Assembly: GCF_900116205.1 (NCBI RefSeq)
Contig: NZ_FOZS01000003.1
Coordinates: 186,001-250,000, forward strand
Direction: 5' to 3'
Source of the DNA: Halostagnicola kamekurae
Lineage (GTDB): Archaea > Halobacteriota > Halobacteria > Halobacteriales > Natrialbaceae
DNA: 64,000 bases
The notes below the pieces were generated by a model. It ran no database searches. It saw only the letters and a list, made by a program, of their open reading frames with translations, and was not told the DNA's origin. Numbering within the stretch: the stretch's first letter is position 1; each line of letters begins with the position of its first letter. A program made the position numbers and the translations under genes. Shown in pieces: positions 1-64,000 of this stretch.

Positions 1-2
1 AG

Positions 3-1220
3 CCGGGCGACAGCGACACGGGCGCCCGTCGAGATACGTACACGAACCTGTTACAGGCCCAGGAGACGGAGCCGGATCTCTTCCTGATGGACAACGGCTG
101 GGTCAACACGTTCATCCAGCGCGACGACATCGCCAACCTCAGCGAAGAACTCGAGCAGTCCGAACTCGACCGGATCGACGAGGAGTACTTCGAGACATTC
201 ACCGAAACCGCCCGCGACCCGGAGAGCGGTGACCTGTACGGTGTACCGCTGTTTCCGGACTACGCGACGATGCAGTACCGCAAGGATTTCGCCAGGGAGG
301 CGGGCTACGACGACGGCGATTTCGAGGAGTGGGCGACCGAGCCGATGACCTGGTCCGAGTGGGCCGATGTCACCGAAGACATCGTGGCAAACTCCGACGC
401 CTCCTACGGGTTGGCCACGCAGTTCGACGTCTACGAGGGGACCGCCTGCTGTTCGTGGAACGAGGTCATGACTTCCTTTGGCGGCGCGTACTTCGGCGGC
501 GAGGAGTACCTCTTCGGTCCGGTTGGCGACCGACCGATCACGGTCGACGAACCAGAGTTCATCGACGCGCTGCGCATGATGTACACCTTCGTCGCTACCG
601 AGCGCGACGAGCACACGCTCGAGGAGTATCCGACCGGGCTCGCGACCCCGTCGATCACGTCGTGGATCGAAGAAGACGCGAGACAGGCGATCGCGAGTGG
701 CGAGGCGGCCATGCAGCGAAACTGGCCGTACGCGATCGTCGACACGATCGAGAGCGACGAGAACGACGTCTCCGCCGAGGATTACGGCGCGATGCCGATT
801 CCCTACGCTGTCTCCGAGGACGAGGCCGCCCAGCCGGGGGCGGGCGGGACGACGTCGGCACTCGGCGGCTGGCACGTCGTGCTCAACCCGTACTCCGAGC
901 GGAAAGAAGACGCCCTCGAGGTCATGCGAATGACGATGGCAGACGACTTCAATCTGGGCCTGTTCGAGCTCTGGGGGTGGATCCCACCGAAACCCGGCCT
1001 GTTCGAAACGGAGCAAGCGACGGAGATCGAACCGATCGGCGACTACATGGAGACGCTCCGAGTCGCCGGTGAGAACGCGATGCCACGCCCCGCCACGACC
1101 GAGTGGACGAACCAGTCGGGCGTCATCGCCGAGGAAGTCAACCAGGCGGTCGCAGGCGAGAAGGCTCCGGAAGACGCCGCCGCCGATCTCCAGGAGAGTC
1201 TCGAGGAAACCGAATCCTAA
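3..1220 (+). CDS. Sugar ABC transporter substrate-binding protein (5' truncated by window edge)
   Basis: Extracellular solute-binding protein of a carbohydrate ABC importer (family 1, maltose/trehalose type). The reading frame is already open at base 3, so the signal peptide and N-terminus lie outside the window; about 405 residues are visible. The phrases EPDLFLMDNGWVNTF, GDLYGVPLFPDYATMQYRKD and the C-terminal WGWIPPKPGLF region are typical of this fold. The protein is very acidic, as expected for a cell-surface protein at high salt. Two permeases and an ATPase follow with almost no spacing, so this is the first gene of an importer operon. The substrate cannot be read from sequence; the neighbouring sugar dehydrogenases suggest a mono- or disaccharide. 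Confidence 0.93.
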   Translation, partial: PGDSDTGARRDTYTNLLQAQETEPDLFLMDNGWVNTFIQRDDIANLSEELEQSELDRIDEEYFETFTETARDPESGDLYGVPLFPDYATMQYRKDFAREAGYDDGDFEEWATEPMTWSEWADVTEDIVANSDASYGLATQFDVYEGTACCSWNEVMTSFGGAYFGGEEYLFGPVGDRPITVDEPEFIDALRMMYTFVATERDEHTLEEYPTGLATPSITSWIEEDARQAIASGEAAMQRNWPYAIVDTIESDENDVSAEDYGAMPIPYAVSEDEAAQPGAGGTTSALGGWHVVLNPYSERKEDALEVMRMTMADDFNLGLFELWGWIPPKPGLFETEQATEIEPIGDYMETLRVAGENAMPRPATTEWTNQSGVIAEEVNQAVAGEKAPEDAAADLQESLEETES

Positions 1221-1222
1221 CG

Positions 1223-2239
1223 ATGAGTACCGAAAACAAGTCGAGCGGCCCCGCTCGAGAATCGCGGCGATCAGGGCCGCTCGTGCGAACCGTGCGGTGG
1301 ATGGAGAACCTCGGCGAAACGGGGTTCGCGTACTTCCTGTTGACGCCGGTGTTTCTCGTGCTCGGCGCGGTCGCCCTGTACCCGCTCTTGCGGACGTTCG
1401 AACTCTCCCTGTACGCGAACGTCCTCAGCGACGCCGAGTTCGTCGGCCTCGAGAACTACGCGGCGCTTCTCAGCGGCGAGGCCAGCGCGGAGTTGCCGGG
1501 GACCACGACGTTCCTTCCCGAAAACGTTCGGACGAGCGCCACGTTCCCGTTCGTCCACGTCGAGGGACTCCTTCGAAGCGCGCTCGTCGTGACACTGTTG
1601 TTTACCGTCGTGAGCGTTTTGTTCGAGACCATCATCGGCTTCGGACAGGCGCTGGTGCTGGACCAGGACTTCCGCGGTCGGCGCTGGGTCCGCGCGGCGA
1701 TCATCATCCCGTGGGCGATTCCGATCGTTATCCAGGGCATGATCTTCTTTCTCATGTTCGATCCGACGGCCGGCTTTCTCACCGAATACCTCGGGCCGCT
1801 CGGGATCGTCGCACAGCAAAACACCTTGAACGATCCGACGAGTTCGCTACTGATCATCACGGTAGCCGACATCTGGAAGACGACGGCGTTCATGGCCCTG
1901 CTCATACTCGCCGGTCTCCAGAGCATCGACCGGAACCTCTACGAGGTCGCGAGGGTCGCCGGCGCGAGCCGCTGGCAGCAGTTCAAGCTGATCACGCTCC
2001 CGCTCGTGTTGCCCGCACTCGGGATCGCCGTCCTCTTTCGAACGATCAACGCGATGCGAGTCTACGGCCTCATCGACTCCGTGTCGGGCTGTTCGACGGT
2101 CCCGTCGCTCTCGTGTATGGTCGTCATGACGTTCAACACCAATCGAGGACTCGCGGCGGCCATCGCGTTCGTGACCGCGGCCGTCATCGGGCTGGTCGTC
2201 ACCGTCGTCATCTACCAGCAGTACAAGGAGGGGATCTGA
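1223..2239 (+). CDS. Sugar ABC transporter permease, MalF/UgpA type
   Basis: Inner-membrane subunit of the importer begun by the upstream gene. The start is taken as the ATG at 1223, two bases after the stop of the binding-protein gene; the frame is open further upstream but would overlap that gene by 120 bases. The 338 residues begin with a short cytoplasmic tail, then a first hydrophobic helix (FAYFLLTPVFLVLGAVALYP). Further helices follow, and an EAA-type coupling loop is seen at LYEVARVAGASRWQQFKLITLPL, which docks to the ATPase. Length and helix pattern match MalF-type subunits lacking the large periplasmic loop. It is translated in tandem with the next permease, one base apart. Confidence 0.93.
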   Translation: MSTENKSSGPARESRRSGPLVRTVRWMENLGETGFAYFLLTPVFLVLGAVALYPLLRTFELSLYANVLSDAEFVGLENYAALLSGEASAELPGTTTFLPENVRTSATFPFVHVEGLLRSALVVTLLFTVVSVLFETIIGFGQALVLDQDFRGRRWVRAAIIIPWAIPIVIQGMIFFLMFDPTAGFLTEYLGPLGIVAQQNTLNDPTSSLLIITVADIWKTTAFMALLILAGLQSIDRNLYEVARVAGASRWQQFKLITLPLVLPALGIAVLFRTINAMRVYGLIDSVSGCSTVPSLSCMVVMTFNTNRGLAAAIAFVTAAVIGLVVTVVIYQQYKEGI

Positions 2240-2240
2240 G

Positions 2241-3242
2241 ATGGCGACGAGCGATACGTCGTCGACAGAGCAGACCGGCGGACCGCTCGAGCGCTGGGCC
2301 CAGAGCGTCCTCACGAACAAGGACAAACGCGACCGGCTGTACAAGCTGTTGTTCTACGTCGCAGCGGGCTTTTTCCTCGTGACGACGTTGTTCCCCTTTT
2401 ACTGGCTCCTCGTCCTCGCGCTGACGCCCAACAGCCGGATCATCGCCGGCGACTGGGGCGTTTCGGTCCCGTTCGTCGGGACGGAGGTGCCGCTGCCGCA
2501 CCCGCAGGGGTACAACGTCGGCGCGTTCGTCGAGGTGTTCCAGCAGGTGCCGTTCCATCTCTACGTGTTCAACAGCTTCGTGCTCGCGACGGTGACGACG
2601 ATCATCGTCCTGCTCATCGCGAGTCTCGCGGGCTACGTCTTCGGTCGCCTCGAGTTCCCCGGGCGGGGGCCGCTGATGCTCGCCGTGCTCGTGGTCTCGT
2701 ACTTCCCACCGGCGGCGTTTCTGGTGCCGCTTTTCGACGCGTTCCTCGGGAACGCGATCACGATTCCGTTCCTCGGGATCGAACTCTTCTCGCCGCCGCG
2801 GCTGGTGAACACGCCGGGATCGATGGTACTCCCATTTAGCGCGCTGTTCATGCCGCTCGCGATTTTCATCCTCACGACGTTCTACTCACAGATCCCCGAC
2901 GGACTCGAGGACGCCGCACGAGTCGAAGGGACCACTCGACTGGGTGCACTGTTTCGGGTGATCATGCCACTCTCGGCCCCCGGAATCGCGACCGCGGCAG
3001 TGTTGACGTTCATCTCGGTCTACAACGAGTACTTCTTCAGTTCGATCATGTCGCTGCAGAACGAGCCCCAGCAGTGGTCGCCGCTTGTCGGGGGGATCCT
3101 GAGCTATCAGGATCAGTATACGACGGACTTCAACCTGATGGCGGCCGCGAGCATCATCGGCGTCATCCCCGTCGTCGTCATCGTCATCCTCGCACAGGAG
3201 CGAATCGTCAGCGGCCTCACCGCAGGGGCGCTCAAAGAGTAA
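2241..3242 (+). CDS. Sugar ABC transporter permease, MalG/UgpE type
   Basis: Second membrane subunit of the importer, 333 residues. It starts one base after the stop of the preceding permease. A hydrophobic helix near residues 35-55 is followed by at least five more, and an EAA-like loop occurs at LEDAARVEGTTRLGALFRVIMPLSAPG, the contact site for the ATPase. The final segment (VVIVILAQERIVSGLTAGALKE) is the classic C-terminus of MalG-type permeases. It pairs with the MalF-type protein to form the channel. Confidence 0.93.
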   Translation: MATSDTSSTEQTGGPLERWAQSVLTNKDKRDRLYKLLFYVAAGFFLVTTLFPFYWLLVLALTPNSRIIAGDWGVSVPFVGTEVPLPHPQGYNVGAFVEVFQQVPFHLYVFNSFVLATVTTIIVLLIASLAGYVFGRLEFPGRGPLMLAVLVVSYFPPAAFLVPLFDAFLGNAITIPFLGIELFSPPRLVNTPGSMVLPFSALFMPLAIFILTTFYSQIPDGLEDAARVEGTTRLGALFRVIMPLSAPGIATAAVLTFISVYNEYFFSSIMSLQNEPQQWSPLVGGILSYQDQYTTDFNLMAAASIIGVIPVVVIVILAQERIVSGLTAGALKE

Positions 3243-3266
3243 TCGAATCATGGTACGATAGCACAT

Positions 3267-4455
<1,189 letters not shown>

Positions 4456-4463
<8 letters not shown>

Positions 4464-4659
4464 TCTGATCCCGATATTCTACTACGGGGGATTGCTCGTC
4501 CTGTTTTTCTTCTGGATCTACGGGATCGTCTCGTTCGCACGAGACGTGAAACGGCGAGTGATCCCGGGGATCGAACAGTATCGCCGCGGGCGACGACGGC
4601 TCGCCGAGGCGGACGAACAGGACCGAGAGCGCGAAGAAAACGAACGACAGCTCTACTGA
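4456..4659 (+). CDS. Small membrane protein at the end of the ABC importer operon
   Basis: Predicted 67-residue protein of unknown function. The ATG at 4456 overlaps the stop of the ATPase gene by 8 bases (a GTG at 4447 is an alternative). One strong membrane helix is visible (IPIFYYGGLLVLFFFWIYGIVSFA), followed by a basic then acidic/arginine-rich tail (RRGRRRLAEADEQDREREENERQLY) that would lie in the cytoplasm. The tight overlap argues for co-translation with the importer and possibly a subunit or assembly role. That role is inference only. Confidence 0.75.
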
Positions 4660-4749
4660 GATCATGGACCGAAAAACAGGCCACGGAGTGACGAACCGAA
4701 GATCGAACCAGCAGCGAAGCCAGACGAAATCACCGCGATCTACCGACGA

Positions 4750-5859
4750 ATGAACACACACTTCACACAGATACGAACCGGTATAGTCGGACTCGGAAAC
4801 ATCGGCGAGCATCACGCCCAGCGCCTCGAGGAACTCGACGTGTCGCTGGTCGGCGGCATGGACGTCGCCGCCCCCGCACGCGAGGAGTTCGCGAACCGAC
4901 ACGACGCGGCCGTCTACGAGGATCACCAGCGGCTCTACGACGACTGTGACGCGGTCATCATCACCACGCCGAACAAGTTCCACGAGGAGTACGCCGTCGA
5001 CGCGCTCGAGGCGGGGCTGCACGTCCTCCTCGAGAAGCCCCTGGCACACAGCCTCGAGAGCGCAGAGCGGATCGCGGCCGCCGCGGCTGACGCCGACGGC
5101 AACTGCACGATTGGGTTCAACAATCGGTTTTTGAACGCCGTCGAGGTCATCGAGAGTCGACTGGACGAGGGAGAACTGGGTGAGATTACGCACGTCGAAG
5201 CCAACTACGTCCGGCGCCGCGGGATCCCCGGCCGCGGGTCCTGGTTCACCAACGAGGCGGTCTCCGGCGGGGGATCGCTCATCGATCTAGGCGTCCACGC
5301 GATCGACCTCGCGCTCTACCTGCTGGGCTATCCGCGGGTCGACGCGGTTTCCGGCGTGACCAGGTCCGAGTTCGGCGGACGATCCGACTACGCCTACCTA
5401 CAGATGTGGGGCGACGACGTCGGTCCGGACGGGTTCGACGTCGACGATTCGACGAGCGCGTTCATCCGGTGTGCGGGGAATCGGACGATCAGTCTCGAAA
5501 CCGCCTGGGCGACCAACCGACCGCCGACCCACGAGTTCGTCGTCCGCGGGACCGAAGCCGCCGCGTGTTTCGACCTGCTGGAAAACGACCTCTCGTTCTA
5601 CTCCGTCCGATCCGACGGGGTCGACCAGTTCGAGGATACGGCGATTCAGACGCCCGAAAACGACACGCACGCGGACGAGCAGGAGGCGTTCTTCGACGCC
5701 ATCGCGGCGGGGGAACCGGTCGAAGACAACGTTGAGCAGGCCCTGACCGTCCAGCGGGTCATCGACGCCATCTACCGCTCGAGCGAGAGCGGGTTACCGG
5801 TGACGCTGACCGAACCCGAGACGGCGACTCGAGCGGAGCCGCCGTCCCAACGACGGTAA
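4750..5859 (+). CDS. Gfo/Idh/MocA family sugar dehydrogenase
   Basis: NAD(P)-dependent oxidoreductase of 369 residues acting on a sugar, sugar acid or inositol-like substrate. The Rossmann fold opens with GIVGLGNIGEHHAQRL near residues 12-27. The family EKP motif (LLEKPLAHS) is near residue 95, and the C-terminal substrate domain has the DLGVHAIDLALYLLG helix with the conserved histidine. It lies 90 bases behind the importer operon on the same strand and may be co-transcribed, suggesting action on the imported sugar. The exact substrate is not predictable. Confidence 0.9.
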   Translation: MNTHFTQIRTGIVGLGNIGEHHAQRLEELDVSLVGGMDVAAPAREEFANRHDAAVYEDHQRLYDDCDAVIITTPNKFHEEYAVDALEAGLHVLLEKPLAHSLESAERIAAAAADADGNCTIGFNNRFLNAVEVIESRLDEGELGEITHVEANYVRRRGIPGRGSWFTNEAVSGGGSLIDLGVHAIDLALYLLGYPRVDAVSGVTRSEFGGRSDYAYLQMWGDDVGPDGFDVDDSTSAFIRCAGNRTISLETAWATNRPPTHEFVVRGTEAAACFDLLENDLSFYSVRSDGVDQFEDTAIQTPENDTHADEQEAFFDAIAAGEPVEDNVEQALTVQRVIDAIYRSSESGLPVTLTEPETATRAEPPSQRR

Positions 5860-5918
5860 TGCTGTAACTAACGATCCAAGAAAATTTGAGCGGGCCGCCG
5901 GAGATCGGAACGGTCGGC

Positions 5919-5938
5919 TTACACAGCTGTGGCTGTAA
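5919..5938. promoter_or_regulatory. Palindromic site TTACA-N10-TGTAA, copy 1
   Basis: Exact inverted repeat, TTACACAGCTGTGGCTGTAA, lying 60 bases after the stop of the dehydrogenase gene. A TATA-like ACATTTTATGAC follows at once (5939-5950). No intact gene starts just downstream on the plus strand, so this may be an orphaned promoter-operator. Four further exact copies occur in the window. Confidence 0.5.
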
Positions 5939-6010
5939 CATTTTATGACGAGATTTAATCACTATCGGTGCTACCTTCCGGGGCAAAGATGGCCAACAGG
6001 GGAGCGGGCG

Positions 6011-6751
6011 TTAGTGGACCGAGCGGTCGTCAGACGTATCGATCGACTCGATCGGATCGGCGTTGCCGAACGCCGGCACCGAATCACTACCGCTATCGAG
6101 CCAGGCGACTGCGTTGCGGAGCACTCGCCTGATCTCGGGCTGGTGGTAAACGGGATAGGTCTCGTGTCCCGGCCGGAAGTAGAAGATCCGTCCCGACCCG
6201 CGCGTGTAGCAACAGCCAGAGCGGAACACCTCACCGCCCTCGAACCAGGAGTTGAACACCAGCGTGTCCGGTTGGGGGATATCGAACCGCTCGCCGTACA
6301 TCTCCGCCTCGGGAACCTCGACGTACTCGTCGATGCCGTCTGCGATCGGATGGCTCGGTTCGACGACCCAGAGGCGTTCGGTCTCCGCGGCCTCGCGCCA
6401 CTTCAACGAACAGGTCGTTCCCATGAGCCGCTTGAAAATCTTCGAGTAGTGGCCCGAGTGTAAGACGAGCAGTCCCATCCCATCGAGCACGCGGTCGTGG
6501 ACGCGGTCGACGACCTCGTCATCGACCTCGTCGTGAGCGGCGTGACCCCACCACGTGAGCACGTCCGTCTCCTCGAGGACGGTCTCCGTGAGTCCGTGGT
6601 CCGGTTCGTCGAGCGTCGCGGTCTCGACTTCGAAGTCGTCCGCGAGCGCGTCGGCGATTACCTCGTGGATCCCGTTGGGATAGACGTCCGCGACGGCGTC
6701 GCTCTCTCGCTCGTGACGGAACTCGTTCCAGACGGTAACGCGGGTAGCCAT
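6011..6751 (-). CDS. ThuA-like domain protein (trehalose/disaccharide utilisation family)
   Basis: Protein of 246 residues with the ThuA fold (glutamine-amidotransferase-like). The start [16 protein letters not shown] is chosen because this is the usual N-terminus of the family; the longer open frame adds an unconserved leader. Conserved blocks include [47 protein letters not shown] and [16 protein letters not shown]. ThuA works with a Gfo/Idh/MocA partner (ThuB) in disaccharide use through 3-keto sugars in rhizobia. Here it lies head to head with such a dehydrogenase (from 6905) and tail to tail with another, which fits that role. A second, frameshifted ThuA relative lies at 14.9 kb. Confidence 0.9.
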
Positions 6752-6904
6752 TACGGGAATTTCGGCAACGACGGGCAAATACGTTAGGCTTTCTCTCGTG
6801 TGAGACGGCGGCCGCGCCAGATTCACGCTGACGGAAGACACGGCGCGGTCGCACCTACCGAAAGCCCCGGAATCGTTTTTCAGGCTGGATCGCGACTACT
6901 GCGT

Positions 6905-7906
6905 ATGGCAGACCCACTCCAAACTGGAATCATCGGCACCGGCGGCTGGGGAACCCACATCGCAGAACAGTTCCACGAACACTCGGACGCCGAGGTCGTT
7001 GCGCTCGCGGACGTCTCGTCGGAGAGTCGAACCCGGGCGGGAGAGACGCTCGAGGTATCCCCGTCACACCAGTACGAGAACCACCGGTCGATGCTCGAGC
7101 GCGAGGGGCTCGATGCCGTCCAGATCAGTTCACCCCACGAGTTCCACCACGAGCAGACGATAGCGGCGCTCGAGGAGGGCGTCCACGTCTTCTGTGAAAA
7201 ACCGCTCACGCCGGGGCTCGAGCGAGCGTGCGATCTGGCGCGGAGAGTCGAGGAAAGCGATCGGGTACTGATGGTCGGCTACCAGCGCCACGTCAATCCG
7301 GCCTACGTCGCGATCCGAGAGACGATCGCAGCGGGCGATCTCGAACCGAAACTCGTGACCGCGGAGTTAACCCAGGACTGGGTCGAAACCGTCGCCGACA
7401 GCTGGCGGATGGACCCCGATCTCAGCGGCGGCGGCCAGCTCTACGATAGCGGGAGCCACCTGCTCGATGCCGTCATCTGGCTGCTCGACGACGTTCCGAC
7501 GCGGGTGAGCGCGGAGATGGCGTTCCACGACGAACCGCCGGTGGACGTGCAGGCGGCGCTGTCGGTTCGATTCGAGCGCGGAACCGTCGCGAACATCACC
7601 GTCTCCGGCGACTCGCCCGACGTTACGGAACGGATCGCCGTCCGCGGCGACGGCGGCCGCTGTCTGCTCGAGGGGAGCGGCTGGACAGACCGGAACGTGA
7701 CGATAACCGACTCGAGCGGCGACGTTCGACGGTCGGTCGCGGCGGGACTTTCGTCCTACGACAAGGTGGACGCCTTCGTCGAGTCAGTTAGAATAGGAAC
7801 GGAACCGCCCGCAACGGCGACGGACGCACTTCGTGCGACAGCGCTCACGGAGGCGGCCTACGATTCGGCACGACGGGGCGAGCGCGTCTCCGTCGAACCG
7901 AACTGA
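6905..7906 (+). CDS. Gfo/Idh/MocA family oxidoreductase
   Basis: Predicted NAD(P)-dependent sugar dehydrogenase of 333 residues. The start at 6905 gives MADPLQTGIIGTGGWGTH, placing the Rossmann glycine motif near residues 8-15; the frame is open upstream but without homology. FCEKPLTPG is the family EKP motif and GGGQLYDSGSHLLDAVIWLL the substrate-domain helix. It is transcribed divergently from the thuA-like gene across 153 bases, so the two probably share a control region. A ThuB-like function with the ThuA partner is a reasonable inference. Confidence 0.9.
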   Translation: MADPLQTGIIGTGGWGTHIAEQFHEHSDAEVVALADVSSESRTRAGETLEVSPSHQYENHRSMLEREGLDAVQISSPHEFHHEQTIAALEEGVHVFCEKPLTPGLERACDLARRVEESDRVLMVGYQRHVNPAYVAIRETIAAGDLEPKLVTAELTQDWVETVADSWRMDPDLSGGGQLYDSGSHLLDAVIWLLDDVPTRVSAEMAFHDEPPVDVQAALSVRFERGTVANITVSGDSPDVTERIAVRGDGGRCLLEGSGWTDRNVTITDSSGDVRRSVAAGLSSYDKVDAFVESVRIGTEPPATATDALRATALTEAAYDSARRGERVSVEPN

Positions 7907-8385
7907 GCCGTGGACGAATCAAAAATGGAATCCCGTTATAATAGGAGTCCCGTTACACACGACATCACGAACGGGCCTCATCCACGGCATTCTACAGTCG
8001 ATTTCTTATTGGAGTGCCACGGGCCGATAACCGGCCTCAATCGACAAACCAACGAGTTTCAACCGATACACCTCTCGACTATTCGAGCCAGCCAGATCGA
8101 CGATACGCGGCCAGAAGAAGGGGCTCAGTACTCGATCCTCTCGAAGGCCCGTGTGTCGATTCTCGTGTCGATCGAGAGCGGATTTGCGGTATCGCGATGT
8201 CGACAAATGGTTGTGTTCGTGTCCGCTCGAGTTCGGCGAAAATTTGACGTAATACTCGGGAAAAGACTTCTGTGGTATACAGCGGGCATCGGAGCCAGCG
8301 ACACCGGCGTCGGAATCCCTAAATACCGAAGCCAGAGAGTCTGTGTATGGGACGGACGAGCTACCTGTCGTGTACGCTCGAGCCG
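7907..8385. other. Gene-poor interval
   Basis: No convincing gene is seen. Open frames on both strands here have no recognisable domain, are serine/arginine-rich, and lack a promoter-like box near their starts. Confidence 0.5.
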
Positions 8386-8487
8386 TCAGTCGGCGCCGAG
8401 CCGCGGGACGAAACCGCACTGTTTACAGCACGACGGCTTGGTACCGACCGCAACAGGTTCAGCACACTGGGGGCAGACGAATTCCAT
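8386..8487 (-). CDS. Tiny zinc-ribbon protein (33 aa)
   Basis: Short frame encoding a protein that starts MEFVCPQCAEPVAV and continues with a second CxxC (CCKQCGF). Two CxxC pairs about 12 residues apart are the hallmark of the very small zinc-finger proteins common in haloarchaea. A TATA-like CATTTTAGG lies about 25-30 bases before the ATG, consistent with a leaderless transcript. The function is unknown. It stands alone in otherwise gene-poor, decayed sequence. Confidence 0.6.
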   Translation of the reverse strand: MEFVCPQCAEPVAVGTKPSCCKQCGFVPRLGAD

Positions 8488-8665
8488 GGACGGTCTATCA
8501 ATCGACAAAACCTAAAATGTTACTACGACATTTGTCGAAGTCGGTCGGCGCGAATCGCTCGGAGTAGTTGATCCTCCTCGAGCGAACCCCTCAATCGTCG
8601 GCGATGCTCGCCTCCGGTCGAAACGCCTCGCTGATGGACTTCCACTTGTTCGTTCGGAATCGCCA

Positions 8666-8928
8666 CTAGTTGATCACCGCGGGAACGATCTTTTCGGCCA
8701 CGAACGAGAGATACAGTCCCCAGTAGCCCAGGCTCGTCGTCGCGCCGAGGGGCCCGCGGCAGCGGCCGTCACGCCCTGAAAGAGGACGGCGACGCAGGCG
8801 GCGTAGACGAGGTTGGTTGCGATGGGGACGGCGGCACTCGTCGGATCGTCGGCGAACAGAGTAACGATCTGATCGGCGAACAGGGCGATCACGACGGCAG
8901 AGACCGCGTACGTGGTTCCCACCGGGCC
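8666..8928 (-). pseudogene. MATE-family efflux transporter, C-terminal remnant
   Basis: Two frames together give a MATE-like C-terminus. The first frame reads GTTYAVSAVVIALFADQIVTLFADD and then NLVYAACVAVLFQGV. After a frameshift the second reads LGYWGLYLSFVAEKIVPAVIN and stops. Only about the last 85 residues of a roughly 450-residue transporter remain. Its upstream end joins directly onto a broken GH51 gene at about 8925, so the segment is a deletion scar and not a functional gene. Confidence 0.6.
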
Positions 8929-9807
8929 ACCTGAAGACGGGCAAGTCAGCCTCGCGCAGGAAGTCGATCACCTCCGGGTCCGCTGTTCCGACGTGATCGG
9001 TCGGAGACAATCGGACCGTATCGATCACGAGATTCGCCGTCGATTCCGTCCGCAGACTGACGGCGAAGAGCGACTTAGCCGACGCCTCGAAATCGTCGGG
9101 TAACTCGAGTTCGAAGTCGGCGCTGTCCTACGATTTATCTACGGACACCGTGGTGTCGGCGAAGGTGGTCTCGAGACGGCCCGACGAGTCGACCTCGTGT
9201 ATCGAGATCGCGGCCGTCGTCGGCGTCACAGCGCGTTGCCGTGAGCGATCCCTCGAACCGACGCGTCCGGTGAGTTGGCAGCGAACACCACTGCGCGATG
9301 CTGGCGGGGGCCTCGTCCGATCGTCGATCGACTCGATCGGATCGCCGGTATCGCTCGGCGCTATCTCGAGGCGCTGTGCGCGATCGCCGGCGATTCCGAC
9401 GTCGGGGCTCGTGGTGACCTCGACGCCGTCGTCACCGACCGGGAACCACCAGAGCGCAGTCGCGCGGTGGTAGGCTTCGACCATTCGATCGCCGTCGAGA
9501 TAGTCCCGCTCGGACGCGTACGCACGGATTCAGTCGGACTTCGTGTCGGGATTGTGGACGGCCGGTCGCCGTCGACGGCCGGGTCTCCAACTTGAAATTT
9601 CCAGTCGACGGAGGTCGGGTTGTGCAGAATCTGGGCCGAAAACGCGTTCTTCGCGTTTCGCCTCGAGTAGAGGTATTCGCCGAACTTCCCGAACAATTTC
9701 GGATCGATCGGGTCCGCATCGTTCCCACCGGGGTCGACGAGAACCGTCGCGTCGGCGAGCGCCGAGTCGTCTATGGGGTGGTGTGTTAGCAAGTCGTCAG
9801 ACGCCAT
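8929..9807 (-). pseudogene. GH51-type alpha-L-arabinofuranosidase, truncated and frameshifted
   Basis: N-terminal half of a GH51-like arabinofuranosidase. From a start near 9807 the frame gives DPKLFGKFGEYLYSRRNAKNAFSAQILHNPTSVDWKF, which resembles GH51 N-termini. A second frame gives WFPVGDDGVEVTTSPDVGIAGDRAQRLE. A third gives SPTDHVGTADPEVIDFLREADLPVFRWPGG, the strand preceding the GH51 catalytic region. At least three frameshifts are needed, and the catalytic half is missing, replaced by the MATE remnant. GH51 enzymes release L-arabinose from plant arabinans, which fits the nearby pentose pathway. Confidence 0.7.
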
Positions 9808-9950
9808 ACCCACCATTTTTCGTCGCCAGTGTAAATTCATCTCCCCGGGTCGAGTGTCGAATCGTGCATCGAGCGTCGAATCACCTATAGAGGGGGAATC
9901 TTCGACGGTGGCGAATCGGACACAGGCGATTTCGAACGCGAACCACACTC

Positions 9951-10379
9951 TCAGGGCTCGACCATCACGGTGACGACCGGACGATCGGCATCGAGCAAGA
10001 CGGACTGGGTGACGCTCCCGAACAGCGCTTTCCCGACTGGCGATCGCGGTCTGCCGCCGATAACGATGTATCTGGCATCGACGGCCGCTGCTCGATCGAG
10101 GATCTCTTCTGCGGGATCTCCCACGCGCCCGACCGGTTCGTACTCGTCGATCGCATCCGCCGCGACGTCGGCGACGACTTCCTCGGCGAGTTCCTGCGCT
10201 CTGTCGTCCGAAAGCGTGTCTCGCTCGTTTAGATATTGATTGACGAGATACGCGTGGTCGTCCGCCTCGTAGACGAGGAGCACCTCGAGCGGTTCGCCGA
10301 ACCGTTCGGCGAGCGTCTGGGCTTCCGAGAGGACGCTACTCGAGCCGTTTTCCCCGTCGATGGCTGCCACGATAGTCAT
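9951..10379 (-). CDS. UspA-family universal stress protein
   Basis: Single-domain protein of 142 residues; the start at 10379 gives MTIVAAIDGENGSSSVL, the normal UspA N-terminus. The ATP-binding signature G-x2-G-x9-G-S is present near the C-terminus in GGRPRSPVGKALFGSVTQS, followed by DRPVVTV. This predicts the ATP-binding subclass. It closely resembles the second UspA at the right end of the window around this motif (GGRSRSPAGKALFGSAVQS). Its role in sugar metabolism, if any, is not evident. Confidence 0.88.
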   Translation of the reverse strand: MTIVAAIDGENGSSSVLSEAQTLAERFGEPLEVLLVYEADDHAYLVNQYLNERDTLSDDRAQELAEEVVADVAADAIDEYEPVGRVGDPAEEILDRAAAVDARYIVIGGRPRSPVGKALFGSVTQSVLLDADRPVVTVMVEP

Positions 10380-10602
10380 GGAACCCGCTATCACGTCGGT
10401 GGGTAAATAGGTTCGCGGGCGATTCACCGCGTGCAATCGACAGCCGCCAGAGCTGAAACTGTATACGGAATCGGTTCTGTACCGTGAGAGCCGCCTCAAG
10501 GTCAACGGGGCTACAATCGTAACAAACGGAGTCCACGGAAAATCGAACACGAAGGCGGTCAACGTCGGTTTCAACTGCTTTTGTCCTGGGAGAGTCGGCG
10601 AC

Positions 10603-11646
10603 TCACGCTCTGAGCGCGCTCACGTCGAAGACCGGTTTGCAGGTCTCGCCCGCGACGAACGACTCGAAGGCCTCGTCGGCCTCGAGCAGTGAATACCGGT
10701 CGTCGAGGAACGTCTCGAGGTCGACGTCGCCGGATTCGATGAGTCGCAGCGAGCGCTCGAAATCCTCCCAGGTCGAGGCGTACGAACACTGCAGATCGAT
10801 CTCGGAACGAACCAGCGGCGAGTACGCCATCGTGGTCTCGCCGGTCTGGCCGATCATGACGATCTGGCCGCCCTTGCGGACTTCCTCGACCGCCATCGGC
10901 AGACCGGAAGGGTGGCCCGTCGTATCGAAGACGACGTCGTAGCCCGCGCCGTCGGTCAACTCCTCGCGAACGCCAGCGAGATCGTCGGCTTCGACGTTGA
11001 GCGTCGGGAAGCCGAGTTCCTCGGCGAGTGGAAGGCGATAACTCGTGTCGCTGCCGACGCCGGCGACGACGACGTCCCCGCCCTGCGAGTCTGCGATCTG
11101 TGCCGTCAGCAGGCCGATCGGACCGGGGCCGGCAACGAGCACGCGATCGCCCGCGCCGACGCGAGAGTTCTGGATGACCGCTCTGGCGCCGATGCTCGTC
11201 GGTTCGACCAGCGCGGCGTGTTTCGGGTCGACGCCGTCCTGAACGTGCTGTAGCGCCGTCTCCGGAACCGCGATGTAGCCGGCGTAGGCTCCGTCGTGAT
11301 CGACGCCGGTGATGACCGCGTTCTGACAGACGTTCTCCTCGCCCATCTTGCACTGGTAACACTCGCCACAGCCTCGGATCGGGCGTTCGACGACCCGATC
11401 GCCCACCTGGAATTCGGTGACGCCGTCGGCGGTTTCGACGACGGTTCCGGTGTACTCGTGACCGATGATCGTCGGCAGTTCCATCCGTTCGAACGCAGAC
11501 TCGAACTCGTAGATCCCCGCGTCGCTGCCACAGAGACCCGCGTAATCGACTTCGATCAGCGCCTCGCCTGGCCCCGGATCGGGACGCTCCCGTTCGACGA
11601 GTTCCATGTGGCCGTGCTCTCGGCTCGTTTTCGCAAGTCCACGCAT
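10603..11646 (-). CDS. Zinc-dependent medium-chain alcohol/polyol dehydrogenase
   Basis: MDR-family NAD(P) dehydrogenase of 347 residues. Catalytic zinc ligands are visible as C39 (GLCGSD) and H63-E64 (GHEYTG). The structural zinc site is C93, C96, C99 and C107. The cofactor fold carries VLVAGPGPIGLLTAQIA. The closest functional classes are threonine, sorbitol/xylitol and galactitol-phosphate dehydrogenases; which applies cannot be told. A TATA-like AATTATATC lies about 30 bases upstream of the start. It is co-oriented with xacA 90 bases away, so a role in pentose or polyol oxidation is likely by context. Confidence 0.9.
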   Translation of the reverse strand: MRGLAKTSREHGHMELVERERPDPGPGEALIEVDYAGLCGSDAGIYEFESAFERMELPTIIGHEYTGTVVETADGVTEFQVGDRVVERPIRGCGECYQCKMGEENVCQNAVITGVDHDGAYAGYIAVPETALQHVQDGVDPKHAALVEPTSIGARAVIQNSRVGAGDRVLVAGPGPIGLLTAQIADSQGGDVVVAGVGSDTSYRLPLAEELGFPTLNVEADDLAGVREELTDGAGYDVVFDTTGHPSGLPMAVEEVRKGGQIVMIGQTGETTMAYSPLVRSEIDLQCSYASTWEDFERSLRLIESGDVDLETFLDDRYSLLEADEAFESFVAGETCKPVFDVSALRA

Positions 11647-11736
11647 GCAGTTGAATGCCGGGCGAGAGGATATAATTCTATTGGACTCGAGACCGGACGC
11701 CGAGTCTCACCGCGCCAGAAGCGGGTCGGAACGGCG

Positions 11737-12816
11737 TTACTCGATCTCGACTCGTTCGTCGCGTTCGGCCGCCCGATGGACGGCCCGAATCGTCCGCATG
11801 TCCGCGAGTCCGTGTCGACCGTCCGGGAGGATCGGCGCGTCGCCGAGGACGCGGTCGGCGAAGTAATCGAACTCCTCGCGCATCTCCTCGACGGCGCCGT
11901 AGTCGACGTCCTCGATCTCGGCGCGGAGGCTGCCCGACGAGAGGTGAAGCGTCGCCTCGCCGTGGAAGGCCGGTGCGAGTTCGATCGATCCCTCGGTACC
12001 GATGATCTTGAGCTGCGTATCCGTCTGTGCGTGCTGGCTCGTCGTACAGACCAGCGGCAGATCGCCCTCGAGCGTGAGCGTGAACGTCGCGTTCTGGTCG
12101 GGGACGTCGTCGAAAGCGTCCGCAGACGAGGACATCCGGGCGGTGACGTCGATCGGATCGCGCTCGAGCAGGAATCGGGCCGTGTTGATCGGGTAAATTC
12201 CCAGATCCATCACCGACGTTCCGTAGCCGGTGACGTCGGAATCGAGCCGCCACTGGTCCGGATCGGGGTTCATCTCGAGGATCGGCTGGGTGTTGTTCCC
12301 GTAGACGTGGGTCGGCTCCCCGATGAAGCCGTCGTCGATGAGTTCCTTCGCTCTGCGGACGGCCGGCTCGGTGTGCATCCGGTAGGCCGTCATCAGCGGA
12401 ATGTCGGCCGCTTCGGCCGCCTCGACGAGTCGCTCGGCTCGTTCGACGGTGGCCTCGAGGGGTTTCTCACAGAGGACGGCCTTCCCGAGTTCGGCGGCGG
12501 TCTCGACGTACTCGAGGTGGAACGCGTTGGGGGTCCCGACGTAGACCGCGTCGTAGGCGTCAACGCCGGCCCCGTCGTGGAAGTCGTCGTAGGTGAGCCC
12601 CCGTTCGATATCGTGTTCGTCGGCCAGACGGTCTGCTTTCTCCTGTGTCGAACTGACGAGGACGGTCGTTTCGCAGTGGGACGTCTGCTCGATGGCGGGG
12701 AGAACGACATCGACCGTCCACCAGCCGAGTCCGACGAGCGCAAATCGAAGGGTGCCGTCGACCCCGGTCTCCCAGTCGCGTTCTTCGAACCGGCCAAGCA
12801 CGGTATTGGTTTCCAT
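11737..12816 (-). CDS. xacA: D-xylose 1-dehydrogenase (NADP+), Gfo/Idh/MocA family
   Basis: First enzyme of the oxidative pentose pathway, turning D-xylose into xylono-1,5-lactone. The 359-residue protein begins with the N-terminal extension typical of haloarchaeal xylose dehydrogenase (GRFEERDWE), then RFALVGLGWWTVDVVLPAIE with the nucleotide fold and CETTVLVSS. The family EKP motif is LCEKPLEAT, and GYGTSVMDLGIYPINTARFLL belongs to the substrate domain. Recognition is by resemblance to the Haloferax volcanii enzyme from memory. A TATA-like TTTTATTT lies about 25 bases upstream of the ATG, indicating a leaderless transcript. Downstream pathway genes xacD, xacF and xacE follow within 5 kb. 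Confidence 0.85.
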   Translation of the reverse strand: METNTVLGRFEERDWETGVDGTLRFALVGLGWWTVDVVLPAIEQTSHCETTVLVSSTQEKADRLADEHDIERGLTYDDFHDGAGVDAYDAVYVGTPNAFHLEYVETAAELGKAVLCEKPLEATVERAERLVEAAEAADIPLMTAYRMHTEPAVRRAKELIDDGFIGEPTHVYGNNTQPILEMNPDPDQWRLDSDVTGYGTSVMDLGIYPINTARFLLERDPIDVTARMSSSADAFDDVPDQNATFTLTLEGDLPLVCTTSQHAQTDTQLKIIGTEGSIELAPAFHGEATLHLSSGSLRAEIEDVDYGAVEEMREEFDYFADRVLGDAPILPDGRHGLADMRTIRAVHRAAERDERVEIE

Positions 12817-13559
12817 GGGGGAGCCGTTTCGACCGAGGCAAATAAAATCGTTCGGTGTGCTCGAGACGAGTCGAGGCCGAACGGTCCGCGATTGACGTGA
12901 TCGCTAGTTGGGACGGCGGCAACCGGAATACTCGAAGGAACATTCTCAGTAACGGAGGTACTGTTCTTTTTCTCAAAATTCTACTGTCGAAAAGGAGAAC
13001 GAAGATAGCGTTTCGAAAAACTTCCGAGGCACTGAAAATCGTAATCGTCCGATAAAAGCAGCCATTATTTACAATCATACATTCGTAATAATTTGGCTAT
13101 TACTACCGACAGCCGGTCGTAATACGATTCCACAAACCAACAGTAACTCGTTGTATAGTCCCTTTATTCGTCGATTAAGCAGTTCGAGATGACCGAAGGG
13201 GTGTCAGATAGTCAACGGCTAACGCACTAAATTCTGTATATAATTGTAGGTGTTCTGTAATAGAGAATACCGTATTCTAAACCGGAGAGGAAAATCCAGT
13301 GGAAACACGAGTGACGAGCGAAATAAGAGTGCGGTTTCGAGAACAACCACTGGGCACGCAAGTCGCGGTGAAGTGGAGCCGATGGACACTCGTGGCTATC
13401 GCTCGAGTGAACGATCACCGGTGATGACAGCGGGCCACCGCGTACTCGAGTACCCCGTGCGTGCGTGAGTCTCGCCGCGACGAACTCGAGAACGTTCGAT
13501 CGAAAATCAGTGTCCGGCGGCCGGTAATCGGCGATCAGCGAACGGCGAACGGATGGGGG
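12817..13559. other. AT-rich intergenic region upstream of xacA
   Basis: About 740 bases with no supported gene, much richer in A+T than its surroundings. It contains the xacA promoter at its left edge and a near-copy of the TTACA-N10-TGTAA palindrome at 13069-13088. Confidence 0.6.
13069..13088. promoter_or_regulatory. Imperfect copy of the TTACA-N10-TGTAA palindrome
   Basis: Reads TTACAATCATACATTCGTAA, one mismatch in the right arm (CGTAA). It lies about 250 bases upstream of the xacA start on the opposite strand and about 470 bases beyond the xacD stop. Confidence 0.3.
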
Positions 13560-14795
13560 TTACGCCTCGTCGAAGAGGGTCTCGCCCTCGACCATGTGTT
13601 CTTCGACCGCGTCGAGATCCAGCGTCAGTCCGAGGCCGGGTTTCTCGGGCACTTCCATGCGGCCGTCCTCGATCAGTCCGTCCTCCTCGACTAAGTCTTC
13701 CCACCAGCCCAGCTGGTAGGAGTGATACTCGAGCGCGAGGGAGTTCGGAATCGCCGCGGCGACCTGCGCGGACGCCATCGTGCCGATCGGCGAAGAGACG
13801 TTGTGCATCGCCACCGGGACGTAGTACAGGTCCGCGAGGTCGGCTATCTTTCTGGTCTCGCGCATGCCGCCCACGCGCGGGAGGTCCGGCGCGATGATAT
13901 CGAGCGACTGGTTTTCGATAAGTCGGCGCTGTCCGTGGGTCCGGTAGACGTTCTCGCCGACGGTGATCGGCGTCGTCGTCGACTGGGTGACCTCCTGCTG
14001 GACGTCGTGGTTCTCCGGCGGGACCGGATCCTCGAGCCACCAGACGTCGTAGGCCTCGAGTTCGCGCGCGAGCCGCTTCGCCGATCCGGCGGTGAACGAC
14101 CAGTGACAGTCGAAGGCGACGTCGGCCCGATCGCCGACGCGTTCGGTGACCTCGCGGACGATCTCGACTTTGTGGTCGATCTCGGGGCCGCGCAGGTGGC
14201 GGTTCGCCCGGTCCTTCTCGTGGCCCGAGGGAACGTCAAGGTCGAACTTGATCGCGTCGTAGCCGAGTTCTTCGACGACGCGTTCGCCCTCGTCCGCACA
14301 GGCGATGGGATTCGCCTCGTCTTCGGTGTGTAAGTCACAGTAGACCCGCACCTCGTCGCGGTACTTGCCGCCGACGAGTTGGTAGGCGGGCAACTCGAGG
14401 ATCTTGCCGGCTACGTCGTGCAGCGCGATTTCGATGCCCGAGATCGCCGAGATGACCTTGCCCGAAATCGAGCCCTCGCCGGACATCTTCTGGATGAGAT
14501 GTTCGTACAGTCGGTCGATGTCGAGCGGGTTCTCGCCGATCAGGAACGGGGCCATCCGTTCGATGATCGCATCGTCGCCGCCGCCCCAGTACGATTCGCC
14601 CGTGCCCACGAGACCCGCGTCGGTGTAGACGCGGACGAGAATCCAGGGGTAGTTCCCGTCAACCATCGTCGTCTGCACGTCGGTTATCTCGACATCACGC
14701 GGGCCTCTGTCGGCCGAAAGGTCCATCGTCTCGGCGGACAGGTCGCGCATCGTATACTCTGCGTTCGGATCGCGTAACGTCCGGTAGTTCGGCAT
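13560..14795 (-). CDS. xacD: D-xylonate / L-arabinonate dehydratase, enolase superfamily
   Basis: Dehydrates pentonates to 2-keto-3-deoxypentonates, the committed step of the pathway. The 411-residue protein has the haloarchaeal N-terminus (RTLRDPNAEYTMRDLSAETMDL), then the mandelate-racemase-type capping domain and barrel. The catalytic lysine strand is IKFDLDVP. Metal-ligand strands are FDCHW, WLEDPVPP and VGENVYR, and the acid/base histidine lies in VAMHNVSSP. The C-terminus GETLFDEA also resembles XacD of Haloferax. A TATA-like GATATACC lies about 25 bases before the ATG. Its 411-residue length is normal for the family. Confidence 0.88.
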   Translation of the reverse strand: MPNYRTLRDPNAEYTMRDLSAETMDLSADRGPRDVEITDVQTTMVDGNYPWILVRVYTDAGLVGTGESYWGGGDDAIIERMAPFLIGENPLDIDRLYEHLIQKMSGEGSISGKVISAISGIEIALHDVAGKILELPAYQLVGGKYRDEVRVYCDLHTEDEANPIACADEGERVVEELGYDAIKFDLDVPSGHEKDRANRHLRGPEIDHKVEIVREVTERVGDRADVAFDCHWSFTAGSAKRLARELEAYDVWWLEDPVPPENHDVQQEVTQSTTTPITVGENVYRTHGQRRLIENQSLDIIAPDLPRVGGMRETRKIADLADLYYVPVAMHNVSSPIGTMASAQVAAAIPNSLALEYHSYQLGWWEDLVEEDGLIEDGRMEVPEKPGLGLTLDLDAVEEHMVEGETLFDEA

Positions 14796-14908
14796 ACGTT
14801 ACCCGTTTGCCTCTCATGGTATATCACGTTTGGCATGTCGGTTACGGGACGACGAGCGGGAAGTGATAGAACAGCTACAATAGATTGTAACCCCTGCGTG
14901 AAAAGGGG

Positions 14909-15563
14909 ATGGTAATACACGAACCCAAAACCGTAGTTCTCGGCGGGAATCGGTTCCCGTTTCATCGAATCGAGCGACTCGGACCGGTCCTCGAGCGATC
15001 GCTGCGCGACCGCGGCATCGACGCGGAGGTAACCACCGATCGCGATGTTCTGCGCGCAGAACGAATCCGCGAGTACGACGCCGTCGTGGATATCACGACC
15101 GACAGCACGCTGAACGAGTCCCAGGAGTCCGGATTACGCTCGTTCGTCGAATCCGGTGGTGGTACGTCGGTATCCACGGCGCGGCGGACCTCACGACCAC
15201 CACCGACGAACGGCTCGAGGAGGCGATCTCCGGGCTCCGCGAGCTCATCGGTGGGCACTTTCTCGGCCACCCCGAACAATCTGCGTTCGGCGTGAACGTC
15301 GTCGATAGCCCCACCCGATCACCGCCGATCTGGACGGGTTTACGGTGTGGGACGAACCCTACGTGCTCGAGTACGACGACGTGCGGGTGATCGCGCGCAT
15401 GGATCATCCGGAAAACGGAGATATGCCGGTCCCGTGGGCCAAGTCGTTCGCCGACGGCCGTGTGTTCTACTGCTCGCTCGGACACGACCTTCCGGGGCTC
15501 AGAAACGACGGGGTTCAGAGGCTGCTCGAGCGGGGGATCCGCTGGGCCGCGAGAAACGAGTAA
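14909..15563 (+). pseudogene. ThuA-like protein, disrupted by two frameshifts
   Basis: Three frames in series rebuild a ThuA-like protein. The first gives EPKTVVLGGNRFPFHRIERL up to LRSFVESGG. The second starts near 15160 with YVGIHGAADLTTTTDERLEE and runs to GHFLGHPEQSAFGVNVVDSP. The third starts near 15315 with HPITADLDGFTVWDEPYVLE and ends in GVQRLLERGIRWAARNE. Homology is continuous across both breaks, so two small indels explain it. It lies between xacD and xacF, transcribed towards xacF. It is a distinct branch from the intact ThuA-like gene at 6.0-6.75 kb. Sequencing error at both sites cannot be excluded. Confidence 0.8.
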
Positions 15564-15614
15564 TCGGAAGCGAGCGGCGGCAACCAATACGAAGAAAAGC
15601 AGCGGTTGAGATCC

Positions 15615-17063
15615 TTAGAACGTGTCGTAGACCGTCTTCTCGATCGTGTAGAAGTCGATTCCGGCGTCGCCCTGTTCGCGCCAGGTTTCGCTCGAGGACT
15701 GCTTGAACCCGCCGAACGGAACGTGCAGTTCGAGGCCGGTCGTCTTCGCGTTGATCTTGGCGACGCCCGCCTCGACTTCGCGAACGAACCGCTCGGCTTC
15801 CGTGTGGTCGTCCGTGACGATGCTCGCCGACAGGCCGTATTGGACGTCGTTGGCCGCCTCGACGCCCGCCTCGTAATCTTCGACTTCGATCACGGCGAGG
15901 ACCGGACCGAAGACTTCCTCCTGTGCGATCTGGTAGTCGTTGTCGACGTCCGAGAAGACGGTCGGTTCGACGTAGTAGCCGTCCTCGAAGCGCTCGCCGT
16001 CGGGTTGGCCGCCGCCGGTCTCGAGGGTCGCCCCCTCCTGTTCTGCGACGTCGATGTACTCGAGGGTGCCCTCGAGTTCGCTCTCGGTCACCTGCGGGCC
16101 CATCTCGTACTCGTCGCCGGGACCGATTTCTATCGACTCAGCTTCGGCGACGACGGCGTCGACGAACTCGTCGTAGACGTCCGTGTGGACGATCGCACGG
16201 GAGCAGGCCGTACAGGCTTGGCCCGTAACGCCGAACGCGCCCGAGGCGACGATTTCGGCGGCCTCCTCGACGTCTGCACTGTCGGTGACGACCGTCGGAT
16301 TCTTGCCGCCGAGTTCGGTCTGGACGCGCTTGCCGTCGTCGGTGGCCTTGTCGTAGACCATGTGACCGACTTCGCCGGAGCCGGTGAAGGATACCGCGTC
16401 GACGTCGTCGTGGGTGATGATCGCGTCGCCAACCGTGCTACCCGGACCGGTGACGACGTTCGCGACGCCGTCGGGGAGGCCGGCCTCGTCGAGGGCCTTG
16501 AACAACTCGAGCGCGACGCCCGGCGCGACCGACGCGGGGTTGAGCACGACGGCGTTGCCGGTCGCCAGCGCGGGTGCGAGCTTCCAGGCGGGGATCGCGA
16601 TGGGATAGTTCCACGGCGTGATCAGCGCGGTGACGCCGACCGGTTCGTCGACGGTGTAGAGGTTCGTCCGCGGCCCGCTCGCGGATTTGACCGAGCCGCC
16701 GAGATCTCGGGTCTTCTCGGCGTAGTAATAGAAGATGTCGATCGCACGCTGGACTTCGCCGCCCGCTTCAGCGTGGGTTTTGCCCTCTTCACGAGTGAGT
16801 AGTTCGGTCAGTTCGTCCTTTCGGTCGGCCAGGATCGAACCGGCTTCCCGAAGGATCGCGCCGCGTTCGGGTGCCGGGGTGTTCGCCCACTCGGACTGGG
16901 CGGCCGCGGCGGCCTCAACGGCTGCGTTCGCGTCGTCGGTGCTCGACTGCTGATAGGTCGAGACGACCTCCGCGGGTGCGGATGGATCGGTCGTCTCGAA
17001 GGTGTCCGCCGTTTCTGTGTCGGTCCACGCGCCGCCTACGTAGTTTTGATAGCGTTCAGTCAC
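15615..17063 (-). CDS. xacF: 2-oxoglutarate semialdehyde dehydrogenase (aldehyde dehydrogenase)
   Basis: Last step of the oxidative pentose route: 2-oxoglutarate semialdehyde to 2-oxoglutarate. The GTG at 17063 is chosen as start because it gives the usual N-terminus (TERYQNYVGGAWTDTE) and 482 residues, the family length; no ATG lies close by. Motifs include ITPWNYPIAIPAWKLAPALA, the cofactor loop FTGSGEVGH, the general-base region ELGGKNP and the catalytic cysteine in GQACTAC. EEVFGPVLAV is also present. It is convergent with the thuA pseudogene and divergent from xacE across about 230 bases, suggesting shared control. Confidence 0.87.
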   Translation of the reverse strand: MTERYQNYVGGAWTDTETADTFETTDPSAPAEVVSTYQQSSTDDANAAVEAAAAAQSEWANTPAPERGAILREAGSILADRKDELTELLTREEGKTHAEAGGEVQRAIDIFYYYAEKTRDLGGSVKSASGPRTNLYTVDEPVGVTALITPWNYPIAIPAWKLAPALATGNAVVLNPASVAPGVALELFKALDEAGLPDGVANVVTGPGSTVGDAIITHDDVDAVSFTGSGEVGHMVYDKATDDGKRVQTELGGKNPTVVTDSADVEEAAEIVASGAFGVTGQACTACSRAIVHTDVYDEFVDAVVAEAESIEIGPGDEYEMGPQVTESELEGTLEYIDVAEQEGATLETGGGQPDGERFEDGYYVEPTVFSDVDNDYQIAQEEVFGPVLAVIEVEDYEAGVEAANDVQYGLSASIVTDDHTEAERFVREVEAGVAKINAKTTGLELHVPFGGFKQSSSETWREQGDAGIDFYTIEKTVYDTF

Positions 17064-17295
17064 GCGTGGCTCTTCGGGTTCTTCGTATACGGTTCTTATG
17101 ATTTGGACATGATTCTCCGCCTCGAGTGTGAGTGCACGGGAGCGACGCCGACTGACGTGTCTGGTCCGGTGTTCGGGGAACGAGCCGGTATCGATGCCAA
17201 TCGACACGACAACCGATGACGATCGACACGGCAATCGACGGTTGAAGGCGAGCACCAGACCTATTACGGATGCGACTAAAGGATCCGATACGCAC

Positions 17296-18168
17296 ATGCG
17301 ATACCACCAGCTTCGCGAGGACGGAGCACCCCGCCTCGCGGTCGAAACGGCTGACGGAGTGTACGATCTCACTGCGGCGAAGTCGCGGTTGCGCTCGTTC
17401 GACGATCTGCTGTCTGCGGCCGACATCGCCGATCAGCCGATCGACGCGATCGCGGACCGACTCCTCGCGGACGCTGCAACGCTCTCGAGGGAGACGATCG
17501 ACGAGCGGCGTTCCGGACCCCCGGTTTCGGCCGACGAAATCTGGGCGGCCGGCGTTACCTACCGGATCAGCGAGAAAGCGCGCCAGGCCGAAAGCTCGAA
17601 ACCGGACATGTACATCGACGTCTACGAGAACGATCGACCGGAGATCTTCTTCAAGGCGACGCCGAACCGCACCGTCGGCCCCGACGAAGCGGTCGGCATT
17701 CGCGCCGACTCGGAGTGGGACGTGCCAGAGCCCGAACTCGGCATCGTCCTCGCCCGGGGCGAGATCGTCGGCTACACGGTCGGAAACGACATGAGTAGCC
17801 GATCGATTGAAGGAGAGAATCCTCTCTACCTGCCACAGGCGAAAGTGTACGATCGATGTTGCTCAATCGGGCCGTGCGTCCGGTCGGCCGATTCGATCGA
17901 CGATCCGCACGATCTCGAGATGTGGATGACGATCACGCGCGACGGGGAGGTCCGGTACGACGAGTCGACGACCACGGCGCAGATGGTCCGGTCGGTCGAG
18001 GAACTGACCGAATACTTCGTCGCGCACAACGCCGTTCCCGACGTCGCCGTGTTACTAACCGGAACGTCGCTCGTCCCACAGGAGGGGTTCACGCTCCAGA
18101 AAGGCGACGTGGTCGAAATCGGGATCGAGGAGATCGGGACGCTCACGAACACAGTCGTCGAAGTCTGA
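17296..18168 (+). CDS. xacE: 2-keto-3-deoxy-pentonate dehydratase, fumarylacetoacetate-hydrolase fold
   Basis: Converts 2-keto-3-deoxyxylonate/arabinonate to 2-oxoglutarate semialdehyde. The 290-residue protein begins MRYHQLREDGAPRLAVE, with an ATG at 17296; upstream in-frame sequence shows no homology. The FAH-fold core carries the metal-binding segments EIFFKATPNRTVGP and PEPELGIVL. The loop NDMSSRSIEGENPLYLPQAKVYD is typical of this branch, as is LTGTSLVPQEGFTLQKGDVV. Size and sequence fit XacE of Haloferax volcanii (about 288 residues, recalled). It stands between xacF and the IclR regulator gene. Confidence 0.85.
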   Translation: MRYHQLREDGAPRLAVETADGVYDLTAAKSRLRSFDDLLSAADIADQPIDAIADRLLADAATLSRETIDERRSGPPVSADEIWAAGVTYRISEKARQAESSKPDMYIDVYENDRPEIFFKATPNRTVGPDEAVGIRADSEWDVPEPELGIVLARGEIVGYTVGNDMSSRSIEGENPLYLPQAKVYDRCCSIGPCVRSADSIDDPHDLEMWMTITRDGEVRYDESTTTAQMVRSVEELTEYFVAHNAVPDVAVLLTGTSLVPQEGFTLQKGDVVEIGIEEIGTLTNTVVEV

Positions 18169-18367
18169 GTTCTCGGAGACCGGTTCTCGAGCACCGAACC
18201 CGTTTTCGCTCGCCGATTCCACGAGCGACGGTGTCGCCACGGCACTCGAACGCACAGCGAGTCGCGAGCGCCAGTCGTTCCACCCTGAACGAACCAGGCC
18301 TCGAGATACGAAACGTGGTTTGCTATCAGAGAACAAATTATATGTAGGTCCGGTTTGATGTGAAGGT

Positions 18368-19129
18368 ATGGCCGAATCGAACCATCCCGTTCGCACCGTC
18401 GGCAGAACCTTCGAGATTCTCGAGGTCATTCAAGAACTCGACGGTGCTGGCGTCTCGGAGATCGCAGAACGCGTCGACATCGGCAAGAGCGGCGTCCACA
18501 ATCACCTCACGACGCTGACGAACTGCGAGTACGTCGACAAGGAAGGCGACGAGTACCACATCGGACTGGCGTTTCTCGGCCTCGGTGCCTACGCCAGGAA
18601 CCGAACACCGATCTACGACACCGCACAGGGGCAGGCCGACAAACTCGCAGAGGAAACCGGCGAACTCGTCAACCTGCTCGTCGAAAAGAACGGCAGAGGG
18701 ATTTACCTCTATCAGGCCAAAGGCGACAACGCGGTCGAACTCGACACGCACGAGGGGAAACGCGTCCCATTGCACTGTACGGGCCTCGGTAAAGCCATCC
18801 TCGGATACCGATCCGAATCGGAGGTAGAGCAGGTCATCGAAGAACACGGCCTCCCGAGAGAGACCCCACAGACGATCACGGATCGAGACGAACTCCACGA
18901 CGAACTCGAGGAGATCCGCGAAAATCGGTACGCGATCGATCGGGAGGAACGACTCAACGGTCTGCGGTGTATCGCCGCGCCGATCACCGACGACGACGAC
19001 CGGAGCGTGGCGGCCATCAGCGTCTCCTGTCCGGTCCACCGCGTCGGCGACGAACGGTTCTACGAGGACCTCCCCGAGACGGTCCTGGCGGCGGCGAACG
19101 TGATCGAACTCGAGCACAACTACTCCTGA
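18368..19129 (+). CDS. xacR: IclR-family transcriptional regulator, XacR-like
   Basis: DNA-binding regulator of 253 residues. The N-terminal winged helix-turn-helix covers about residues 10-65 (GVSEIAERVDIGKSGVHNHL), and the effector domain runs to the C-terminus (ISVSCPVHRVGDERFYEDLP). Its position beside xacE and xacF matches XacR, the regulator of xylose and arabinose catabolism in Haloferax, so that name is by homology and context. A TATA-like AAATTATAT about 30 bases upstream of the ATG suggests a leaderless message. The second IclR gene at 39.6 kb and the fragment at 51.2 kb are relatives. Confidence 0.85.
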   Translation: MAESNHPVRTVGRTFEILEVIQELDGAGVSEIAERVDIGKSGVHNHLTTLTNCEYVDKEGDEYHIGLAFLGLGAYARNRTPIYDTAQGQADKLAEETGELVNLLVEKNGRGIYLYQAKGDNAVELDTHEGKRVPLHCTGLGKAILGYRSESEVEQVIEEHGLPRETPQTITDRDELHDELEEIRENRYAIDREERLNGLRCIAAPITDDDDRSVAAISVSCPVHRVGDERFYEDLPETVLAAANVIELEHNYS

Positions 19130-19147
19130 ACCGGGATCCCCATCGTA

Positions 19148-19205
19148 GTATCCGGTCGTACCAATGGGTGCGGTATCCGGTCGTATCGACGGCGGTAGTA
19201 TCCGG
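19148..19205 (+). repeat. Direct repeats GTATCCGGTCGTA with 25-bp period
   Basis: Full copies start at 19148 and 19173; a shortened copy (GTATCCGGGTTCG) starts at 19198. The exact 25-bp spacing places all three in the gap just after the IclR gene and before the SDR gene. Confidence 0.6.
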
Positions 19206-19470
19206 GTTCGGCAGCGGGTCGCTGCGAGCGCTCGAACGACGTTCTGGCCACTGTTCGATGCGATCGATCGTCGCCTCCGTATGAACCGCTACACGTGCGT
19301 CAGTCATGCACTAATTTTACTCTTCCTCATAGCGATATGAATACTTCGGATCCCGGTCACTTCGCTGATCTGACTGGCGTCGATACAACAGGCGGTGACA
19401 ACCGATGGAAAACGTCGGTCGACGGCAGGCGATGGAAACGTTGATGGTACAGCGCCAAAAGCGTGCGAAC

Positions 19471-20244
19471 ATGCAGGACTATTCACACGCGCCGGTTTCG
19501 GTCGCGGACAAGCGAGCGGTCATCGTCGGTGGTACGAGCGGGCTTGGACAGGCGATCGCGGTCGGTTTCGCAGCCGACGGCGCGGATGTCATCGCGACGA
19601 GTCGCAGCCAAGACGCGGTCGACGAAACCGCATCACTGCTCGAAGAACGGGGCGCAGATACTGCACGAGTGACCTGTGACGTGCTCGATCGAGACTCGCT
19701 CGAGAACGTCCGCGATGTCGCTCGAGAGACGTTCGGCGGCATCGATATCGTCGTCGCCTCGCAGGGGGCGATCTCGAGAGAGACGGTACTTGGAATCGAA
19801 GACGACGACTGGGAGTTCGTCACGGACGTTGCACTCGACGGCGTGCGGCGCGTGACGCAAGTGTTCGCGCCCGCGATGGACGACGGCGGGTCGATCATCA
19901 ACATCTCCTCGCTGGCGGCGCGGCTCTCGATGGCGAACCTCCCGGCGTACTCCGCGGCCAAAGGCGGCGTCGAAGCCTTCACTCGAGCCTCGGCCAAGGA
20001 ACTCGCACCTGAAGTTCGCGTCAACGCGATCGCGCCCGGGTTTTTCATCACACCACAGAACGCGGACACCTACGCCGAGGGGACCGAAAAACGCGAGAAG
20101 ATCGACGACCGCACGCCGATGGGACGAGTCGGCGAGCGCGAAGAACTGATCGGGGCGGCGATCTATCTCTCGAGCGACGCGTCGTCGTTCGTCACGGGCG
20201 AAGTGCTCACCGTCGACGGCGGGTTCGCAGATAGCGCGTTCTGA
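19471..20244 (+). CDS. SDR-family NAD(P) oxidoreductase
   Basis: Classical short-chain dehydrogenase of about 257 residues from the ATG at 19471 (MQDYSHAPVSVADKRAVIV); earlier in-frame ATGs at 19405 and 19435 are possible but add unconserved residues. The cofactor motif is GGTSGLGQAIA, the structural motif a variant at ASQGA, and the catalytic tetrad includes the serine of NISSLAA and YSAAK. The C-terminus has EVLTVDGGFADSAF. It probably oxidises a sugar acid or sugar, by analogy with gluconate and KDG dehydrogenases and by location beside the pentose cluster. The substrate is undetermined. Confidence 0.85.
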   Translation: MQDYSHAPVSVADKRAVIVGGTSGLGQAIAVGFAADGADVIATSRSQDAVDETASLLEERGADTARVTCDVLDRDSLENVRDVARETFGGIDIVVASQGAISRETVLGIEDDDWEFVTDVALDGVRRVTQVFAPAMDDGGSIINISSLAARLSMANLPAYSAAKGGVEAFTRASAKELAPEVRVNAIAPGFFITPQNADTYAEGTEKREKIDDRTPMGRVGEREELIGAAIYLSSDASSFVTGEVLTVDGGFADSAF

Positions 20245-20375
20245 CGCTTCTCGATCCTACTTGAGGTATTGTTACCGGTCGAATGTCGACCGTAGTAGCC
20301 CACTAGTTCCGTACCCGTTGCGAGGGGGTGAGAAGTGGGAAACGTTACGGCAAACCATCGTGTTGCTCTGAGCCA

Positions 20376-21365
20376 ATGGTAGACAGTTCCCGCGTGGAGT
20401 CAGTCGACCTGACCGACTATCGATCGACGATCAGTTCTAGAACGGCTGGATCGAGATGAACCGCGAGATCACACTCGAGTACCAGTACGAGCAACTCGAG
20501 CGGCTGTCTCGAGAACTTCCGTCGTGTCGCTTCCGGTGAGTCGAACGGATTCGAAGGGATGTGGTTCGCCGGCTCGAATGCGTACAAGTGGCTCGAGGCG
20601 GCCAGTTACGTGCTCGCGGGCGGAGATGTCGATTCCGACGCTTGGCTCGACGAAAGCCGTCGGAACGAACTCCGAGAACGAGTCGACGGCGTCATCGACC
20701 TCGGCGCGGTGCTCAGGAAGGTGACGGGTACATCAATACCTATTTCACTCTCGAGGAACCCGACGAGCGCTGGACGAACCTCAACATGATGCACGAACTC
20801 TACTGTGCGGGCCACCTTATCGAGGCGGCCGTCGCCCACTTTCGTGCGACGAGCGACTCGAGGTTACTCGACGTGGCGTCGCGGTTTGCCGACCACATCG
20901 ACGCGCGGGTCGACGACGAATCGACGGTGCGCCGGGCCACCAAGAGATCGAACTGGCGCTGGTGAAACTCGCACGCGTTACCGACGAGCAACGCTACCTG
21001 ACTCTCACAAAAACGTTCGTCGACCGGCGCGGGCGGAACGATCGGTTCGAACGGGAGTTTGAACGCGTCGAGTCGATCGCAAGGTACGCTCCCGAAGACG
21101 GCGACATCGCGACGGACGCCCGCGGCGCGTTCTACGAAGAAGACGAATACGACGGCTCGTACGCTCAGGCCCACGAGCCGTTTCGCGAACAAGAGACGGT
21201 CGAGGGGCACGCGGTTCGGACGATGTACTACTTCTCCTGGGTCGCGGACGTCGCCGCCGAAACCGGCGACAGAGAGTTGCTCGGGCGACTCGAGACGCTC
21301 TGGGAGAACATAACCAGCAGGCGAATGTACGTGACGGGCGGGATCGGCACGAGCGAACACGGCGA
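20376..21365 (+). pseudogene. GH127-type beta-L-arabinofuranosidase, frameshifted and truncated
   Basis: Several frames rebuild a GH127 (DUF1680) enzyme. Pieces are NGWIEMNREITLEYQYEQLE, GSNAYKWLEAASYVLAGGDV, GYINTYFTLEEPDERWTNLN with MMHELYCAGHLIEAAVAH, then EEDEYDGSYAQAHEPFREQE and the conserved YVTGGIGTSEHGER. The likely start is the ATG at 20376. At least four frame changes are needed, and the C-terminal half is missing: directly after GTSEHGER the sequence continues as the tail of a GH4 glycosidase. GH127 removes arabinofuranose from plant glycans, consistent with the decayed GH51 gene. Confidence 0.75.
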
Positions 21366-21701
21366 GCGTCGCCGAATGAATCTGAACGTCCCGAACGACG
21401 GCAGACGTATCACAACGTCCCCGACGACGCGCTCGTCGAAGTCCCCTATCCCGCAAACAGAACGGGCGTTCGCCCATACACAATCGGATACCTCCTGTCG
21501 CAGCTGGCAGCTCTCAACCGATCGAACGTCAACGGCCAATCGCTCGCCGTCGAAGCGGTACTCGAGCGAGACGAAAAACGGCTGCGATAGGCGGTGAAAC
21601 TCGATCCGCTGACGAGTGCGGTCTGTTCGCTCGAGGAGATAGACGACCTGGTAGACGAGTTACTCGAGGCGAATGCAGCGTATCTCCCAGCATATAGCTA
21701 A
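21366..21701 (+). pseudogene. GH4-family glycosidase, C-terminal remnant
   Basis: The sequence reads NVPNDG, then after a one-base shift YHNVPDDALVEVPYPANRTG and IGYLLSQLAALNRSNVNGQ. An in-frame TAG follows DEKRLR, and the tail is VKLDPLTSAVCSLEEIDDL. These are the C-terminal blocks of NAD-dependent GH4 alpha-galactosidase/glucuronidase-type enzymes. Only about the last 110 residues are present and they are fused to the broken GH127 gene. The head of a GH4 gene is found separately at 45.3 kb. Confidence 0.7.
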
Positions 21702-22269
21702 TCGTTTTTGAGAACGGTATTGTTTTATAAAAAATTTACTGTCACTATTTCAGAGCAGAGAGTTCTCCATAGGACAACGAGTTCAGTTACGTAAATCCGA
21801 GCACGGACCCACTGAAAACGGGTCGCTCGGACGATCACACTCGCCGGATGGGTCGAGACGAACGCTCAAGAGACGAATCGAGAAGAACTTCGACGAACAA
21901 TTGTCCTGCCGTATCCACGGTCTCACTAGTAGTGATAGCACTTGAACCGGGTTTTAGTTACAATCGTAGGGATGTAATTCTAACTGTCGGGCGTCGCACT
22001 GATCGTCCGGATAGCAGACTGATTGGGAAAATCACGGGAAGGCAAAGTAGATCGGCAGTCTACGGGCGACTCAGCAGAGTTACCGTTCGAGCATCACACG
22101 ACCGTACCAAACAGGCGAGAAACGTCGAATAGTGTCGGAGAAAGCCATAACGGAACAGTGCGAGTGGCCATACGGAATACACCTGAGATTCGACGGCCGA
22201 GCGGTGAACGGGAATAACGAACTGGATTCGTGGGAAACTTCGAAACCGGTAAGCAAGCCGTCCGCTCGA
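21702..22269. other. Non-coding interval
   Basis: About 570 bases with no supported gene; it holds one exact TTACA-N10-TGTAA palindrome. An AT-rich stretch lies just after the GH4 remnant. Confidence 0.5.
21958..21977. promoter_or_regulatory. Palindromic site TTACA-N10-TGTAA, copy 2
   Basis: Reads TTACAATCGTAGGGATGTAA. It lies 257 bases after the GH127/GH4 pseudogene; no intact start codon is close on either strand. Confidence 0.45.
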
Positions 22270-22644
22270 CTACGATTGTTCGACCAGTTCGATAACGTAG
22301 CCGTCCGGATCTTCGATGAACGCAACGCGCGTGTCGACTGCATCGATGGTCGTCGGTTCAGTCACCACTGGACAGTCGGTTTCGTCCACGATCCTGTCTA
22401 CCTCCTCGTCGACGTTCTCGACGCCGATTGCGAGGTGATCGATTCCGGAGGGATCGATCGGCTCCTCGCGGTTCTCGTCGTAGCGAAACTGGAGTTCACC
22501 GCCCGATCCGGTTCCGACGAAGTAGTTTCTGACATCGTCGCCTGGCCGCTTGAAATCCTTCGTGTGTTCGAATCCGAGCGATTCGTAGAAGGCTTTCGTC
22601 GCCTCAAGGTCCGACACTGCCATCGCGGTATGGAGTATTCCCAT
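22270..22644 (-). CDS. VOC-superfamily protein (glyoxalase/lactoylglutathione-lyase like)
   Basis: Small metal-binding protein of 124 residues from the ATG at 22644. That start is preferred because a TATA-like ATTTAAGTA lies 25-30 bases upstream, fitting a leaderless message; an ATG 21 bases earlier is less likely. The first beta-alpha-beta module is ILHTAMAVSDLEATKAFYES. The second is IDHLAIGVENVDEEVDRI, ending in FIEDPDGYVIELVEQS with the final metal-ligand glutamate. It may be a glyoxalase I-like lyase or a dioxygenase-related protein; the substrate is unknown. It is in tandem with glycerate kinase 60 bases away. Confidence 0.87.
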   Translation of the reverse strand: MGILHTAMAVSDLEATKAFYESLGFEHTKDFKRPGDDVRNYFVGTGSGGELQFRYDENREEPIDPSGIDHLAIGVENVDEEVDRIVDETDCPVVTEPTTIDAVDTRVAFIEDPDGYVIELVEQS

Positions 22645-22704
22645 ACCAGTACCGAATGTAACCAATCTACTTAAATGATCGTACTGCCGGCGAGGAGAGA
22701 ACGG

Positions 22705-24027
22705 CTATTCGGTGACGAGCATGACGCGAAGATCGTTGACGTTCGTCCCCGTCTGTCCCGTGAAAAGCAGCGCGTTTCGGTCCTCGAGGTACGTGTACGC
22801 GTCGTTGTCGGCCAGCGCCGCGTGGGCCTCGATCCGGTCCGAAACCGTCTCGCTCGTAACGAGACTGCCCGCGGAGTCGGTCGGCCCGTCGATACCGTCC
22901 GTATCGGTCGCTGCCAGGACGACGTCCGACGGTAACTCGAGGGCCGCGCTCAACGCGAACTCTTGATTCGGGCCGCCGATGCCGTCGCCCGTGATCGTCA
23001 CCGTCGTTTCGCCACCAGAGATGATGGCCGCGGGAGGAGACACCGGGTTTCCGGTGCGTCGAATCTCCTCGGCGATCGCGACGTGGGTCTTGGCGGCCGA
23101 CTGGGTCTCCCCGCGCACGGACGTCGAGAGAATAACGGTCTCGAAGCCGGCCTCGTCGCAGACGTCCGCTGCGGCCGACGCTGCGGTGAAATTGTCCGCG
23201 AGAACCGACACCGAGACCGACTCGAATGCCGGGTCGCCGACGATCGGCGTCTCGTCTATCTCGCCGTTCGCGCCGGCGCGCAAGTGTTCGTCGACCGAGT
23301 CTGGCACGTCGACATCGTACGTCTGGAGGCCGCTCCGGGCGTCCTCGTAGGTTGTCTGATCCGGTGAAAGGGGGCCACTTGCGACCACAGAGGGATCGCC
23401 GGAGGTCACGTCGCTGAAGACGAGTCCGACGGCCGTCGCGGGCGCGAGTTCCCGTGCGAGTTGACCGCCTTTCAACGCGGAGACGTGCTTTCTGACCGTG
23501 TTGATCGTCGCGATGGGAGCCCCACTTCGCAAGAGCGCGTCCGTGAGCTTGCGAAGGTCCGACAGCGTGATCCCATCGACGGGGGCGGCAAGGAGGGCGC
23601 TGCCACCGCCGGTTATCGGCGCGAGGACGAGGGTGTCCTCGCCGCAGTCTCGAGCCTGTTCGATGAGTCGACCCGTCCCGTCGATGTTCGATTCGGTCGG
23701 CGTCGGGTGGTCGCCCTCGACCATCTCGATCGGGCCGGCCACGGCCGGATCGTCAGTGACGACGAGTCCACCAGCGAGGTGCTCGCCGAGTTCCACCGCC
23801 AGCGCACTGGCGACACGGCCCGCTGCGTTTCCGCCGCCGAGAACGCGAACCTCGTCGTAGTTCTTGAGATCGAACCGGTCCGAAGCGATCCGAAGTGTAT
23901 CGTCGTCGACCGAGACCGTCTCGGAGATCACCGTCTGGGGATGGGCGGCGGTGATCCCGGCCTCGACGGCCTCGAGTGCTCGTTCGGCGGTCGGCGTTTC
24001 GGCCCGGACACGATGACGGTCGATCAC
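22705..24027 (-). CDS. Glycerate 2-kinase (type II, MOFRL family)
   Basis: ATP-dependent glycerate kinase producing 2-phosphoglycerate, a link from glycerate or sugar-acid breakdown to lower glycolysis. 440 residues from a GTG at 24027; a TATA-like TTTATATC lies about 25 bases before it. Family blocks include the N-terminal glycerate-binding domain (VRVLGGGNAAGRVA), VLAPITGGGSALLAAPV and the MOFRL C-terminal domain (ISGGETTVTITGDGIGGPNQEFAL, ATDTDGIDGPTDSAGSLV). Length is normal for the family. Haloarchaea use this enzyme in fructose or glycerate metabolism; no partner gene is adjacent. Confidence 0.92.
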   Translation of the reverse strand: MIDRHRVRAETPTAERALEAVEAGITAAHPQTVISETVSVDDDTLRIASDRFDLKNYDEVRVLGGGNAAGRVASALAVELGEHLAGGLVVTDDPAVAGPIEMVEGDHPTPTESNIDGTGRLIEQARDCGEDTLVLAPITGGGSALLAAPVDGITLSDLRKLTDALLRSGAPIATINTVRKHVSALKGGQLARELAPATAVGLVFSDVTSGDPSVVASGPLSPDQTTYEDARSGLQTYDVDVPDSVDEHLRAGANGEIDETPIVGDPAFESVSVSVLADNFTAASAAADVCDEAGFETVILSTSVRGETQSAAKTHVAIAEEIRRTGNPVSPPAAIISGGETTVTITGDGIGGPNQEFALSAALELPSDVVLAATDTDGIDGPTDSAGSLVTSETVSDRIEAHAALADNDAYTYLEDRNALLFTGQTGTNVNDLRVMLVTE

Positions 24028-24214
24028 GCTTCGTCGTAGGTGACACTGTGATATAAATTCTTGTTTCGCTTCTGTATCCGAAAACGAAGTTGCCTGTAAG
24101 AGCCGAATAGACCAGCGTCGATCACAAAACGGAGAATATCGTGCCTACCGTGATGGATCGGTACCCGGCGACAAGTCGAGCGAAAGAAATCGTCGAACGG
24201 TTCGACCGCGAGCG

Positions 24215-25228
24215 TTAAACCTGAATATCCAGTCTCTCAACAAGAGACCCGTAATATTCGTACTGTTCGTCGAGGTACTCTCGGAACTCCGAGGGACCGC
24301 GTTCGATTTTGGTAAAGTGATTGTCGTCGAGAAACGTCGAGAACTCCTCGTCGTCATAGACGGATTCGTAGACGCCGGCGATTTCTTCCTGGCGAGCTGT
24401 GGACATCCCGCCGGATCCGAAGTGGCCGAGCCAGGAACCGATCTGGATGTCGATCCCCTCGTCGACCATCGCCGGCGTATCCGGGAACGCGTCGAGTTGC
24501 TCGTCGTGCATCACACCCAGCGCGTCGAGTTCGCCCTCCGTGACCCGCGTTCGGACCTCCGGCGCACCGACGATGGTACAGTCGACTTCCTCGTCGGCAA
24601 CCGCCGTAATCGCCGGATCGGCACCGTCGTGTGGAATGTAATCAAGTTCGATGTTCGCTTCAGCAGCGAAAGCAGCGCCGGCGAGGTGCCAGGACGAGCC
24701 GTTTCCAGACTGGGCCATCGAAACCTCACCTGGGTTATCAGCGGCGTAATCGACGAACTCCCCGAGCGAAGAAAAGTCGGAGTTTTCGTGGACGACGAGT
24801 GCCGCAGGCATCTCCGTGTACTGCATGATCGGCGTGATGTCATCCGGGCTCAGATCAGCCAGATCGAGGTGCTCATATAGCGTAATTTCGGGCGCCGCGA
24901 CGCCAATCGTGTGTCCGCTATTGCCAGAATTTGCTGCCTCGTTCATACCGATCGAGCCGGATTCGCCCGTCTGGTTTGCGACGTTCCACGACACGTTGGT
25001 GTATGATTCGGCAGCCTCCGCGACTGCTCGACTCGTCCGGTCGGCACCACCGTCTTGCGCCCACGGGACGATTATCTCGATCTCTCGCGACGGCCACGCA
25101 CTGGCTGACCGAAGTCGATTAAGACAACCAGCAGTCAGTGCGAGCCCGGATCCGCCGAGAGCTTTGATCGCGTTCCGACGGGTCAGTACACCGTTCCCAC
25201 TTATATTGATACCGTGGGCGTCTACCAT
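24215..25228 (-). CDS. TctC/Bug-family tripartite tricarboxylate transporter binding protein (orphan)
   Basis: Predicted secreted lipoprotein of 337 residues. The N-terminus has a twin-arginine pair (RR at 17-18) and a lipobox LTAGC with the cysteine at 35, so export and lipid anchoring are likely. The mature part shows Bug/TctC blocks such as IEIIVPWAQDGGADRTSRAV, SWNVANQTGESGSIGMNEAA and GSSWHLAGAAFAAEANIEL. TctC proteins bind citrate or other carboxylates and normally deliver them to TctA/TctB, which are absent from the window. The next gene upstream on the same strand encodes an MFS carrier. A TATA-like TTTAAAATAA lies about 30 bases before the start. Confidence 0.88.
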   Translation of the reverse strand: MVDAHGINISGNGVLTRRNAIKALGGSGLALTAGCLNRLRSASAWPSREIEIIVPWAQDGGADRTSRAVAEAAESYTNVSWNVANQTGESGSIGMNEAANSGNSGHTIGVAAPEITLYEHLDLADLSPDDITPIMQYTEMPAALVVHENSDFSSLGEFVDYAADNPGEVSMAQSGNGSSWHLAGAAFAAEANIELDYIPHDGADPAITAVADEEVDCTIVGAPEVRTRVTEGELDALGVMHDEQLDAFPDTPAMVDEGIDIQIGSWLGHFGSGGMSTARQEEIAGVYESVYDDEEFSTFLDDNHFTKIERGPSEFREYLDEQYEYYGSLVERLDIQV

Positions 25229-25503
25229 TATACTAGTGAATAATAGTCTGTTATTTTAAACCTTTCGAATAGAACTACGCTGCTTCCAGCGAGAAGAACG
25301 CAAACGGACCCGGTTCGGGAGCTCACTCGAGGGCAAGAACGGAAGCGAACAAGAATACCCTCGAGAGATGCCAATGTGACAGGACCAGTGTCGACCCATT
25401 AACTGTTGACCAAATCGAAACGGTCTGAAGACCAATACGACGCGAAAGACGCCGAGATCGACAGCGGAAAACGGATTGGTCGACCAACGTGTGGGCTACC
25501 GGA

Positions 25504-26679
25504 TCAGTATCCGAGATCGAGTACGGAATTAGCAACGAGTAGGAGACAGACCACGGCGAGCAAAACTGCCAGAAAACCGATTGAAACGCCCCACCCGAAT
25601 AGATCCGCAAGCAATCCGACGACGACGGAACCCGAGGCGGCGATCGTCATGTATACCGTTCTGAAGAGCCCGAATCCGAAGCTTCGCTCGGTTTCGGAGA
25701 GCCGATCCATCAACCGAGAGAAGACTGCTGCTCCCCATCCCATCCCGATTCCGAGCAGTAACGAGCCGACGACGAGCAGTGACAGTCTAGATCCCAGAAC
25801 GAGGAGTCCGAAGCCAGCGATACCCGAAACCATACAGATGCCGATCGCGGGGTCGCGTCCGAACCGATCCGAAACGGCACCGACGCCGACCTGTAACACG
25901 CCCTGTGAAAGGAAGTACAGGCCGAACAAGATCCCCGCGACGGTCTTCGACAAGTCGTGATACTGGCCCAAAAACGCTGGCAAGAACGAGGCGATAGCCT
26001 GCCAGGTGAACTCCGTGATTATCGCGATCGTCCCCGTAAAGACAATCGGTGGCCGTGAGAGCAGCGTCCGTATCGGCTCGAGTCGAAACTGTTCGCGCAT
26101 CGATCTATCGGGATTCGGTGGGTCGGTGGAACGAAGACGCCAGAACGCGAGGGCGAAAACGAGAAACGCGACGATCGCTGTGAGAAAGACGGCGGAGCGC
26201 CACCCATACCGAACGGCGACCCACGAGATGAGAATCGGCGTCGCCAGTCCCGCGAGCGGCGCACCGGAGTTGTGAATCCCGATTGCAGTACCGGTATCGT
26301 CGTAAATTCGGGTCAAAAGCGTTGTCGCCACGCTGTAGTGAAGTCCGGCGACGCCGCCGAGGAGCAGGACCCCGAGAACGAAGACGCCGAATCCCGGTGC
26401 GATTACGATGACGAGCGTCGTGACACCCGTTCCCGCGACCGAGAGTAGAATAACGAGCCGTTCGCCGTATCGGTCTGCGAGTATGCCACTAGGAAACTGC
26501 GTTAGCGCGTACGTGAGCCACATACACGTCAATGCAGCACCGATTAGTGTGCGAGAGACGTCGAATTCAGCCGCAATGTCGGTAACGACTGGACTTATCG
26601 CCAGTCGGCCGAACACCGTTACGAACAGTGCCAACGTACAGACGGCGAGAACTGTCTCACGGTATTTCCATCGCATCAC
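25504..26679 (-). CDS. MFS transporter
   Basis: Major facilitator superfamily carrier of 391 residues with about 12 hydrophobic helices. The loop motif between helices 2 and 3 is GILADRYGERLV, a good match to the MFS consensus, and its counterpart in the second half is GAVSDRFGRDP. The family is that of small-organic-anion or drug permeases; the substrate is unknown. It lies 275 bases from the TctC-like gene on the same strand and could share its regulation. Confidence 0.9.
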   Translation of the reverse strand: MMRWKYRETVLAVCTLALFVTVFGRLAISPVVTDIAAEFDVSRTLIGAALTCMWLTYALTQFPSGILADRYGERLVILLSVAGTGVTTLVIVIAPGFGVFVLGVLLLGGVAGLHYSVATTLLTRIYDDTGTAIGIHNSGAPLAGLATPILISWVAVRYGWRSAVFLTAIVAFLVFALAFWRLRSTDPPNPDRSMREQFRLEPIRTLLSRPPIVFTGTIAIITEFTWQAIASFLPAFLGQYHDLSKTVAGILFGLYFLSQGVLQVGVGAVSDRFGRDPAIGICMVSGIAGFGLLVLGSRLSLLVVGSLLLGIGMGWGAAVFSRLMDRLSETERSFGFGLFRTVYMTIAASGSVVVGLLADLFGWGVSIGFLAVLLAVVCLLLVANSVLDLGY

Positions 26680-26901
26680 TTACGTGCGATTTCGTGAGCA
26701 ATGAGTAAACGTTTCGGAAATCTCTCGAGTCGGCACATACCACAAATCAATAGTATCGGTTTGGAATAACAATCCACAGAATTATGGTTTTATTTGCTCT
26801 AGTTTCGGAAAATAATCGTAGTTGATGAGAACTGTTCAGTGGTATACCTCAAGATAGCGTGTTCGAACTGCAGTTTGATTTGGTCTCTGGCACAACATTA
26901 A

Positions 26902-26916
26902 TGTGGATTATCCACA
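26902..26916. repeat. Perfect palindrome TGTGGAT-T-ATCCACA
   Basis: Seven-base perfect arms around one base, in the AT-rich gap between the MFS gene and aroD. It could be an operator. No second copy was noticed. Confidence 0.5.
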
Positions 26917-27430
26917 ATATATTAGAAGCAGATCACGAGTTTACATCCCAGGACTCTGGAGCTATGTGACCCCTTCGGTGCTGAGGCATAGCTTATTGGA
27001 GAGAGTGAACCATCTCATTTTCCCATATCTCAATCCCTCTCGTGTGTAAAATAGATCAATACCAAATTAGTTCCGGAGTATACCGATGATATATTATATT
27101 CATTCGACATCTGTGAAGAAATAGAATCGGTGAAATGGCAACCCACCGTCCGAGCACGTGCGTATCAAGTACTACCATTGCCCTACATACTATTGATTGT
27201 CCTTCACAATATACCTATTGCAGAATATTGATATTTATCTACTCAACTGCAGTGATTCTAATCACCTACATCCCCTGACGGTTTCGCCATTCCCAGAACG
27301 TGTCGGGTCTTTATGGGATGAGAAAAGCATTCCCGAGATGGTTCCGAGGCGATCACCGGAGATGATTACTAGAATAAGTCAGACCGAACACCCGAAATTG
27401 GGCGAGGGTAATTTAAATCGAATAGGAACA

Positions 27431-27438
27431 TTTTATAC
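27431..27438 (+). promoter_or_regulatory. TATA-like box of aroD
   Basis: TTTTATAC lies about 26 bases upstream of the ATG at 27460, the spacing expected for a leaderless haloarchaeal transcript. It supports that start over an in-frame GTG at 27445. Confidence 0.6.
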
Positions 27439-27459
27439 CGTCGAGTGAGAAACCGTACC

Positions 27460-28203
27460 ATGGACCGTGAGGAGTTCGCTCTTGCAGCGACTACGAATGA
27501 TCTTACACGGGAGACAGAGGCTCGAGGGACGGCAGACGTTATCGAATTTCGAATGGACAAGGCCGACGAACCGCTCGCGCAACTCGAGGACTACGACGGT
27601 GAGTTACCGATCATCGCGACAAATCGGTCGCAGTGGTTCGGCGGCAACGCGATCGACCACGGGCGACTGGATCGATTGATGGAGGCGGCACGGTCTGATG
27701 CCGTCGAAATGGTCGATATCGAACTGGAAACCGCACGTGGCAAAGAGTGGGTTCTCGAGGAGTTTCGCGAAACGGATATCGACCTGATCATCTCGTTTCA
27801 CGAGTTCGAGGAAACGCCGGATCAGTCGACGCTCGATGCGATCATCGAAGAGTGCGCCCGATATGGCGATATCGCGAAAGTCGCGACGTTCGCGAACGAT
27901 CAGACGGACACGCTTCGAATGCTCACTGCGATCAATTCCGCGACGGAAAACGGGATTCAGATTGCCGGGATCTCGATGGGGGAGATCGGCAGTCACGTTC
28001 GCGTCCTCGGCCCGCTGTACGGTTCGAAACTTGGATACGCGCCGCTGGAAACCGACACGAGCGAATACGCACCTGGACAGATTTCGCTCCAGCGATTGCG
28101 GTCGCTCATTGAAGCGATAAAGCAGGGCGAAGCAGCGACGCAGATCATCGACGGCGTCGACGGAAAAACACCAGCATCACACGGATTTTCTCAGACGGAC
28201 TAG
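27460..28203 (+). CDS. aroD: 3-dehydroquinate dehydratase, type I
   Basis: Shikimate-pathway enzyme converting 3-dehydroquinate to 3-dehydroshikimate by a Schiff-base mechanism. 247 residues. The catalytic histidine is H114 in ISFHEFEETP and the Schiff-base lysine is K140 in DIAKVATFA. VIEFRMDKAD holds the substrate-binding acidic/arginine residues near 27-36, and ISMGEIGSHVRVLGPLYGSKLGYA forms the C-terminal part of the barrel. No other shikimate gene lies in the window. It abuts the replication origin region, with tandem repeats starting 39 bases after its stop. Confidence 0.92.
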   Translation: MDREEFALAATTNDLTRETEARGTADVIEFRMDKADEPLAQLEDYDGELPIIATNRSQWFGGNAIDHGRLDRLMEAARSDAVEMVDIELETARGKEWVLEEFRETDIDLIISFHEFEETPDQSTLDAIIEECARYGDIAKVATFANDQTDTLRMLTAINSATENGIQIAGISMGEIGSHVRVLGPLYGSKLGYAPLETDTSEYAPGQISLQRLRSLIEAIKQGEAATQIIDGVDGKTPASHGFSQTD

Positions 28204-28241
28204 TTTTCGGAAGAAGGATTCAGGATCTTTAGGGAGAGTGT

Positions 28242-28320
28242 AGTTCAGGGCATTTTTGAAGGAAGTTCGAGGCATTTTCGGAGGAAGTTCGAGATTTTTT
28301 AGGAGAGTAGTTCGGGCTTT
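28242..28320 (+). repeat. Imperfect tandem repeats of about 22 bp at the left edge of the origin
   Basis: Units start AGTTCrnG with a T-run and end GGAGGA or similar. They begin at 28242, 28264, 28286 and 28309 (last one partial). The repeats lie between aroD and the first origin box and are rich in T on one strand. Confidence 0.65.
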
Positions 28321-28393
28321 GTCACTCGACCGGTGTGCTTCTTTGGAACTGTTGCTCTCAGAACGAACCGGGCCCACCGCTCGCCGTCGTCAG

Positions 28394-28413
28394 ACACCAC
28401 AATGTCCGCTGTT
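28394..28413 (-). repeat. Origin box copy 1
   Basis: On the minus strand reads AACAGCGGACATTGTGGTGT. Confidence 0.8.
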
Positions 28414-28481
28414 ATTACCGAAGTCGGAAGCGAAATTTCGGGCGAACCGGAAGATTTGCGAGCAAAACCTGACGGAACGAC

Positions 28482-28501
28482 AACAGCGGACACAGTGGTG
28501 T
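28482..28501 (+). repeat. Origin box copy 2
   Basis: AACAGCGGACACAGTGGTGT, identical over 20 bases to copy 3, whose start is 35 bases downstream. Confidence 0.85.
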
Positions 28502-28516
28502 CAATCCGACGAAGAC

Positions 28517-28536
28517 AACAGCGGACACAGTGGTGT
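28517..28536 (+). repeat. Origin box copy 3
   Basis: AACAGCGGACACAGTGGTGT followed by TCGAACG, a flank shared with the distant copy at 33722. Confidence 0.85.
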
Positions 28537-28872
28537 TCGAACGGGGGTCGAAACACGTTTGTCGTACCTCGTGAACTCGATAGAACCACGAGAGAGAACC
28601 ACGAATGCGATGACGATACGCTGTTAATTCTAGACTCGGAACGGACCGTTGAACTCAGAGCGTACGACACAGCCCCTGTAATCGAAAAGAGTTACGAAAG
28701 CTAAGGTGAAAGCGAAGCCGGATTCGAACGTGAATCGATCGTCTCGATGTCGACGCGATTCTGGACATTGATCTCGAGCTGCGGACTGTCGACAGACGAA
28801 GCGGGTTGCGTACCTAGAGATATTCGGATTGTGGTTTCGAAGTCGAGGGTATTCGGATGGGAGCTTCGAAAC

Positions 28873-28892
28873 ACACCACTGTGTCCGCTGTA
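28873..28892 (-). repeat. Origin box copy 4
   Basis: On the minus strand TACAGCGGACACAGTGGTGT. It forms an inverted pair with copy 5, with 20 bases between them. Confidence 0.85.
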
Positions 28893-28912
28893 GTGTGCTA
28901 CTCGACTTTCAG

Positions 28913-28932
28913 AACAGCGGACATCGTGGTGT
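28913..28932 (+). repeat. Origin box copy 5
   Basis: AACAGCGGACATCGTGGTGT; right arm of the inverted pair with copy 4. Confidence 0.85.
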
Positions 28933-29090
28933 GGTGAGAAAGTACCTATCCTCCGATAGCGAGATCCGAAACTCCCACGACGGTGGCGAAGTAGAGATAC
29001 GGCTCATACGAACCGGAGAACGGAGAAACGTTCACTGATGAAAGGACTGAGACCGATTCGGATTATTCTTAGATTGTTCGGAACACACCC

Positions 29091-29110
29091 ACCCCACTTT
29101 GTCCGCTGTT
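29091..29110 (-). repeat. Origin box copy 6
   Basis: On the minus strand AACAGCGGACAAAGTGGGGT. Confidence 0.75.
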
Positions 29111-29302
29111 CTCTCGAAATGGAGGGGTGGGATATGAGATAGTACGCCAACAGATTCTTTCCCATCACAAGAGGATTCATTTTGCTAATACACATCTACT
29201 ACCAACTGATATAGTCCTAGTACGGACTAGCTAGTTACATTAGGTTATAAATCTTCTCCTCTTAATACTACTCCGAAACTCCACACCCACTCATCTTCAC
29301 CG

Positions 29303-29322
29303 TTACAGCGGACATCATGGGG
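29303..29322 (+). repeat. Origin box copy 7 (diverged right half)
   Basis: TTACAGCGGACATCATGGGG; the left core is conserved and the right half is changed. Confidence 0.65.
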
Positions 29323-29357
29323 GGTGTGTGTCCCACCGATTAATATATAAAAGATAG

Positions 29358-29386
29358 AACAGCGGACACTCCGGACACGGTGGTTT
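29358..29386 (+). repeat. Origin box copy 8, expanded, overlapping the orc promoter
   Basis: AACAGCGGACACTCCGGACACGG followed by TGGTTTT. The left core and GTGG block are kept, but about seven bases are inserted and GGACAC is duplicated. It runs into the TATA-like box of orc1/cdc6. Confidence 0.6.
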
Positions 29387-29391
29387 TATAA
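29384..29391 (+). promoter_or_regulatory. TATA-like box of orc1/cdc6
   Basis: TTTATAAA about 34-41 bases before the ATG at 29425, at the end of origin box copy 8. Binding of the initiator there could repress its own gene (inference). Confidence 0.55.
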
Positions 29392-29424
29392 ACCATCGTG
29401 AGAATATATCATCTAAGAAAGCGA

Positions 29425-30702
29425 ATGGGTCTGTTCGAACGCGACACGGAAATCTACAAAAACCGGGATGCACTGCGCGAGGACTATCAGCCCGAAGAAC
29501 TCGTCGGACGGGACGAAGAGATTCAGATGTACCAGGCGTCACTCCAACCTGTTATCAACGGGGAGCAACCGAATAACGTCTTTCTCTACGGAAAGACTGG
29601 TGTCGGTAAAACGGCTGCAACCCGGTATCTCCTCTCGCATCTCGAGGAAGACGCGAACCAGTACGACGACATCGATCTCCACCTGACCTTTCTCAACTGC
29701 GACGGTCTGACGTCTTCGTATCAGATCGCGACGCGGCTGGTCAACGAACTCCGCGAGGAGACGAACCAGATCAGTACGACCGGGTATCCGCGGGCGACGG
29801 TCTACGAAATGCTGTGGGACGATCTCGACTCGATCGGTGGAACGAATTTGATCGTCTTAGACGAGGTCGACCACGTCGAAGACGATTCAATTCTGTACCA
29901 ACTCCCGCGAGCGCGTGCAAACAACAATCTCACCGAAGCAAAGATCGGAATCATCGGCATCTCGAACGACTTTTCGTTCCGGGACGACCTCTCGCCGAAG
30001 GTCAAAAGCTCACTCTGTGAGCAGGAGATCCACTTTCCGGCCTACGACGCCGGCGATCTTCAGAAAATCCTCGAACAGCGGGCGGAGGTCGCGTTCCACG
30101 ATGGGGTCATCGACGATGCGGTGATTCCGCTGTGTGCTGCCTACGGGGCGAAAGATGCGGGTGACGCCCGCCAGTCGATCGATCTGCTGATGAAAGCGGG
30201 CGATCTGGCTCGAGAGGAAGAGGTCGCCCAGGAGCAACAAGACGAGATCGTCATCACCGAAGAACACGTCGAGGCGGGTCGACACGACCTCGAGCGTGGT
30301 CGCATCGAGGAAGGGATCAACGGATTGACCCAGCACGGCCACCTCGTCCTCTATTCGCTGTTGACGTTACATCTCCAGAACGAGACCCCGATACGATCGC
30401 GCGACGTCCGACCTCGATACACCAATTTCGCCCAGCGGGCGGGACGCGACCCGCTGGTCCCTCGTCGCATGCGCGATCACCTCTCGGAGCTCGCGATGCT
30501 CGGACTCGTGTCCGTTACGGAGCGCAACGAGGGTCGCCGCGGTGGGACGTACCGCGAGTATACCCTCGATATGGACATCGAACTGATCCTCTCTGCCCTC
30601 GACGACGTGCTCGATGACGTCGGGATACACGACTCAGTTCAACGATATTTGACCGATAGCGAGTCACCCGATGGCGACACGTCGTTGTCGGAATTTCAGT
30701 AA
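29425..30702 (+). CDS. orc1/cdc6: Orc1/Cdc6 replication initiator
   Basis: Origin recognition and helicase-loading ATPase, 425 residues. The ATG at 29425 gives the familiar MGLFERDTEIYKNRDALRED start; a GTG 27 bases earlier is possible. Walker A is GKTGVGKT at 56-63 and Walker B LIVLDEVD at 142-149. The sensor-1 strand is IGIIGISNDFSFRDDL, followed by the initiator-specific region and the arginine-bearing sensor-2 helix (GDARQSIDLLMKAGDLA). A C-terminal winged helix covers roughly residues 300-410. It lies immediately right of the box cluster, so it very likely recognises those boxes. Haloarchaea carry several orc1/cdc6 paralogues, each often tied to its own origin. Confidence 0.95.
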   Translation: MGLFERDTEIYKNRDALREDYQPEELVGRDEEIQMYQASLQPVINGEQPNNVFLYGKTGVGKTAATRYLLSHLEEDANQYDDIDLHLTFLNCDGLTSSYQIATRLVNELREETNQISTTGYPRATVYEMLWDDLDSIGGTNLIVLDEVDHVEDDSILYQLPRARANNNLTEAKIGIIGISNDFSFRDDLSPKVKSSLCEQEIHFPAYDAGDLQKILEQRAEVAFHDGVIDDAVIPLCAAYGAKDAGDARQSIDLLMKAGDLAREEEVAQEQQDEIVITEEHVEAGRHDLERGRIEEGINGLTQHGHLVLYSLLTLHLQNETPIRSRDVRPRYTNFAQRAGRDPLVPRRMRDHLSELAMLGLVSVTERNEGRRGGTYREYTLDMDIELILSALDDVLDDVGIHDSVQRYLTDSESPDGDTSLSEFQ

Positions 30703-30773
30703 CGGGACTCCTTCGATTTCAGCAACGAGGCTTTTTCGTCCGAAAGCTTCACACGCGAGACCGTCTCCGATCA

Positions 30774-30793
30774 ACACCAGTATGTCCGCAGTA
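30774..30793 (-). repeat. Origin box copy 9, downstream of orc1/cdc6
   Basis: On the minus strand TACTGCGGACATACTGGTGT. It lies 71 bases after the orc stop; two short ACGGACTGCnGTA repeats follow within 40 bases. Confidence 0.6.
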
Positions 30794-30996
30794 ATTCCAC
30801 GGACTGCGGTACTCCCACGGACTGCAGTAACTCCTGTGGTGGAGATATACTGTGAAACAGACAGGGTGTCATAGAACAGTTCGCATGCCCTCTCTGTGAC
30901 TACTCGAGGAACGGTAAGTAGAGATGAACTACTCACTGGCCGTTGAAAGTCATACAGAGCGGACAATTTTTCACGCTCCTTCTATTTCAATCCATT

Positions 30997-31263
30997 ATGA
31001 ACCGACCATCTGTCTTTTATGGGTTTTCAGCAATTCTGGGAATAGCAATTGGTGTGGACGGCTTTATTTCGGGAACAACGGATGGTTTTGGTATTTTTGT
31101 CATGTTGGTGTGCGGTGGTGGAGCCCTGCTTGTCATCACATCACTGTACAAGACATTCTCAACTGACCCATCAGAGTTCCAAGTGCCGTTCTACGCTATT
31201 CTTGTAATGGGTCTTTGCGCCCTCATGGCCCTTCTCAGCGTCGTTCTACAGGTCGCCGGTTGA
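30997..31263 (+). CDS. Small hydrophobic membrane protein
   Basis: Predicted 88-residue protein of unknown function from the ATG at 30997 (MNRPSVFYGFSAILG). Three membrane helices are likely: about residues 5-25, 30-50 and 65-87 (FYAILVMGLCALMALLSVVLQVAG). GC content and codon use are clearly lower than in surrounding genes, suggesting recent acquisition. It lies between the origin gene and a flavoprotein gene, with no operon partner. The open frame also extends 54 bases upstream. Confidence 0.6.
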   Translation: MNRPSVFYGFSAILGIAIGVDGFISGTTDGFGIFVMLVCGGGALLVITSLYKTFSTDPSEFQVPFYAILVMGLCALMALLSVVLQVAG

Positions 31264-31589
31264 ATACTCAGAGTACTCCTATCATATTGGTTTAAAAATA
31301 AAATTGTTTTTCACTTCAGGATTGCGAGTGAAGAGTTCGCAGGTATAGTGAACAGATAATTCAGTTCGGATAGGACGAAAGGAACTCCATGTAGATTGCA
31401 CTATTCTTCCTCTTGAAACACATTCAATACGAACTTACCAGATCGTTAACCCTAAATCTGTTCATCTGACTCTCGTTCTGTTCCTCCGACTCTAATTTTG
31501 TCCGTCTACCGACATCTCCAAACTATGGTTGTTACTCAGTCTCATACGGGCTATTTTTCCGTCTGATCTGTGTATATCGGTGTGGTCCG
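31264..31589. other. AT-rich non-coding interval
   Basis: No gene is seen. The sequence right after the small membrane-protein gene contains an A/T run ending in TTGTTTTT, a plausible archaeal terminator. At about 31455-31495 two similar 20-base direct repeats (TCTGTTCATCTGACTCT and TCTGTTCCTCCGACTCT) occur. Confidence 0.5.
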
Positions 31590-32303
31590 ATGACGCGAAC
31601 CGCCACTCTCGTCGACACGTACCGCCTCGCGCCGCAAGTGAAAGGGTTTCGACTCCGTATTTCCGGTGAATCCCTCGAGTTCGATCCCGGACAACACACG
31701 ACGGTCCAGTTCGAGGCCGACGGCAAGGAGGTCGTGCGGCCCTACAGTCCCACGACCCTTCCCGGCACCGACGAGTTCGCACTCGCGATCAAGCGCTACG
31801 ACGACGGCCTCGCATCTTCGTACATGCATAGCCGATCTCCGGGTGACGAAATCGAAATCGGGGAGTTCGAGGGAAACCTTTCTCTCGAGGATCCGGACCG
31901 CGATATCGCCCTGCTCGCGAGCGGAACCGGTCTCACGCCGCTGCTTTCGATCCTCAGACAGTACGCGCGTGTCGGGAGCGGCGACGCACACCTCGTCTTC
32001 GGCGAGCGGACAAGTGACTCGATCTTCCATCGGAGCACGTTAGAGGAGCTCGCGGCGACGTACGCCTCCGTCGAGACGACCTACACGCTCTCGGATCCGG
32101 AGTGGGACTGGCTCGACCGGACCGGCTACGTACAGGAGCACCTCGAGGACCTCTTCGACGATTTCGAGTCCCGGGACTTCTACGTCTGTGGCGTCCCCGG
32201 TATGGTCGTCGAGACGGAAGACGAGCTCCGCGACCTCGGTACGCCGGAGGAACGGATCCACAGCGAGGGGTGGGAAGACGACGCAGTCGCTGAGGATTCG
32301 TGA
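31590..32303 (+). CDS. FAD-binding oxidoreductase, ferredoxin-NADP reductase type
   Basis: Flavoprotein of 237 residues moving electrons between NAD(P)H and a small carrier such as ferredoxin. The FAD-binding domain shows the RxYS signature in VVRPYSPTT near residue 50, and the NAD(P) domain begins with LLASGTGLTPLLSILRQ. The C-terminal FYVCGVPGMV segment is the pyridine-nucleotide strand typical of the family. Its natural partner is unknown. A Rieske protein lies 10 kb away but is not linked. The C-terminus is acidic. Confidence 0.9.
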   Translation: MTRTATLVDTYRLAPQVKGFRLRISGESLEFDPGQHTTVQFEADGKEVVRPYSPTTLPGTDEFALAIKRYDDGLASSYMHSRSPGDEIEIGEFEGNLSLEDPDRDIALLASGTGLTPLLSILRQYARVGSGDAHLVFGERTSDSIFHRSTLEELAATYASVETTYTLSDPEWDWLDRTGYVQEHLEDLFDDFESRDFYVCGVPGMVVETEDELRDLGTPEERIHSEGWEDDAVAEDS

Positions 32304-32354
32304 ACCCACTCGCCTCGAAACACATGGCGTGAACCGCCTCGGGGTCAAGTGGTT

Positions 32355-32454
32355 CGAGACGCCAAAGGCGTCTCGTCACTAAGCGAGATCGGAGATCCCG
32401 CGAGGTCCGCGAACCCGAAGGGTTCGCTTGATCCCGAAAGACTTCGTCTTTCGG
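32355..32454. repeat. Cluster of perfect hairpins (REP-like)
   Basis: Three perfect stem-loops with three-base loops lie within 100 bases: 32355-32375 (9-bp stem CGAGACGCC), 32409-32427 (8-bp stem GCGAACCC) and 32434-32454 (9-bp stem CCGAAAGAC). A weaker one (CGAGATC/GATC) sits near 32383. The first begins about 50 bases after the flavoprotein stop. They could act as a transcription end, or be a piece of a dispersed palindromic element or IS end; neither is proven. Confidence 0.7.
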
Positions 32455-32559
32455 ACGACTCCGAGGCACTCGGCTTGCTCCGCCTGTAGAGGCACCGCTC
32501 CAGTAGCCAAGGTGGGCGAGATTTTATCCAATTAGATGCTGAAAACTCTACTACTGTAC

Positions 32560-32613
32560 TTCACTGGCCACTGCACAAACATAATGCGAATTCACTGACC
32601 ATTGCACAAATAT
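32560..32613 (+). repeat. Two 23-bp direct repeats, 31-bp period
   Basis: TTCACTGGCCACTGCACAAA at 32560 (then CAT) and TTCACTGACCATTGCACAAA at 32591 (then TAT). Three mismatches in 23 bases. They lie 34-87 bases upstream of the antiporter start and may be operator sites. Confidence 0.6.
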
Positions 32614-32646
32614 GTCGAGAACTACCCTTGCTGAGTACGAGACCGG

Positions 32647-33648
32647 ATGATAGACGGCGGACTCGTTGCACTCGTCACGTTGGCTCTGAGCATCGTGGTC
32701 CTATGGATCGGTGCGGAGGTGTTCGTGTCCCACGCGGCCAGAGTGGCGCGGCGCTTCGGCCTCTCGGAGCTGGTCGTCGGCCTCACAGTGGTCGCGATGG
32801 GAACCTCGGCACCGGAGGCTGCCGTCAGTGTCGACGCCGCGCTCGCCGGAAACGGTGACATCGCGGTAGCGAACGTCGTCGGCTCGAACCTCTTTAACAT
32901 CGGAATCGTGCTCGGCGGGATCGCGGCCATCGTCGGCGTTCGAAGCTCAGCTCGGATGGTCCGCCGAGACGGAACGGCGATGGTACTTTCGACGCTGCTG
33001 CTGTTGGCGGTCCTGTGGGACCTCCGGGTTACCCGTCTCGAAGGGGTCGCCCTGCTCGTTGCGTTCGTCGGCTATATCGCAATTCTGTTCGTCCGACCGG
33101 ACGAATTGGAGGAAGATCCAATAAACGAACGGGGGGAGGGTTTGATGGACGAACCGGTAGAAGATTCGACGGACGAACCCGTGGAAGATCCAATGGACGA
33201 ACGCGGGGCAACGTGGCGGACGGCTCTCCTTCTCGTCGGCGGGCTCGGCACCATCGTCGTCGGTGCACACTTCCTCGTGGAATCGGCAGTGGCCGTCGCC
33301 GAGTCGGCAGGCCTCTCCGAGTGGGTCATCGGGGAAACCATCGTCGCAGTCGGTACTTCCACCCCGGAGATCGTCGCTTCCGTTGCCGCCGCCCGGAAGG
33401 GAATGGGCGATATCTCCGCCGGCAACCTCATCGGGAGTAACGTCTTCAATGCGCTGTTCGTTCTGGGCGTCACGTCGACGCTCACGCCTATCGCAATCGC
33501 AGCGACCGCCATCGGAACCACGGTCTGGCTGCTTGGTCTCTCCGTGCTCACCGCTTTGCTGCTCGGAACGGACAGGAAGTTAGGGCGACTCGAGGGAGCG
33601 ACGCTCATGGCGATCAACTTGGGCCGGTGGATACTCGACGTGGTGTAG
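32647..33648 (+). CDS. Calcium/sodium antiporter (CaCA family, YrbG type)
   Basis: Cation exchanger of 333 residues with two homologous halves. The alpha-1 repeat is VVGLTVVAMGTSAPEAAVSV with GNGDIAVANVVGSNLFNIG. The alpha-2 repeat is VIGETIVAVGTSTPEIVASV with GDISAGNLIGSNVFNALFVL. The conserved acidic residues (E in APEA and TPEI) are present. The loop between halves carries an acidic insert built from a repeated DEPVED unit. Direction and ion preference are not readable from sequence. The two 23-bp repeats upstream may control it. Confidence 0.92.
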   Translation: MIDGGLVALVTLALSIVVLWIGAEVFVSHAARVARRFGLSELVVGLTVVAMGTSAPEAAVSVDAALAGNGDIAVANVVGSNLFNIGIVLGGIAAIVGVRSSARMVRRDGTAMVLSTLLLLAVLWDLRVTRLEGVALLVAFVGYIAILFVRPDELEEDPINERGEGLMDEPVEDSTDEPVEDPMDERGATWRTALLLVGGLGTIVVGAHFLVESAVAVAESAGLSEWVIGETIVAVGTSTPEIVASVAAARKGMGDISAGNLIGSNVFNALFVLGVTSTLTPIAIAATAIGTTVWLLGLSVLTALLLGTDRKLGRLEGATLMAINLGRWILDVV

Positions 33649-33721
33649 TCACGGCCCCTCCATCAACCGACGCTTCTCGACCGAACGCGTTTCCCAACGA
33701 ATTCGAACCAGCCAACCCGCT

Positions 33722-33741
33722 AACAGCGGACGCGGTGGTGT
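33722..33741 (+). repeat. Origin box copy 10, distant from the origin
   Basis: AACAGCGGACGCGGTGGTGT followed by TCGAACG, about 3 kb right of the orc gene, in the gap between the antiporter and DUF2070 genes. Confidence 0.7.
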
Positions 33742-33835
33742 TCGAACGCCGGCAGTGACGCCCTCGAGCCCGTTTCCAGACGGTGAGAACAGACGACGGA
33801 GTACGACCGATACCATGATAGATTGCAGGCCGTTC

Positions 33836-35479
33836 TCAGAACACCAGTACTATCAGTAACAGATAGAACGCCGCGAGCGAGATGAGGATGAGCCTGATGA
33901 TGATGTTCACGCTGAAAACGAGACCGCTGTAATCGAGCTTGAGCAACCGCACCGGGTCGGATTGCCGGTTCGTGAGGCCGATACGCGCATTCGAGACGTT
34001 CTCGGAGGCGTTTTGAATAACCCCCTCGACCACGTCCGTTTCGACTTCGTCCATGTTCGCGAGTTCGTACACCGACGCGTGGGTATCCGTCGAGAACAAA
34101 ATCACTTCGTCGAACTCGTTCTCGAGTCGCTCGCGCAGCGCTCGCAGGTCGTCGGTGACGCCGTTCGTGTCGGTTCCGAAGACGAGGGTCGTCTGGGAGT
34201 CTACTTCTTCGACCAGCGCGACGACCGGATCCCCGTCGCAGTCGACGTCGAAACCGGCCTCGTACTCGTACGTGTCGAGACCGTCGAGCGTTTCGAGGAA
34301 ATCGTCGAAGTATCGCTTGAGTCGCGCGGCTTCTTCGGTTCCGTACTGGATCTCCGTATCCATCTCCGCGTGAATGTGGTGGTTGTGCATGTCCACCAGC
34401 AACACGTCATCTCTCGAGACGTCTCCCATGAAGATGCCCGGGTGATAGTCGTCTATTCCCTCGGCTTCGAAGAAGACGATCTTCGAGTCGTCGACGGTGC
34501 GCCCGTAAAAACGGACGTCGTCGTAGTCTTTCGAATACAGCCTCGAGGCGCGGGCCGTTTTCTCGGGTTCTCCGACGGCTTCTAGTATCTTCGTAGCGTC
34601 GGCTGGGTCGGCGAGGTCCTCTTTGTGCGTACAGGGGACGTGGAGGAAGAATCCGGCTCCGGTTTCGTTCAGGCTCTCGATCACTTCCTGACTGAGCTCG
34701 CCGCCGCCGAACCCGCCGAGCGGACCGGGGTGAACCCAGGGGGCGGCGAGCGTGAGCGAACGGCCGTTGTCGACTTCCAACGTCTGAACGTCGGGTTTCG
34801 AGATGTAACCCAGATCCAACGCCGATCGTTCGCCTTTCAGGAGGCTCGAGGTGAGTTCGAACGCCGAAACGTTCGCGTTGCTTCCGATCAGGTAGTCGAA
34901 CACTTTCAGGACGAGAACGAGAAACGCGACGACGCCGAGCAAGACACCGAAGTGGAGGAGGATCACGGAATCTTCGATACCGACGGCTCGTCCGATGAAG
35001 ACCTGAAATACGCCGATCAACAGAAGCGGCTGGAGAATCGAAACTGGAATTATCCGTTTCAATCGCTCGTGACCGACCGAGACGGTCAGTACGAGTACGT
35101 TCGTGAGACTCACCGTAATCAGCGCCAGCCAGATGATCCGCCAGGCGTTCGAGCCGGTGTCGGCACCGGAGAGGATCAGCGCATAGACGAAGACGAACAG
35201 CTGATTCGTCAGGGCGAGGAAATAACTCCAGTGACGGGGGTAGTCCGGGAGCACGTGATAGAAGAGTTCGGCGGGGACGAACGAGGGGACGAAATAGACC
35301 GAGAGCGCGATGAGCGGGATGATTCCGGGGAGCAATTCGACCGGCGCGAACGTGTTGAACGACAGGTACGTCACCGCCGCGTACACGGGACTCAAAACGA
35401 CCATCGCCGCGATCTGAACGGGAAGCGGTGGGAGACTGAAGACGATGTGCTTGAAGATGTCGACGTTGTCAGCGCCCAT
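33836..35479 (-). CDS. DUF2070 family membrane protein
   Basis: Archaeal membrane protein of 547 residues and unknown function. About six hydrophobic helices fill the first 200 residues. A large soluble domain follows, with HPGPLGGFGGGELS, FLHVPCTHKEDLADP and VDMHNHHIHAEMDTEIQYGT. A final helix pair ends the protein (VNIIIRLILISLAAFYLLLIVLVF). Histidines and acidic residues in the soluble part suggest a metal site. Most haloarchaea have one copy. No operon partner is evident. Confidence 0.85.
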   Translation of the reverse strand: MGADNVDIFKHIVFSLPPLPVQIAAMVVLSPVYAAVTYLSFNTFAPVELLPGIIPLIALSVYFVPSFVPAELFYHVLPDYPRHWSYFLALTNQLFVFVYALILSGADTGSNAWRIIWLALITVSLTNVLVLTVSVGHERLKRIIPVSILQPLLLIGVFQVFIGRAVGIEDSVILLHFGVLLGVVAFLVLVLKVFDYLIGSNANVSAFELTSSLLKGERSALDLGYISKPDVQTLEVDNGRSLTLAAPWVHPGPLGGFGGGELSQEVIESLNETGAGFFLHVPCTHKEDLADPADATKILEAVGEPEKTARASRLYSKDYDDVRFYGRTVDDSKIVFFEAEGIDDYHPGIFMGDVSRDDVLLVDMHNHHIHAEMDTEIQYGTEEAARLKRYFDDFLETLDGLDTYEYEAGFDVDCDGDPVVALVEEVDSQTTLVFGTDTNGVTDDLRALRERLENEFDEVILFSTDTHASVYELANMDEVETDVVEGVIQNASENVSNARIGLTNRQSDPVRLLKLDYSGLVFSVNIIIRLILISLAAFYLLLIVLVF

Positions 35480-35623
35480 CGTTACTCACCCATCGGCGGT
35501 GCCCTGTTTGAGGCCATCGTACTGTGACCTTCGTCCCATCGGAAGTATCTCTTTCCGTTTCAAGTGAACCCCTCGAGTCGAGTTTCGGCCGACCCTCGAG
35601 TCTCGAACCGGATCTCGACTCCT

Positions 35624-36394
35624 TCACACGGCTTCGACGCGCTCGAAGAGATACGTCCCGACGGCGACCATGATACCCGAAGAGAGCACGAGCGCCCCGA
35701 AGTCGAGGGCGACCGGATACGTCGAGCTACCGACCAGCACCGCGCGCAAGCCGTCGACGCCGTAGGTCAGCGGATTGGCCAGCGCGAGCACCTGAACCGG
35801 CTCGGGGAAACTCGAGATGGGGTATATCGCGCCCGAGAGGAAAAAGAGCGGGAAGATGATGAATTGAACGACGAGGCCGAATCCCTCGCTGTCGCTGAAC
35901 TGAGACGCGAGCGCCACGCCGAATCCGACGAAGGTGATCGCGATCAACACGAGAAAGACGACGGCGACCGGCAACGAGAGCGGGTTCGCGATCTCGAAGC
36001 CGAGCGGTATCGAGAGCAGGAGGATGAGGGTCGCCTGCACGAGCGCTGTCGTCGACCCGCCGGCGATTCGACCGAGGACGATAGAGGTGCGGCTTATCGG
36101 TGCGACCAGGATCTCCTTGAGAAAGCCGACGTCCTGGTCCGAAAGGATCGACAGACCGGCGAACGACGCACCGAACAACATCGTGAACCCGACCATTCCG
36201 GGGACGAGAAACTGGAGGTACTCGACGTCGTCGGGGAGGCCCGGAATAGCTGCTCCGTCGAATCCGAACGCCAGGAAGACGAGAAAGAGAAACGGCATCG
36301 CGATCGAGCCAATGATCCGAGACGGCGTGCGAACGAATCGTTTGAGATCGCGCAGCCAGAGCGCGTAGATTCCAAGGGGATCGACGACGTTCAT
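35624..36394 (-). CDS. ABC-2 type transporter permease (DrrB-like)
   Basis: Membrane subunit of an ABC exporter, 256 residues with six predicted helices. Typical segments are FVRTPSRIIGSIAMPFLFLVF at the N-terminus and FLKEILVAPISRTSIVLGRI, the ABC-2 motif region. The start overlaps the stop of the ATPase gene by four bases (ATGA), so the two are co-translated. Substrates of such pairs include drugs, lipids and polysaccharides; none can be assigned. Confidence 0.9.
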   Translation of the reverse strand: MNVVDPLGIYALWLRDLKRFVRTPSRIIGSIAMPFLFLVFLAFGFDGAAIPGLPDDVEYLQFLVPGMVGFTMLFGASFAGLSILSDQDVGFLKEILVAPISRTSIVLGRIAGGSTTALVQATLILLLSIPLGFEIANPLSLPVAVVFLVLIAITFVGFGVALASQFSDSEGFGLVVQFIIFPLFFLSGAIYPISSFPEPVQVLALANPLTYGVDGLRAVLVGSSTYPVALDFGALVLSSGIMVAVGTYLFERVEAV

Positions 36395-37443
36395 TCGTCG
36401 TTCCCTCCGTGGACCGATTCGGACCGGCCGTCTACGGCACGCTGGTGTGGAGTTCCGTCACCGGTCGGTTCGATAATCTCCTCTCCAGAACGTTCGTGGG
36501 ACGCTTCACGGGAGGCGATCGTATCGCCCGTCAACGAGAGGAACACCGTTTCCAGATTCGGCCGGTGAATGTCGACGGACGTGATCTGTGCGTCGACCTC
36601 GTCGGCCAGGTGAACGAGATCCGCGATCCGGTCTTCGCCGCGTTCGACCGTGACGTTGACGCCACTTTCAGTTCTCGTGTACTCGACGGCCCACGGCCGG
36701 TCCTCGAGGCGGTCGCGGAACGCCGACACCGATCCATCGACGGCAAGCGAGACGACGCTTCCGCCGAGATCCGCCTTGAGCGCTTCGGGCGAATCGATCG
36801 CGGCGATTTCGCCGTCGTCGACGATCGCGACGCGGTCACAGAGGTGTTCTGCCTCTTCAATATAGTGGGTGGTCAGAACGATCGAGACGCCGTCGTCCGC
36901 GTTCATCCGCTGGATGTATTCCCAGGTGTCCCGTCGGGTGCGAGCGTCGAGACCGGCGGTCGGCTCGTCGAGAAAGAGCACCGCAGGTTTGTGTAACAAC
37001 CCGCGGCCGATCTCGAGTCGCCGTTTCATGCCGCCGGAGTACGTCCCGACGCGATCGTCTCGGACGTCCGTGAGTCCGACGAGCTCGAGCACCTCGTCGA
37101 TCCGTGCCGTCCGTTCGCGTCGCCCCATTCCGTAGAGCCGGGCGTGGAAGGCGAGGTTCTCTTCGCCGGTGAGTTCCTCGTCGAGGGTCTGTTCCTGGAA
37201 GACGACCCCGATGCTGTTGCGAACGGCCCCCATCTCCGAACTGACGTCGTAGCCGTTTACCCTTGCAGTTCCCGTAGTCGGGCCCAGGAGGGTAACGAGC
37301 ACGTTAATGAGAGTCGACTTGCCCGCGCCGTTCGGCCCGAGGAGACCGAACAGCTCCCCGTCGTCGACCGTAAACGAGAGGTCGTCGACAGCTGTCACGT
37401 CTCCGAACGTTCGGGTCAACTCGTCGACTTGTATCGCAGCCAT
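36391..37443 (-). CDS. ABC transporter ATP-binding protein, DrrA-like
   Basis: ATPase of a two-gene exporter, 350 residues from the ATG at 37443 (MAAIQVDELTRTFGDV); the open frame continues upstream without homology. Walker A is GPNGAGKST, the signature YSGGMKRRLEIGRG and Walker B VLFLDEPTAGLD, with the switch histidine in TTHYIEEAE. The C-terminal part, about residue 225 onwards, matches the regulatory extension of daunorubicin-type exporters (DUF4162-like). It ends in a low-complexity acidic/histidine tail. Partner permease downstream by overlap. Confidence 0.92.
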   Translation of the reverse strand: MAAIQVDELTRTFGDVTAVDDLSFTVDDGELFGLLGPNGAGKSTLINVLVTLLGPTTGTARVNGYDVSSEMGAVRNSIGVVFQEQTLDEELTGEENLAFHARLYGMGRRERTARIDEVLELVGLTDVRDDRVGTYSGGMKRRLEIGRGLLHKPAVLFLDEPTAGLDARTRRDTWEYIQRMNADDGVSIVLTTHYIEEAEHLCDRVAIVDDGEIAAIDSPEALKADLGGSVVSLAVDGSVSAFRDRLEDRPWAVEYTRTESGVNVTVERGEDRIADLVHLADEVDAQITSVDIHRPNLETVFLSLTGDTIASREASHERSGEEIIEPTGDGTPHQRAVDGRSESVHGGNDE

Positions 37444-37622
37444 GGGCGGGAAATTACGATTAACTACTCGGTCAGGACGTAAGAAAGCATTGAACAGCCA
37501 ACTCGATTCGGGCACTTTGCGATCCGCGCCGCGTGAATACGTTCGATTAACGAATGCGAATTGACTACAAACTTGGATCGACGTACGAATCGACTGCGAA
37601 TACGGATCGCACGCGGGTTCGG

Positions 37623-38945
37623 TCAATCGTCGTTCGTGGTACTGACCGGCTCCTCGCGCAATCCGCTGGCTCCGTCAGCCCAGACGCCGGCAGTGAGGTC
37701 GATCGCATCGTTCCACTTCGCGACCACCGTGGTCACTGCGAGGTCGCCCGCGATATTGTTCATCGTTCGGAGTCGATCGAGCAGCGGATCGATACCCGCG
37801 ATCATTCCGATCACCTCGAGCGGCAGTCCGGCCTGGGTCAACACCGCGGACATCATGACCAGACTCGCGCTTGGGACGCCAGCGGTGCCGATACTTGCGA
37901 GCAGCGCCGTAAGCAGGATCGTCACCTGTTCGACAAGCGTCAGGGAGACGCCTGCGATGTTCGCAGCGAAGATGGCGACGATACCGAGGTACATCGACGT
38001 TCCGTCCATGTTGACGGTCGCACCGAGCGGCAGCGAAAAGCCGTACACCCGCTCTTTGATGCGGAGGTTTTCGTCCGCGTTCGACATGGTGACCGGCAGC
38101 GTCGCCGTCGACGAACGGATGCTGAGGGCGGTGATGAGCGCCTCTTTGGTGCCTCGGATAAAATCCAGCGGGGACTCGCCAACGGCCCCGCGAACGATTA
38201 CGAGGAGGTAGACGAGCGTGATCTGGATCCCGACCGCGAGGACGAGCGTCAGCGAGAGCATGAGGTACGCTTCGATAACCGCGAGGCCGATTTCGCCGAA
38301 CAGGGCCGCCATCAGCGCGAACACGCCGAGAACGCCGAACTCCATCACGCCCCAGACGATTTTGAACATCACCTCCGCGCCGGCGTCGACCACGTCGAAG
38401 ATAGTCTCGATCCCGTTTCGAACGGCCGAATCGGGCTCGACTTCTTCTCGAACGATCGTCATCCCGAGACCGAAGATCAGCGTGAAAAAGATGATCGAGA
38501 GGATGTTCCCCTCCGCGAGCGCAGTCATCGGGTTCGCGGGAACGATCGCGAACAACTGATCGACGATCGACGGCGTCTGTTCGGTTTCGACCGAAGTCTC
38601 TTCGATCACCATCCCGGCGCCGGGATTTATCAGGTTGCTCACGGCGAGTCCGATTCCGATCGCGATAGCGGTCGTTATCAGGTACAGAACCGTGACCTGC
38701 CCGCCGATCTTCCCGAGATTCTTCGGAGACAGCTCTCTCGTCGCCATCAACAGCGTGAACACGATGATCGGGACGATGACCATCTCGAGCAATCGGATAA
38801 ACAGGTCGCCGAGAGGCTGTAGCTCCGTCGCCGCCGGACCGACGGCCAACCCGACGATCGCACCGAGAACGAACGCCGCGCCGATCCGGTAGACGATCGG
38901 TACTGACCGATATCGTCGCCACACGGACGTGAATCTCTTTGCCAT
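37623..38945 (-). CDS. Dicarboxylate/amino-acid:cation symporter (DAACS, GltP/DctA type)
   Basis: Sodium- or proton-coupled carrier of 440 residues. Conserved blocks are RLLEMVIVPIIVFTLLMA, the serine-rich hairpin SIRSSTATLPVTM and the binding-site motif LPLGATVNMDGT near residue 300. IGTAGVPSASLVMMSAVLT is the second hairpin, and GIDPLLDRLRTMNNIAGDL follows, with the carboxylate-contacting Asp/Asn residues. Substrates would be glutamate, aspartate or C4-dicarboxylates. A TATA-like CTAAAAATAC lies 25-30 bases upstream of the start. Confidence 0.93.
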   Translation of the reverse strand: MAKRFTSVWRRYRSVPIVYRIGAAFVLGAIVGLAVGPAATELQPLGDLFIRLLEMVIVPIIVFTLLMATRELSPKNLGKIGGQVTVLYLITTAIAIGIGLAVSNLINPGAGMVIEETSVETEQTPSIVDQLFAIVPANPMTALAEGNILSIIFFTLIFGLGMTIVREEVEPDSAVRNGIETIFDVVDAGAEVMFKIVWGVMEFGVLGVFALMAALFGEIGLAVIEAYLMLSLTLVLAVGIQITLVYLLVIVRGAVGESPLDFIRGTKEALITALSIRSSTATLPVTMSNADENLRIKERVYGFSLPLGATVNMDGTSMYLGIVAIFAANIAGVSLTLVEQVTILLTALLASIGTAGVPSASLVMMSAVLTQAGLPLEVIGMIAGIDPLLDRLRTMNNIAGDLAVTTVVAKWNDAIDLTAGVWADGASGLREEPVSTTNDD

Positions 38946-39646
38946 CTTTCAGTATCTGTATTTTTAGAAAGCTGTATAATGTTTTCGCTCCACTATCTGT
39001 ATGGAATCCGTTTTGAATTTCGTTTCGAAGACAGACGAATGGTCGATGATTCATCGGCCACTCGGCCCCAGCGGAATCACAATTATCTATACCCTCTCAA
39101 ATTGACAAACCCAAATATAAATAACATTTCTTATCGTTCTGGATGAAGTGACCACGAAACTCACGCTCGAGACAAATCCGAACTATTCGGTCAGCGAGTC
39201 GCCGGTAGTCGTTCCTATTTCGCTTGAAACGTGCTGTTCGTGCTTTTTCCGCGACGAAACGTCGATCTAGAAGACGATGTGAACCGTCAGCCGACTACTG
39301 TGGTTCGTTCGAGTGATAGAGGAGAAATACGCCGCATGGACTATATACCGCCGGACAAACGACACCCGAGATGATATTGGGTGCGATCTGAACGCGCTCG
39401 CTTCGTATCTCCGAAACAGACAATCAGCGCGCGATGTGTGTGGTGATCTAATTGTAACCGAATAATTGGCTATCAGACCATATATAGAACCCATCAGATT
39501 AATATTGCATATTGCGCCCGTAGAAACATTTCCTCGATCATCTATTTTCGAGCGAATGCCGTCGGTTCCTTTCGCTCGATCGGGTCAGGTGAACGGAATC
39601 CGATCGTCTCCAAAAGAATTTAGCTGGTCGTCTGCGTTTCGAGCGT
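38946..39646. other. Non-coding interval between divergent genes
   Basis: About 700 bases with no supported gene. It holds the symporter promoter on the left and the IclR-gene promoter on the right. No repeat or palindrome stood out. Confidence 0.5.
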
Positions 39647-40420
39647 ATGACACCGGGCGACGGTCCAAATCGACGGGTTAAAACGACCGATACAGTCGTC
39701 GAAATCGTCGGCACGCTCCAGTCGATGAACAGTGCGACGCTGGCCGAACTGGCCGCCGAACTGCCCTACGCGAAGAGCACCATACACAGCCACCTCGCGA
39801 CCCTTGAGAGCAACGAATACGTGGTCCAACGCGAGGACGAGTACGAACTCGGTCTCAAATTTCTCGAACACGGGATGTTCGTCAAAGACACGTACCAGAT
39901 CTCGCGGATCGGCGCCCCGATTCTCGAGGATCTCGCCGAGGCGACCGGTGAAGTGGCCTGGACCATCGTCGAAGAGCACGGAAAGGCGGTCTACCTCGAT
40001 AAGGCGATGGGCGACAACGCGGTGCAGACCCACGCGCGGGTCGGTGGTCGGGCGCGCTTGCACCACCTCGCGACCGGCAAGCTGATTCTCGCGTACCTCC
40101 CCGACGAGCGCGTCCGGGAGATTATCGACCGGCACGGCCTTCCCGAACTGACGCCACACACGATCACGGATCCGGCGGAGCTCCGGGAAGAACTCGAGCA
40201 AATCCGCGCGGACGGCATCGCACTCAACAACAAGGAAACGATCGATGGGGTGCGAGCGATCGGTGCGCCCGTACTGAACGACGGATCGATCGCAGGTGCA
40301 CTCTGCGTGTCTGGCCCCGCGAACCGGCTCACGGTCGGGCGCTGTCACGACGAGATCAAACCGAAACTGCTCGAGGCCACGAACGAACTCGAACTCACGC
40401 TTCAGTATCCGCCGAACTGA
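39647..40420 (+). CDS. IclR-family transcriptional regulator
   Basis: Regulator of 257 residues. The winged helix-turn-helix is near residues 15-65 (LAELAAELPYAKSTIHSHLATL). The effector domain runs from about residue 85, with VAWTIVEEHGKAVYLDKAMG and the end GALCVSGPANRLTVGRCHDE. An A/T box (AAAGAATTTAG) lies about 25 bases before the ATG, consistent with a leaderless transcript. It precedes the amidohydrolase-Rieske pair by 276 bases on the same strand and probably controls it. A TTACA-N10-TGTAA palindrome sits in that gap. It is a different branch from the XacR-like gene. Confidence 0.9.
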   Translation: MTPGDGPNRRVKTTDTVVEIVGTLQSMNSATLAELAAELPYAKSTIHSHLATLESNEYVVQREDEYELGLKFLEHGMFVKDTYQISRIGAPILEDLAEATGEVAWTIVEEHGKAVYLDKAMGDNAVQTHARVGGRARLHHLATGKLILAYLPDERVREIIDRHGLPELTPHTITDPAELREELEQIRADGIALNNKETIDGVRAIGAPVLNDGSIAGALCVSGPANRLTVGRCHDEIKPKLLEATNELELTLQYPPN

Positions 40421-40510
40421 GTCGCCATCGTCGATACGTCTCACTCGAGTGCGAACGCTCCCCATCGATCCGAGCTTCATTCGGTAACTCCGAACGCAGC
40501 GACCACACTA

Positions 40511-40530
40511 TTACATGTATACGTCTGTAA
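40511..40530. promoter_or_regulatory. Palindromic site TTACA-N10-TGTAA, copy 3
   Basis: TTACATGTATACGTCTGTAA, 167 bases upstream of the amidohydrolase ATG and 90 bases after the IclR gene. This is the copy best placed to be an operator. Confidence 0.55.
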
Positions 40531-40696
40531 CGGACAGCGGACCCGCTCGACTGGCGTCTCGTTCTGGACCAGAGACTGTTTTATTTCTCTGCTGGGATTC
40601 GGTAATTCCGACCGAGAGCGCTCAAAGCAACCAATATCTCTGCTTTTAGCGATCGTAACCAACCACAAGCTTCATTATCGACGGTTAGATATAGCG

Positions 40697-41836
40697 ATGT
40701 GTATGGAAACATCAGTCAAGCGCTTAGACGCCGACCGAGAGGTCCCGGCGGAGGCGTTCGACGACGAGATCGTCGACGTCGACTTCCACGTCAATCCGCT
40801 CGAGGACGAACTGCTGTCCTACGTCGAGGACGACCGGGCACTCGATAAGTTGACGACAGAGTTCGGTCCGACTCCGCTGATGGGCAAGTGGGACGCCGCC
40901 TACGGCATCAAAGAAGGACAGGAGGGGCTGTTCACGCAGGGCCGCGCGAAGTACGCCGAAGATGTCCACGAGGCCTGTGAGGGACTCGCCGTCGACGAAC
41001 CCATCGTCAATCCGGGGATTAACAATCTGAACCATCAGCACCATCCCGTTCTGAAGAACGCCATCGCCCAGGCTGCGAACGATTACATGCTCGATCACTT
41101 CGCGGACGAGGGCGTCTCCACCTCGATGATGATTCCGAAGTGGGACACCGAGTACGCCGTCGACGAGATCGAACGCGTCGCAGACGAGGATAACATCGTG
41201 GCGGCCTACTCGTGGTTCGATCCGAAAATACCGTGGGGCAACGAGCAGTTCGACCCCGTCTTCGAAGCCCTCGTCGAACACGACCTCCCGCTGTTGCTCC
41301 ACGGCTCGCTCGCGTACTGGCCCCAGCACTCCTACATCGGCGACGACATGCTGACGTGGACCGAGGTCCTCGGCTTCGACTGGCCGATCCACGCCATGGT
41401 AAACGTGGTCAATATGATCATGCGCGGCGTCTTCGACAAGTATCCGGACCTCGACGTCGTGATTCAGGAAGGCGGACACTGGTGGGTGCCGTTCCTCCGC
41501 TACCGGATGGACGAGTTCTACGAAATGCACCCCGAAGACATCCAGATCACGCCTCGCAAGATGGAGTCGGGCGGCACGTACCTCGAGCGAACGCCCAGCG
41601 AGTACCTCCGGGACAACATCTACCTCTGCACCCAACCGTTCGCGCTGCCGCGAAACGCGGGGGCCGCCGAGAATCTCCTCGACCTTTCGATGGCCGACGA
41701 CATGTTCATCTACTCGAGCGACTGGCCCCACCAGACGCTCGACCCGCCGACGTGGTTCTACACGTCGCGGGCGTTCGACGACTACACGCGAGAGCAGATC
41801 CTCAGCGGAAACGCCAACAAAATACTCGATATCTAG
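40697..41836 (+). CDS. Amidohydrolase-2 family metal-dependent hydrolase/decarboxylase
   Basis: TIM-barrel enzyme of 379 residues of the ACMSD/LigW-like group, which contains decarboxylases and hydrolases of aromatic or lactone substrates. The first metal motif reads DFHVN (D29, H31), so the second histidine of the usual DxHxH is asparagine. Later sites are LLHGSLAYW, VIQEGGHWWVPFLRYRMDEF and the terminal Asp in YSSDWPHQTLDPP. The start could also be the ATG at 40703. A Rieske protein gene follows after only four bases, so the pair is one operon. The reaction is unknown. Confidence 0.85.
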   Translation: MCMETSVKRLDADREVPAEAFDDEIVDVDFHVNPLEDELLSYVEDDRALDKLTTEFGPTPLMGKWDAAYGIKEGQEGLFTQGRAKYAEDVHEACEGLAVDEPIVNPGINNLNHQHHPVLKNAIAQAANDYMLDHFADEGVSTSMMIPKWDTEYAVDEIERVADEDNIVAAYSWFDPKIPWGNEQFDPVFEALVEHDLPLLLHGSLAYWPQHSYIGDDMLTWTEVLGFDWPIHAMVNVVNMIMRGVFDKYPDLDVVIQEGGHWWVPFLRYRMDEFYEMHPEDIQITPRKMESGGTYLERTPSEYLRDNIYLCTQPFALPRNAGAAENLLDLSMADDMFIYSSDWPHQTLDPPTWFYTSRAFDDYTREQILSGNANKILDI

Positions 41837-41840
41837 AAAT

Positions 41841-42206
41841 ATGACTGATACAGATAATTTCACGAAAATAGCGGAAGTCGGCGACATCCCGGTCGGCGAG
41901 GGCGAAGGGTTCGATATTGGCGGCATCGAGATCGCGGTCTTCAACACCGGCGACGAGTACTACGCGATCAGCAACCGGTGCTCCCACCAGCACGCCCCGC
42001 TGTGTAACGCGGGCGACGAGAAGATCAATGCAGAAGACACCTGGACGGGTGAACGCGGTGGCGTCGATACGGAGGCCTGTACCGTCTCCTGTCCGTGGCA
42101 CCTCTGGGAGTGGGACCTCGAGACGGGCGAACACGAGGCTTCGGGCCAGCGCATCGGCACGTTCGATTGCCGCGTCGAGGAGGACGACATTCTCGTCCGG
42201 ATCTGA
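41841..42206 (+). CDS. Rieske [2Fe-2S] ferredoxin-like protein
   Basis: Soluble electron carrier of 121 residues with one Rieske cluster. The ligands are C47 and H49 in CSHQHAPLC, and C84 and H87 in CPWHLWEWDLETG. Between them is an acidic insert longer than in standard Rieske ferredoxins (about 35 residues from H49 to C84). Such proteins feed electrons to oxygenases, but no oxygenase or reductase gene adjoins. The upstream amidohydrolase gene is its only operon partner. A hairpin at 42245-42264 may end transcription. Confidence 0.9.
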   Translation: MTDTDNFTKIAEVGDIPVGEGEGFDIGGIEIAVFNTGDEYYAISNRCSHQHAPLCNAGDEKINAEDTWTGERGGVDTEACTVSCPWHLWEWDLETGEHEASGQRIGTFDCRVEEDDILVRI

Positions 42207-42783
42207 ACGATCGACGCTTCCGAACGCAGATAGCTGACGCCGAAACTAGTTTCAGAAAACTAGTACGAGGCGAAAAAAGTACAAAACATGCCATTTAAGG
42301 CGGCGTTTTTCGTGCGACATCGTCTCGGTTCGCCGACGAGTCAGGATATCGGATGGCGAGCACCTCCCCGATCCGTGTCGACGCCCCGAGAGTACCACGA
42401 CGGTCGCGTCTGCTCGAAATTCGCGGGAATCGTTCGCACTCGACGCGAAGTTCGTCGAGCGATCGAATTCGTCCGTGCCGTACGCAGATATCGTCGGTAT
42501 CGTTGGTGTAAGCAAACGTAACACGTGTGTACCAATCATTCGGAACCGATCAGCACACAATTGATCGGGTCGCTCGGGAAATTATACGCTCTGGGTACCT
42601 CAGGTGCTCGATATGAGATCAGATGATCGGACCGGACGGATGGAAACGGGAAACGATTGCAACTCTCTTCTCAACAACCCAACTCATTAATTGAATTAAT
42701 ATTGCCACTAACAACTCTATTGGACTCCCATCATAAACCGTCGTTTGTATGCGCGTTCCCCGTCGAATGGTCGATAGCAAGGG
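42207..42783. other. Non-coding interval
   Basis: Apart from the hairpin at 42245 nothing recognisable is present. The right end leads into the galactonate-dehydratase remnant. Confidence 0.5.
42245..42264. terminator. Hairpin after the Rieske gene
   Basis: Perfect 8-bp stem ACTAGTTT/AAACTAGT with a four-base loop, 39 bases past the Rieske stop. No long T-run follows, so a terminator role is tentative. Confidence 0.4.
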
Positions 42784-43122
42784 TCTGCGACCAGCGAGCG
42801 GATGTATTCCTGCTGGGATTTCAAAGAGGTCTTCGAGAACGGCTCGGTCGACGTGATCCAGTCGGATCTCAGCCACGCCGGCGGGATTACGGAGGGCAAA
42901 AAGATCGTGGCGATGGCCGAAGCCTACGACGTTGCGATGGCTCCCACTGCCCGCTCGGGCCGATCACGTTCGCGTCGTGTCTGCAGGTCGACGCCTGCTC
43001 GCACAACGCGTTAATACAGGAGCAGAGTCTCAATACCCACTACAACGAGACCAGCGACGTCCTCGACTACCTAGCCGATCCATCCGTCTTCGAATACGAC
43101 GTGGACGTTGACGGTGGAAACG
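42784..43122 (+). pseudogene. Galactonate-dehydratase-like enzyme (enolase superfamily), C-terminal remnant
   Basis: The first frame gives [39 protein letters not shown] and [13 protein letters not shown]. After a frameshift near 42945 the second gives [40 protein letters not shown] and LADPSVFEYD. These are the C-terminal barrel blocks of DgoD-type acid-sugar dehydratases. The N-terminal two-thirds and the last strand are missing. It marks another lost acid-sugar gene and is unrelated to the intact xacD by frame or position. Confidence 0.75.
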
Positions 43123-43826
43123 GACGACGAAACTCGGAACGATTGTGCTGCCAAAACCGGATGATTGTGCCGATTCGATCGAGATACTCTCCCGATACTC
43201 GCTGATCTGTCCGCTATCACCGGAAGGAAAACTTCGAGCAACGAGGGCGGTGTATGCCGGGGAACACCCGCTTTTTCTGACGCATACCGACAATTCTCGA
43301 AGAGATCCGTTCGCTGATGCTGGACAGATTAGTCCCACTCCGTACCGGATGAGGCGCTGTATTACATAAATATGTATGTAAAACAATACTGAACGTCGTA
43401 TAGTATCTACTCTCACTGTCAAATTCAGTGAATAGCGATATTCTGTCGGCACTTCTCGAGCCTGTCCGGTACCACCGGATTGATTGTGCGTTAGTTTACC
43501 ACGGCATGACCGAGTGGAGTACATACTGTGCCGTACCGACTCGAACAGCGCTGCTCGGCACCTGTTCCGAGGGCGGGGACGCGGGTTCGCAACCAGTATT
43601 CTCCGGCGCTCTTGGAGCCAGTCGCCTGGTTCGAAATGTTGGCGATCGGTTCGTGCTATATATCAGCTAACAGTCATGCCTGCCGAATATCGACGTTTTC
43701 GATCCGCTCGAGTAGTCGCCGTTCGAACGCACAGAGACCGAACCGTCAGGCCACCGGAATCGGGACGAGGGTATCGAATCCACACCTTCGACACTGGACG
43801 TTCGCCCCTGCAGAAACCAGTCGAGA
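43123..43826. other. Non-coding interval with one palindromic site
   Basis: About 700 bases without a supported gene; holds palindrome copy 4. Short open frames here have no recognisable domain. Confidence 0.5.
43362..43381. promoter_or_regulatory. Palindromic site TTACA-N10-TGTAA, copy 4
   Basis: TTACATAAATATGTATGTAA; here the arms extend to seven bases (TTACATA/TATGTAA). The AAATATG centre is shared with copy 5. Confidence 0.5.
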
Positions 43827-45203
43827 TTAGCTCTCGGCTTCGCCGCTGACCGCCTCCTGTTCCGCGTCTCCGGCCGCTTCGGAGCCGTCTCCGGTCTCGT
43901 CGTCTTCGATCTTCCGTATCCGCGATCTCGTGATTCGCGTGTTTTCGACCTGTTCGATCCGGATCTCGATATCGTCGTGGACGAACACCTCGCCGTCTTC
44001 GACCAGTCGACCCGAGCGGTTGAAGATGAAGCCGGCGATCGTTTCGAACTCCTCGCCCTCGGGGAGTTCGATGTCGAGCGCCTCGTTTACCTCGTCGATG
44101 TTGACCTCGCCGCGAACGATGACGGTGTCGTCGTCGACGAACTCGACCGGGTGTTCTTCTTCTTCCTCGAGCAGTTCGCCGACGACCGCCTCGGTGATGT
44201 CCTCCGTCGTGAGGATTCCTTCGGTCGTCCCGAACTCGTCGAGTACGACGGCGAGGTGGACACGTTCGCTTTGCATTTCCCCGAGAAGTTCGTCGACGTT
44301 CTTGGATTCGGGGACGTGGAGGGTCGGTTGGACGAGATCCGTGAGTTCGACGTCACTTCCTTCGCCGTAGAGGTGTTCGCGGACCAGATCGCGGATGGAG
44401 ACGACGCCGATGACGTTGTCCAGGCTCGCCTCGTAGACGGGCAGGCGCTCGTGGCCCGACTGCACGCAGGCCTGGATCGCCTCTTCGATCGACACGCTCT
44501 TCGCGATTGCTTCGACGTCGAGTCGCGGCGTCATCACCTCCTTGGCGATCGTGTTGTTGAACCGCAGGATGCGCTGGAGCATCTCCTTTTCGCCCTCCTC
44601 GAGGACGCCTTCCCGTTCGCCGGTCTCGATGATGTCTTGAATCTCGTCGCGGCTGACGTAGGAGTCCTCGATGGACGACTGGCCGCCGGTCACGCGGTTT
44701 ACCAGTCGTGTGAGATAATCGAAGACGACGACCAGCGGAAAGAGCACCGCCTGCGATACCTTCAACGGGCTCGCAGTTTTAAGCGCCCAGGATTCCGTGT
44801 TCTCGACGGCGTATGACTTCGGCCCCGATTCTCCGAACAGCAACACGACCGCAGTCACGCCGAACGTGGAGACGAGAACGGCCGGACCGGGATCGAAGTA
44901 GAACCCGACCAGCGCAGTCGCTATCGACGACATCGCGATGTTGACCAGATTGTTCCCCACGAGGATCGTCACGAGCAGGCGGTGTGGATCGGCTTTCAAC
45001 TCCGCGAGCGTTTGTGCTCCCTGCGCGCCTTCTTCTTGCAACGCGTCGATTCGGTGTCTGGCGAGCGAGAACATGGCGAGTTCCGACGAGGAGAAAAACG
45101 CCGAGAGACCGAGCAACACGAGGAGGGCGACGCTGCCAATAAGGGTCAACATATCCTGGTTGACCGAGATTCCTGCGACGAGGAGGTGTTGTATTGGTGT
45201 CAT
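43827..45203 (-). CDS. Hemolysin-family (CNNM/CorC) protein with CBS domains
   Basis: Integral membrane protein of 458 residues. The N-terminal DUF21 domain (about residues 20-190) has several helices and the FFSSSELAMFSLARHRIDAL motif. Paired CBS domains follow at about 215-340 (EVMTPRLDVEAIAKSVSIEEAIQ, VISIRDLV-like and FGTTEGILTTEDI). A CorC/HlyC domain (TVIVRGEVNIDEVNEALDIELP) covers about 345-425, and the tail is Glu/Ala-rich. The family is linked to Mg2+ or Co2+ transport and resistance. Transcription converges with the gene-poor interval at 43.1-43.8 kb. Confidence 0.93.
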   Translation of the reverse strand: MTPIQHLLVAGISVNQDMLTLIGSVALLVLLGLSAFFSSSELAMFSLARHRIDALQEEGAQGAQTLAELKADPHRLLVTILVGNNLVNIAMSSIATALVGFYFDPGPAVLVSTFGVTAVVLLFGESGPKSYAVENTESWALKTASPLKVSQAVLFPLVVVFDYLTRLVNRVTGGQSSIEDSYVSRDEIQDIIETGEREGVLEEGEKEMLQRILRFNNTIAKEVMTPRLDVEAIAKSVSIEEAIQACVQSGHERLPVYEASLDNVIGVVSIRDLVREHLYGEGSDVELTDLVQPTLHVPESKNVDELLGEMQSERVHLAVVLDEFGTTEGILTTEDITEAVVGELLEEEEEHPVEFVDDDTVIVRGEVNIDEVNEALDIELPEGEEFETIAGFIFNRSGRLVEDGEVFVHDDIEIRIEQVENTRITRSRIRKIEDDETGDGSEAAGDAEQEAVSGEAES

Positions 45204-45331
45204 CGAGTTCGTTCGTCGTAGCTACTAACGCCGGCCAATTAAACATTGCTCACGACGTGGCCGGTTGCCGAGACGGCGCTACTGGTGCTCCAACGGTAAC
45301 TATTTTATGCTCCATTCTCGGTACAGAACGT

Positions 45332-45560
45332 ATGCATCAACTCGAGGAGCGGTCCTCATCGCAGTCCCAACAGTCGGTGAAAGTCGGGTATATCGGCGAC
45401 GGCAGCCTCGGCTGGGCGCACACGCTCATCAACGACCTCCTGCAGTGTGACGACCTCGTCGGGTCGGTGGCGCTTTACGACGTCGACTACGATGCCACCC
45501 AGCAGAACGCCGAACTCGCGAATGGACTCGTCGATCGACCGGAGACGATCGGCGACTGGT
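45332..45560 (+). pseudogene. GH4-family glycosidase, N-terminal remnant
   Basis: From the ATG at 45332 the frame reads MHQLEERSSSQSQQ and then VKVGYIGDGSLGWAHTLIND, the NAD-binding start of GH4 enzymes, followed by SVALYDVDYDATQQNAELAN. After about 75 residues, at GDW, homology stops and the sequence continues as the cut end of a GH78 gene on the other strand. A TATA-like TATTTTATG lies 25-30 bases before the ATG, so the promoter still appears intact. The matching kind of C-terminus is found 24 kb to the left. Confidence 0.7.
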
Positions 45561-47180
45561 TCGTAACGAGACCGGTCTCGTCGTCGACGTGGCGCTGCCC
45601 GTAGGTGGCGATCGCCCACACGATGGGGGCGGCGGTCTCGAGCGTCTGCCGGTCGCCCGTAACCCGATAGTACCGCCAGACCCACTCGGGAAACGAGATC
45701 GTAAAGTCTGGAATGTCGCGCTTGCCGTCGCCGTTCGGATAGATGGCGTTGAGTCGCCCCTCGCCCGCCCAGTAGCGGTAGTGCGAGCGGGCGAACTCTT
45801 CGATCGCGCGACGACTCAGCGTTCGCTCGCGAAACGCCCGCGTCGTCGTCTGGGACATATTGTACGCGTCGAGCAGGAACTGACCCTTCTCGCGGGTCGG
45901 CGTATCGATAAACTGTTCCTGGCTGCCGTACAGCGTGGAGTGGCGCGCGAGCTCGAAGACGGCGTCGACGGTGTCGTTCGACGATTCGAACGCCGCGGCC
46001 CGCTCGTCGGGACGCTAAATCGCGTCGCCAGCAGCCGAACTTGCTCCGGCTCGAGACGCTCGCCCGGATCGTCGATCTGGAGGTATCGAAATCCGAGGAC
46101 GTTGAACGGTCGGAACCGGCACTCGCCGTCGCGCTGGACGTACTCGTAGCGCATGTCCGTCCACTGGGTGCCCTCGTCCGCCGAGACGGTTCCGTCATCC
46201 TCGAGCAGATAGCCCGCCCGAAACTCGACGCGGTGGCCGTCGACCCCCTCGGTGAAGTCGACTTCGAGAAGCCCGGGGTAGACGCGTCCGAAGTCGACGA
46301 CGACGGTGCCGTCCTCGAGCTGATTCATCGACGCTGGTTCGACCGACGATCGAACGACGTCGGTGGACTGGGCGACGAGTCGCGTCCACGGCTCCGTCGG
46401 GTGGGTCCCGACGACCGCCGCTCGATCCCATCCACTCGTATCGAACCCCGGCTGTGTCCATCCGATCGGAGTCCGTCGTCCGTCGGTTCGCTCGACTGGT
46501 TCGGCAATTTCGTCGTTGCGCTGCGGCGCGTCTTCGAGCCACTCGGCCTCGCGTACGCGCCAGGATTCGTCGGTGCGGATCGTCCGCTCGGTGCCGTCGG
46601 TAAACTCAACGACGAGTTGGCAGACGAACCTCGGTTGGGCGGCCGGCCGCCCCTGTCCGGCACCGCTCCAGTGGGTCAGCGCGCCGACCGCGTTCGATCC
46701 GGTCGTGGGGGCCTCGGTGAGATCGACCGTCTTGTAGTACTGAAAATCCGGATACGAAAACGCCTGGCCGCGATCGATGGGTTCCCCGTTAACCGAGAGT
46801 CCGTACTGATGGCTGGCGGAGACGGACGCTCGAGCCCGTTCTATCGAACCATTGAGGGAGAATTCTCGCCGGAGATAGGTAAAATGCGGCTGCTCGCCGG
46901 CTTCATCCGACGGATGACGAATCCAGATGGCCTCCCAGTCCGCGGGCTCGAGCAATCCCATCTCCCACCGGGCCGGCTCGCTCCACGCGCTCGGCTCGCC
47001 GGATTCGTCCCACACCCGAATCGCCCAGTGGTACTCGGCTTCCACCTTGAGCGCGGCCCGTCGTAGGATACCGACGGACGATCGGTCGATCGCTTGCCGC
47101 TGTCCCAGATGCGCCGTGTCGGTTCTCGAGACGCGCCGGCGTCGAGGTGACGAGAACCCGGAACGCGGTTCCTCGCTCGC
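45561..47180 (-). pseudogene. GH78-type alpha-L-rhamnosidase, truncated and frameshifted
   Basis: Reading leftward, one frame gives EYHWAIRVWDESGEPSAWSE, LLEPADWEAIWI, ARASVSASHQYGLSVNGEPI and NVLGFRYLQIDDPGERLEPE, the N-terminal beta domains of GH78. A frameshift near 45990 moves to RAFRERTLSRRAIEEFARSHYR with PDFTISFPEWVWRYYRVTGD, the start of the catalytic (alpha/alpha)6 barrel. The rest of the catalytic domain is absent, cut at about 45560 against the GH4 fragment. Extra frame changes seem to occur near the N-terminus (47.1-47.2 kb). GH78 releases rhamnose from plant glycans. Confidence 0.75.
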
Positions 47181-48196
47181 GTGAAGTGCTGGCAGCGCCG
47201 TACTCGATTTCGGACCTCTCCGGTTCAGTCCCCTCTCTCGTCTGTACCGCCTGTCAGTTTCTTCCCCGTTCGACCGCTTCGAATGTAGCGTGTCGGATTT
47301 CGGAACGCTGTGTTTACAGATACAATCATATATTCTTACTCGCTTTGTTGTAATCGAGCTGGCGACGCGTACCGTTCGGTGAGATGCGCCGAACGGACTC
47401 GGTACCAGCGGGGAAAACGCGACCGAACCGGGTCGTCGGTTCGAACTTGCCTCGGTCGAATCGCGATTCGGACTCCCGTTCGCTACAGTGAGGCTTCCGG
47501 TGATCGATGAATACTCGAGGATGCCGTACTCGCTCGCCTCGCGATACGCCCCTCGTCCGGCCGTGTCGGCGTTCAGGTCACCACGCATGCATCGGACGGA
47601 TGGGCGGCTCGTCAGGACGGTCGGTTCTCATATCGATAGTTTATATTGTGAAACCACTTTTACTGTCATATCCGATCTACGAATCGATTGGCCTGTGTCT
47701 ATAGCCACTAGCGTTCGGCCCTGAAGAACGGAGTTCCGTTCGTCAGCGGACGACGACTCGAGACGGGCACGAAACGCCGTGGTTCGTCTCGCCACTACTC
47801 TCGAGAACGTCGTTTCGGCTCGTATTGGTCCCGGATCGTCCCGACGAACTCGAGCTATTTGTTTACACAAATATGCGTGTAAACTACCTCTCACGGTCAG
47901 TATCGTGTTCGTTCGCGACTGCGCGCTCACCCTTGGAGTTCTGCTAATGGGTGGCCGGTCAGAACGATCGGCGACTGGCCGCGACCAGAAACGACTGGCG
48001 GCGGGCCCCACTCAGAGACGACGCTATCCGCGCTCGCGCTCGTTCGAACGGGTCCGTCATGTAGACAATATGTAAATTATCTTTTGCACGCCGCCCGCTA
48101 CGTGGAATTCTCCGGCGAATCGCGCCAGAACGCACCGCCTCCCTTGTAACCGCCGAGGCAAAACATTTTTGCCGGTGACGCCCGACTGTTCGAATA
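47181..48196. other. Non-coding interval between the GH78 remnant and rdfA
   Basis: About 1 kb without a recognisable gene. It carries palindrome copy 5 at 47864-47883. The rest shows only short, uncharacterised open frames. Confidence 0.5.
47864..47883. promoter_or_regulatory. Palindromic site TTACA-N10-TGTAA, copy 5
   Basis: TTACACAAATATGCGTGTAA inside a longer perfect inverted repeat (GTTTACAC/GTGTAAAC, 47862-47885). It lies about 700 bases upstream of the GH78 remnant's 5' side. Confidence 0.5.
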
Positions 48197-48835
48197 GTGA
48201 CTGAATCAAACTCAGCGACGGACTCGAATCGCTCCTGTGGCTGTAAACTCGGCCGAATCAGTAACGAGTACGGACTTTCGGGACTCGACGACGAACTCGT
48301 CGCGCTCTGGACGGGTGAAGCGGACGAACAGTACAGCACGCGAAAGTTAGCGACGTACGTGAACGAACTCGTCCTCGAGGCGGCCTTCGAGGAGGCCGGC
48401 GTCACCGCCAAGGAAGGCGAAGTCGAGAATACGTATCGGCTGCTCACCGACGACGACGTGACCAGCGGGACGCAAGTCCAGACGCGCAACGAACTCGAGC
48501 GCGACGGCGTCCCCGTCGAGCAGGTCGAGTCAGACTTCATCTCCCACCAGACCGTCTACAACCACCTCACCAAGTGCCTCGAGGCGTCCCTCGAGACGCC
48601 GAGCGACGAAGAGCGTCTCGAACGGAGCCGCGAAAAACTCGGCTCGCTCCAGAACCGAACGGCCGCGGTCACTGCAGATACAGTCGCTCACCTCGAGCGA
48701 AACGATATCGTCGATATCGGCGAGTACAACGTTTCCGTTGGCATCACCGTGACGTGTGAGGATTGCTTCGAAGAGTTCACCGTCAGAGAGCTCCTCGAAA
48801 ATAGATCCTGTAGTTGTGGGGGGATAGACACGTAG
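48197..48835 (+). CDS. rdfA: Rod-determining factor RdfA family protein
   Basis: Haloarchaeal regulator-like protein of 212 residues from a GTG at 48197. RdfA proteins are linked to rod cell shape in Haloferax. Visible features are CGCKLGRISNEYGLSGLDDELVALW at the N-terminus, STRKLATYVNELVLEAAFEEAG with YRLLTDDDVTSG in the middle, and SHQTVYNHLTKCLEAS. A C-terminal zinc-ribbon-like segment contains CEDC and later CSC. The gene sits 102 bases upstream of an SMC-related gene in the same direction, which is the usual family pairing as I remember it. A role in shape or development is inferred from homology only. Confidence 0.82.
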   Translation: MTESNSATDSNRSCGCKLGRISNEYGLSGLDDELVALWTGEADEQYSTRKLATYVNELVLEAAFEEAGVTAKEGEVENTYRLLTDDDVTSGTQVQTRNELERDGVPVEQVESDFISHQTVYNHLTKCLEASLETPSDEERLERSREKLGSLQNRTAAVTADTVAHLERNDIVDIGEYNVSVGITVTCEDCFEEFTVRELLENRSCSCGGIDT

Positions 48836-48937
48836 GGGGGACGCCGGTGGCCAGCACCCCCCTTTCGACGGTTCGAAACAGTGAGACAGGCGACTGAAGT
48901 GGTAATACCTATGTGTAAGGAGAGAGAATGATGGGGT

Positions 48938-50908
48938 ATGGAAAGTGAACTAGAGGCGAAAAAAGAGACAGTTCCGACGACTGCGACGTTGACTGTCGAC
49001 AATATCGGCGGTATCGACACTGCGGAAGTTACCTTCCAGGAGGGCGTGACCGTCCTCTCGGGGCGCAACGCCACGAACCGAACGTCGCTTCTCCAGGCGG
49101 TCATGGCCGCACTTGGCAGCGATCAGGTAAGTCTCAAAGCCGACGCCGAGGAGGGACACGCCGAACTCGAGTTCGGCGACGAACGCTACCGCCGAAAGCT
49201 CACGCGCCAGAACGGGACCATCATCACCGACGGCGATCCGTATCTCGAAGATCCGGATATCGCAGACCTATTCGCATTCTTACTCGAATCGAACGAGGCG
49301 CGTCGCGCCGTCGCGCGCGGCGACGATCTGCGCGAACTCATCATGCGGCCGGTCGATACGGCCGCCATCCAGGCCGAGATCGAACAGTGCGAGCAGCGCA
49401 AACGATCGATCGACGAGCAACTCGAGGAGTTAGACGACCTCGAACAGCGCCTGCCCGACCTCGAAGCCAAGCGCAAACGCGTCACCGACGAGATCGAGGA
49501 CCTCGAGGACGAACTCGCCGAAGCACAGGCGGAACTCGACGAGGCCAACGTCGACGTCGAGGAGCGCCGGGAAGAACAGTCCGAACTCGAGACCAAACTC
49601 GACGAACTCCGCGACACCCGCTCGGAACTCGAGCGCACACGGGACCGGATCGAGACCGAACGCGAGAGCATCGACGCCCTCGAAGACGAACGCGAGGAGG
49701 TCCAGCAGAAACTCGAGTCGCTGTCGGCCGGCGACGACGCCGACGTGAGCCGCCTGGAAGCCGAAATCGAAACGCTGCAGGAAGAAAAAGCGGAGCTTTC
49801 GAAGGAGATTTCCCAGCTCCAGAGCACCATCCAGTTCAACGAACAACTGCTCGAGGAGCCCGACTCCGTGCTCGTCGACGCGAACGAGCCGGCTGACGAC
49901 GCAGACGACGGGGCGATCACCGATCAGTTGCTCGAGGACTCGGAGACGGTCACCTGCTGGACCTGTGGCTCCTCGGTGGCCCGCGAGCAGATCGAGACGA
50001 CGATCGAACAGCTCCGGGACGCGCGGGAAGACCGAATCCAGGAGCGCACCGAGATCAACAATGACCTCGAAGAGCGCCGGGAAACGGTCTCGACCATCAA
50101 CGAGAGCCGAAGCGAGTACCAGCGGACCCAGCGTCGCCTCGACTCGATCGACGACGAGATCGACTCCCGCAGCGAGACGATCGACGATCTGACCGACGAA
50201 CGGGAGACACTCACCGACGAGATCGACGAACTCGAGACCGAAATCGACGAGCTCGAGACCGAAGACTACAGCGGCGTGCTCGACCAGCACAAGGAGGTAA
50301 ACCAGCTCGAGTTCAAACTCGAGCGCAAAGAGCGCGAGCGCGACGAGATCGACGACGAGATCAGCTCGATCGAAGATCGCCTCGAGAACCGCGAGGACCT
50401 CGAGGAGCGCCGCGAGGACGTCACCGACGAACTGACGGATCTGCGGACGCGGATCGAACAGATCGAGGAGAACGCGGTCGGCGCGTTCAACGAACACATG
50501 GAGAACCTGCTCGACACCCTCGAGTACGGTAACCTCGACCGAATCTGGATCGCTCGGACGACCCGGGAGGCACGCGAGGGCCGCCGGAAGGTCACGAAGT
50601 CGTCGTTCGATCTCAAAATCGTGCGCAGCACCGACAGCGGGGCGGCCTACGAGGACTCGATCGAACACCTGAGCGAGAGCGAACGCGAGGTGACCGGACT
50701 CGTCTTCGCGCTCGCGGGCTATCTCGTCCACGACGTCTACGAGACGGTGCCGTTCATGCTGCTCGATTCGCTCGAGGCGATCGACTCAGATCGGATCGCC
50801 TCGGTCCTCGAGTACTTCGAGTCCTACGTGCCCTACCTCATCGTCGCGCTGCTCGAGGAGGACGCACAGGCCGTCGAAACCGAGCACGAACGGATCTCCG
50901 AAATCTAG
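48938..50908 (+). CDS. Archaea-specific SMC-related (Rad50-like) protein
   Basis: Coiled-coil ATPase-like protein of 656 residues, usually encoded beside rdfA. The N-terminal nucleotide-binding part has SGRNATNRTS at 41-50, where a P-loop would have lysine but arginine is found. Long coiled coils cover about 125-560 and are rich in Glu/Arg/Leu. In the middle a zinc-hook-like CWTC (C340, C343) would allow dimerisation, as in Rad50. The C-terminal part has LSESEREVTGLVFALAGYL in place of the ABC signature, and PFMLLDSLEAID in place of Walker B, with serine after the aspartate. Function unknown; presumably chromosome- or envelope-related. Confidence 0.85.
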   Translation: MESELEAKKETVPTTATLTVDNIGGIDTAEVTFQEGVTVLSGRNATNRTSLLQAVMAALGSDQVSLKADAEEGHAELEFGDERYRRKLTRQNGTIITDGDPYLEDPDIADLFAFLLESNEARRAVARGDDLRELIMRPVDTAAIQAEIEQCEQRKRSIDEQLEELDDLEQRLPDLEAKRKRVTDEIEDLEDELAEAQAELDEANVDVEERREEQSELETKLDELRDTRSELERTRDRIETERESIDALEDEREEVQQKLESLSAGDDADVSRLEAEIETLQEEKAELSKEISQLQSTIQFNEQLLEEPDSVLVDANEPADDADDGAITDQLLEDSETVTCWTCGSSVAREQIETTIEQLRDAREDRIQERTEINNDLEERRETVSTINESRSEYQRTQRRLDSIDDEIDSRSETIDDLTDERETLTDEIDELETEIDELETEDYSGVLDQHKEVNQLEFKLERKERERDEIDDEISSIEDRLENREDLEERREDVTDELTDLRTRIEQIEENAVGAFNEHMENLLDTLEYGNLDRIWIARTTREAREGRRKVTKSSFDLKIVRSTDSGAAYEDSIEHLSESEREVTGLVFALAGYLVHDVYETVPFMLLDSLEAIDSDRIASVLEYFESYVPYLIVALLEEDAQAVETEHERISEI

Positions 50909-51231
50909 GGGGCCGCTCCTCCCGACTCGAGGTAGTGAACGGAAACGAGTCTCGGATCGATCAATTCCGTAGTTTGCAACCGGTTTTGTTGCTCCGGAGT
51001 TTCGATTTTCGCTCGTCTCGATACAGTCGTCTCGGTCTCCGGATCAGCCACCAGATACCGTTTTTGAGATAGTGGTTCGGCTGGATTAGTCGGTAGTTGG
51101 AGAAGTGGATAGGTGGAATAGCGGTTTCGCTAGACTGAAACCTCGTCAATCTGTTCCAGACCGTTCACGAGACCGAAACTCGAGTGCGAACCCGATCGCG
51201 CGCCGATAGCCGTCCGGTGTGAGCGGAACGA
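50909..51231. other. Non-coding interval
   Basis: About 320 bases with no supported gene and no notable repeat. Confidence 0.5.
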
Positions 51232-51567
51232 CTACGAGTACGTCATGTTCACTTCGATGACGTTCGCGGTGCTGAGGACGTTCTTCGGGATTTCCGCTTT
51301 GAAGATGTCGTCGTCGAATCTGTTCGTCGGACCCGAAACGCTGATTGCGCCGATGGGGCGGTCGTTCTCGTCACAGATGGGTGCGGCAACACAGCGCATG
51401 CCGATCACGCGCTCCTCGTCGTCGATCGCGTATCCGCGCTCGCGAATCTCCTCGAGTTGGTCTTTGAGCGCACTGCGGTCTGTAATCGTCTTGTCGGTCA
51501 CTTCCGGGAGACCGAGACGGTCCATGATTTCGTCGACGGTCTTCGCTTCGAGAGACACAAGCGATTC
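51232..51567 (-). pseudogene. IclR-family regulator, C-terminal effector-domain remnant
   Basis: About 110 residues remain: EAKTVDEIMDRLGLPEVTDK, RERGYAIDDEERVIGMRCVA and GAISVSGPTNRFDDDIFKAE. They match the second half of the IclR effector domain. The helix-turn-helix part and first half of the effector domain are missing. Upstream, beyond about 51570, the frame runs into unrelated sequence and then an IS6 transposase remnant, so an insertion-linked deletion is the likely cause. It resembles the XacR-like gene and the 39.6-kb IclR gene (shared blocks such as ERGYAIDDEER). Confidence 0.75.
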
Positions 51568-51711
51568 TTCGCTTGGTCGGCGTTGAACGGTCTCACCAAG
51601 AGATCTGACACTTGACACATCGGATGGCTGAAGCGTTCCAGACCCGCCGACGTCCACGAGAGCAACGGTCTCGTGGGGCCCATCAGAACGCGATGCGTTC
51701 TGAGGACGGCG

Positions 51712-52110
51712 AAGCCGTCGCGGGTCGCCATTGGTGAAATACCTGTCAAGATCAACGGCGACTGGTATTGGGAATATAATACAATAAACGTAGTCTCACG
51801 GCTTATTCTCGATGTCGCAGTGTATGGACGACGAGCCACCGATCCTGCCGCTGCGTTCTTGCATCGAATAACCGAGAAACACAATCTCTCCGAGGCGGTG
51901 TTTCTCGCCGATGGCTACGGCTATCTGACTGCCCTCGCTCGATTCGGATTGAGCGGTCAGCTCGACTACGGTGATCGAAACCTGATCGAAAAATGGTTTT
52001 CAGACGTTCAAGACGCGAGTTGCCCGCTTCCATAACTCGTGGGTGGGCAGTCGGGCGAGCGTCAGCGAATAGCTTGAACAGCTTGTACACTATTATACCA
52101 CACAATGACC
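51712..52110 (+). mobile_element. IS6-family transposase remnant
   Basis: Frame one gives PVKINGDWYWEYNTIN, AVYGRRATDPAAAFLHRITE and KHNLSEAVFLADGYGYLTAL, the catalytic DDE core of haloarchaeal IS6 transposases. It ends DYGDRNLIEKWF with the conserved glutamate. After a frameshift near 52005 a second frame reads RVARFHNSWVGSRASV and LEQLVHYY, interrupted by an in-frame stop. The N-terminal DNA-binding half is absent. Terminal inverted repeats were not found. It is inactive and adjoins the truncated IclR gene. Confidence 0.8.
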
Positions 52111-52615
52111 GTATTAATCATTCAACAGACAAACGCCAGCCGAGGTGCTAAACGAGACAGTGCCGAGTCGAACCTTTGCGGTTCGGTTCTGAAACTTGCC
52201 TTCACTCGTAACGGTGTCCTGACTCAGAGATGAACGTGTAATTTTCGGGGAACTGCGCGCTCGAGAGGCTTAATTCGATTCTCCGCTCTTATGAAGATGA
52301 TTGTTGATGAAGACCCGTCTTGCGATTCTCAGGTCATCCGACAGGAACAAAACATGAGACAAAGCCACTCACGAGATTGATTTTGTCTTCACTTCTGGTA
52401 GTCGAATTTGTATCAACAACCTCCTATGGAAGAGCGTCGATCCGTTCTCCGCGGCCTGAATCACTGGTTCTATCGTTACACGATAGAGTAATATTATTAC
52501 AGATAAAATATATGTAACTCAAATCTCCATTTAAGTCTGTCGTCCGGGCGACCAAGCGAACCAGCGCTTCGGCGATCGAGGTTTCGTGTCACCGAGGATG
52601 CGATGTCGGCGTTCG
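52111..52615. other. Non-coding interval, AT-rich on the right
   Basis: About 500 bases without a supported gene. It contains an 11-base-spaced variant of the palindromic motif at 52497-52517 (TTACA-N11-TGTAA). Confidence 0.45.
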
Positions 52616-52891
52616 CTACTGACTGTAGGAACTCTCGCCGGCGACCTCGAGGAACTCGCCGCGACCGGTCGCGGTCGACTCGTCGAACTCGGTGACGCGT
52701 GCGCGAACGCGTTTCTCGACGGTTTCGGGGCCCGCGTCCTCGACGACGAGGTGGGTGTCGCCGACGTAGGCGTGTCCGTCCCCGTCGCCGTTCGTCTCGG
52801 CGATGAACACGGAGATCTCGTCGCCGACGTCGAACGTCGGGGTCGTGCTCCGGAACTGCCACCCCGCGAGGTACTTGCTGAGGAGACTCAT
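52616..52891 (-). CDS. Small TRAM-like beta-barrel protein coupled to NhaC
   Basis: Protein of 91 residues starting MSLLSKYLAGWQFRSTTPTF. The start codon overlaps the stop of the antiporter gene (ATGA at 52888-52891), so the two are co-translated. The pattern VGDEISVFIAETNGDGDGHAYVGDTHLVVEDA resembles a TRAM/OB-like barrel. KRVRARVTEFDESTATGRGEFLEV fits the last strands. TRAM domains bind RNA, but short haloarchaeal proteins of this type have no assigned task. Its coupling to an ion antiporter is the main clue. Confidence 0.75.
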   Translation of the reverse strand: MSLLSKYLAGWQFRSTTPTFDVGDEISVFIAETNGDGDGHAYVGDTHLVVEDAGPETVEKRVRARVTEFDESTATGRGEFLEVAGESSYSQ

Positions 52892-54459
52892 ACTCGAGCC
52901 ACCCCCGAACTCTCGCGGTCGGTGACGTACTCGCGTCCGAAGCCTGTTATCGCCGCGACGACGAACACCGCCACGAGCACCCAACCCTGAAAGACGAACG
53001 GAACGACGTCGATCGGCGTGACGAGCATCCCCTGTTCGAGCCAATCGTAAGTAGCCGGGAGCCCCTGCATCTCCGAGTAGCCGGCCAGTACGCCGCCTGA
53101 CCAGGGGAAGATGTACCCGAGCGCGGCGGTCTGGCCGTCCAGGATGTTCGCCCGCCGGTAGCCGTTGAGGTTGAACCGCTCGCCGATTTTCGCGATGTAC
53201 GGTCCGATCGCGATCTCGGCGGCCGTATTGATCGTGATGATGGCGTTTATGAGCGCCGCGGAGCCGACCATCGTCAGTTCGGCGTTGCGGACGTTCGTCG
53301 CCAGGTTGTCGATCGACCACTCGAGTATGGCGTCGAACGCGCCGCCGCGGATCATGATCTGGGCCGCCGCGATGATCAACAACACGAGGATCGCGAGTTC
53401 GAAGAACCCCGACGCGCCGGCGAGCAAACTGCCGGTGACGCCGACCGAATCCGGATCGTCGACGATCGTCAGGACGGGCAGCGCCGAGAGGGGTTCGGCG
53501 GCGGGTGCGTCCGGCGGCGCGTTGAACGTCACGATTTCGCCGACCGACATCAGGCCGAGCGCGAGGTTGGCGACGATGGCGGTGACGATCCCCCAGGAGA
53601 TCGCCTCGACGATGTGGCGACCCGCGACGGCGGTCCCGATGACGACGGCCATCGAGATCACGTGAACCAGACCGATGGTCTCGCTCTCTTCGGCGAGTAT
53701 CGCCGTCGCGTTCATGCCGATATCGAGGCCAGCCATCGACGATCCGGCCACGAGATAGCCGACGAACGCGACGACGGCAGCGATGAGGACGTACTTGAAC
53801 CGGGAGGCGACGACGCCCCCGATGTCAGAATCCTGGGTGACCGCGCTCACGATCGTCGTGTCGCTGACGGGCGCGAGGTTGTCGCCGAAGATCGCACCGG
53901 AGAGGATCGCGCCGAACGTGAGGACGGGATTCGCACCGAGCAGCAGGCCGGCGGGGAAAAACAGCGTCACGAACGCGACTGTCGCCCCGTAGCCCGTTCC
54001 GATCCCCGTGGTGAACAGGGCTGCCAGGACGAACGTCACGGCGGGGAACAACGCGCCACTGATCCCGGTGATCTCGGCGAGCCAGACCAGTCCGCCGACG
54101 AAGCCTCCGTCCTGTAACAACTGCGCGAACATCCCGGCCCAGATCCACGCGACGATGGCGGTCACGGCGACCGGCTGGGTCATCCCCTCGAAGATGGTGT
54201 TCGCGTAGGACGCCCAGTCCCCGCGAACGAAGAACATCCCGGCGATGAGCCCGATCAGGATGCCGACGATCAGTCCCCCCTCGCTCGAGACCCGCCAGAG
54301 CGCGGTCTGGAAGATCGCCCAGACGATGAAAAACGCGATCGGAAACGCGCTCATTCCGCGGCCGCCGTAGAACGAGATTCGCGGTTCGTCCTCGTCGACC
54401 CCCTGTACGAACGAGTCTTCCGGGCTCTCGGCTGGCGAATCGTCATCGGTGTTGCTCAC
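52888..54459 (-). CDS. nhaC: Na+/H+ antiporter, NhaC family
   Basis: Integral membrane antiporter of 523 residues with about 11-12 helices. NhaC-type blocks include FSAPTTG-like segments, FVLAALFTTGIGTGYGATVAF, SGAIFGDNLAPVSDTTIVSA with the conserved aspartate, and NAIITINTAAEIAIGPYIAK. The N-terminal 30 residues are acidic and hydrophilic. Sodium export, pH control or, in some relatives, amino-acid exchange are the known roles; sodium/proton exchange is most likely here. It is co-translated with a small TRAM-like protein. Confidence 0.88.
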   Translation of the reverse strand: MSNTDDDSPAESPEDSFVQGVDEDEPRISFYGGRGMSAFPIAFFIVWAIFQTALWRVSSEGGLIVGILIGLIAGMFFVRGDWASYANTIFEGMTQPVAVTAIVAWIWAGMFAQLLQDGGFVGGLVWLAEITGISGALFPAVTFVLAALFTTGIGTGYGATVAFVTLFFPAGLLLGANPVLTFGAILSGAIFGDNLAPVSDTTIVSAVTQDSDIGGVVASRFKYVLIAAVVAFVGYLVAGSSMAGLDIGMNATAILAEESETIGLVHVISMAVVIGTAVAGRHIVEAISWGIVTAIVANLALGLMSVGEIVTFNAPPDAPAAEPLSALPVLTIVDDPDSVGVTGSLLAGASGFFELAILVLLIIAAAQIMIRGGAFDAILEWSIDNLATNVRNAELTMVGSAALINAIITINTAAEIAIGPYIAKIGERFNLNGYRRANILDGQTAALGYIFPWSGGVLAGYSEMQGLPATYDWLEQGMLVTPIDVVPFVFQGWVLVAVFVVAAITGFGREYVTDRESSGVARV

Positions 54460-54718
54460 TGGTAATCACGATTCATAAGACTGAATCGCCATTGATAAGC
54501 TTTACCGAGGCATTTATTCGCTTGGTGTGTCATTTGATCTCCTTGCGGCGGCGGTCACGTCCGCCACGGGACGCACTCGACCCGCCGCATCCGCCACTTG
54601 ATACACTCGATTCGCCCATCCGTCACTGGTCGCCCTTGCTCCGTCGCGCCCCGAGCCGGAACACGACCGACCCAGCGGGACCGCAACGTGCTAAAGGGAG
54701 CGCTTCGCATGCTTCCCT

Positions 54719-55783
54719 ATGAGATTCACGCCGGGCCCGACGACAGTCCCGCCGTCGGTCAGGGACGCGATGGCGAGCGAACAACCGAACCCAGATATCG
54801 AATCCGCGTTCGCCGATCGGTACGACGCGACCTGTCGCAAGCTCGCAGAAATCTACGGAACCGCGAACGACGTCGTCGTTCTCGGCGGGGAAGGGATCCT
54901 CGGCCTCGAGGCGGCGATCACCTCCCTGGTCGCTCCCGGGGACCGGGTGCTCTGCGTTTCGAACGGGCTCTACGGCGACGGCTTCGCGGAGTTCGTCGAT
55001 GCAGCCGACGGCGACGCGACGCTCGTTTCCGCGCCGTACGACGAGGCCTACGACGTAGCCGCCGTCGAAGAAGCGCTCGAGGACGCCGCTGAAGCCGGAG
55101 AGCCCTTCGAGGTCGCGACGATGGTTCACTGCGAGACGCCGACTGGAACGCTCAACGACCTCGAGCCGGTTCTCGACCTACTCTCGAAGCACGGCGTACT
55201 GAGCGTCGTCGACGCCGTCTCGTCGCTCGGGGGCACGCCGGTTCCGAGCGATCGCATCGACGTCTGTCTCGGGGCCTCCCAGAAGTGTTTCAGCGCGCCG
55301 CCGGGGCTGACGACGGCGGCGATCAGCGACCGCGCCTGGGACCGGATGGAATCGCGTGATCCCTCGTCGCTGTACACGAACTTCCTCCCCTGGCGGGACG
55401 TCTCCGACGGCTTTCCGTACACGCACCTGAGCGCGAACGTGGCCGCGCTCGAGACCGCGCTCGATCGGATCCTCGAGGAGGGCCTCGAACGCGTCTACGA
55501 GCGCCACGAGAGAGCCGCCGAACGGTGTCGCAAGCGAGGGGCCGAACTGGGGCTGTCGTGCTACGGCGATCCCGACCGACAGTCGCCGACCGTGACGGCG
55601 TTTCACCTGCCGGGGCAAGCGAAACGGATTCAACAGCGGGTTGCGGACGAATCTGACGTTGTTCTGTCGACCGGGCTCGGCGACCTCGCCGACGACATCC
55701 TTCGTCTCGGCCACATGGGCTACAACGCCGAGGTCGACAAAGTCGATCGAGCGATGGATGCGGTCGGAGCCGCCCTCGAGTAG
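54719..55783 (+). CDS. Class V aminotransferase (alanine-glyoxylate type)
   Basis: PLP-dependent aminotransferase of 354 residues. It begins MRFTPGPTTVPPSVRDAM, the standard start for alanine/serine-glyoxylate aminotransferases. VVLGGEGILGLEAAITSLV binds the cofactor phosphate, CETPTGTLNDLEPV precedes the Asp of VVDAVSSLGG that contacts the pyridine ring, and the PLP lysine is K in GASQKCFSAPPG. GLGDLADDILRLGHMGYNAEVD is the C-terminal family motif. Function as alanine-glyoxylate or serine-pyruvate aminotransferase is likely; the substrate pair is not resolved. It converges on the Old Yellow Enzyme gene. Confidence 0.92.
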   Translation: MRFTPGPTTVPPSVRDAMASEQPNPDIESAFADRYDATCRKLAEIYGTANDVVVLGGEGILGLEAAITSLVAPGDRVLCVSNGLYGDGFAEFVDAADGDATLVSAPYDEAYDVAAVEEALEDAAEAGEPFEVATMVHCETPTGTLNDLEPVLDLLSKHGVLSVVDAVSSLGGTPVPSDRIDVCLGASQKCFSAPPGLTTAAISDRAWDRMESRDPSSLYTNFLPWRDVSDGFPYTHLSANVAALETALDRILEEGLERVYERHERAAERCRKRGAELGLSCYGDPDRQSPTVTAFHLPGQAKRIQQRVADESDVVLSTGLGDLADDILRLGHMGYNAEVDKVDRAMDAVGAALE

Positions 55784-55815
55784 GCAAAATCCGGCAACTT
55801 GCGGTTCGAAGGCCG

Positions 55816-56925
55816 CTATTCGCTCGGCCCAGAAACGGCGCGTCGGTACTGCACCGGCCACTTCGAATCGGCGTCTTCGGCTCCGAGTTCCGCCGCCGCG
55901 TGCACGCCAAAGTACGGGTCGCGCAGGAACTCCCGACCCACCAGGACGAGATCAGCACGTTCGTTTCGAACCAGCGCGTCGGCCTGCTCGGGTTCGGTGA
56001 TGCCGCCGACCGCGCCGACGGCGATCTCATCGCCCCGCTCGGATTGGATCCGCTCGGCGAGCGGGACCTGGAAGTTCGGTCCGGCGGGAGCCTCCTGATC
56101 GGGGTGGATACCGCCCGAACTCACGTCGATCAGATCGACGCCGAGCGCGGCGAGGTCGCCCGCGAGTCGAACCGAGTCCTCGAGGTCCCACGACGGCCGG
56201 CCCTCGAGCCAATCGGTGCCGGAAATCCGAACGAACAGCGGTTTCTCGTCCGGCCAGACGGTATCGACCGCCCGAACGACCTCGCGAAGAAGTCGAGTCC
56301 GGTTCTCGAAGCTCCCGCCGTACTCGTCGTCGCGGCGGTTCGTCACCGGCGAGAGGAACTCGTGGAGTAGATAGCCGTGGGCCGCGTGGATCTCCGCGAT
56401 TTCGAACCCAGCCTCGAGCGAGCGCGCTGCGGCCTCGCGGTAGGCATCGATCACGCCTTCTATCGCCGCCGTGTCGGCTTTTCGCATCGCTGGCGGTTCA
56501 CCGCCGAAGTCGGGATAGGCGTCGGGGGAGGGCGACAGCGTTTCCCATCCGCCGTCTTCGGGGCGGATCGGACGGTTGCCCTCCCACGGACGGGACTTGC
56601 TGGCCTTGTGGCCAGCGTGCGCGAGCTGGATCCCCGGAATAGCCCCCTGTTCGCGGATAAATTCGGTCGTCGGAGCGAGCGCGTCGGCGTGCTCGTCGCT
56701 CCAGATACCCAGATCGTGCGGGGTAATTCGGCCCCGCGGTTCGACGGCCGTGGCTTCGGTCATGACGATTCCGGCCCCGCCGACGGCGCGGCTCCCGAGG
56801 TGAACGCGGTGCCACTCGGTCGCCAGCCCGTCTGGATCACAGGAGTATTGACACATCGGCGAGACGGCGATTCGGTTCGGCAGCTGATACCCATCCAGCG
56901 AGAGCGAGCTAAAGAGATCGGTCAT
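55816..56925 (-). CDS. NADH:flavin oxidoreductase, Old Yellow Enzyme (YqjM-like)
   Basis: FMN-dependent ene-reductase of 369 residues. The YqjM-class cysteine lies in PMCQYSC near residue 26, and GIQLAHAGHKASKSRPWEG contains the substrate-binding residues. AEIHAAHGYLLHEFLSPVTN is the family helix, and GAVGGITEPEQADALV with RADLVLVGREFLRDPYF forms the phosphate-binding end. These enzymes reduce activated C=C bonds. The gene is divergent from btpA (about 100 bases between starts). Confidence 0.94.
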   Translation of the reverse strand: MTDLFSSLSLDGYQLPNRIAVSPMCQYSCDPDGLATEWHRVHLGSRAVGGAGIVMTEATAVEPRGRITPHDLGIWSDEHADALAPTTEFIREQGAIPGIQLAHAGHKASKSRPWEGNRPIRPEDGGWETLSPSPDAYPDFGGEPPAMRKADTAAIEGVIDAYREAAARSLEAGFEIAEIHAAHGYLLHEFLSPVTNRRDDEYGGSFENRTRLLREVVRAVDTVWPDEKPLFVRISGTDWLEGRPSWDLEDSVRLAGDLAALGVDLIDVSSGGIHPDQEAPAGPNFQVPLAERIQSERGDEIAVGAVGGITEPEQADALVRNERADLVLVGREFLRDPYFGVHAAAELGAEDADSKWPVQYRRAVSGPSE

Positions 56926-57024
56926 CGATCCCGGCTACGGACCGCCGATGAAAAACCGTCCCGGAGGAGGATGTCCTTGCTGGCGGTGAGTGAGCTTTTT
57001 ACTCACGGACCCACCAGAGCCACC

Positions 57025-57840
57025 ATGGATTTTCTCGAGCGGTTCGACGCCGATCGACCGGTACTCGGAATGGTTCACCTTCCGGCGCTCCCCGGCTCGC
57101 CGGGATTCGACGGCGATCGGGGCGCGATTCGGTCTCGAGCGCTCGCAGACGCGACGGCGCTCGAGGCGGGCGGCGTCGACGGAATCGTCCTCGAGAACTT
57201 CGGCGACACGCCGTTCTACCCCGAGGACGTTCCCGACCACGTGATCGCGGAGATGACCGCTCAGACGGCCGCGGTGACGGCCACAGTCGACGTTCCCGTT
57301 GGCGTCAACGTGCTCAGAAACGACGCCGAAGCCGCGCTATCGATCGCCGCAGCGACGGGCGCGTCGTTCGTCCGCGTCAACGTCCACGTCGGTGCGGCCG
57401 CGACCGATCAGGGCATTCTCGAGGGGAACGCTCACGAAACCGTTCGACTTCGCGAGCGGATCGACGCCGACGTATCAATCCTCGCCGACGTCCACGTCAA
57501 ACACGCAACCCCCGTCAGAGAGGCGTCGATCGAACGGGTCGCACTCGAGACGGCAGAACGCGGGCTGGCGGACGGGGTCATCGTCTCCGGGGCCGGAACG
57601 GGAGCCGAAACGCGCCTCGAGGACGTCGAACGGGTCGCAGAGACACTCGGAGCGCTCGAGAGCCCCGTTCCGGTTCTCGTCGGGAGCGGCGTTACGGGCG
57701 AGACCGTCGGCGACTGTTTCGACGCTGGCGCGAGCGGCGTGATCGTCGGCACCGCGCTCAAAGAGGGGGAGGTGACGACGAACCCCGTCTCGAGGGACCG
57801 AGTCGAAGCGGTCGTCGAGGCGGCTCGAGACGGCGCATAA
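57025..57840 (+). CDS. btpA: BtpA/SgcQ family protein
   Basis: TIM-barrel protein of 271 residues from the ATG at 57025 (MDFLERFDADRPVLGMVHLP). The signature GMVHLPALPGSPGF is at the start, followed by GVDGIVLENFGDTPF, VPVGVNVLRNDAEAALSIA and RVNVHVGAAATDQG. SILADVHVKHATP and the phosphate-binding GSGVTGETV with GASGVIVGTALK complete the barrel. BtpA is tied to photosystem I stability in cyanobacteria, but archaeal members are thought to be phosphate-binding aldolase-like enzymes of unknown substrate, related to sugar phosphate metabolism (SgcQ). Confidence 0.9.
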   Translation: MDFLERFDADRPVLGMVHLPALPGSPGFDGDRGAIRSRALADATALEAGGVDGIVLENFGDTPFYPEDVPDHVIAEMTAQTAAVTATVDVPVGVNVLRNDAEAALSIAAATGASFVRVNVHVGAAATDQGILEGNAHETVRLRERIDADVSILADVHVKHATPVREASIERVALETAERGLADGVIVSGAGTGAETRLEDVERVAETLGALESPVPVLVGSGVTGETVGDCFDAGASGVIVGTALKEGEVTTNPVSRDRVEAVVEAARDGA

Positions 57841-57979
57841 ATTCGGATTTTCTTCTATAGGGCGTACCGGTCTCGGAACTCGTGAGTGCTATCCAGCCGT
57901 ACGAAATGATATATAGCCATATCTGAGACACATATAAACGGTTTATCACCAGTTTTCTGAATTTCCGAACGAACAACAC

Positions 57980-58669
57980 GTGACCTCAACTGTCCGTTCG
58001 TTCGACGCGGTAGCGTTCGATCATCGGCGGATCGACCTCGAGAACTACGACGACGTCTACATCGTCGGCGACGTGCACGGCTGTCTCGAGGATCTCGAGA
58101 CGTTGCTTTCGATCCTCGAGCTGGGCGAACGCGACCTCGCGATCTTCGTCGGCGATCTGGTGCGGAAAGGACCCGACAGTAAGGCAGTCCTCGAGCGGAT
58201 CGACGCGTCGTCGAAGTTACTGTCCGTCCGCGGGAACAACGAACAGAAACTACTCGACGGAGACAAGTCGCTCTCGGACTTCGGCGAGCGCGAGCGCCGG
58301 ATCATGGAATCGTTTCCGACGGCGATTTCCTGGGCGGACGGTCTCGTCGTTCACGGCGGCGTCGACCCGACCCGAGCGATTGGTGATCACTCCAGCGAGG
58401 ATGTCCTGACCATGAGAGCGCCCGACGGAGACGGGTACGACGGGCCATTTTGGTTCGAGGAGTATGACGGGCCGCCACGTATCTTCTTCGGACACACCGT
58501 TCTCAGCGAGCCATTCGAGAGCGAATCGGCGGTAGGCCTCGACACCGGCTGTGTCTACGGCGGCAGCCTGACGGCGTACGACATCGGTCGGGACCGATTC
58601 GTCACCGTCGAATCGGCGGGACACGTGAACCGATCCGACGACAAAATCGTTGCGACCGACTGCCAATGA
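57980..58669 (+). CDS. PPP-superfamily metallophosphoesterase (ApaH/PrpE-like)
   Basis: Phosphatase of 229 residues from a GTG at 57980, with a TATA-like CATATATAAACG upstream. Metal motifs are GDVHG at 30-34, GDLVRKGPDS at 58-67 and RGNNE at 84-88, where the usual GNHE/GNHD histidine is asparagine. LVVHGGVDPTRAI and FFGHTVLSEPF carry the later histidines. Relatives cleave phosphoproteins or dinucleoside polyphosphates. Its stop overlaps the start of the polyphosphate-kinase gene (ATGA), so a role in polyphosphate or nucleotide phosphate turnover is plausible. This is inference from context. Confidence 0.88.
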   Translation: MTSTVRSFDAVAFDHRRIDLENYDDVYIVGDVHGCLEDLETLLSILELGERDLAIFVGDLVRKGPDSKAVLERIDASSKLLSVRGNNEQKLLDGDKSLSDFGERERRIMESFPTAISWADGLVVHGGVDPTRAIGDHSSEDVLTMRAPDGDGYDGPFWFEEYDGPPRIFFGHTVLSEPFESESAVGLDTGCVYGGSLTAYDIGRDRFVTVESAGHVNRSDDKIVATDCQ

Positions 58670-61263
58670 CCGACGATTCCGAGACTGATGCGGGAGCGAC
58701 CGACAGCGTGGAGACGGATCAAAGCAGCTTCGGTGACTCGAGTTTGGCGGAAGACGGCGAGAACGATCCACCGCTACGTGACGAATCGGAAGAAAGCGGC
58801 GAATCCGAGGAGTTCGTATCGAGCGACGAATCGGTTGGATTCGCCGAACGTGACGGGACTGCAGGAAAGGGACCGGCGGAAAATGGAGACGGGGAGAACG
58901 ACCCCGAGAGAGACGGTCGCGAGGAAGACAGGTCCGAAGAAGACGGGTTAGCCACACCCAACGCCCAGTCCTCAGCCGATGGCTCATCACCGACCGATTC
59001 TCCATCATCTGTTGATGTCCCGTCATCGGATACCCAACTCTCGCTGGGTGACGGTCCACAGTCGGTCGACACGTCGTCATCGGTCGAGTTCCGTTCGATG
59101 GTATCCCGAGATCGCGATGGTCCCGACGATGCAACAACGTTACAGCAGCCGGACCCGAGCGGGTCGAACGAGGCCGAACCGGCGATAGACCTTTCGCAGC
59201 CGACTTACTACCTTAACCGCGAACTGAGCGAACTCGCGTTTCAGCGTCGTGTGCTCGAGGAGGCACTCGACGACGACAATCCCCTGCTGGAGCGGACGAA
59301 GTTTCTCGCGATACTCACGACGAATATGGACGAGTTCTTCCGGAAACGCGTCGGTGGACTCAAACAGCAGATCGCGGCCGGGATCGAAGAGGAGACGCCC
59401 GACGGGCGAACACCCATAGAGCAGTGGGAAGACGTTCTCGAAACCGCAGGGCCGATATTCGAACGGCAGAGTCGCTGTTACCGCGAGGAGATCCGCCCGG
59501 CGCTGTCGGCGGCCGGCGTTCGAATCGTCGAGTACGACGCGCTCGAGCCGACAGAACGCGAGACCATCCGGCAGTACTTTGAGAGTTCGGTTTTGCCGAC
59601 TCTGACGCCGCTGACGTTCGATCCGGCTCACCCGTTCCCGTTCATCTCGAATCAAAGCCTCTCGCTGGCTATTCTCACCCGCGAACGCCCCGGCGAGGAC
59701 CCGACGTTCTCCCGGGTGAAGATCCCGCGGAACCAGGTCAGGTTGATCCCTCTCGACGACGGCGACGACGATCGGTACGTCCTCCTCGAGGACGTCGTTC
59801 GCGCAAATTTGGACCTCCTCTTTCCCGACGTGGACGTGATCGAGACGACCCTCTTTCGCGTGACGCGAAACGCCGAGGTCGGCCGCAACGAGGCGGTCGC
59901 GGAGGATCTAATCGAGATGATAGAGGAGGTCCTCGAGGAACGGCGGTTCGCCACGGCGGTTCGCCTCGAGATCGAACGCGACGCGCCCGACGAAATCCTC
60001 GAGATCCTGACTCGCGAACTCGATCTCGACGATCGGGAGGTGTTCGAACTCGGGGGACCGCTAGACTATCGGGATTTCGCGGAACTGACGGATCTCGATC
60101 GAGACGACCTCACGGTCCCGGAGTGGACGCCCCAGCCACACCCGCGACTACACGAGTGCGATGACGGCGGGAACGTCTTCGACACGATTCGGGATCGCGA
60201 CGTGCTCGTTCATCACCCCTACCATTCGTTCGAGGGCACCGTCCAGCGCTTTCTCGACGAGGCGGCGAACGATCCGGACGTGCTCGCGATCAAGGCGGCG
60301 ATCTACCGGACCGCAAGCGACTCGCAGGTGATCGAAAGCCTCCTCGAGGCCGCACGGAACGGCAAGCAAGTCGCGGTGATGGTGGAGCTCAAGGCCAGGT
60401 TCGACGAGAAGAACAACCTCGAGTGGGCGAAGAAACTCGAGGAGGAGGGTATCCACGTCGCGTACGGAACGATGGGGTACAAGACCCACACGAAAACGTC
60501 GCTCGTAGTTCGCGAGGAGTCCGATAGCGTTCGGCTCTACTCTCACATCGGAACCGGGAACTATCACTCGGAAACCGCAAAGCAATACGAGGACCTCGGC
60601 CTGTTCACCGCCGACCGGGACGTCGGGCAGGACCTCGTGAAACTCTTCAACTACTTTACCGGCCACTCGATGCCGCGGGAGTACCGAAAACTGCTCGTCG
60701 CGCCCGGAAACATGCGCGATCGGTTCAGGAGTCTCATCCGGGCCGAGGCCCGCCGAGCGCGGGACGGGGACGACGCTCGGATCGTCGCCAAGATGAATCG
60801 CTTGGAGGATCCGGAACTCGTCCGGGAACTCTACAGGGCGTCGATGGCTGGGGTCGACATCGATCTCATCGTCCGTGATATCTGCCGCCTTCGACCGGGG
60901 TTGGCCGACGTCAGCGAGACGATCGACGTTCACAGTATCGTCGGCCGCTTTCTCGAGCACTCCCGAATCTTCTACTTCCAGTCGGCCGAGGAAACGCAGT
61001 ACTACATCGGCTCTGCGGACTGGATGGCACGCAATCTCGATACCCGAGTCGAGGCGGTCGTACCGATCGACGATCCGGGACTCCAGTCGACGCTCGAATC
61101 GGTGCTCGAGACGCTCCTGACGGACGACCAGAACCGGTGGGTGATGCAAACGGATGGAACCTACCGACGCGCCGAGACCGCTTCCGACAGCACCGGCCAC
61201 GACGTTCACGAGACGTTCATGCGCAAAGCACAGGGCAAAACCCACCGTGATGATCTTCCATGA
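58666..61263 (+). CDS. ppk1: Polyphosphate kinase 1
   Basis: Makes polyphosphate from ATP, reversibly; 865 residues. Residues 1-175 form an acidic Ser/Asp/Glu-rich extension not found in bacterial PPK1. The true core begins YYLNRELSELAFQRRVLEEA with FLAILTTNMDEFFRKRVGGL. The phosphate-handling domains include VLVHHPYHSFEGTVQRFLDE, VAVMVELKARFDEKNNLEWA and the likely phospho-accepting histidine H627 in HIGTGNYHSETAKQYEDLG. Basic residues of HSMPREYRKLLVAPG and AGVDIDLIVRDICRLRPG follow. It is co-translated with the upstream phosphatase. Alternative starts inside the extension are possible. Confidence 0.94.
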   Translation: MTDDSETDAGATDSVETDQSSFGDSSLAEDGENDPPLRDESEESGESEEFVSSDESVGFAERDGTAGKGPAENGDGENDPERDGREEDRSEEDGLATPNAQSSADGSSPTDSPSSVDVPSSDTQLSLGDGPQSVDTSSSVEFRSMVSRDRDGPDDATTLQQPDPSGSNEAEPAIDLSQPTYYLNRELSELAFQRRVLEEALDDDNPLLERTKFLAILTTNMDEFFRKRVGGLKQQIAAGIEEETPDGRTPIEQWEDVLETAGPIFERQSRCYREEIRPALSAAGVRIVEYDALEPTERETIRQYFESSVLPTLTPLTFDPAHPFPFISNQSLSLAILTRERPGEDPTFSRVKIPRNQVRLIPLDDGDDDRYVLLEDVVRANLDLLFPDVDVIETTLFRVTRNAEVGRNEAVAEDLIEMIEEVLEERRFATAVRLEIERDAPDEILEILTRELDLDDREVFELGGPLDYRDFAELTDLDRDDLTVPEWTPQPHPRLHECDDGGNVFDTIRDRDVLVHHPYHSFEGTVQRFLDEAANDPDVLAIKAAIYRTASDSQVIESLLEAARNGKQVAVMVELKARFDEKNNLEWAKKLEEEGIHVAYGTMGYKTHTKTSLVVREESDSVRLYSHIGTGNYHSETAKQYEDLGLFTADRDVGQDLVKLFNYFTGHSMPREYRKLLVAPGNMRDRFRSLIRAEARRARDGDDARIVAKMNRLEDPELVRELYRASMAGVDIDLIVRDICRLRPGLADVSETIDVHSIVGRFLEHSRIFYFQSAEETQYYIGSADWMARNLDTRVEAVVPIDDPGLQSTLESVLETLLTDDQNRWVMQTDGTYRRAETASDSTGHDVHETFMRKAQGKTHRDDLP

Positions 61264-61330
61264 CGATCATGCCGCCGGAGAACGTCGAACTCTCGAGTAC
61301 ATACTCGACTAACGGATCCGTCGATTTGCC

Positions 61331-62293
61331 CTACGACTCGAGCAGCCCGCCGCTTTCGTCGGGATCCGGCTGATACCCCTCGCCGACGGCGATCTCGAGC
61401 GCCGTGGGTTCGACGTCGAGTTCCAGGCGTTCGGTTTCGAGCATCTCCCCGTCCAGGCTGTACTCGATCGCGTGTTCCCGGTGTTCGATCGTCAGCGACG
61501 GCGTCCGCCGGCGAACGATGTGGGTGCTGTCGCGATCGAATAGCCCCTCGAGGAACGCGCCGCCGAGCAGATCGGAGATCGCCGCGTCCTCGACGATCGT
61601 GACTTCGAACAGCCCGTCCTCTACGTCGGCCTGGGCCGTTCGAGAACTGGTGAACCGTCGACAGTTACCGACGAGGACGAAAAGCGCCTCTCCCTCCCAC
61701 GCGCGCTTTTGCTCGCCGTCGGATCCGTCGACCGTCTCGACTCGGAGCGGCAGCGAGTCGAACTCCCGGGCCGACTCGAGCGTGTTCTTGACGTACGCGA
61801 GCACGCCCAGCGTGCGTTTGTTCTCGGAGGAGGTATCGCGACTCGCCTCGGCCGTCACGCCGCCGACGCAGGAGTTGACGAAGGCGCAGTCGTTGGCGAT
61901 CCCGAGATCGATCGTCCGGAGGCGGCCCTGGTCGATCACTTCGAAGGCGTGTTCGATCCCTTCGATGCCGACGTTCGTCGCGAAGTTGTTGCCCGTCCCC
62001 GCGGGGACGACGCCGACGGTCGTCGACTCGAGCTCACCGGCGTCGACGACGCCGTTGACGACTCCGTTGACGGTTCCGTCGCCACCCGCCGCCGCCACCA
62101 GGTCGGCGCTCGAGGCCGCCTGACGGGCGAACCGCGTCGCATCCCCGGCTTCCGACGTCGTCCGGACCTCGAATCCGTAGTCGCTCGCCAGCGCGTCGAC
62201 CGTATCGACGTGGTCCTGACTGCCGCTGACGGGGTTGAGTACGAGAACGCGCTCGCTTTCCTGTCGTTCGGCGGCGGGGCGATCCGATTGCAT
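61331..62293 (-). CDS. Diacylglycerol/lipid kinase family protein (YegS/DagK-like)
   Basis: Lipid kinase of 320 residues from the ATG at 62293 (MQSDRPAAERQESERVLVLN). The catalytic domain has the phosphate-binding LVLNPVSGS at the start and the ATP-site GGDGTVNGVVNGV near residue 75. VGVVPAGTGNNFATNVGIEG and the strand WEGEALFVLVGNCRRFTSSR lie in the C-terminal beta domain. DGEMLETERLELDVEP also matches the family. The substrate may be an archaeal diether lipid or sphingoid-like alcohol; not assignable. Divergent from the PHP-domain gene across 53 bases. Confidence 0.9.
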   Translation of the reverse strand: MQSDRPAAERQESERVLVLNPVSGSQDHVDTVDALASDYGFEVRTTSEAGDATRFARQAASSADLVAAAGGDGTVNGVVNGVVDAGELESTTVGVVPAGTGNNFATNVGIEGIEHAFEVIDQGRLRTIDLGIANDCAFVNSCVGGVTAEASRDTSSENKRTLGVLAYVKNTLESAREFDSLPLRVETVDGSDGEQKRAWEGEALFVLVGNCRRFTSSRTAQADVEDGLFEVTIVEDAAISDLLGGAFLEGLFDRDSTHIVRRRTPSLTIEHREHAIEYSLDGEMLETERLELDVEPTALEIAVGEGYQPDPDESGGLLES

Positions 62294-62346
62294 ACTCTCG
62301 GCACACCGGCCAAGCAAAAAAGAGTCTGGCCGGCGTATGCACTCGC

Positions 62347-63060
62347 GTGTACACCGTCGATCTCCACTCGCACACCCGATTCTTTCACGATCGTCGCACA
62401 CTCGGGGACCTGTTCGACCCGTTCGGCGCGCGAATTCTCGCGAAGCTGGCCCAACGGCGCGGCCTCGACGGGCTGGCGACGACCAACCACGATTACTACA
62501 CGCCGCTCGAGCCGTCCGCGGAGGTCGAACTCCTGCCCGGAATCGAGATCACGACCGATCGCGGTCACGTCCTCGTGGTTGGTCCCGACCCCCCGTCGGA
62601 AACGAAACCGGGGGAGCTGACGCCGGCGGAGGCGGTCGAGCTGGCTCACGAGCGCGACTGCGCCGCGATCGTCGCACACCCGTTTCGAAACAGTACGATC
62701 CGCGAACTCGAGGACCTCCCGTTCGACGCCATCGAGGTCAACGGCAAACACCCCCGTTCCCGACCGCTCGTCGAGGAGCTGGCGGCCGACCGCGACCTCC
62801 CGCTGGTCGGCGGCAGCGACGCCCACTACCCCTTCGAAGTCGGACGGGCGTACACCGTGGTCGAGGCGGATCGACTTACGCCCGAGTCAGTCGTCGATGC
62901 GATCCGCGACGGCCGGGTAAGCGCACGCGTCTCTCACTCACGGCTCGACCGACTCCTGCGTCGGGCCTACAGGGCGATACACCGCCGAAAGCAGGTGATA
63001 GATCCGATTACGGATCCGACGCCGGGCGTCGGATCCCCGCCGGGCGAGCGAGAGTCGTGA
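62347..63060 (+). CDS. PHP-domain metal-dependent hydrolase
   Basis: PHP-fold phosphoesterase of 237 residues from a GTG at 62347. The metal ligands are visible in DLHSHT near the start, TTNHDYY, LLPGIEITT, VAHPFR and GSDAHYP. The last 40 residues are basic (RLLRRAYRAIHRRK) and differ from the core. Relatives hydrolyse phosphate esters such as histidinol phosphate or nucleotide 3',5'-bisphosphates; the exact reaction is unknown. It converges on the uspA-like gene. Confidence 0.9.
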   Translation: MYTVDLHSHTRFFHDRRTLGDLFDPFGARILAKLAQRRGLDGLATTNHDYYTPLEPSAEVELLPGIEITTDRGHVLVVGPDPPSETKPGELTPAEAVELAHERDCAAIVAHPFRNSTIRELEDLPFDAIEVNGKHPRSRPLVEELAADRDLPLVGGSDAHYPFEVGRAYTVVEADRLTPESVVDAIRDGRVSARVSHSRLDRLLRRAYRAIHRRKQVIDPITDPTPGVGSPPGERES

Positions 63061-63122
63061 GGGTTCGCTACTCGAGCCGCGATGCCGACGGGTGACTCGA
63101 GTCGAGCGGAGGCCGACGGCGC

Positions 63123-63614
63123 TTACTCTTGGTCCCGTACGAACGTCACCGGACAGGACGCGTTGAACATCACGGACTGGACTGCACTGCCGAAGAGCGC
63201 CTTGCCCGCGGGGGATCGGCTGCGACCGCCGATTATCACCCTGTCGGCGTCGACACTCTCGGCGATGTCGACGACGCCCTCTCCGCTCGTCCCCGGCGCG
63301 GCGCGGATGTCGACGTCGATCGACGCCGCTTCGAGACGATCGGTAATCGTTCTGACGACCGACATTCTGCCTGCCAACTCGTCGGGATCGACGTGATCGC
63401 TATCCGTACCGACGACCTGTTTGATGGTTTCGTTGTGCGAATCCTTATCGAAGATGTACGCGATGGTGACCTCGAACGCCATCGACTCGCTGAGATCGGT
63501 CACGGCATCCACGAGCGCTTCGACGCGGCTGTCATCGGAAGCCCGTACCCCGAGCACGACGCTGTCGATACTGATATCCTCCGTTTCAGCTAGATTGGAT
63601 GAATCTCCGTTCAT
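63123..63614 (-). CDS. UspA-family universal stress protein
   Basis: Protein of 163 residues from the ATG at 63614 (MNGDSSNLAETEDISIDSVV). It has a short hydrophilic leader, then the UspA fold, VTIAYIFDKDSH and the C-terminal ATP signature GGRSRSPAGKALFGSAVQSVMF. Compared with the first UspA it has a longer N-terminus and ends FVRDQE. The signature predicts ATP binding. It may respond to stress or bind nucleotide in an unknown role. Confidence 0.87.
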   Translation of the reverse strand: MNGDSSNLAETEDISIDSVVLGVRASDDSRVEALVDAVTDLSESMAFEVTIAYIFDKDSHNETIKQVVGTDSDHVDPDELAGRMSVVRTITDRLEAASIDVDIRAAPGTSGEGVVDIAESVDADRVIIGGRSRSPAGKALFGSAVQSVMFNASCPVTFVRDQE

Positions 63615-64000
63615 GGTATCGGTACCAATCCCCTCCGGGGATAAATAGGTGTTTATGCATTTACTACTATTATAGTTATAATCCACAAGATACCGTTCGA
63701 ACGAGGGAAGGCGTCGACGGACAATCGGCACCTCGAGGCGGGCACCTGATAGCGCTCGAGACCCCGAACGAACCTCGTCTTCCAGCTACGACCGATCGGA
63801 GCGCTCGCGCGAGCGCGTCCGCCACACCGAGTTGCGTACTGCATCCCGGTGGCGCGGCCATTTGCGAAGATATCAGATAAATATCTATGTCATATATATT
63901 TCTAAATTCACTAAATATAATGCAGGCATCGGTATTGGTCTCAGGAAATGAACCGTTTGAGTGGATACACACGGAGCTCTCTGGAGAGCCAATTTCTCGA
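63615..64000. other. AT-rich non-coding right end
   Basis: No supported gene. Composition becomes AT-rich after 63870; a gene may begin beyond the window edge. Confidence 0.45.

Follow-up and report, generated by a model that had tools for sequence, protein, structure and literature searches.

A gene for an Orc1/Cdc6 initiator in Halostagnicola kamekurae lies amid a cluster of repeated 20-bp boxes, and this raises the question of whether the locus is a replication origin and, if so, of what type and with what role for each box. The window analysed here is the whole stretch of 64,000 nucleotides from contig NZ_FOZS01000003.1 (positions 186,001 to 250,000), and coordinates refer to the window unless a contig is named. 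The comparisons described below argue that the locus is an Orc1/Cdc6-dependent replication origin, comprising a replicator and its own initiator gene, that would serve a large secondary replicon and belong to the oriP-cdc6K type; the probability of this reading is put at about 0.82.

The initiator gene and its boxes

The initiator gene orc (29425-30702, forward strand) encodes a 425-residue member of the Orc1/Cdc6 family, with an AAA+ ATPase region, a Cdc6 lid and a Cdc6_C winged helix. The product matches profile TIGR02928 with 433 bits, and the Cdc6_lid and Cdc6_C profiles exceed their cut-offs. The solved structures closest to it are those of two Orc1 proteins, 2qby_A and 2v1u_A, both DNA complexes, with about 385 residues aligned. 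The first in-frame GTG is at 29398, but alignment with relatives puts the start at the ATG at 29425.

Ten copies of the box are present at the locus, in the places and orientations given in the preliminary description. Seven lie within three mismatches of the query, against none expected from 100 shuffles, and a weight-matrix scan added two more, at 29304-29323 (forward) and 30774-30793 (reverse); a degenerate copy at 29358-29383, read from the sequence itself, completes the ten. The outlying boxes comprise AACAGCGGACATTGTGGTGT at 28394-28413 (reverse), AACAGCGGACACAGTGGTGT at 28482-28501 (forward) and a box of the same letters at 28517-28536 (forward), all recovered by both mismatch search and weight matrix, together with the left and right halves of a divergent pair at 28873-28892 (reverse) and 28913-28932 (forward), supported by mismatch search and relatives. 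The second and third boxes are identical and 35 bp apart, and the fourth and fifth are inverted about a 20-bp gap, both as previously described; divergent outlying pairs with gaps of 13-31 bp also occur in relatives. The copy counted as the eighth does exist, but it proves to be no plain box: this composite consists of 9-bp half-boxes and is fused with the promoter of orc.

Two inverted core boxes, assigned by weight matrix and comparison with relatives, stand 5' of orc. The left core box, AACAGCGGACAAAGTGGGGT (29091-29110, reverse), has an equivalent between -289 and -400, counted from the start of orc, in 37 of 41 family loci, and the right core box, TACAGCGGACATCATGGGGG (29304-29323, forward), which leads into a G-rich run, is found in all 41, at -110 to -138. 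They enclose the AT-rich 193-bp stretch 29111-29303, a candidate unwinding element, which has 41% GC overall and 33% GC in its lowest 60 bp. The right core box continues into a G-string, GGGGGGTGTGTGT, and the left ends in GTGGGGTGGGTGTGT; the outlying boxes, which are found on both sides of the core pair, end in TGGTGT only. Inverted intergenic boxes around an AT-rich stretch, with a G-string at the box ends, are the features by which haloarchaeal orc-adjacent origins are recognised. Beyond orc lie the downstream box TACTGCGGACATACTGGTGT (30774-30793, reverse; weight matrix), a candidate titration site of a kind present in 37 of 41 loci, and, 3 kb past orc, the remote box AACAGCGGACGCGGTGGTGT (33722-33741, forward; mismatch search), with remote downstream counterparts in 18 of 41.

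The 4.1-Mb genome was searched for ACNGCGGACANNGTGGNGT, with the reversed pattern as control. Every match with no or one mismatch fell within the locus (214394-219741 of contig C3, the window's contig), except for one at position 13124 of contig C8, which adjoins an orc fragment; the reversed pattern gave no match. Dispersal of the box through the genome, which had been named beforehand as grounds for abandoning an origin, is thereby ruled out, and chance repetition is ruled out by the shuffles together with this search. The genome holds many additional orc genes and remnants. Among the paralogues, box sequence follows the adjacent orc.

A half-box array at the orc promoter

Between the right core box and orc lies, first, the AT-rich element TATATAAAAG (29344-29353, forward), which is shared by most relatives and either acts as a TATA box further upstream or belongs to the origin. 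Next comes the composite (29358-29383, forward), identified from sequence and relatives, in which tandem 9-bp half-boxes starting at 29358 and 29367, AACAGCGGA and CACTCCGGA, are followed by CACGGTGG. It abuts TTTTAT (29384-29389, forward), the putative orc TATA box on the same grounds, and the orc ATG starts 36 bp past the last base of TTTTAT. The 9-bp tandem is present in all 41 relatives and the array abuts TTTTAT in 38 of 41 family loci. The array extends by whole 9-bp units, giving spacings of 61-63, 71-72 or 83 from the right core box; a separate claim of helical phasing between the two was dropped, because the 9-bp steps reflect whole added units.

The tandem is widespread: among 21 sampled clusters of haloarchaeal orc genes, 15 have it, each time in the box dialect of the locus concerned. 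Scored on cluster representatives, a 9-bp tandem is found in 11 of 21; shuffles gave 0.44, the rate in 448 control promoters was 3.8%, and no other period is enriched. In most clusters the unit agrees with the boxes of its own locus; that of the paralogue on contig C5 matches arrays 5' of parA, not its own origin boxes, and the tandem is absent from three orc paralogues of the same genome (contigs C1 and C4). Of the 45 promoters in which a tail is recognised, 26 have TTTTA 30-32 bp upstream of the ATG. If TTTTA is read as the TATA box, this distance is as expected for a leaderless haloarchaeal gene, and leaderless transcripts make up 72% of the protein-coding ones in H. volcanii (PMC4983044).

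The composite sets initiator half-sites, to which Orc is predicted to bind, at the initiator's own promoter, and the balance tips slightly towards its being an operator by which each initiator would regulate its own gene, repression being thought more likely than activation. There is a parallel in bacterial DnaA, which is autoregulated through DnaA boxes in the dnaA promoter, likewise beside the origin; the promoter machinery is unrelated, however, and here a 9-bp tandem abuts a TATA box and regulation is proposed. The half-box tandem seems to be the new part of the finding. No report of archaeal orc autoregulation or of promoter half-boxes was found in the literature, though an earlier mention may exist in the figures or supplementary files of the 2012 survey of origins, which lay outside the search; an exact-letter search for GCGGACA with haloarchaea returned one match, on acetyltransferase mutants, and none on origins.

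A different function for the array is possible, if rather doubtful, namely as the part of the origin that unwinds or on which the initiator assembles. In bacterial origins, repeats beside AT-rich DNA serve initiator assembly, and the array lies inside the origin and has AT-rich DNA on both flanks; in most relatives 61-63 bp separate it from the right core box. An operator is favoured instead by its abutment on TTTTAT, which resembles a TATA box and in many families keeps an almost constant distance of 30-32 bp to the orc ATG, and by the fit of that distance to a leaderless gene.

Relation to known haloarchaeal origins

The Orc belongs to a clade of 45 sequences (SH-aLRT 97, by a quick tree method) that contains Cdc6K of Haloarcula hispanica pHH400, with which it is 73% identical. 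According to published work (PMC3528665, PMC3936714), oriP of pHH400 has ARS activity, could not be deleted and is the single origin seen by marker frequency; origin activity in H. hispanica requires the adjacent cdc6 gene (PMC3936714). The boxes of pHH400 (NC_015944; 405.0-405.8 and 1.2-1.4 kb) have the same sequence as those here (AACAGCGGACATCGTGGTGT and others), and the two loci share inverted core boxes 5' of orc, downstream boxes and the composite half-box element ahead of orc. In pHH400 the array is longer (AACAGCGGA CACTCCGGA CACTGCGGA CAGGGG TGGTTTTAT) and the left core box is at -457. Judged by clade and boxes, the Halostagnicola locus is of the oriP-cdc6K type; the ARS and marker-frequency results are those of pHH400. 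The original suggestion that initiator and cognate boxes form an origin is well supported by this match in clade, box and layout to a proven oriP.

Haloferax mediterranei pHM500/pHME505 has two cdc6 genes linked to origins, and one of them (cdc6L or cdc6M) encodes an Orc 77% identical to that here, with the same boxes and the same 63-bp spacing from right core box to array, but with a box cluster near parA, 2.5 kb downstream. On that plasmid both origins show ARS activity, and one is dormant (PMC4595724). The boxes were found in all 38 relatives fetched, as well as in pHH400, H. mediterranei and H. larsenii, and in each relative examined, from many genera of haloarchaea, the same box flanks orc. 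The box search recommended in the preliminary description recovered the pairing of box and orc, but not its confinement to one lineage, and the idea of a lineage-specific pair was rejected on the relatives' boxes and the Orc clade. Nor is the box unlike known haloarchaeal origin boxes, as had been supposed. TAACAGCGGAAACAGTGGGGTGGGGGGGT, given in PMC3528665 for the origin II boxes of Halorubrum lacusprofundi Hla_3512 and Haloquadratum walsbyi HQ2959A, has 18 of 20 bases in common with it over the aligned part, and 2 differ. TAACAGCGGAAACAGTGGGGTGGGGGGGT has GGAAA for GGACA and a longer G-string, and is nearer to the paralogue on contig C6 (53% identity). By these letters, the haloarchaeal origin box already published occurs here in a dialect form.

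Skew extremes lie near orc in both pHH400 (RY skew maximum at 6.8 kb, minimum at 194 kb) and H. larsenii (maxima at 5-15 kb, minimum at 242 kb). On the window's contig, which is linear, 491 kb long and possibly incomplete, the extremes are not significant or not at orc, and the local GC-skew sign change has the same polarity as in pHH400. The lack of a contig-wide skew peak here would suit a genuine origin of the family that is dormant in this strain, the replicon being started elsewhere; ARS-competent dormant origins are documented in H. mediterranei, pHM500 included (PMC4595724), and an orc remnant with related boxes lies elsewhere on the window's contig (C3:411.7-412.3 kb). Dormancy is nevertheless unlikely: orc is intact, the anatomy is complete and no sign of decay was seen at the locus; the contig's other orc is fragmentary; and the H. 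larsenii homologue, with skew extremes nearby, is the only orc match (tblastn) on its 574-kb plasmid. It is most improbable that the boxes are plasmid-regulon operators or the centromere of a partition protein, as boxes downstream and up to 3-5 kb off, a 9-bp array 5' of a parA gene on contig C5 and the H. mediterranei cluster near parA might hint, since no parA lies beside the boxes in the window, box sequence tracks the neighbouring orc in same-genome paralogues, and H. hispanica origin activity depends on the adjoining cdc6 gene.

Proposed mechanism and significance

In an active origin of this design, Orc would bind the boxes, and at the divergent core boxes (29091 and 29304) it would sit on either side of the AT-rich stretch (29111-29303), the place where DNA may be unwound and MCM loaded. 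The outlying, downstream and remote boxes could add or titrate initiator. The array abuts the orc TATA box, so that Orc bound at 29358-29383 would most likely block TBP/TFB and repress its own gene, and such autorepression would tie initiator supply to origin copy number.

With these results, a type of megaplasmid origin proven in Haloarcula reaches across many genera of haloarchaea, contrary to the view of 2014 that oriP-cdc6K is restricted to Haloarcula (PMC4441112), and the origin family offers a natural series for the study of initiator-box specificity. The promoter array matters more than the origin itself: control of initiator supply in archaea is little known, and the array is a concrete sequence device, testable through mutations of a few bases. 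The letters of the unit change along with the origin boxes, and this provides many independent initiator-box pairs from which the recognition code of the Orc winged helix might be approached. We lean, by a little, towards a single device shared by the initiator genes of haloarchaeal secondary replicons, in which two to four half-boxes in exact 9-bp steps and in the dialect of the origin's own boxes are fused to the orc TATA box, and each Orc reads its own promoter. If true, this would be an archaeal counterpart of the autoregulation of DnaA and of iteron plasmids, and each replicon would have a private copy-number loop, whose dialect changes together with its initiator.

Origin boxes and the initiator gene

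All ten copies of the 20-bp candidate origin box that the preliminary description had placed around the orc1/cdc6 initiator gene of Halostagnicola kamekurae were recovered. Seven of them match the query with three or fewer mismatches, as nothing did in shuffled sequence; those at 29304 and 30774 were added by a weight matrix, and the tenth is a degenerate copy at 29358-29383. In the whole 4.1-Mb assembly (the window being C3:186001-250000), ACNGCGGACANNGTGGNGT at zero or one mismatch occurs only at the window locus and at one site adjoining an orc fragment on contig C8, and its reversed control pattern gave no match in the same genome; frequent occurrence far from origins, raised beforehand as a possible objection, was not seen at this stringency. 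Where two-mismatch matches cluster elsewhere (on C6, C8 and C7, and at 412 kb on C3), an orc gene or remnant again lies alongside, and the box differs a little from site to site, each having its own dialect, or locus-specific version.

The gene (29425-30702) encodes a 425-residue Orc1/Cdc6 protein matching TIGR02928, Cdc6_lid and Cdc6_C, whose best solved relatives are 2qby and 2v1u, which we take to be Sulfolobus Orc1-1 and Aeropyrum Orc1. Alignment with annotated relatives places the predicted start at ATG 29425 rather than at the upstream GTG 29398. The closest relatives, 95-96.5% identical, are from Halostagnicola.

A widespread megaplasmid origin type

The preliminary suggestion that initiator and box form a lineage-specific type did not hold: a genome scan gave 38 loci from many haloarchaeal genera, with the box surrounding orc in 38/38. 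In plasmid records the family (at least 70% identity) is found on replicons of 94-990 kb, in hosts that include H. larsenii (573,680 bp), Natrinema, Natronorubrum, Haloferax, Halobaculum, Haloarcula and Halarchaeum. In a tree of 114 proteins built by a quick method, 45 sequences of the family group together in one clade (support 97); two further sequences tagged as family by a loose regular expression proved to be false positives. Basal in the clade is the member from Haloarcula hispanica plasmid pHH400, identified with the published Cdc6K because it is the sole orc match on that plasmid. oriP-cdc6K has ARS activity, neither origin nor gene could be deleted, and pHH400 shows a single marker-frequency origin (PMC3528665, PMC3936714). 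This origin had seemed restricted to Haloarcula (PMC4441112), which the present family contradicts; the window locus is an unexceptional example of this proven type of megaplasmid origin, and a well-preserved one.

Purine skew peaks near orc on pHH400 (6.8 kb; minimum 194 kb) and has its maxima near orc in H. larsenii (5-15 kb; minimum 242 kb), in both cases exceeding what block permutations gave. The global skew extremes of the window's contig lie away from orc, and GC skew there passes from positive to negative at the gene (+0.020/-0.006 over 40 kb), with the same polarity as on pHH400 (+0.011/-0.015). Replicon skew lends the origin weak support.

Boxes fall into three positional classes in the 41 loci compared. 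The right core box (plus strand) lies at -110 to -138 in 41/41 and the left core box (minus strand) at -289 to -400 in 37, and between them they enclose 159-268 bp of usually AT-rich DNA. Each locus has several outlying upstream boxes, often in divergent pairs with gaps of 13-31 bp (36 of 83 minus-plus neighbours); downstream boxes are present in 37/41 loci and remote boxes (2.5-6 kb) in 18/41. Restraint of an origin by boxes is known from H. hispanica oriC2, which is held back by a region of 11 boxes downstream of cdc6E, probably through titration (PMC3936714); by analogy this would be the likeliest role of the downstream and remote boxes here. The downstream boxes of Halobaculum saliterrae (L047) are arrayed like iterons, with about seven copies at regular 34-bp steps, 1506-1710 bp past the start of the orc match, and in an uncultured member of the Halobacteria (L061) about eight copies follow each other at 39-bp steps.

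Box dialects and orc paralogues

The box had also been thought unlike haloarchaeal origin boxes; in fact it is close to the published TAACAGCGGAAACAGTGGGGTGGGGGGGT, and linkage between Orc family and box type has already been reported (PMC3528665). The orc paralogues of the same genome each have a private box: AACAGCGGAAGCAGTGGGGT on C6 (53% identity), AACACTTGCAGGGTGGTGTG on C7, TTCACCGGAAACNCGGTGTG on C4, ATACAGCGGCAACGCGGGGTGT at C1:629k and TTCCAGTCGAAACGAAGGGGTG at the presumed oriC1 gene (C1:167-169 kb). Since each paralogue has its own, the archaeal origin box comes in dialects, of which the window box is one.

Contig C7 (L090) carries a pair of oppositely transcribed orc genes, separated by about 2 kb, and two unrelated dialects, AACACTTGCAGGGTGGTGTG and TTTACACTTCGATGACGGGGGG. 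The presumed oriC1 Orc1 (L095:6945-9080) reaches 711 residues because its AAA+ domain contains an insert of more than 200 residues, acidic and rich in Ser/Thr/Asp, which by eye does not resemble an intein. Remnants of orc are many (C6:17427-18608, C14, C2:290k, C8:12.8k, C3:411.7k, C13), the closest paralogue among them having an in-frame TAA, and several keep recognisable flanking boxes of the ACACTGGACATGGTGGGGT type.

A half-box array at the orc promoter

In 41/41 loci, the DNA that separates the orc start from the right core box contains tandem 9-bp half-boxes. In the window the tandem (AACAGCGGA CACTCCGGA CACGGTGG) abuts TTTTAT, and this motif or a close variant is abutted in 38/41. The tandem lies 61-63 bp from the right core box in 32 loci; in 8 others the interval is 71-72 bp and in a single locus 83 bp, and these wider intervals hold an additional 9-bp unit. 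TTTTA lies 30-32 bp before ATG in 26 of 45 promoters with a recognised tail, a position that suits a TATA box if the gene is leaderless, as genes of Haloferax volcanii most commonly are (PMC4983044). Read most simply, this arrangement would have each Orc binding to the promoter of its own gene; repression of orc would be favoured, because Orc bound to the array would cover the TATA/BRE region.

Sixty more orc loci were taken from sampled genomes of the class, with protein similarity as the sole criterion, and combined with the paralogues of the window's own genome and with members of the C6 family into a set of 74 promoters, which form 21 clusters at 60% identity. Scored at 8/10 positions or more, the 9-bp tandem occurs in 11 of the 21 cluster representatives, where shuffling gave 0.44 and, in 100 shuffles, never more than 2. 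It is present in 15/21 clusters if any one member suffices, and in 66% of all sampled promoters; the figure for 448 control promoters is 3.8%. Among periods 5-15 tested on orc promoters, none except 9 was enriched. In most clusters the unit finds matches more often among its own locus's intergenic boxes than among the boxes of other families (for example 6 vs 1.3, 10 vs 0.7 and 5 vs 1.3), a preference absent in some. The sample was drawn from matches to plasmid-type Orc, so that chromosomal orc1-type genes are under-represented; three paralogues from the window's own genome, located on C1 and C4, have promoters that lack the tandem.

The 9-bp repeat AACGAANNN forms three clusters (L089:9923-10227) directly upstream of a parA-like gene (10215-11033) on contig C5, and the orc promoter of that contig contains a matching unit in duplicate (AGCAAACGA twice); a shared partition/initiator signal is possible there.

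This proven megaplasmid origin type has a wider host range than the literature had given it. The 9-bp half-box array fused to the orc promoter, which may already have been drawn as boxes without comment in published figures or supplements, appears from these comparisons to be general across haloarchaeal orc families, and is the part that deserves a specialist's attention.
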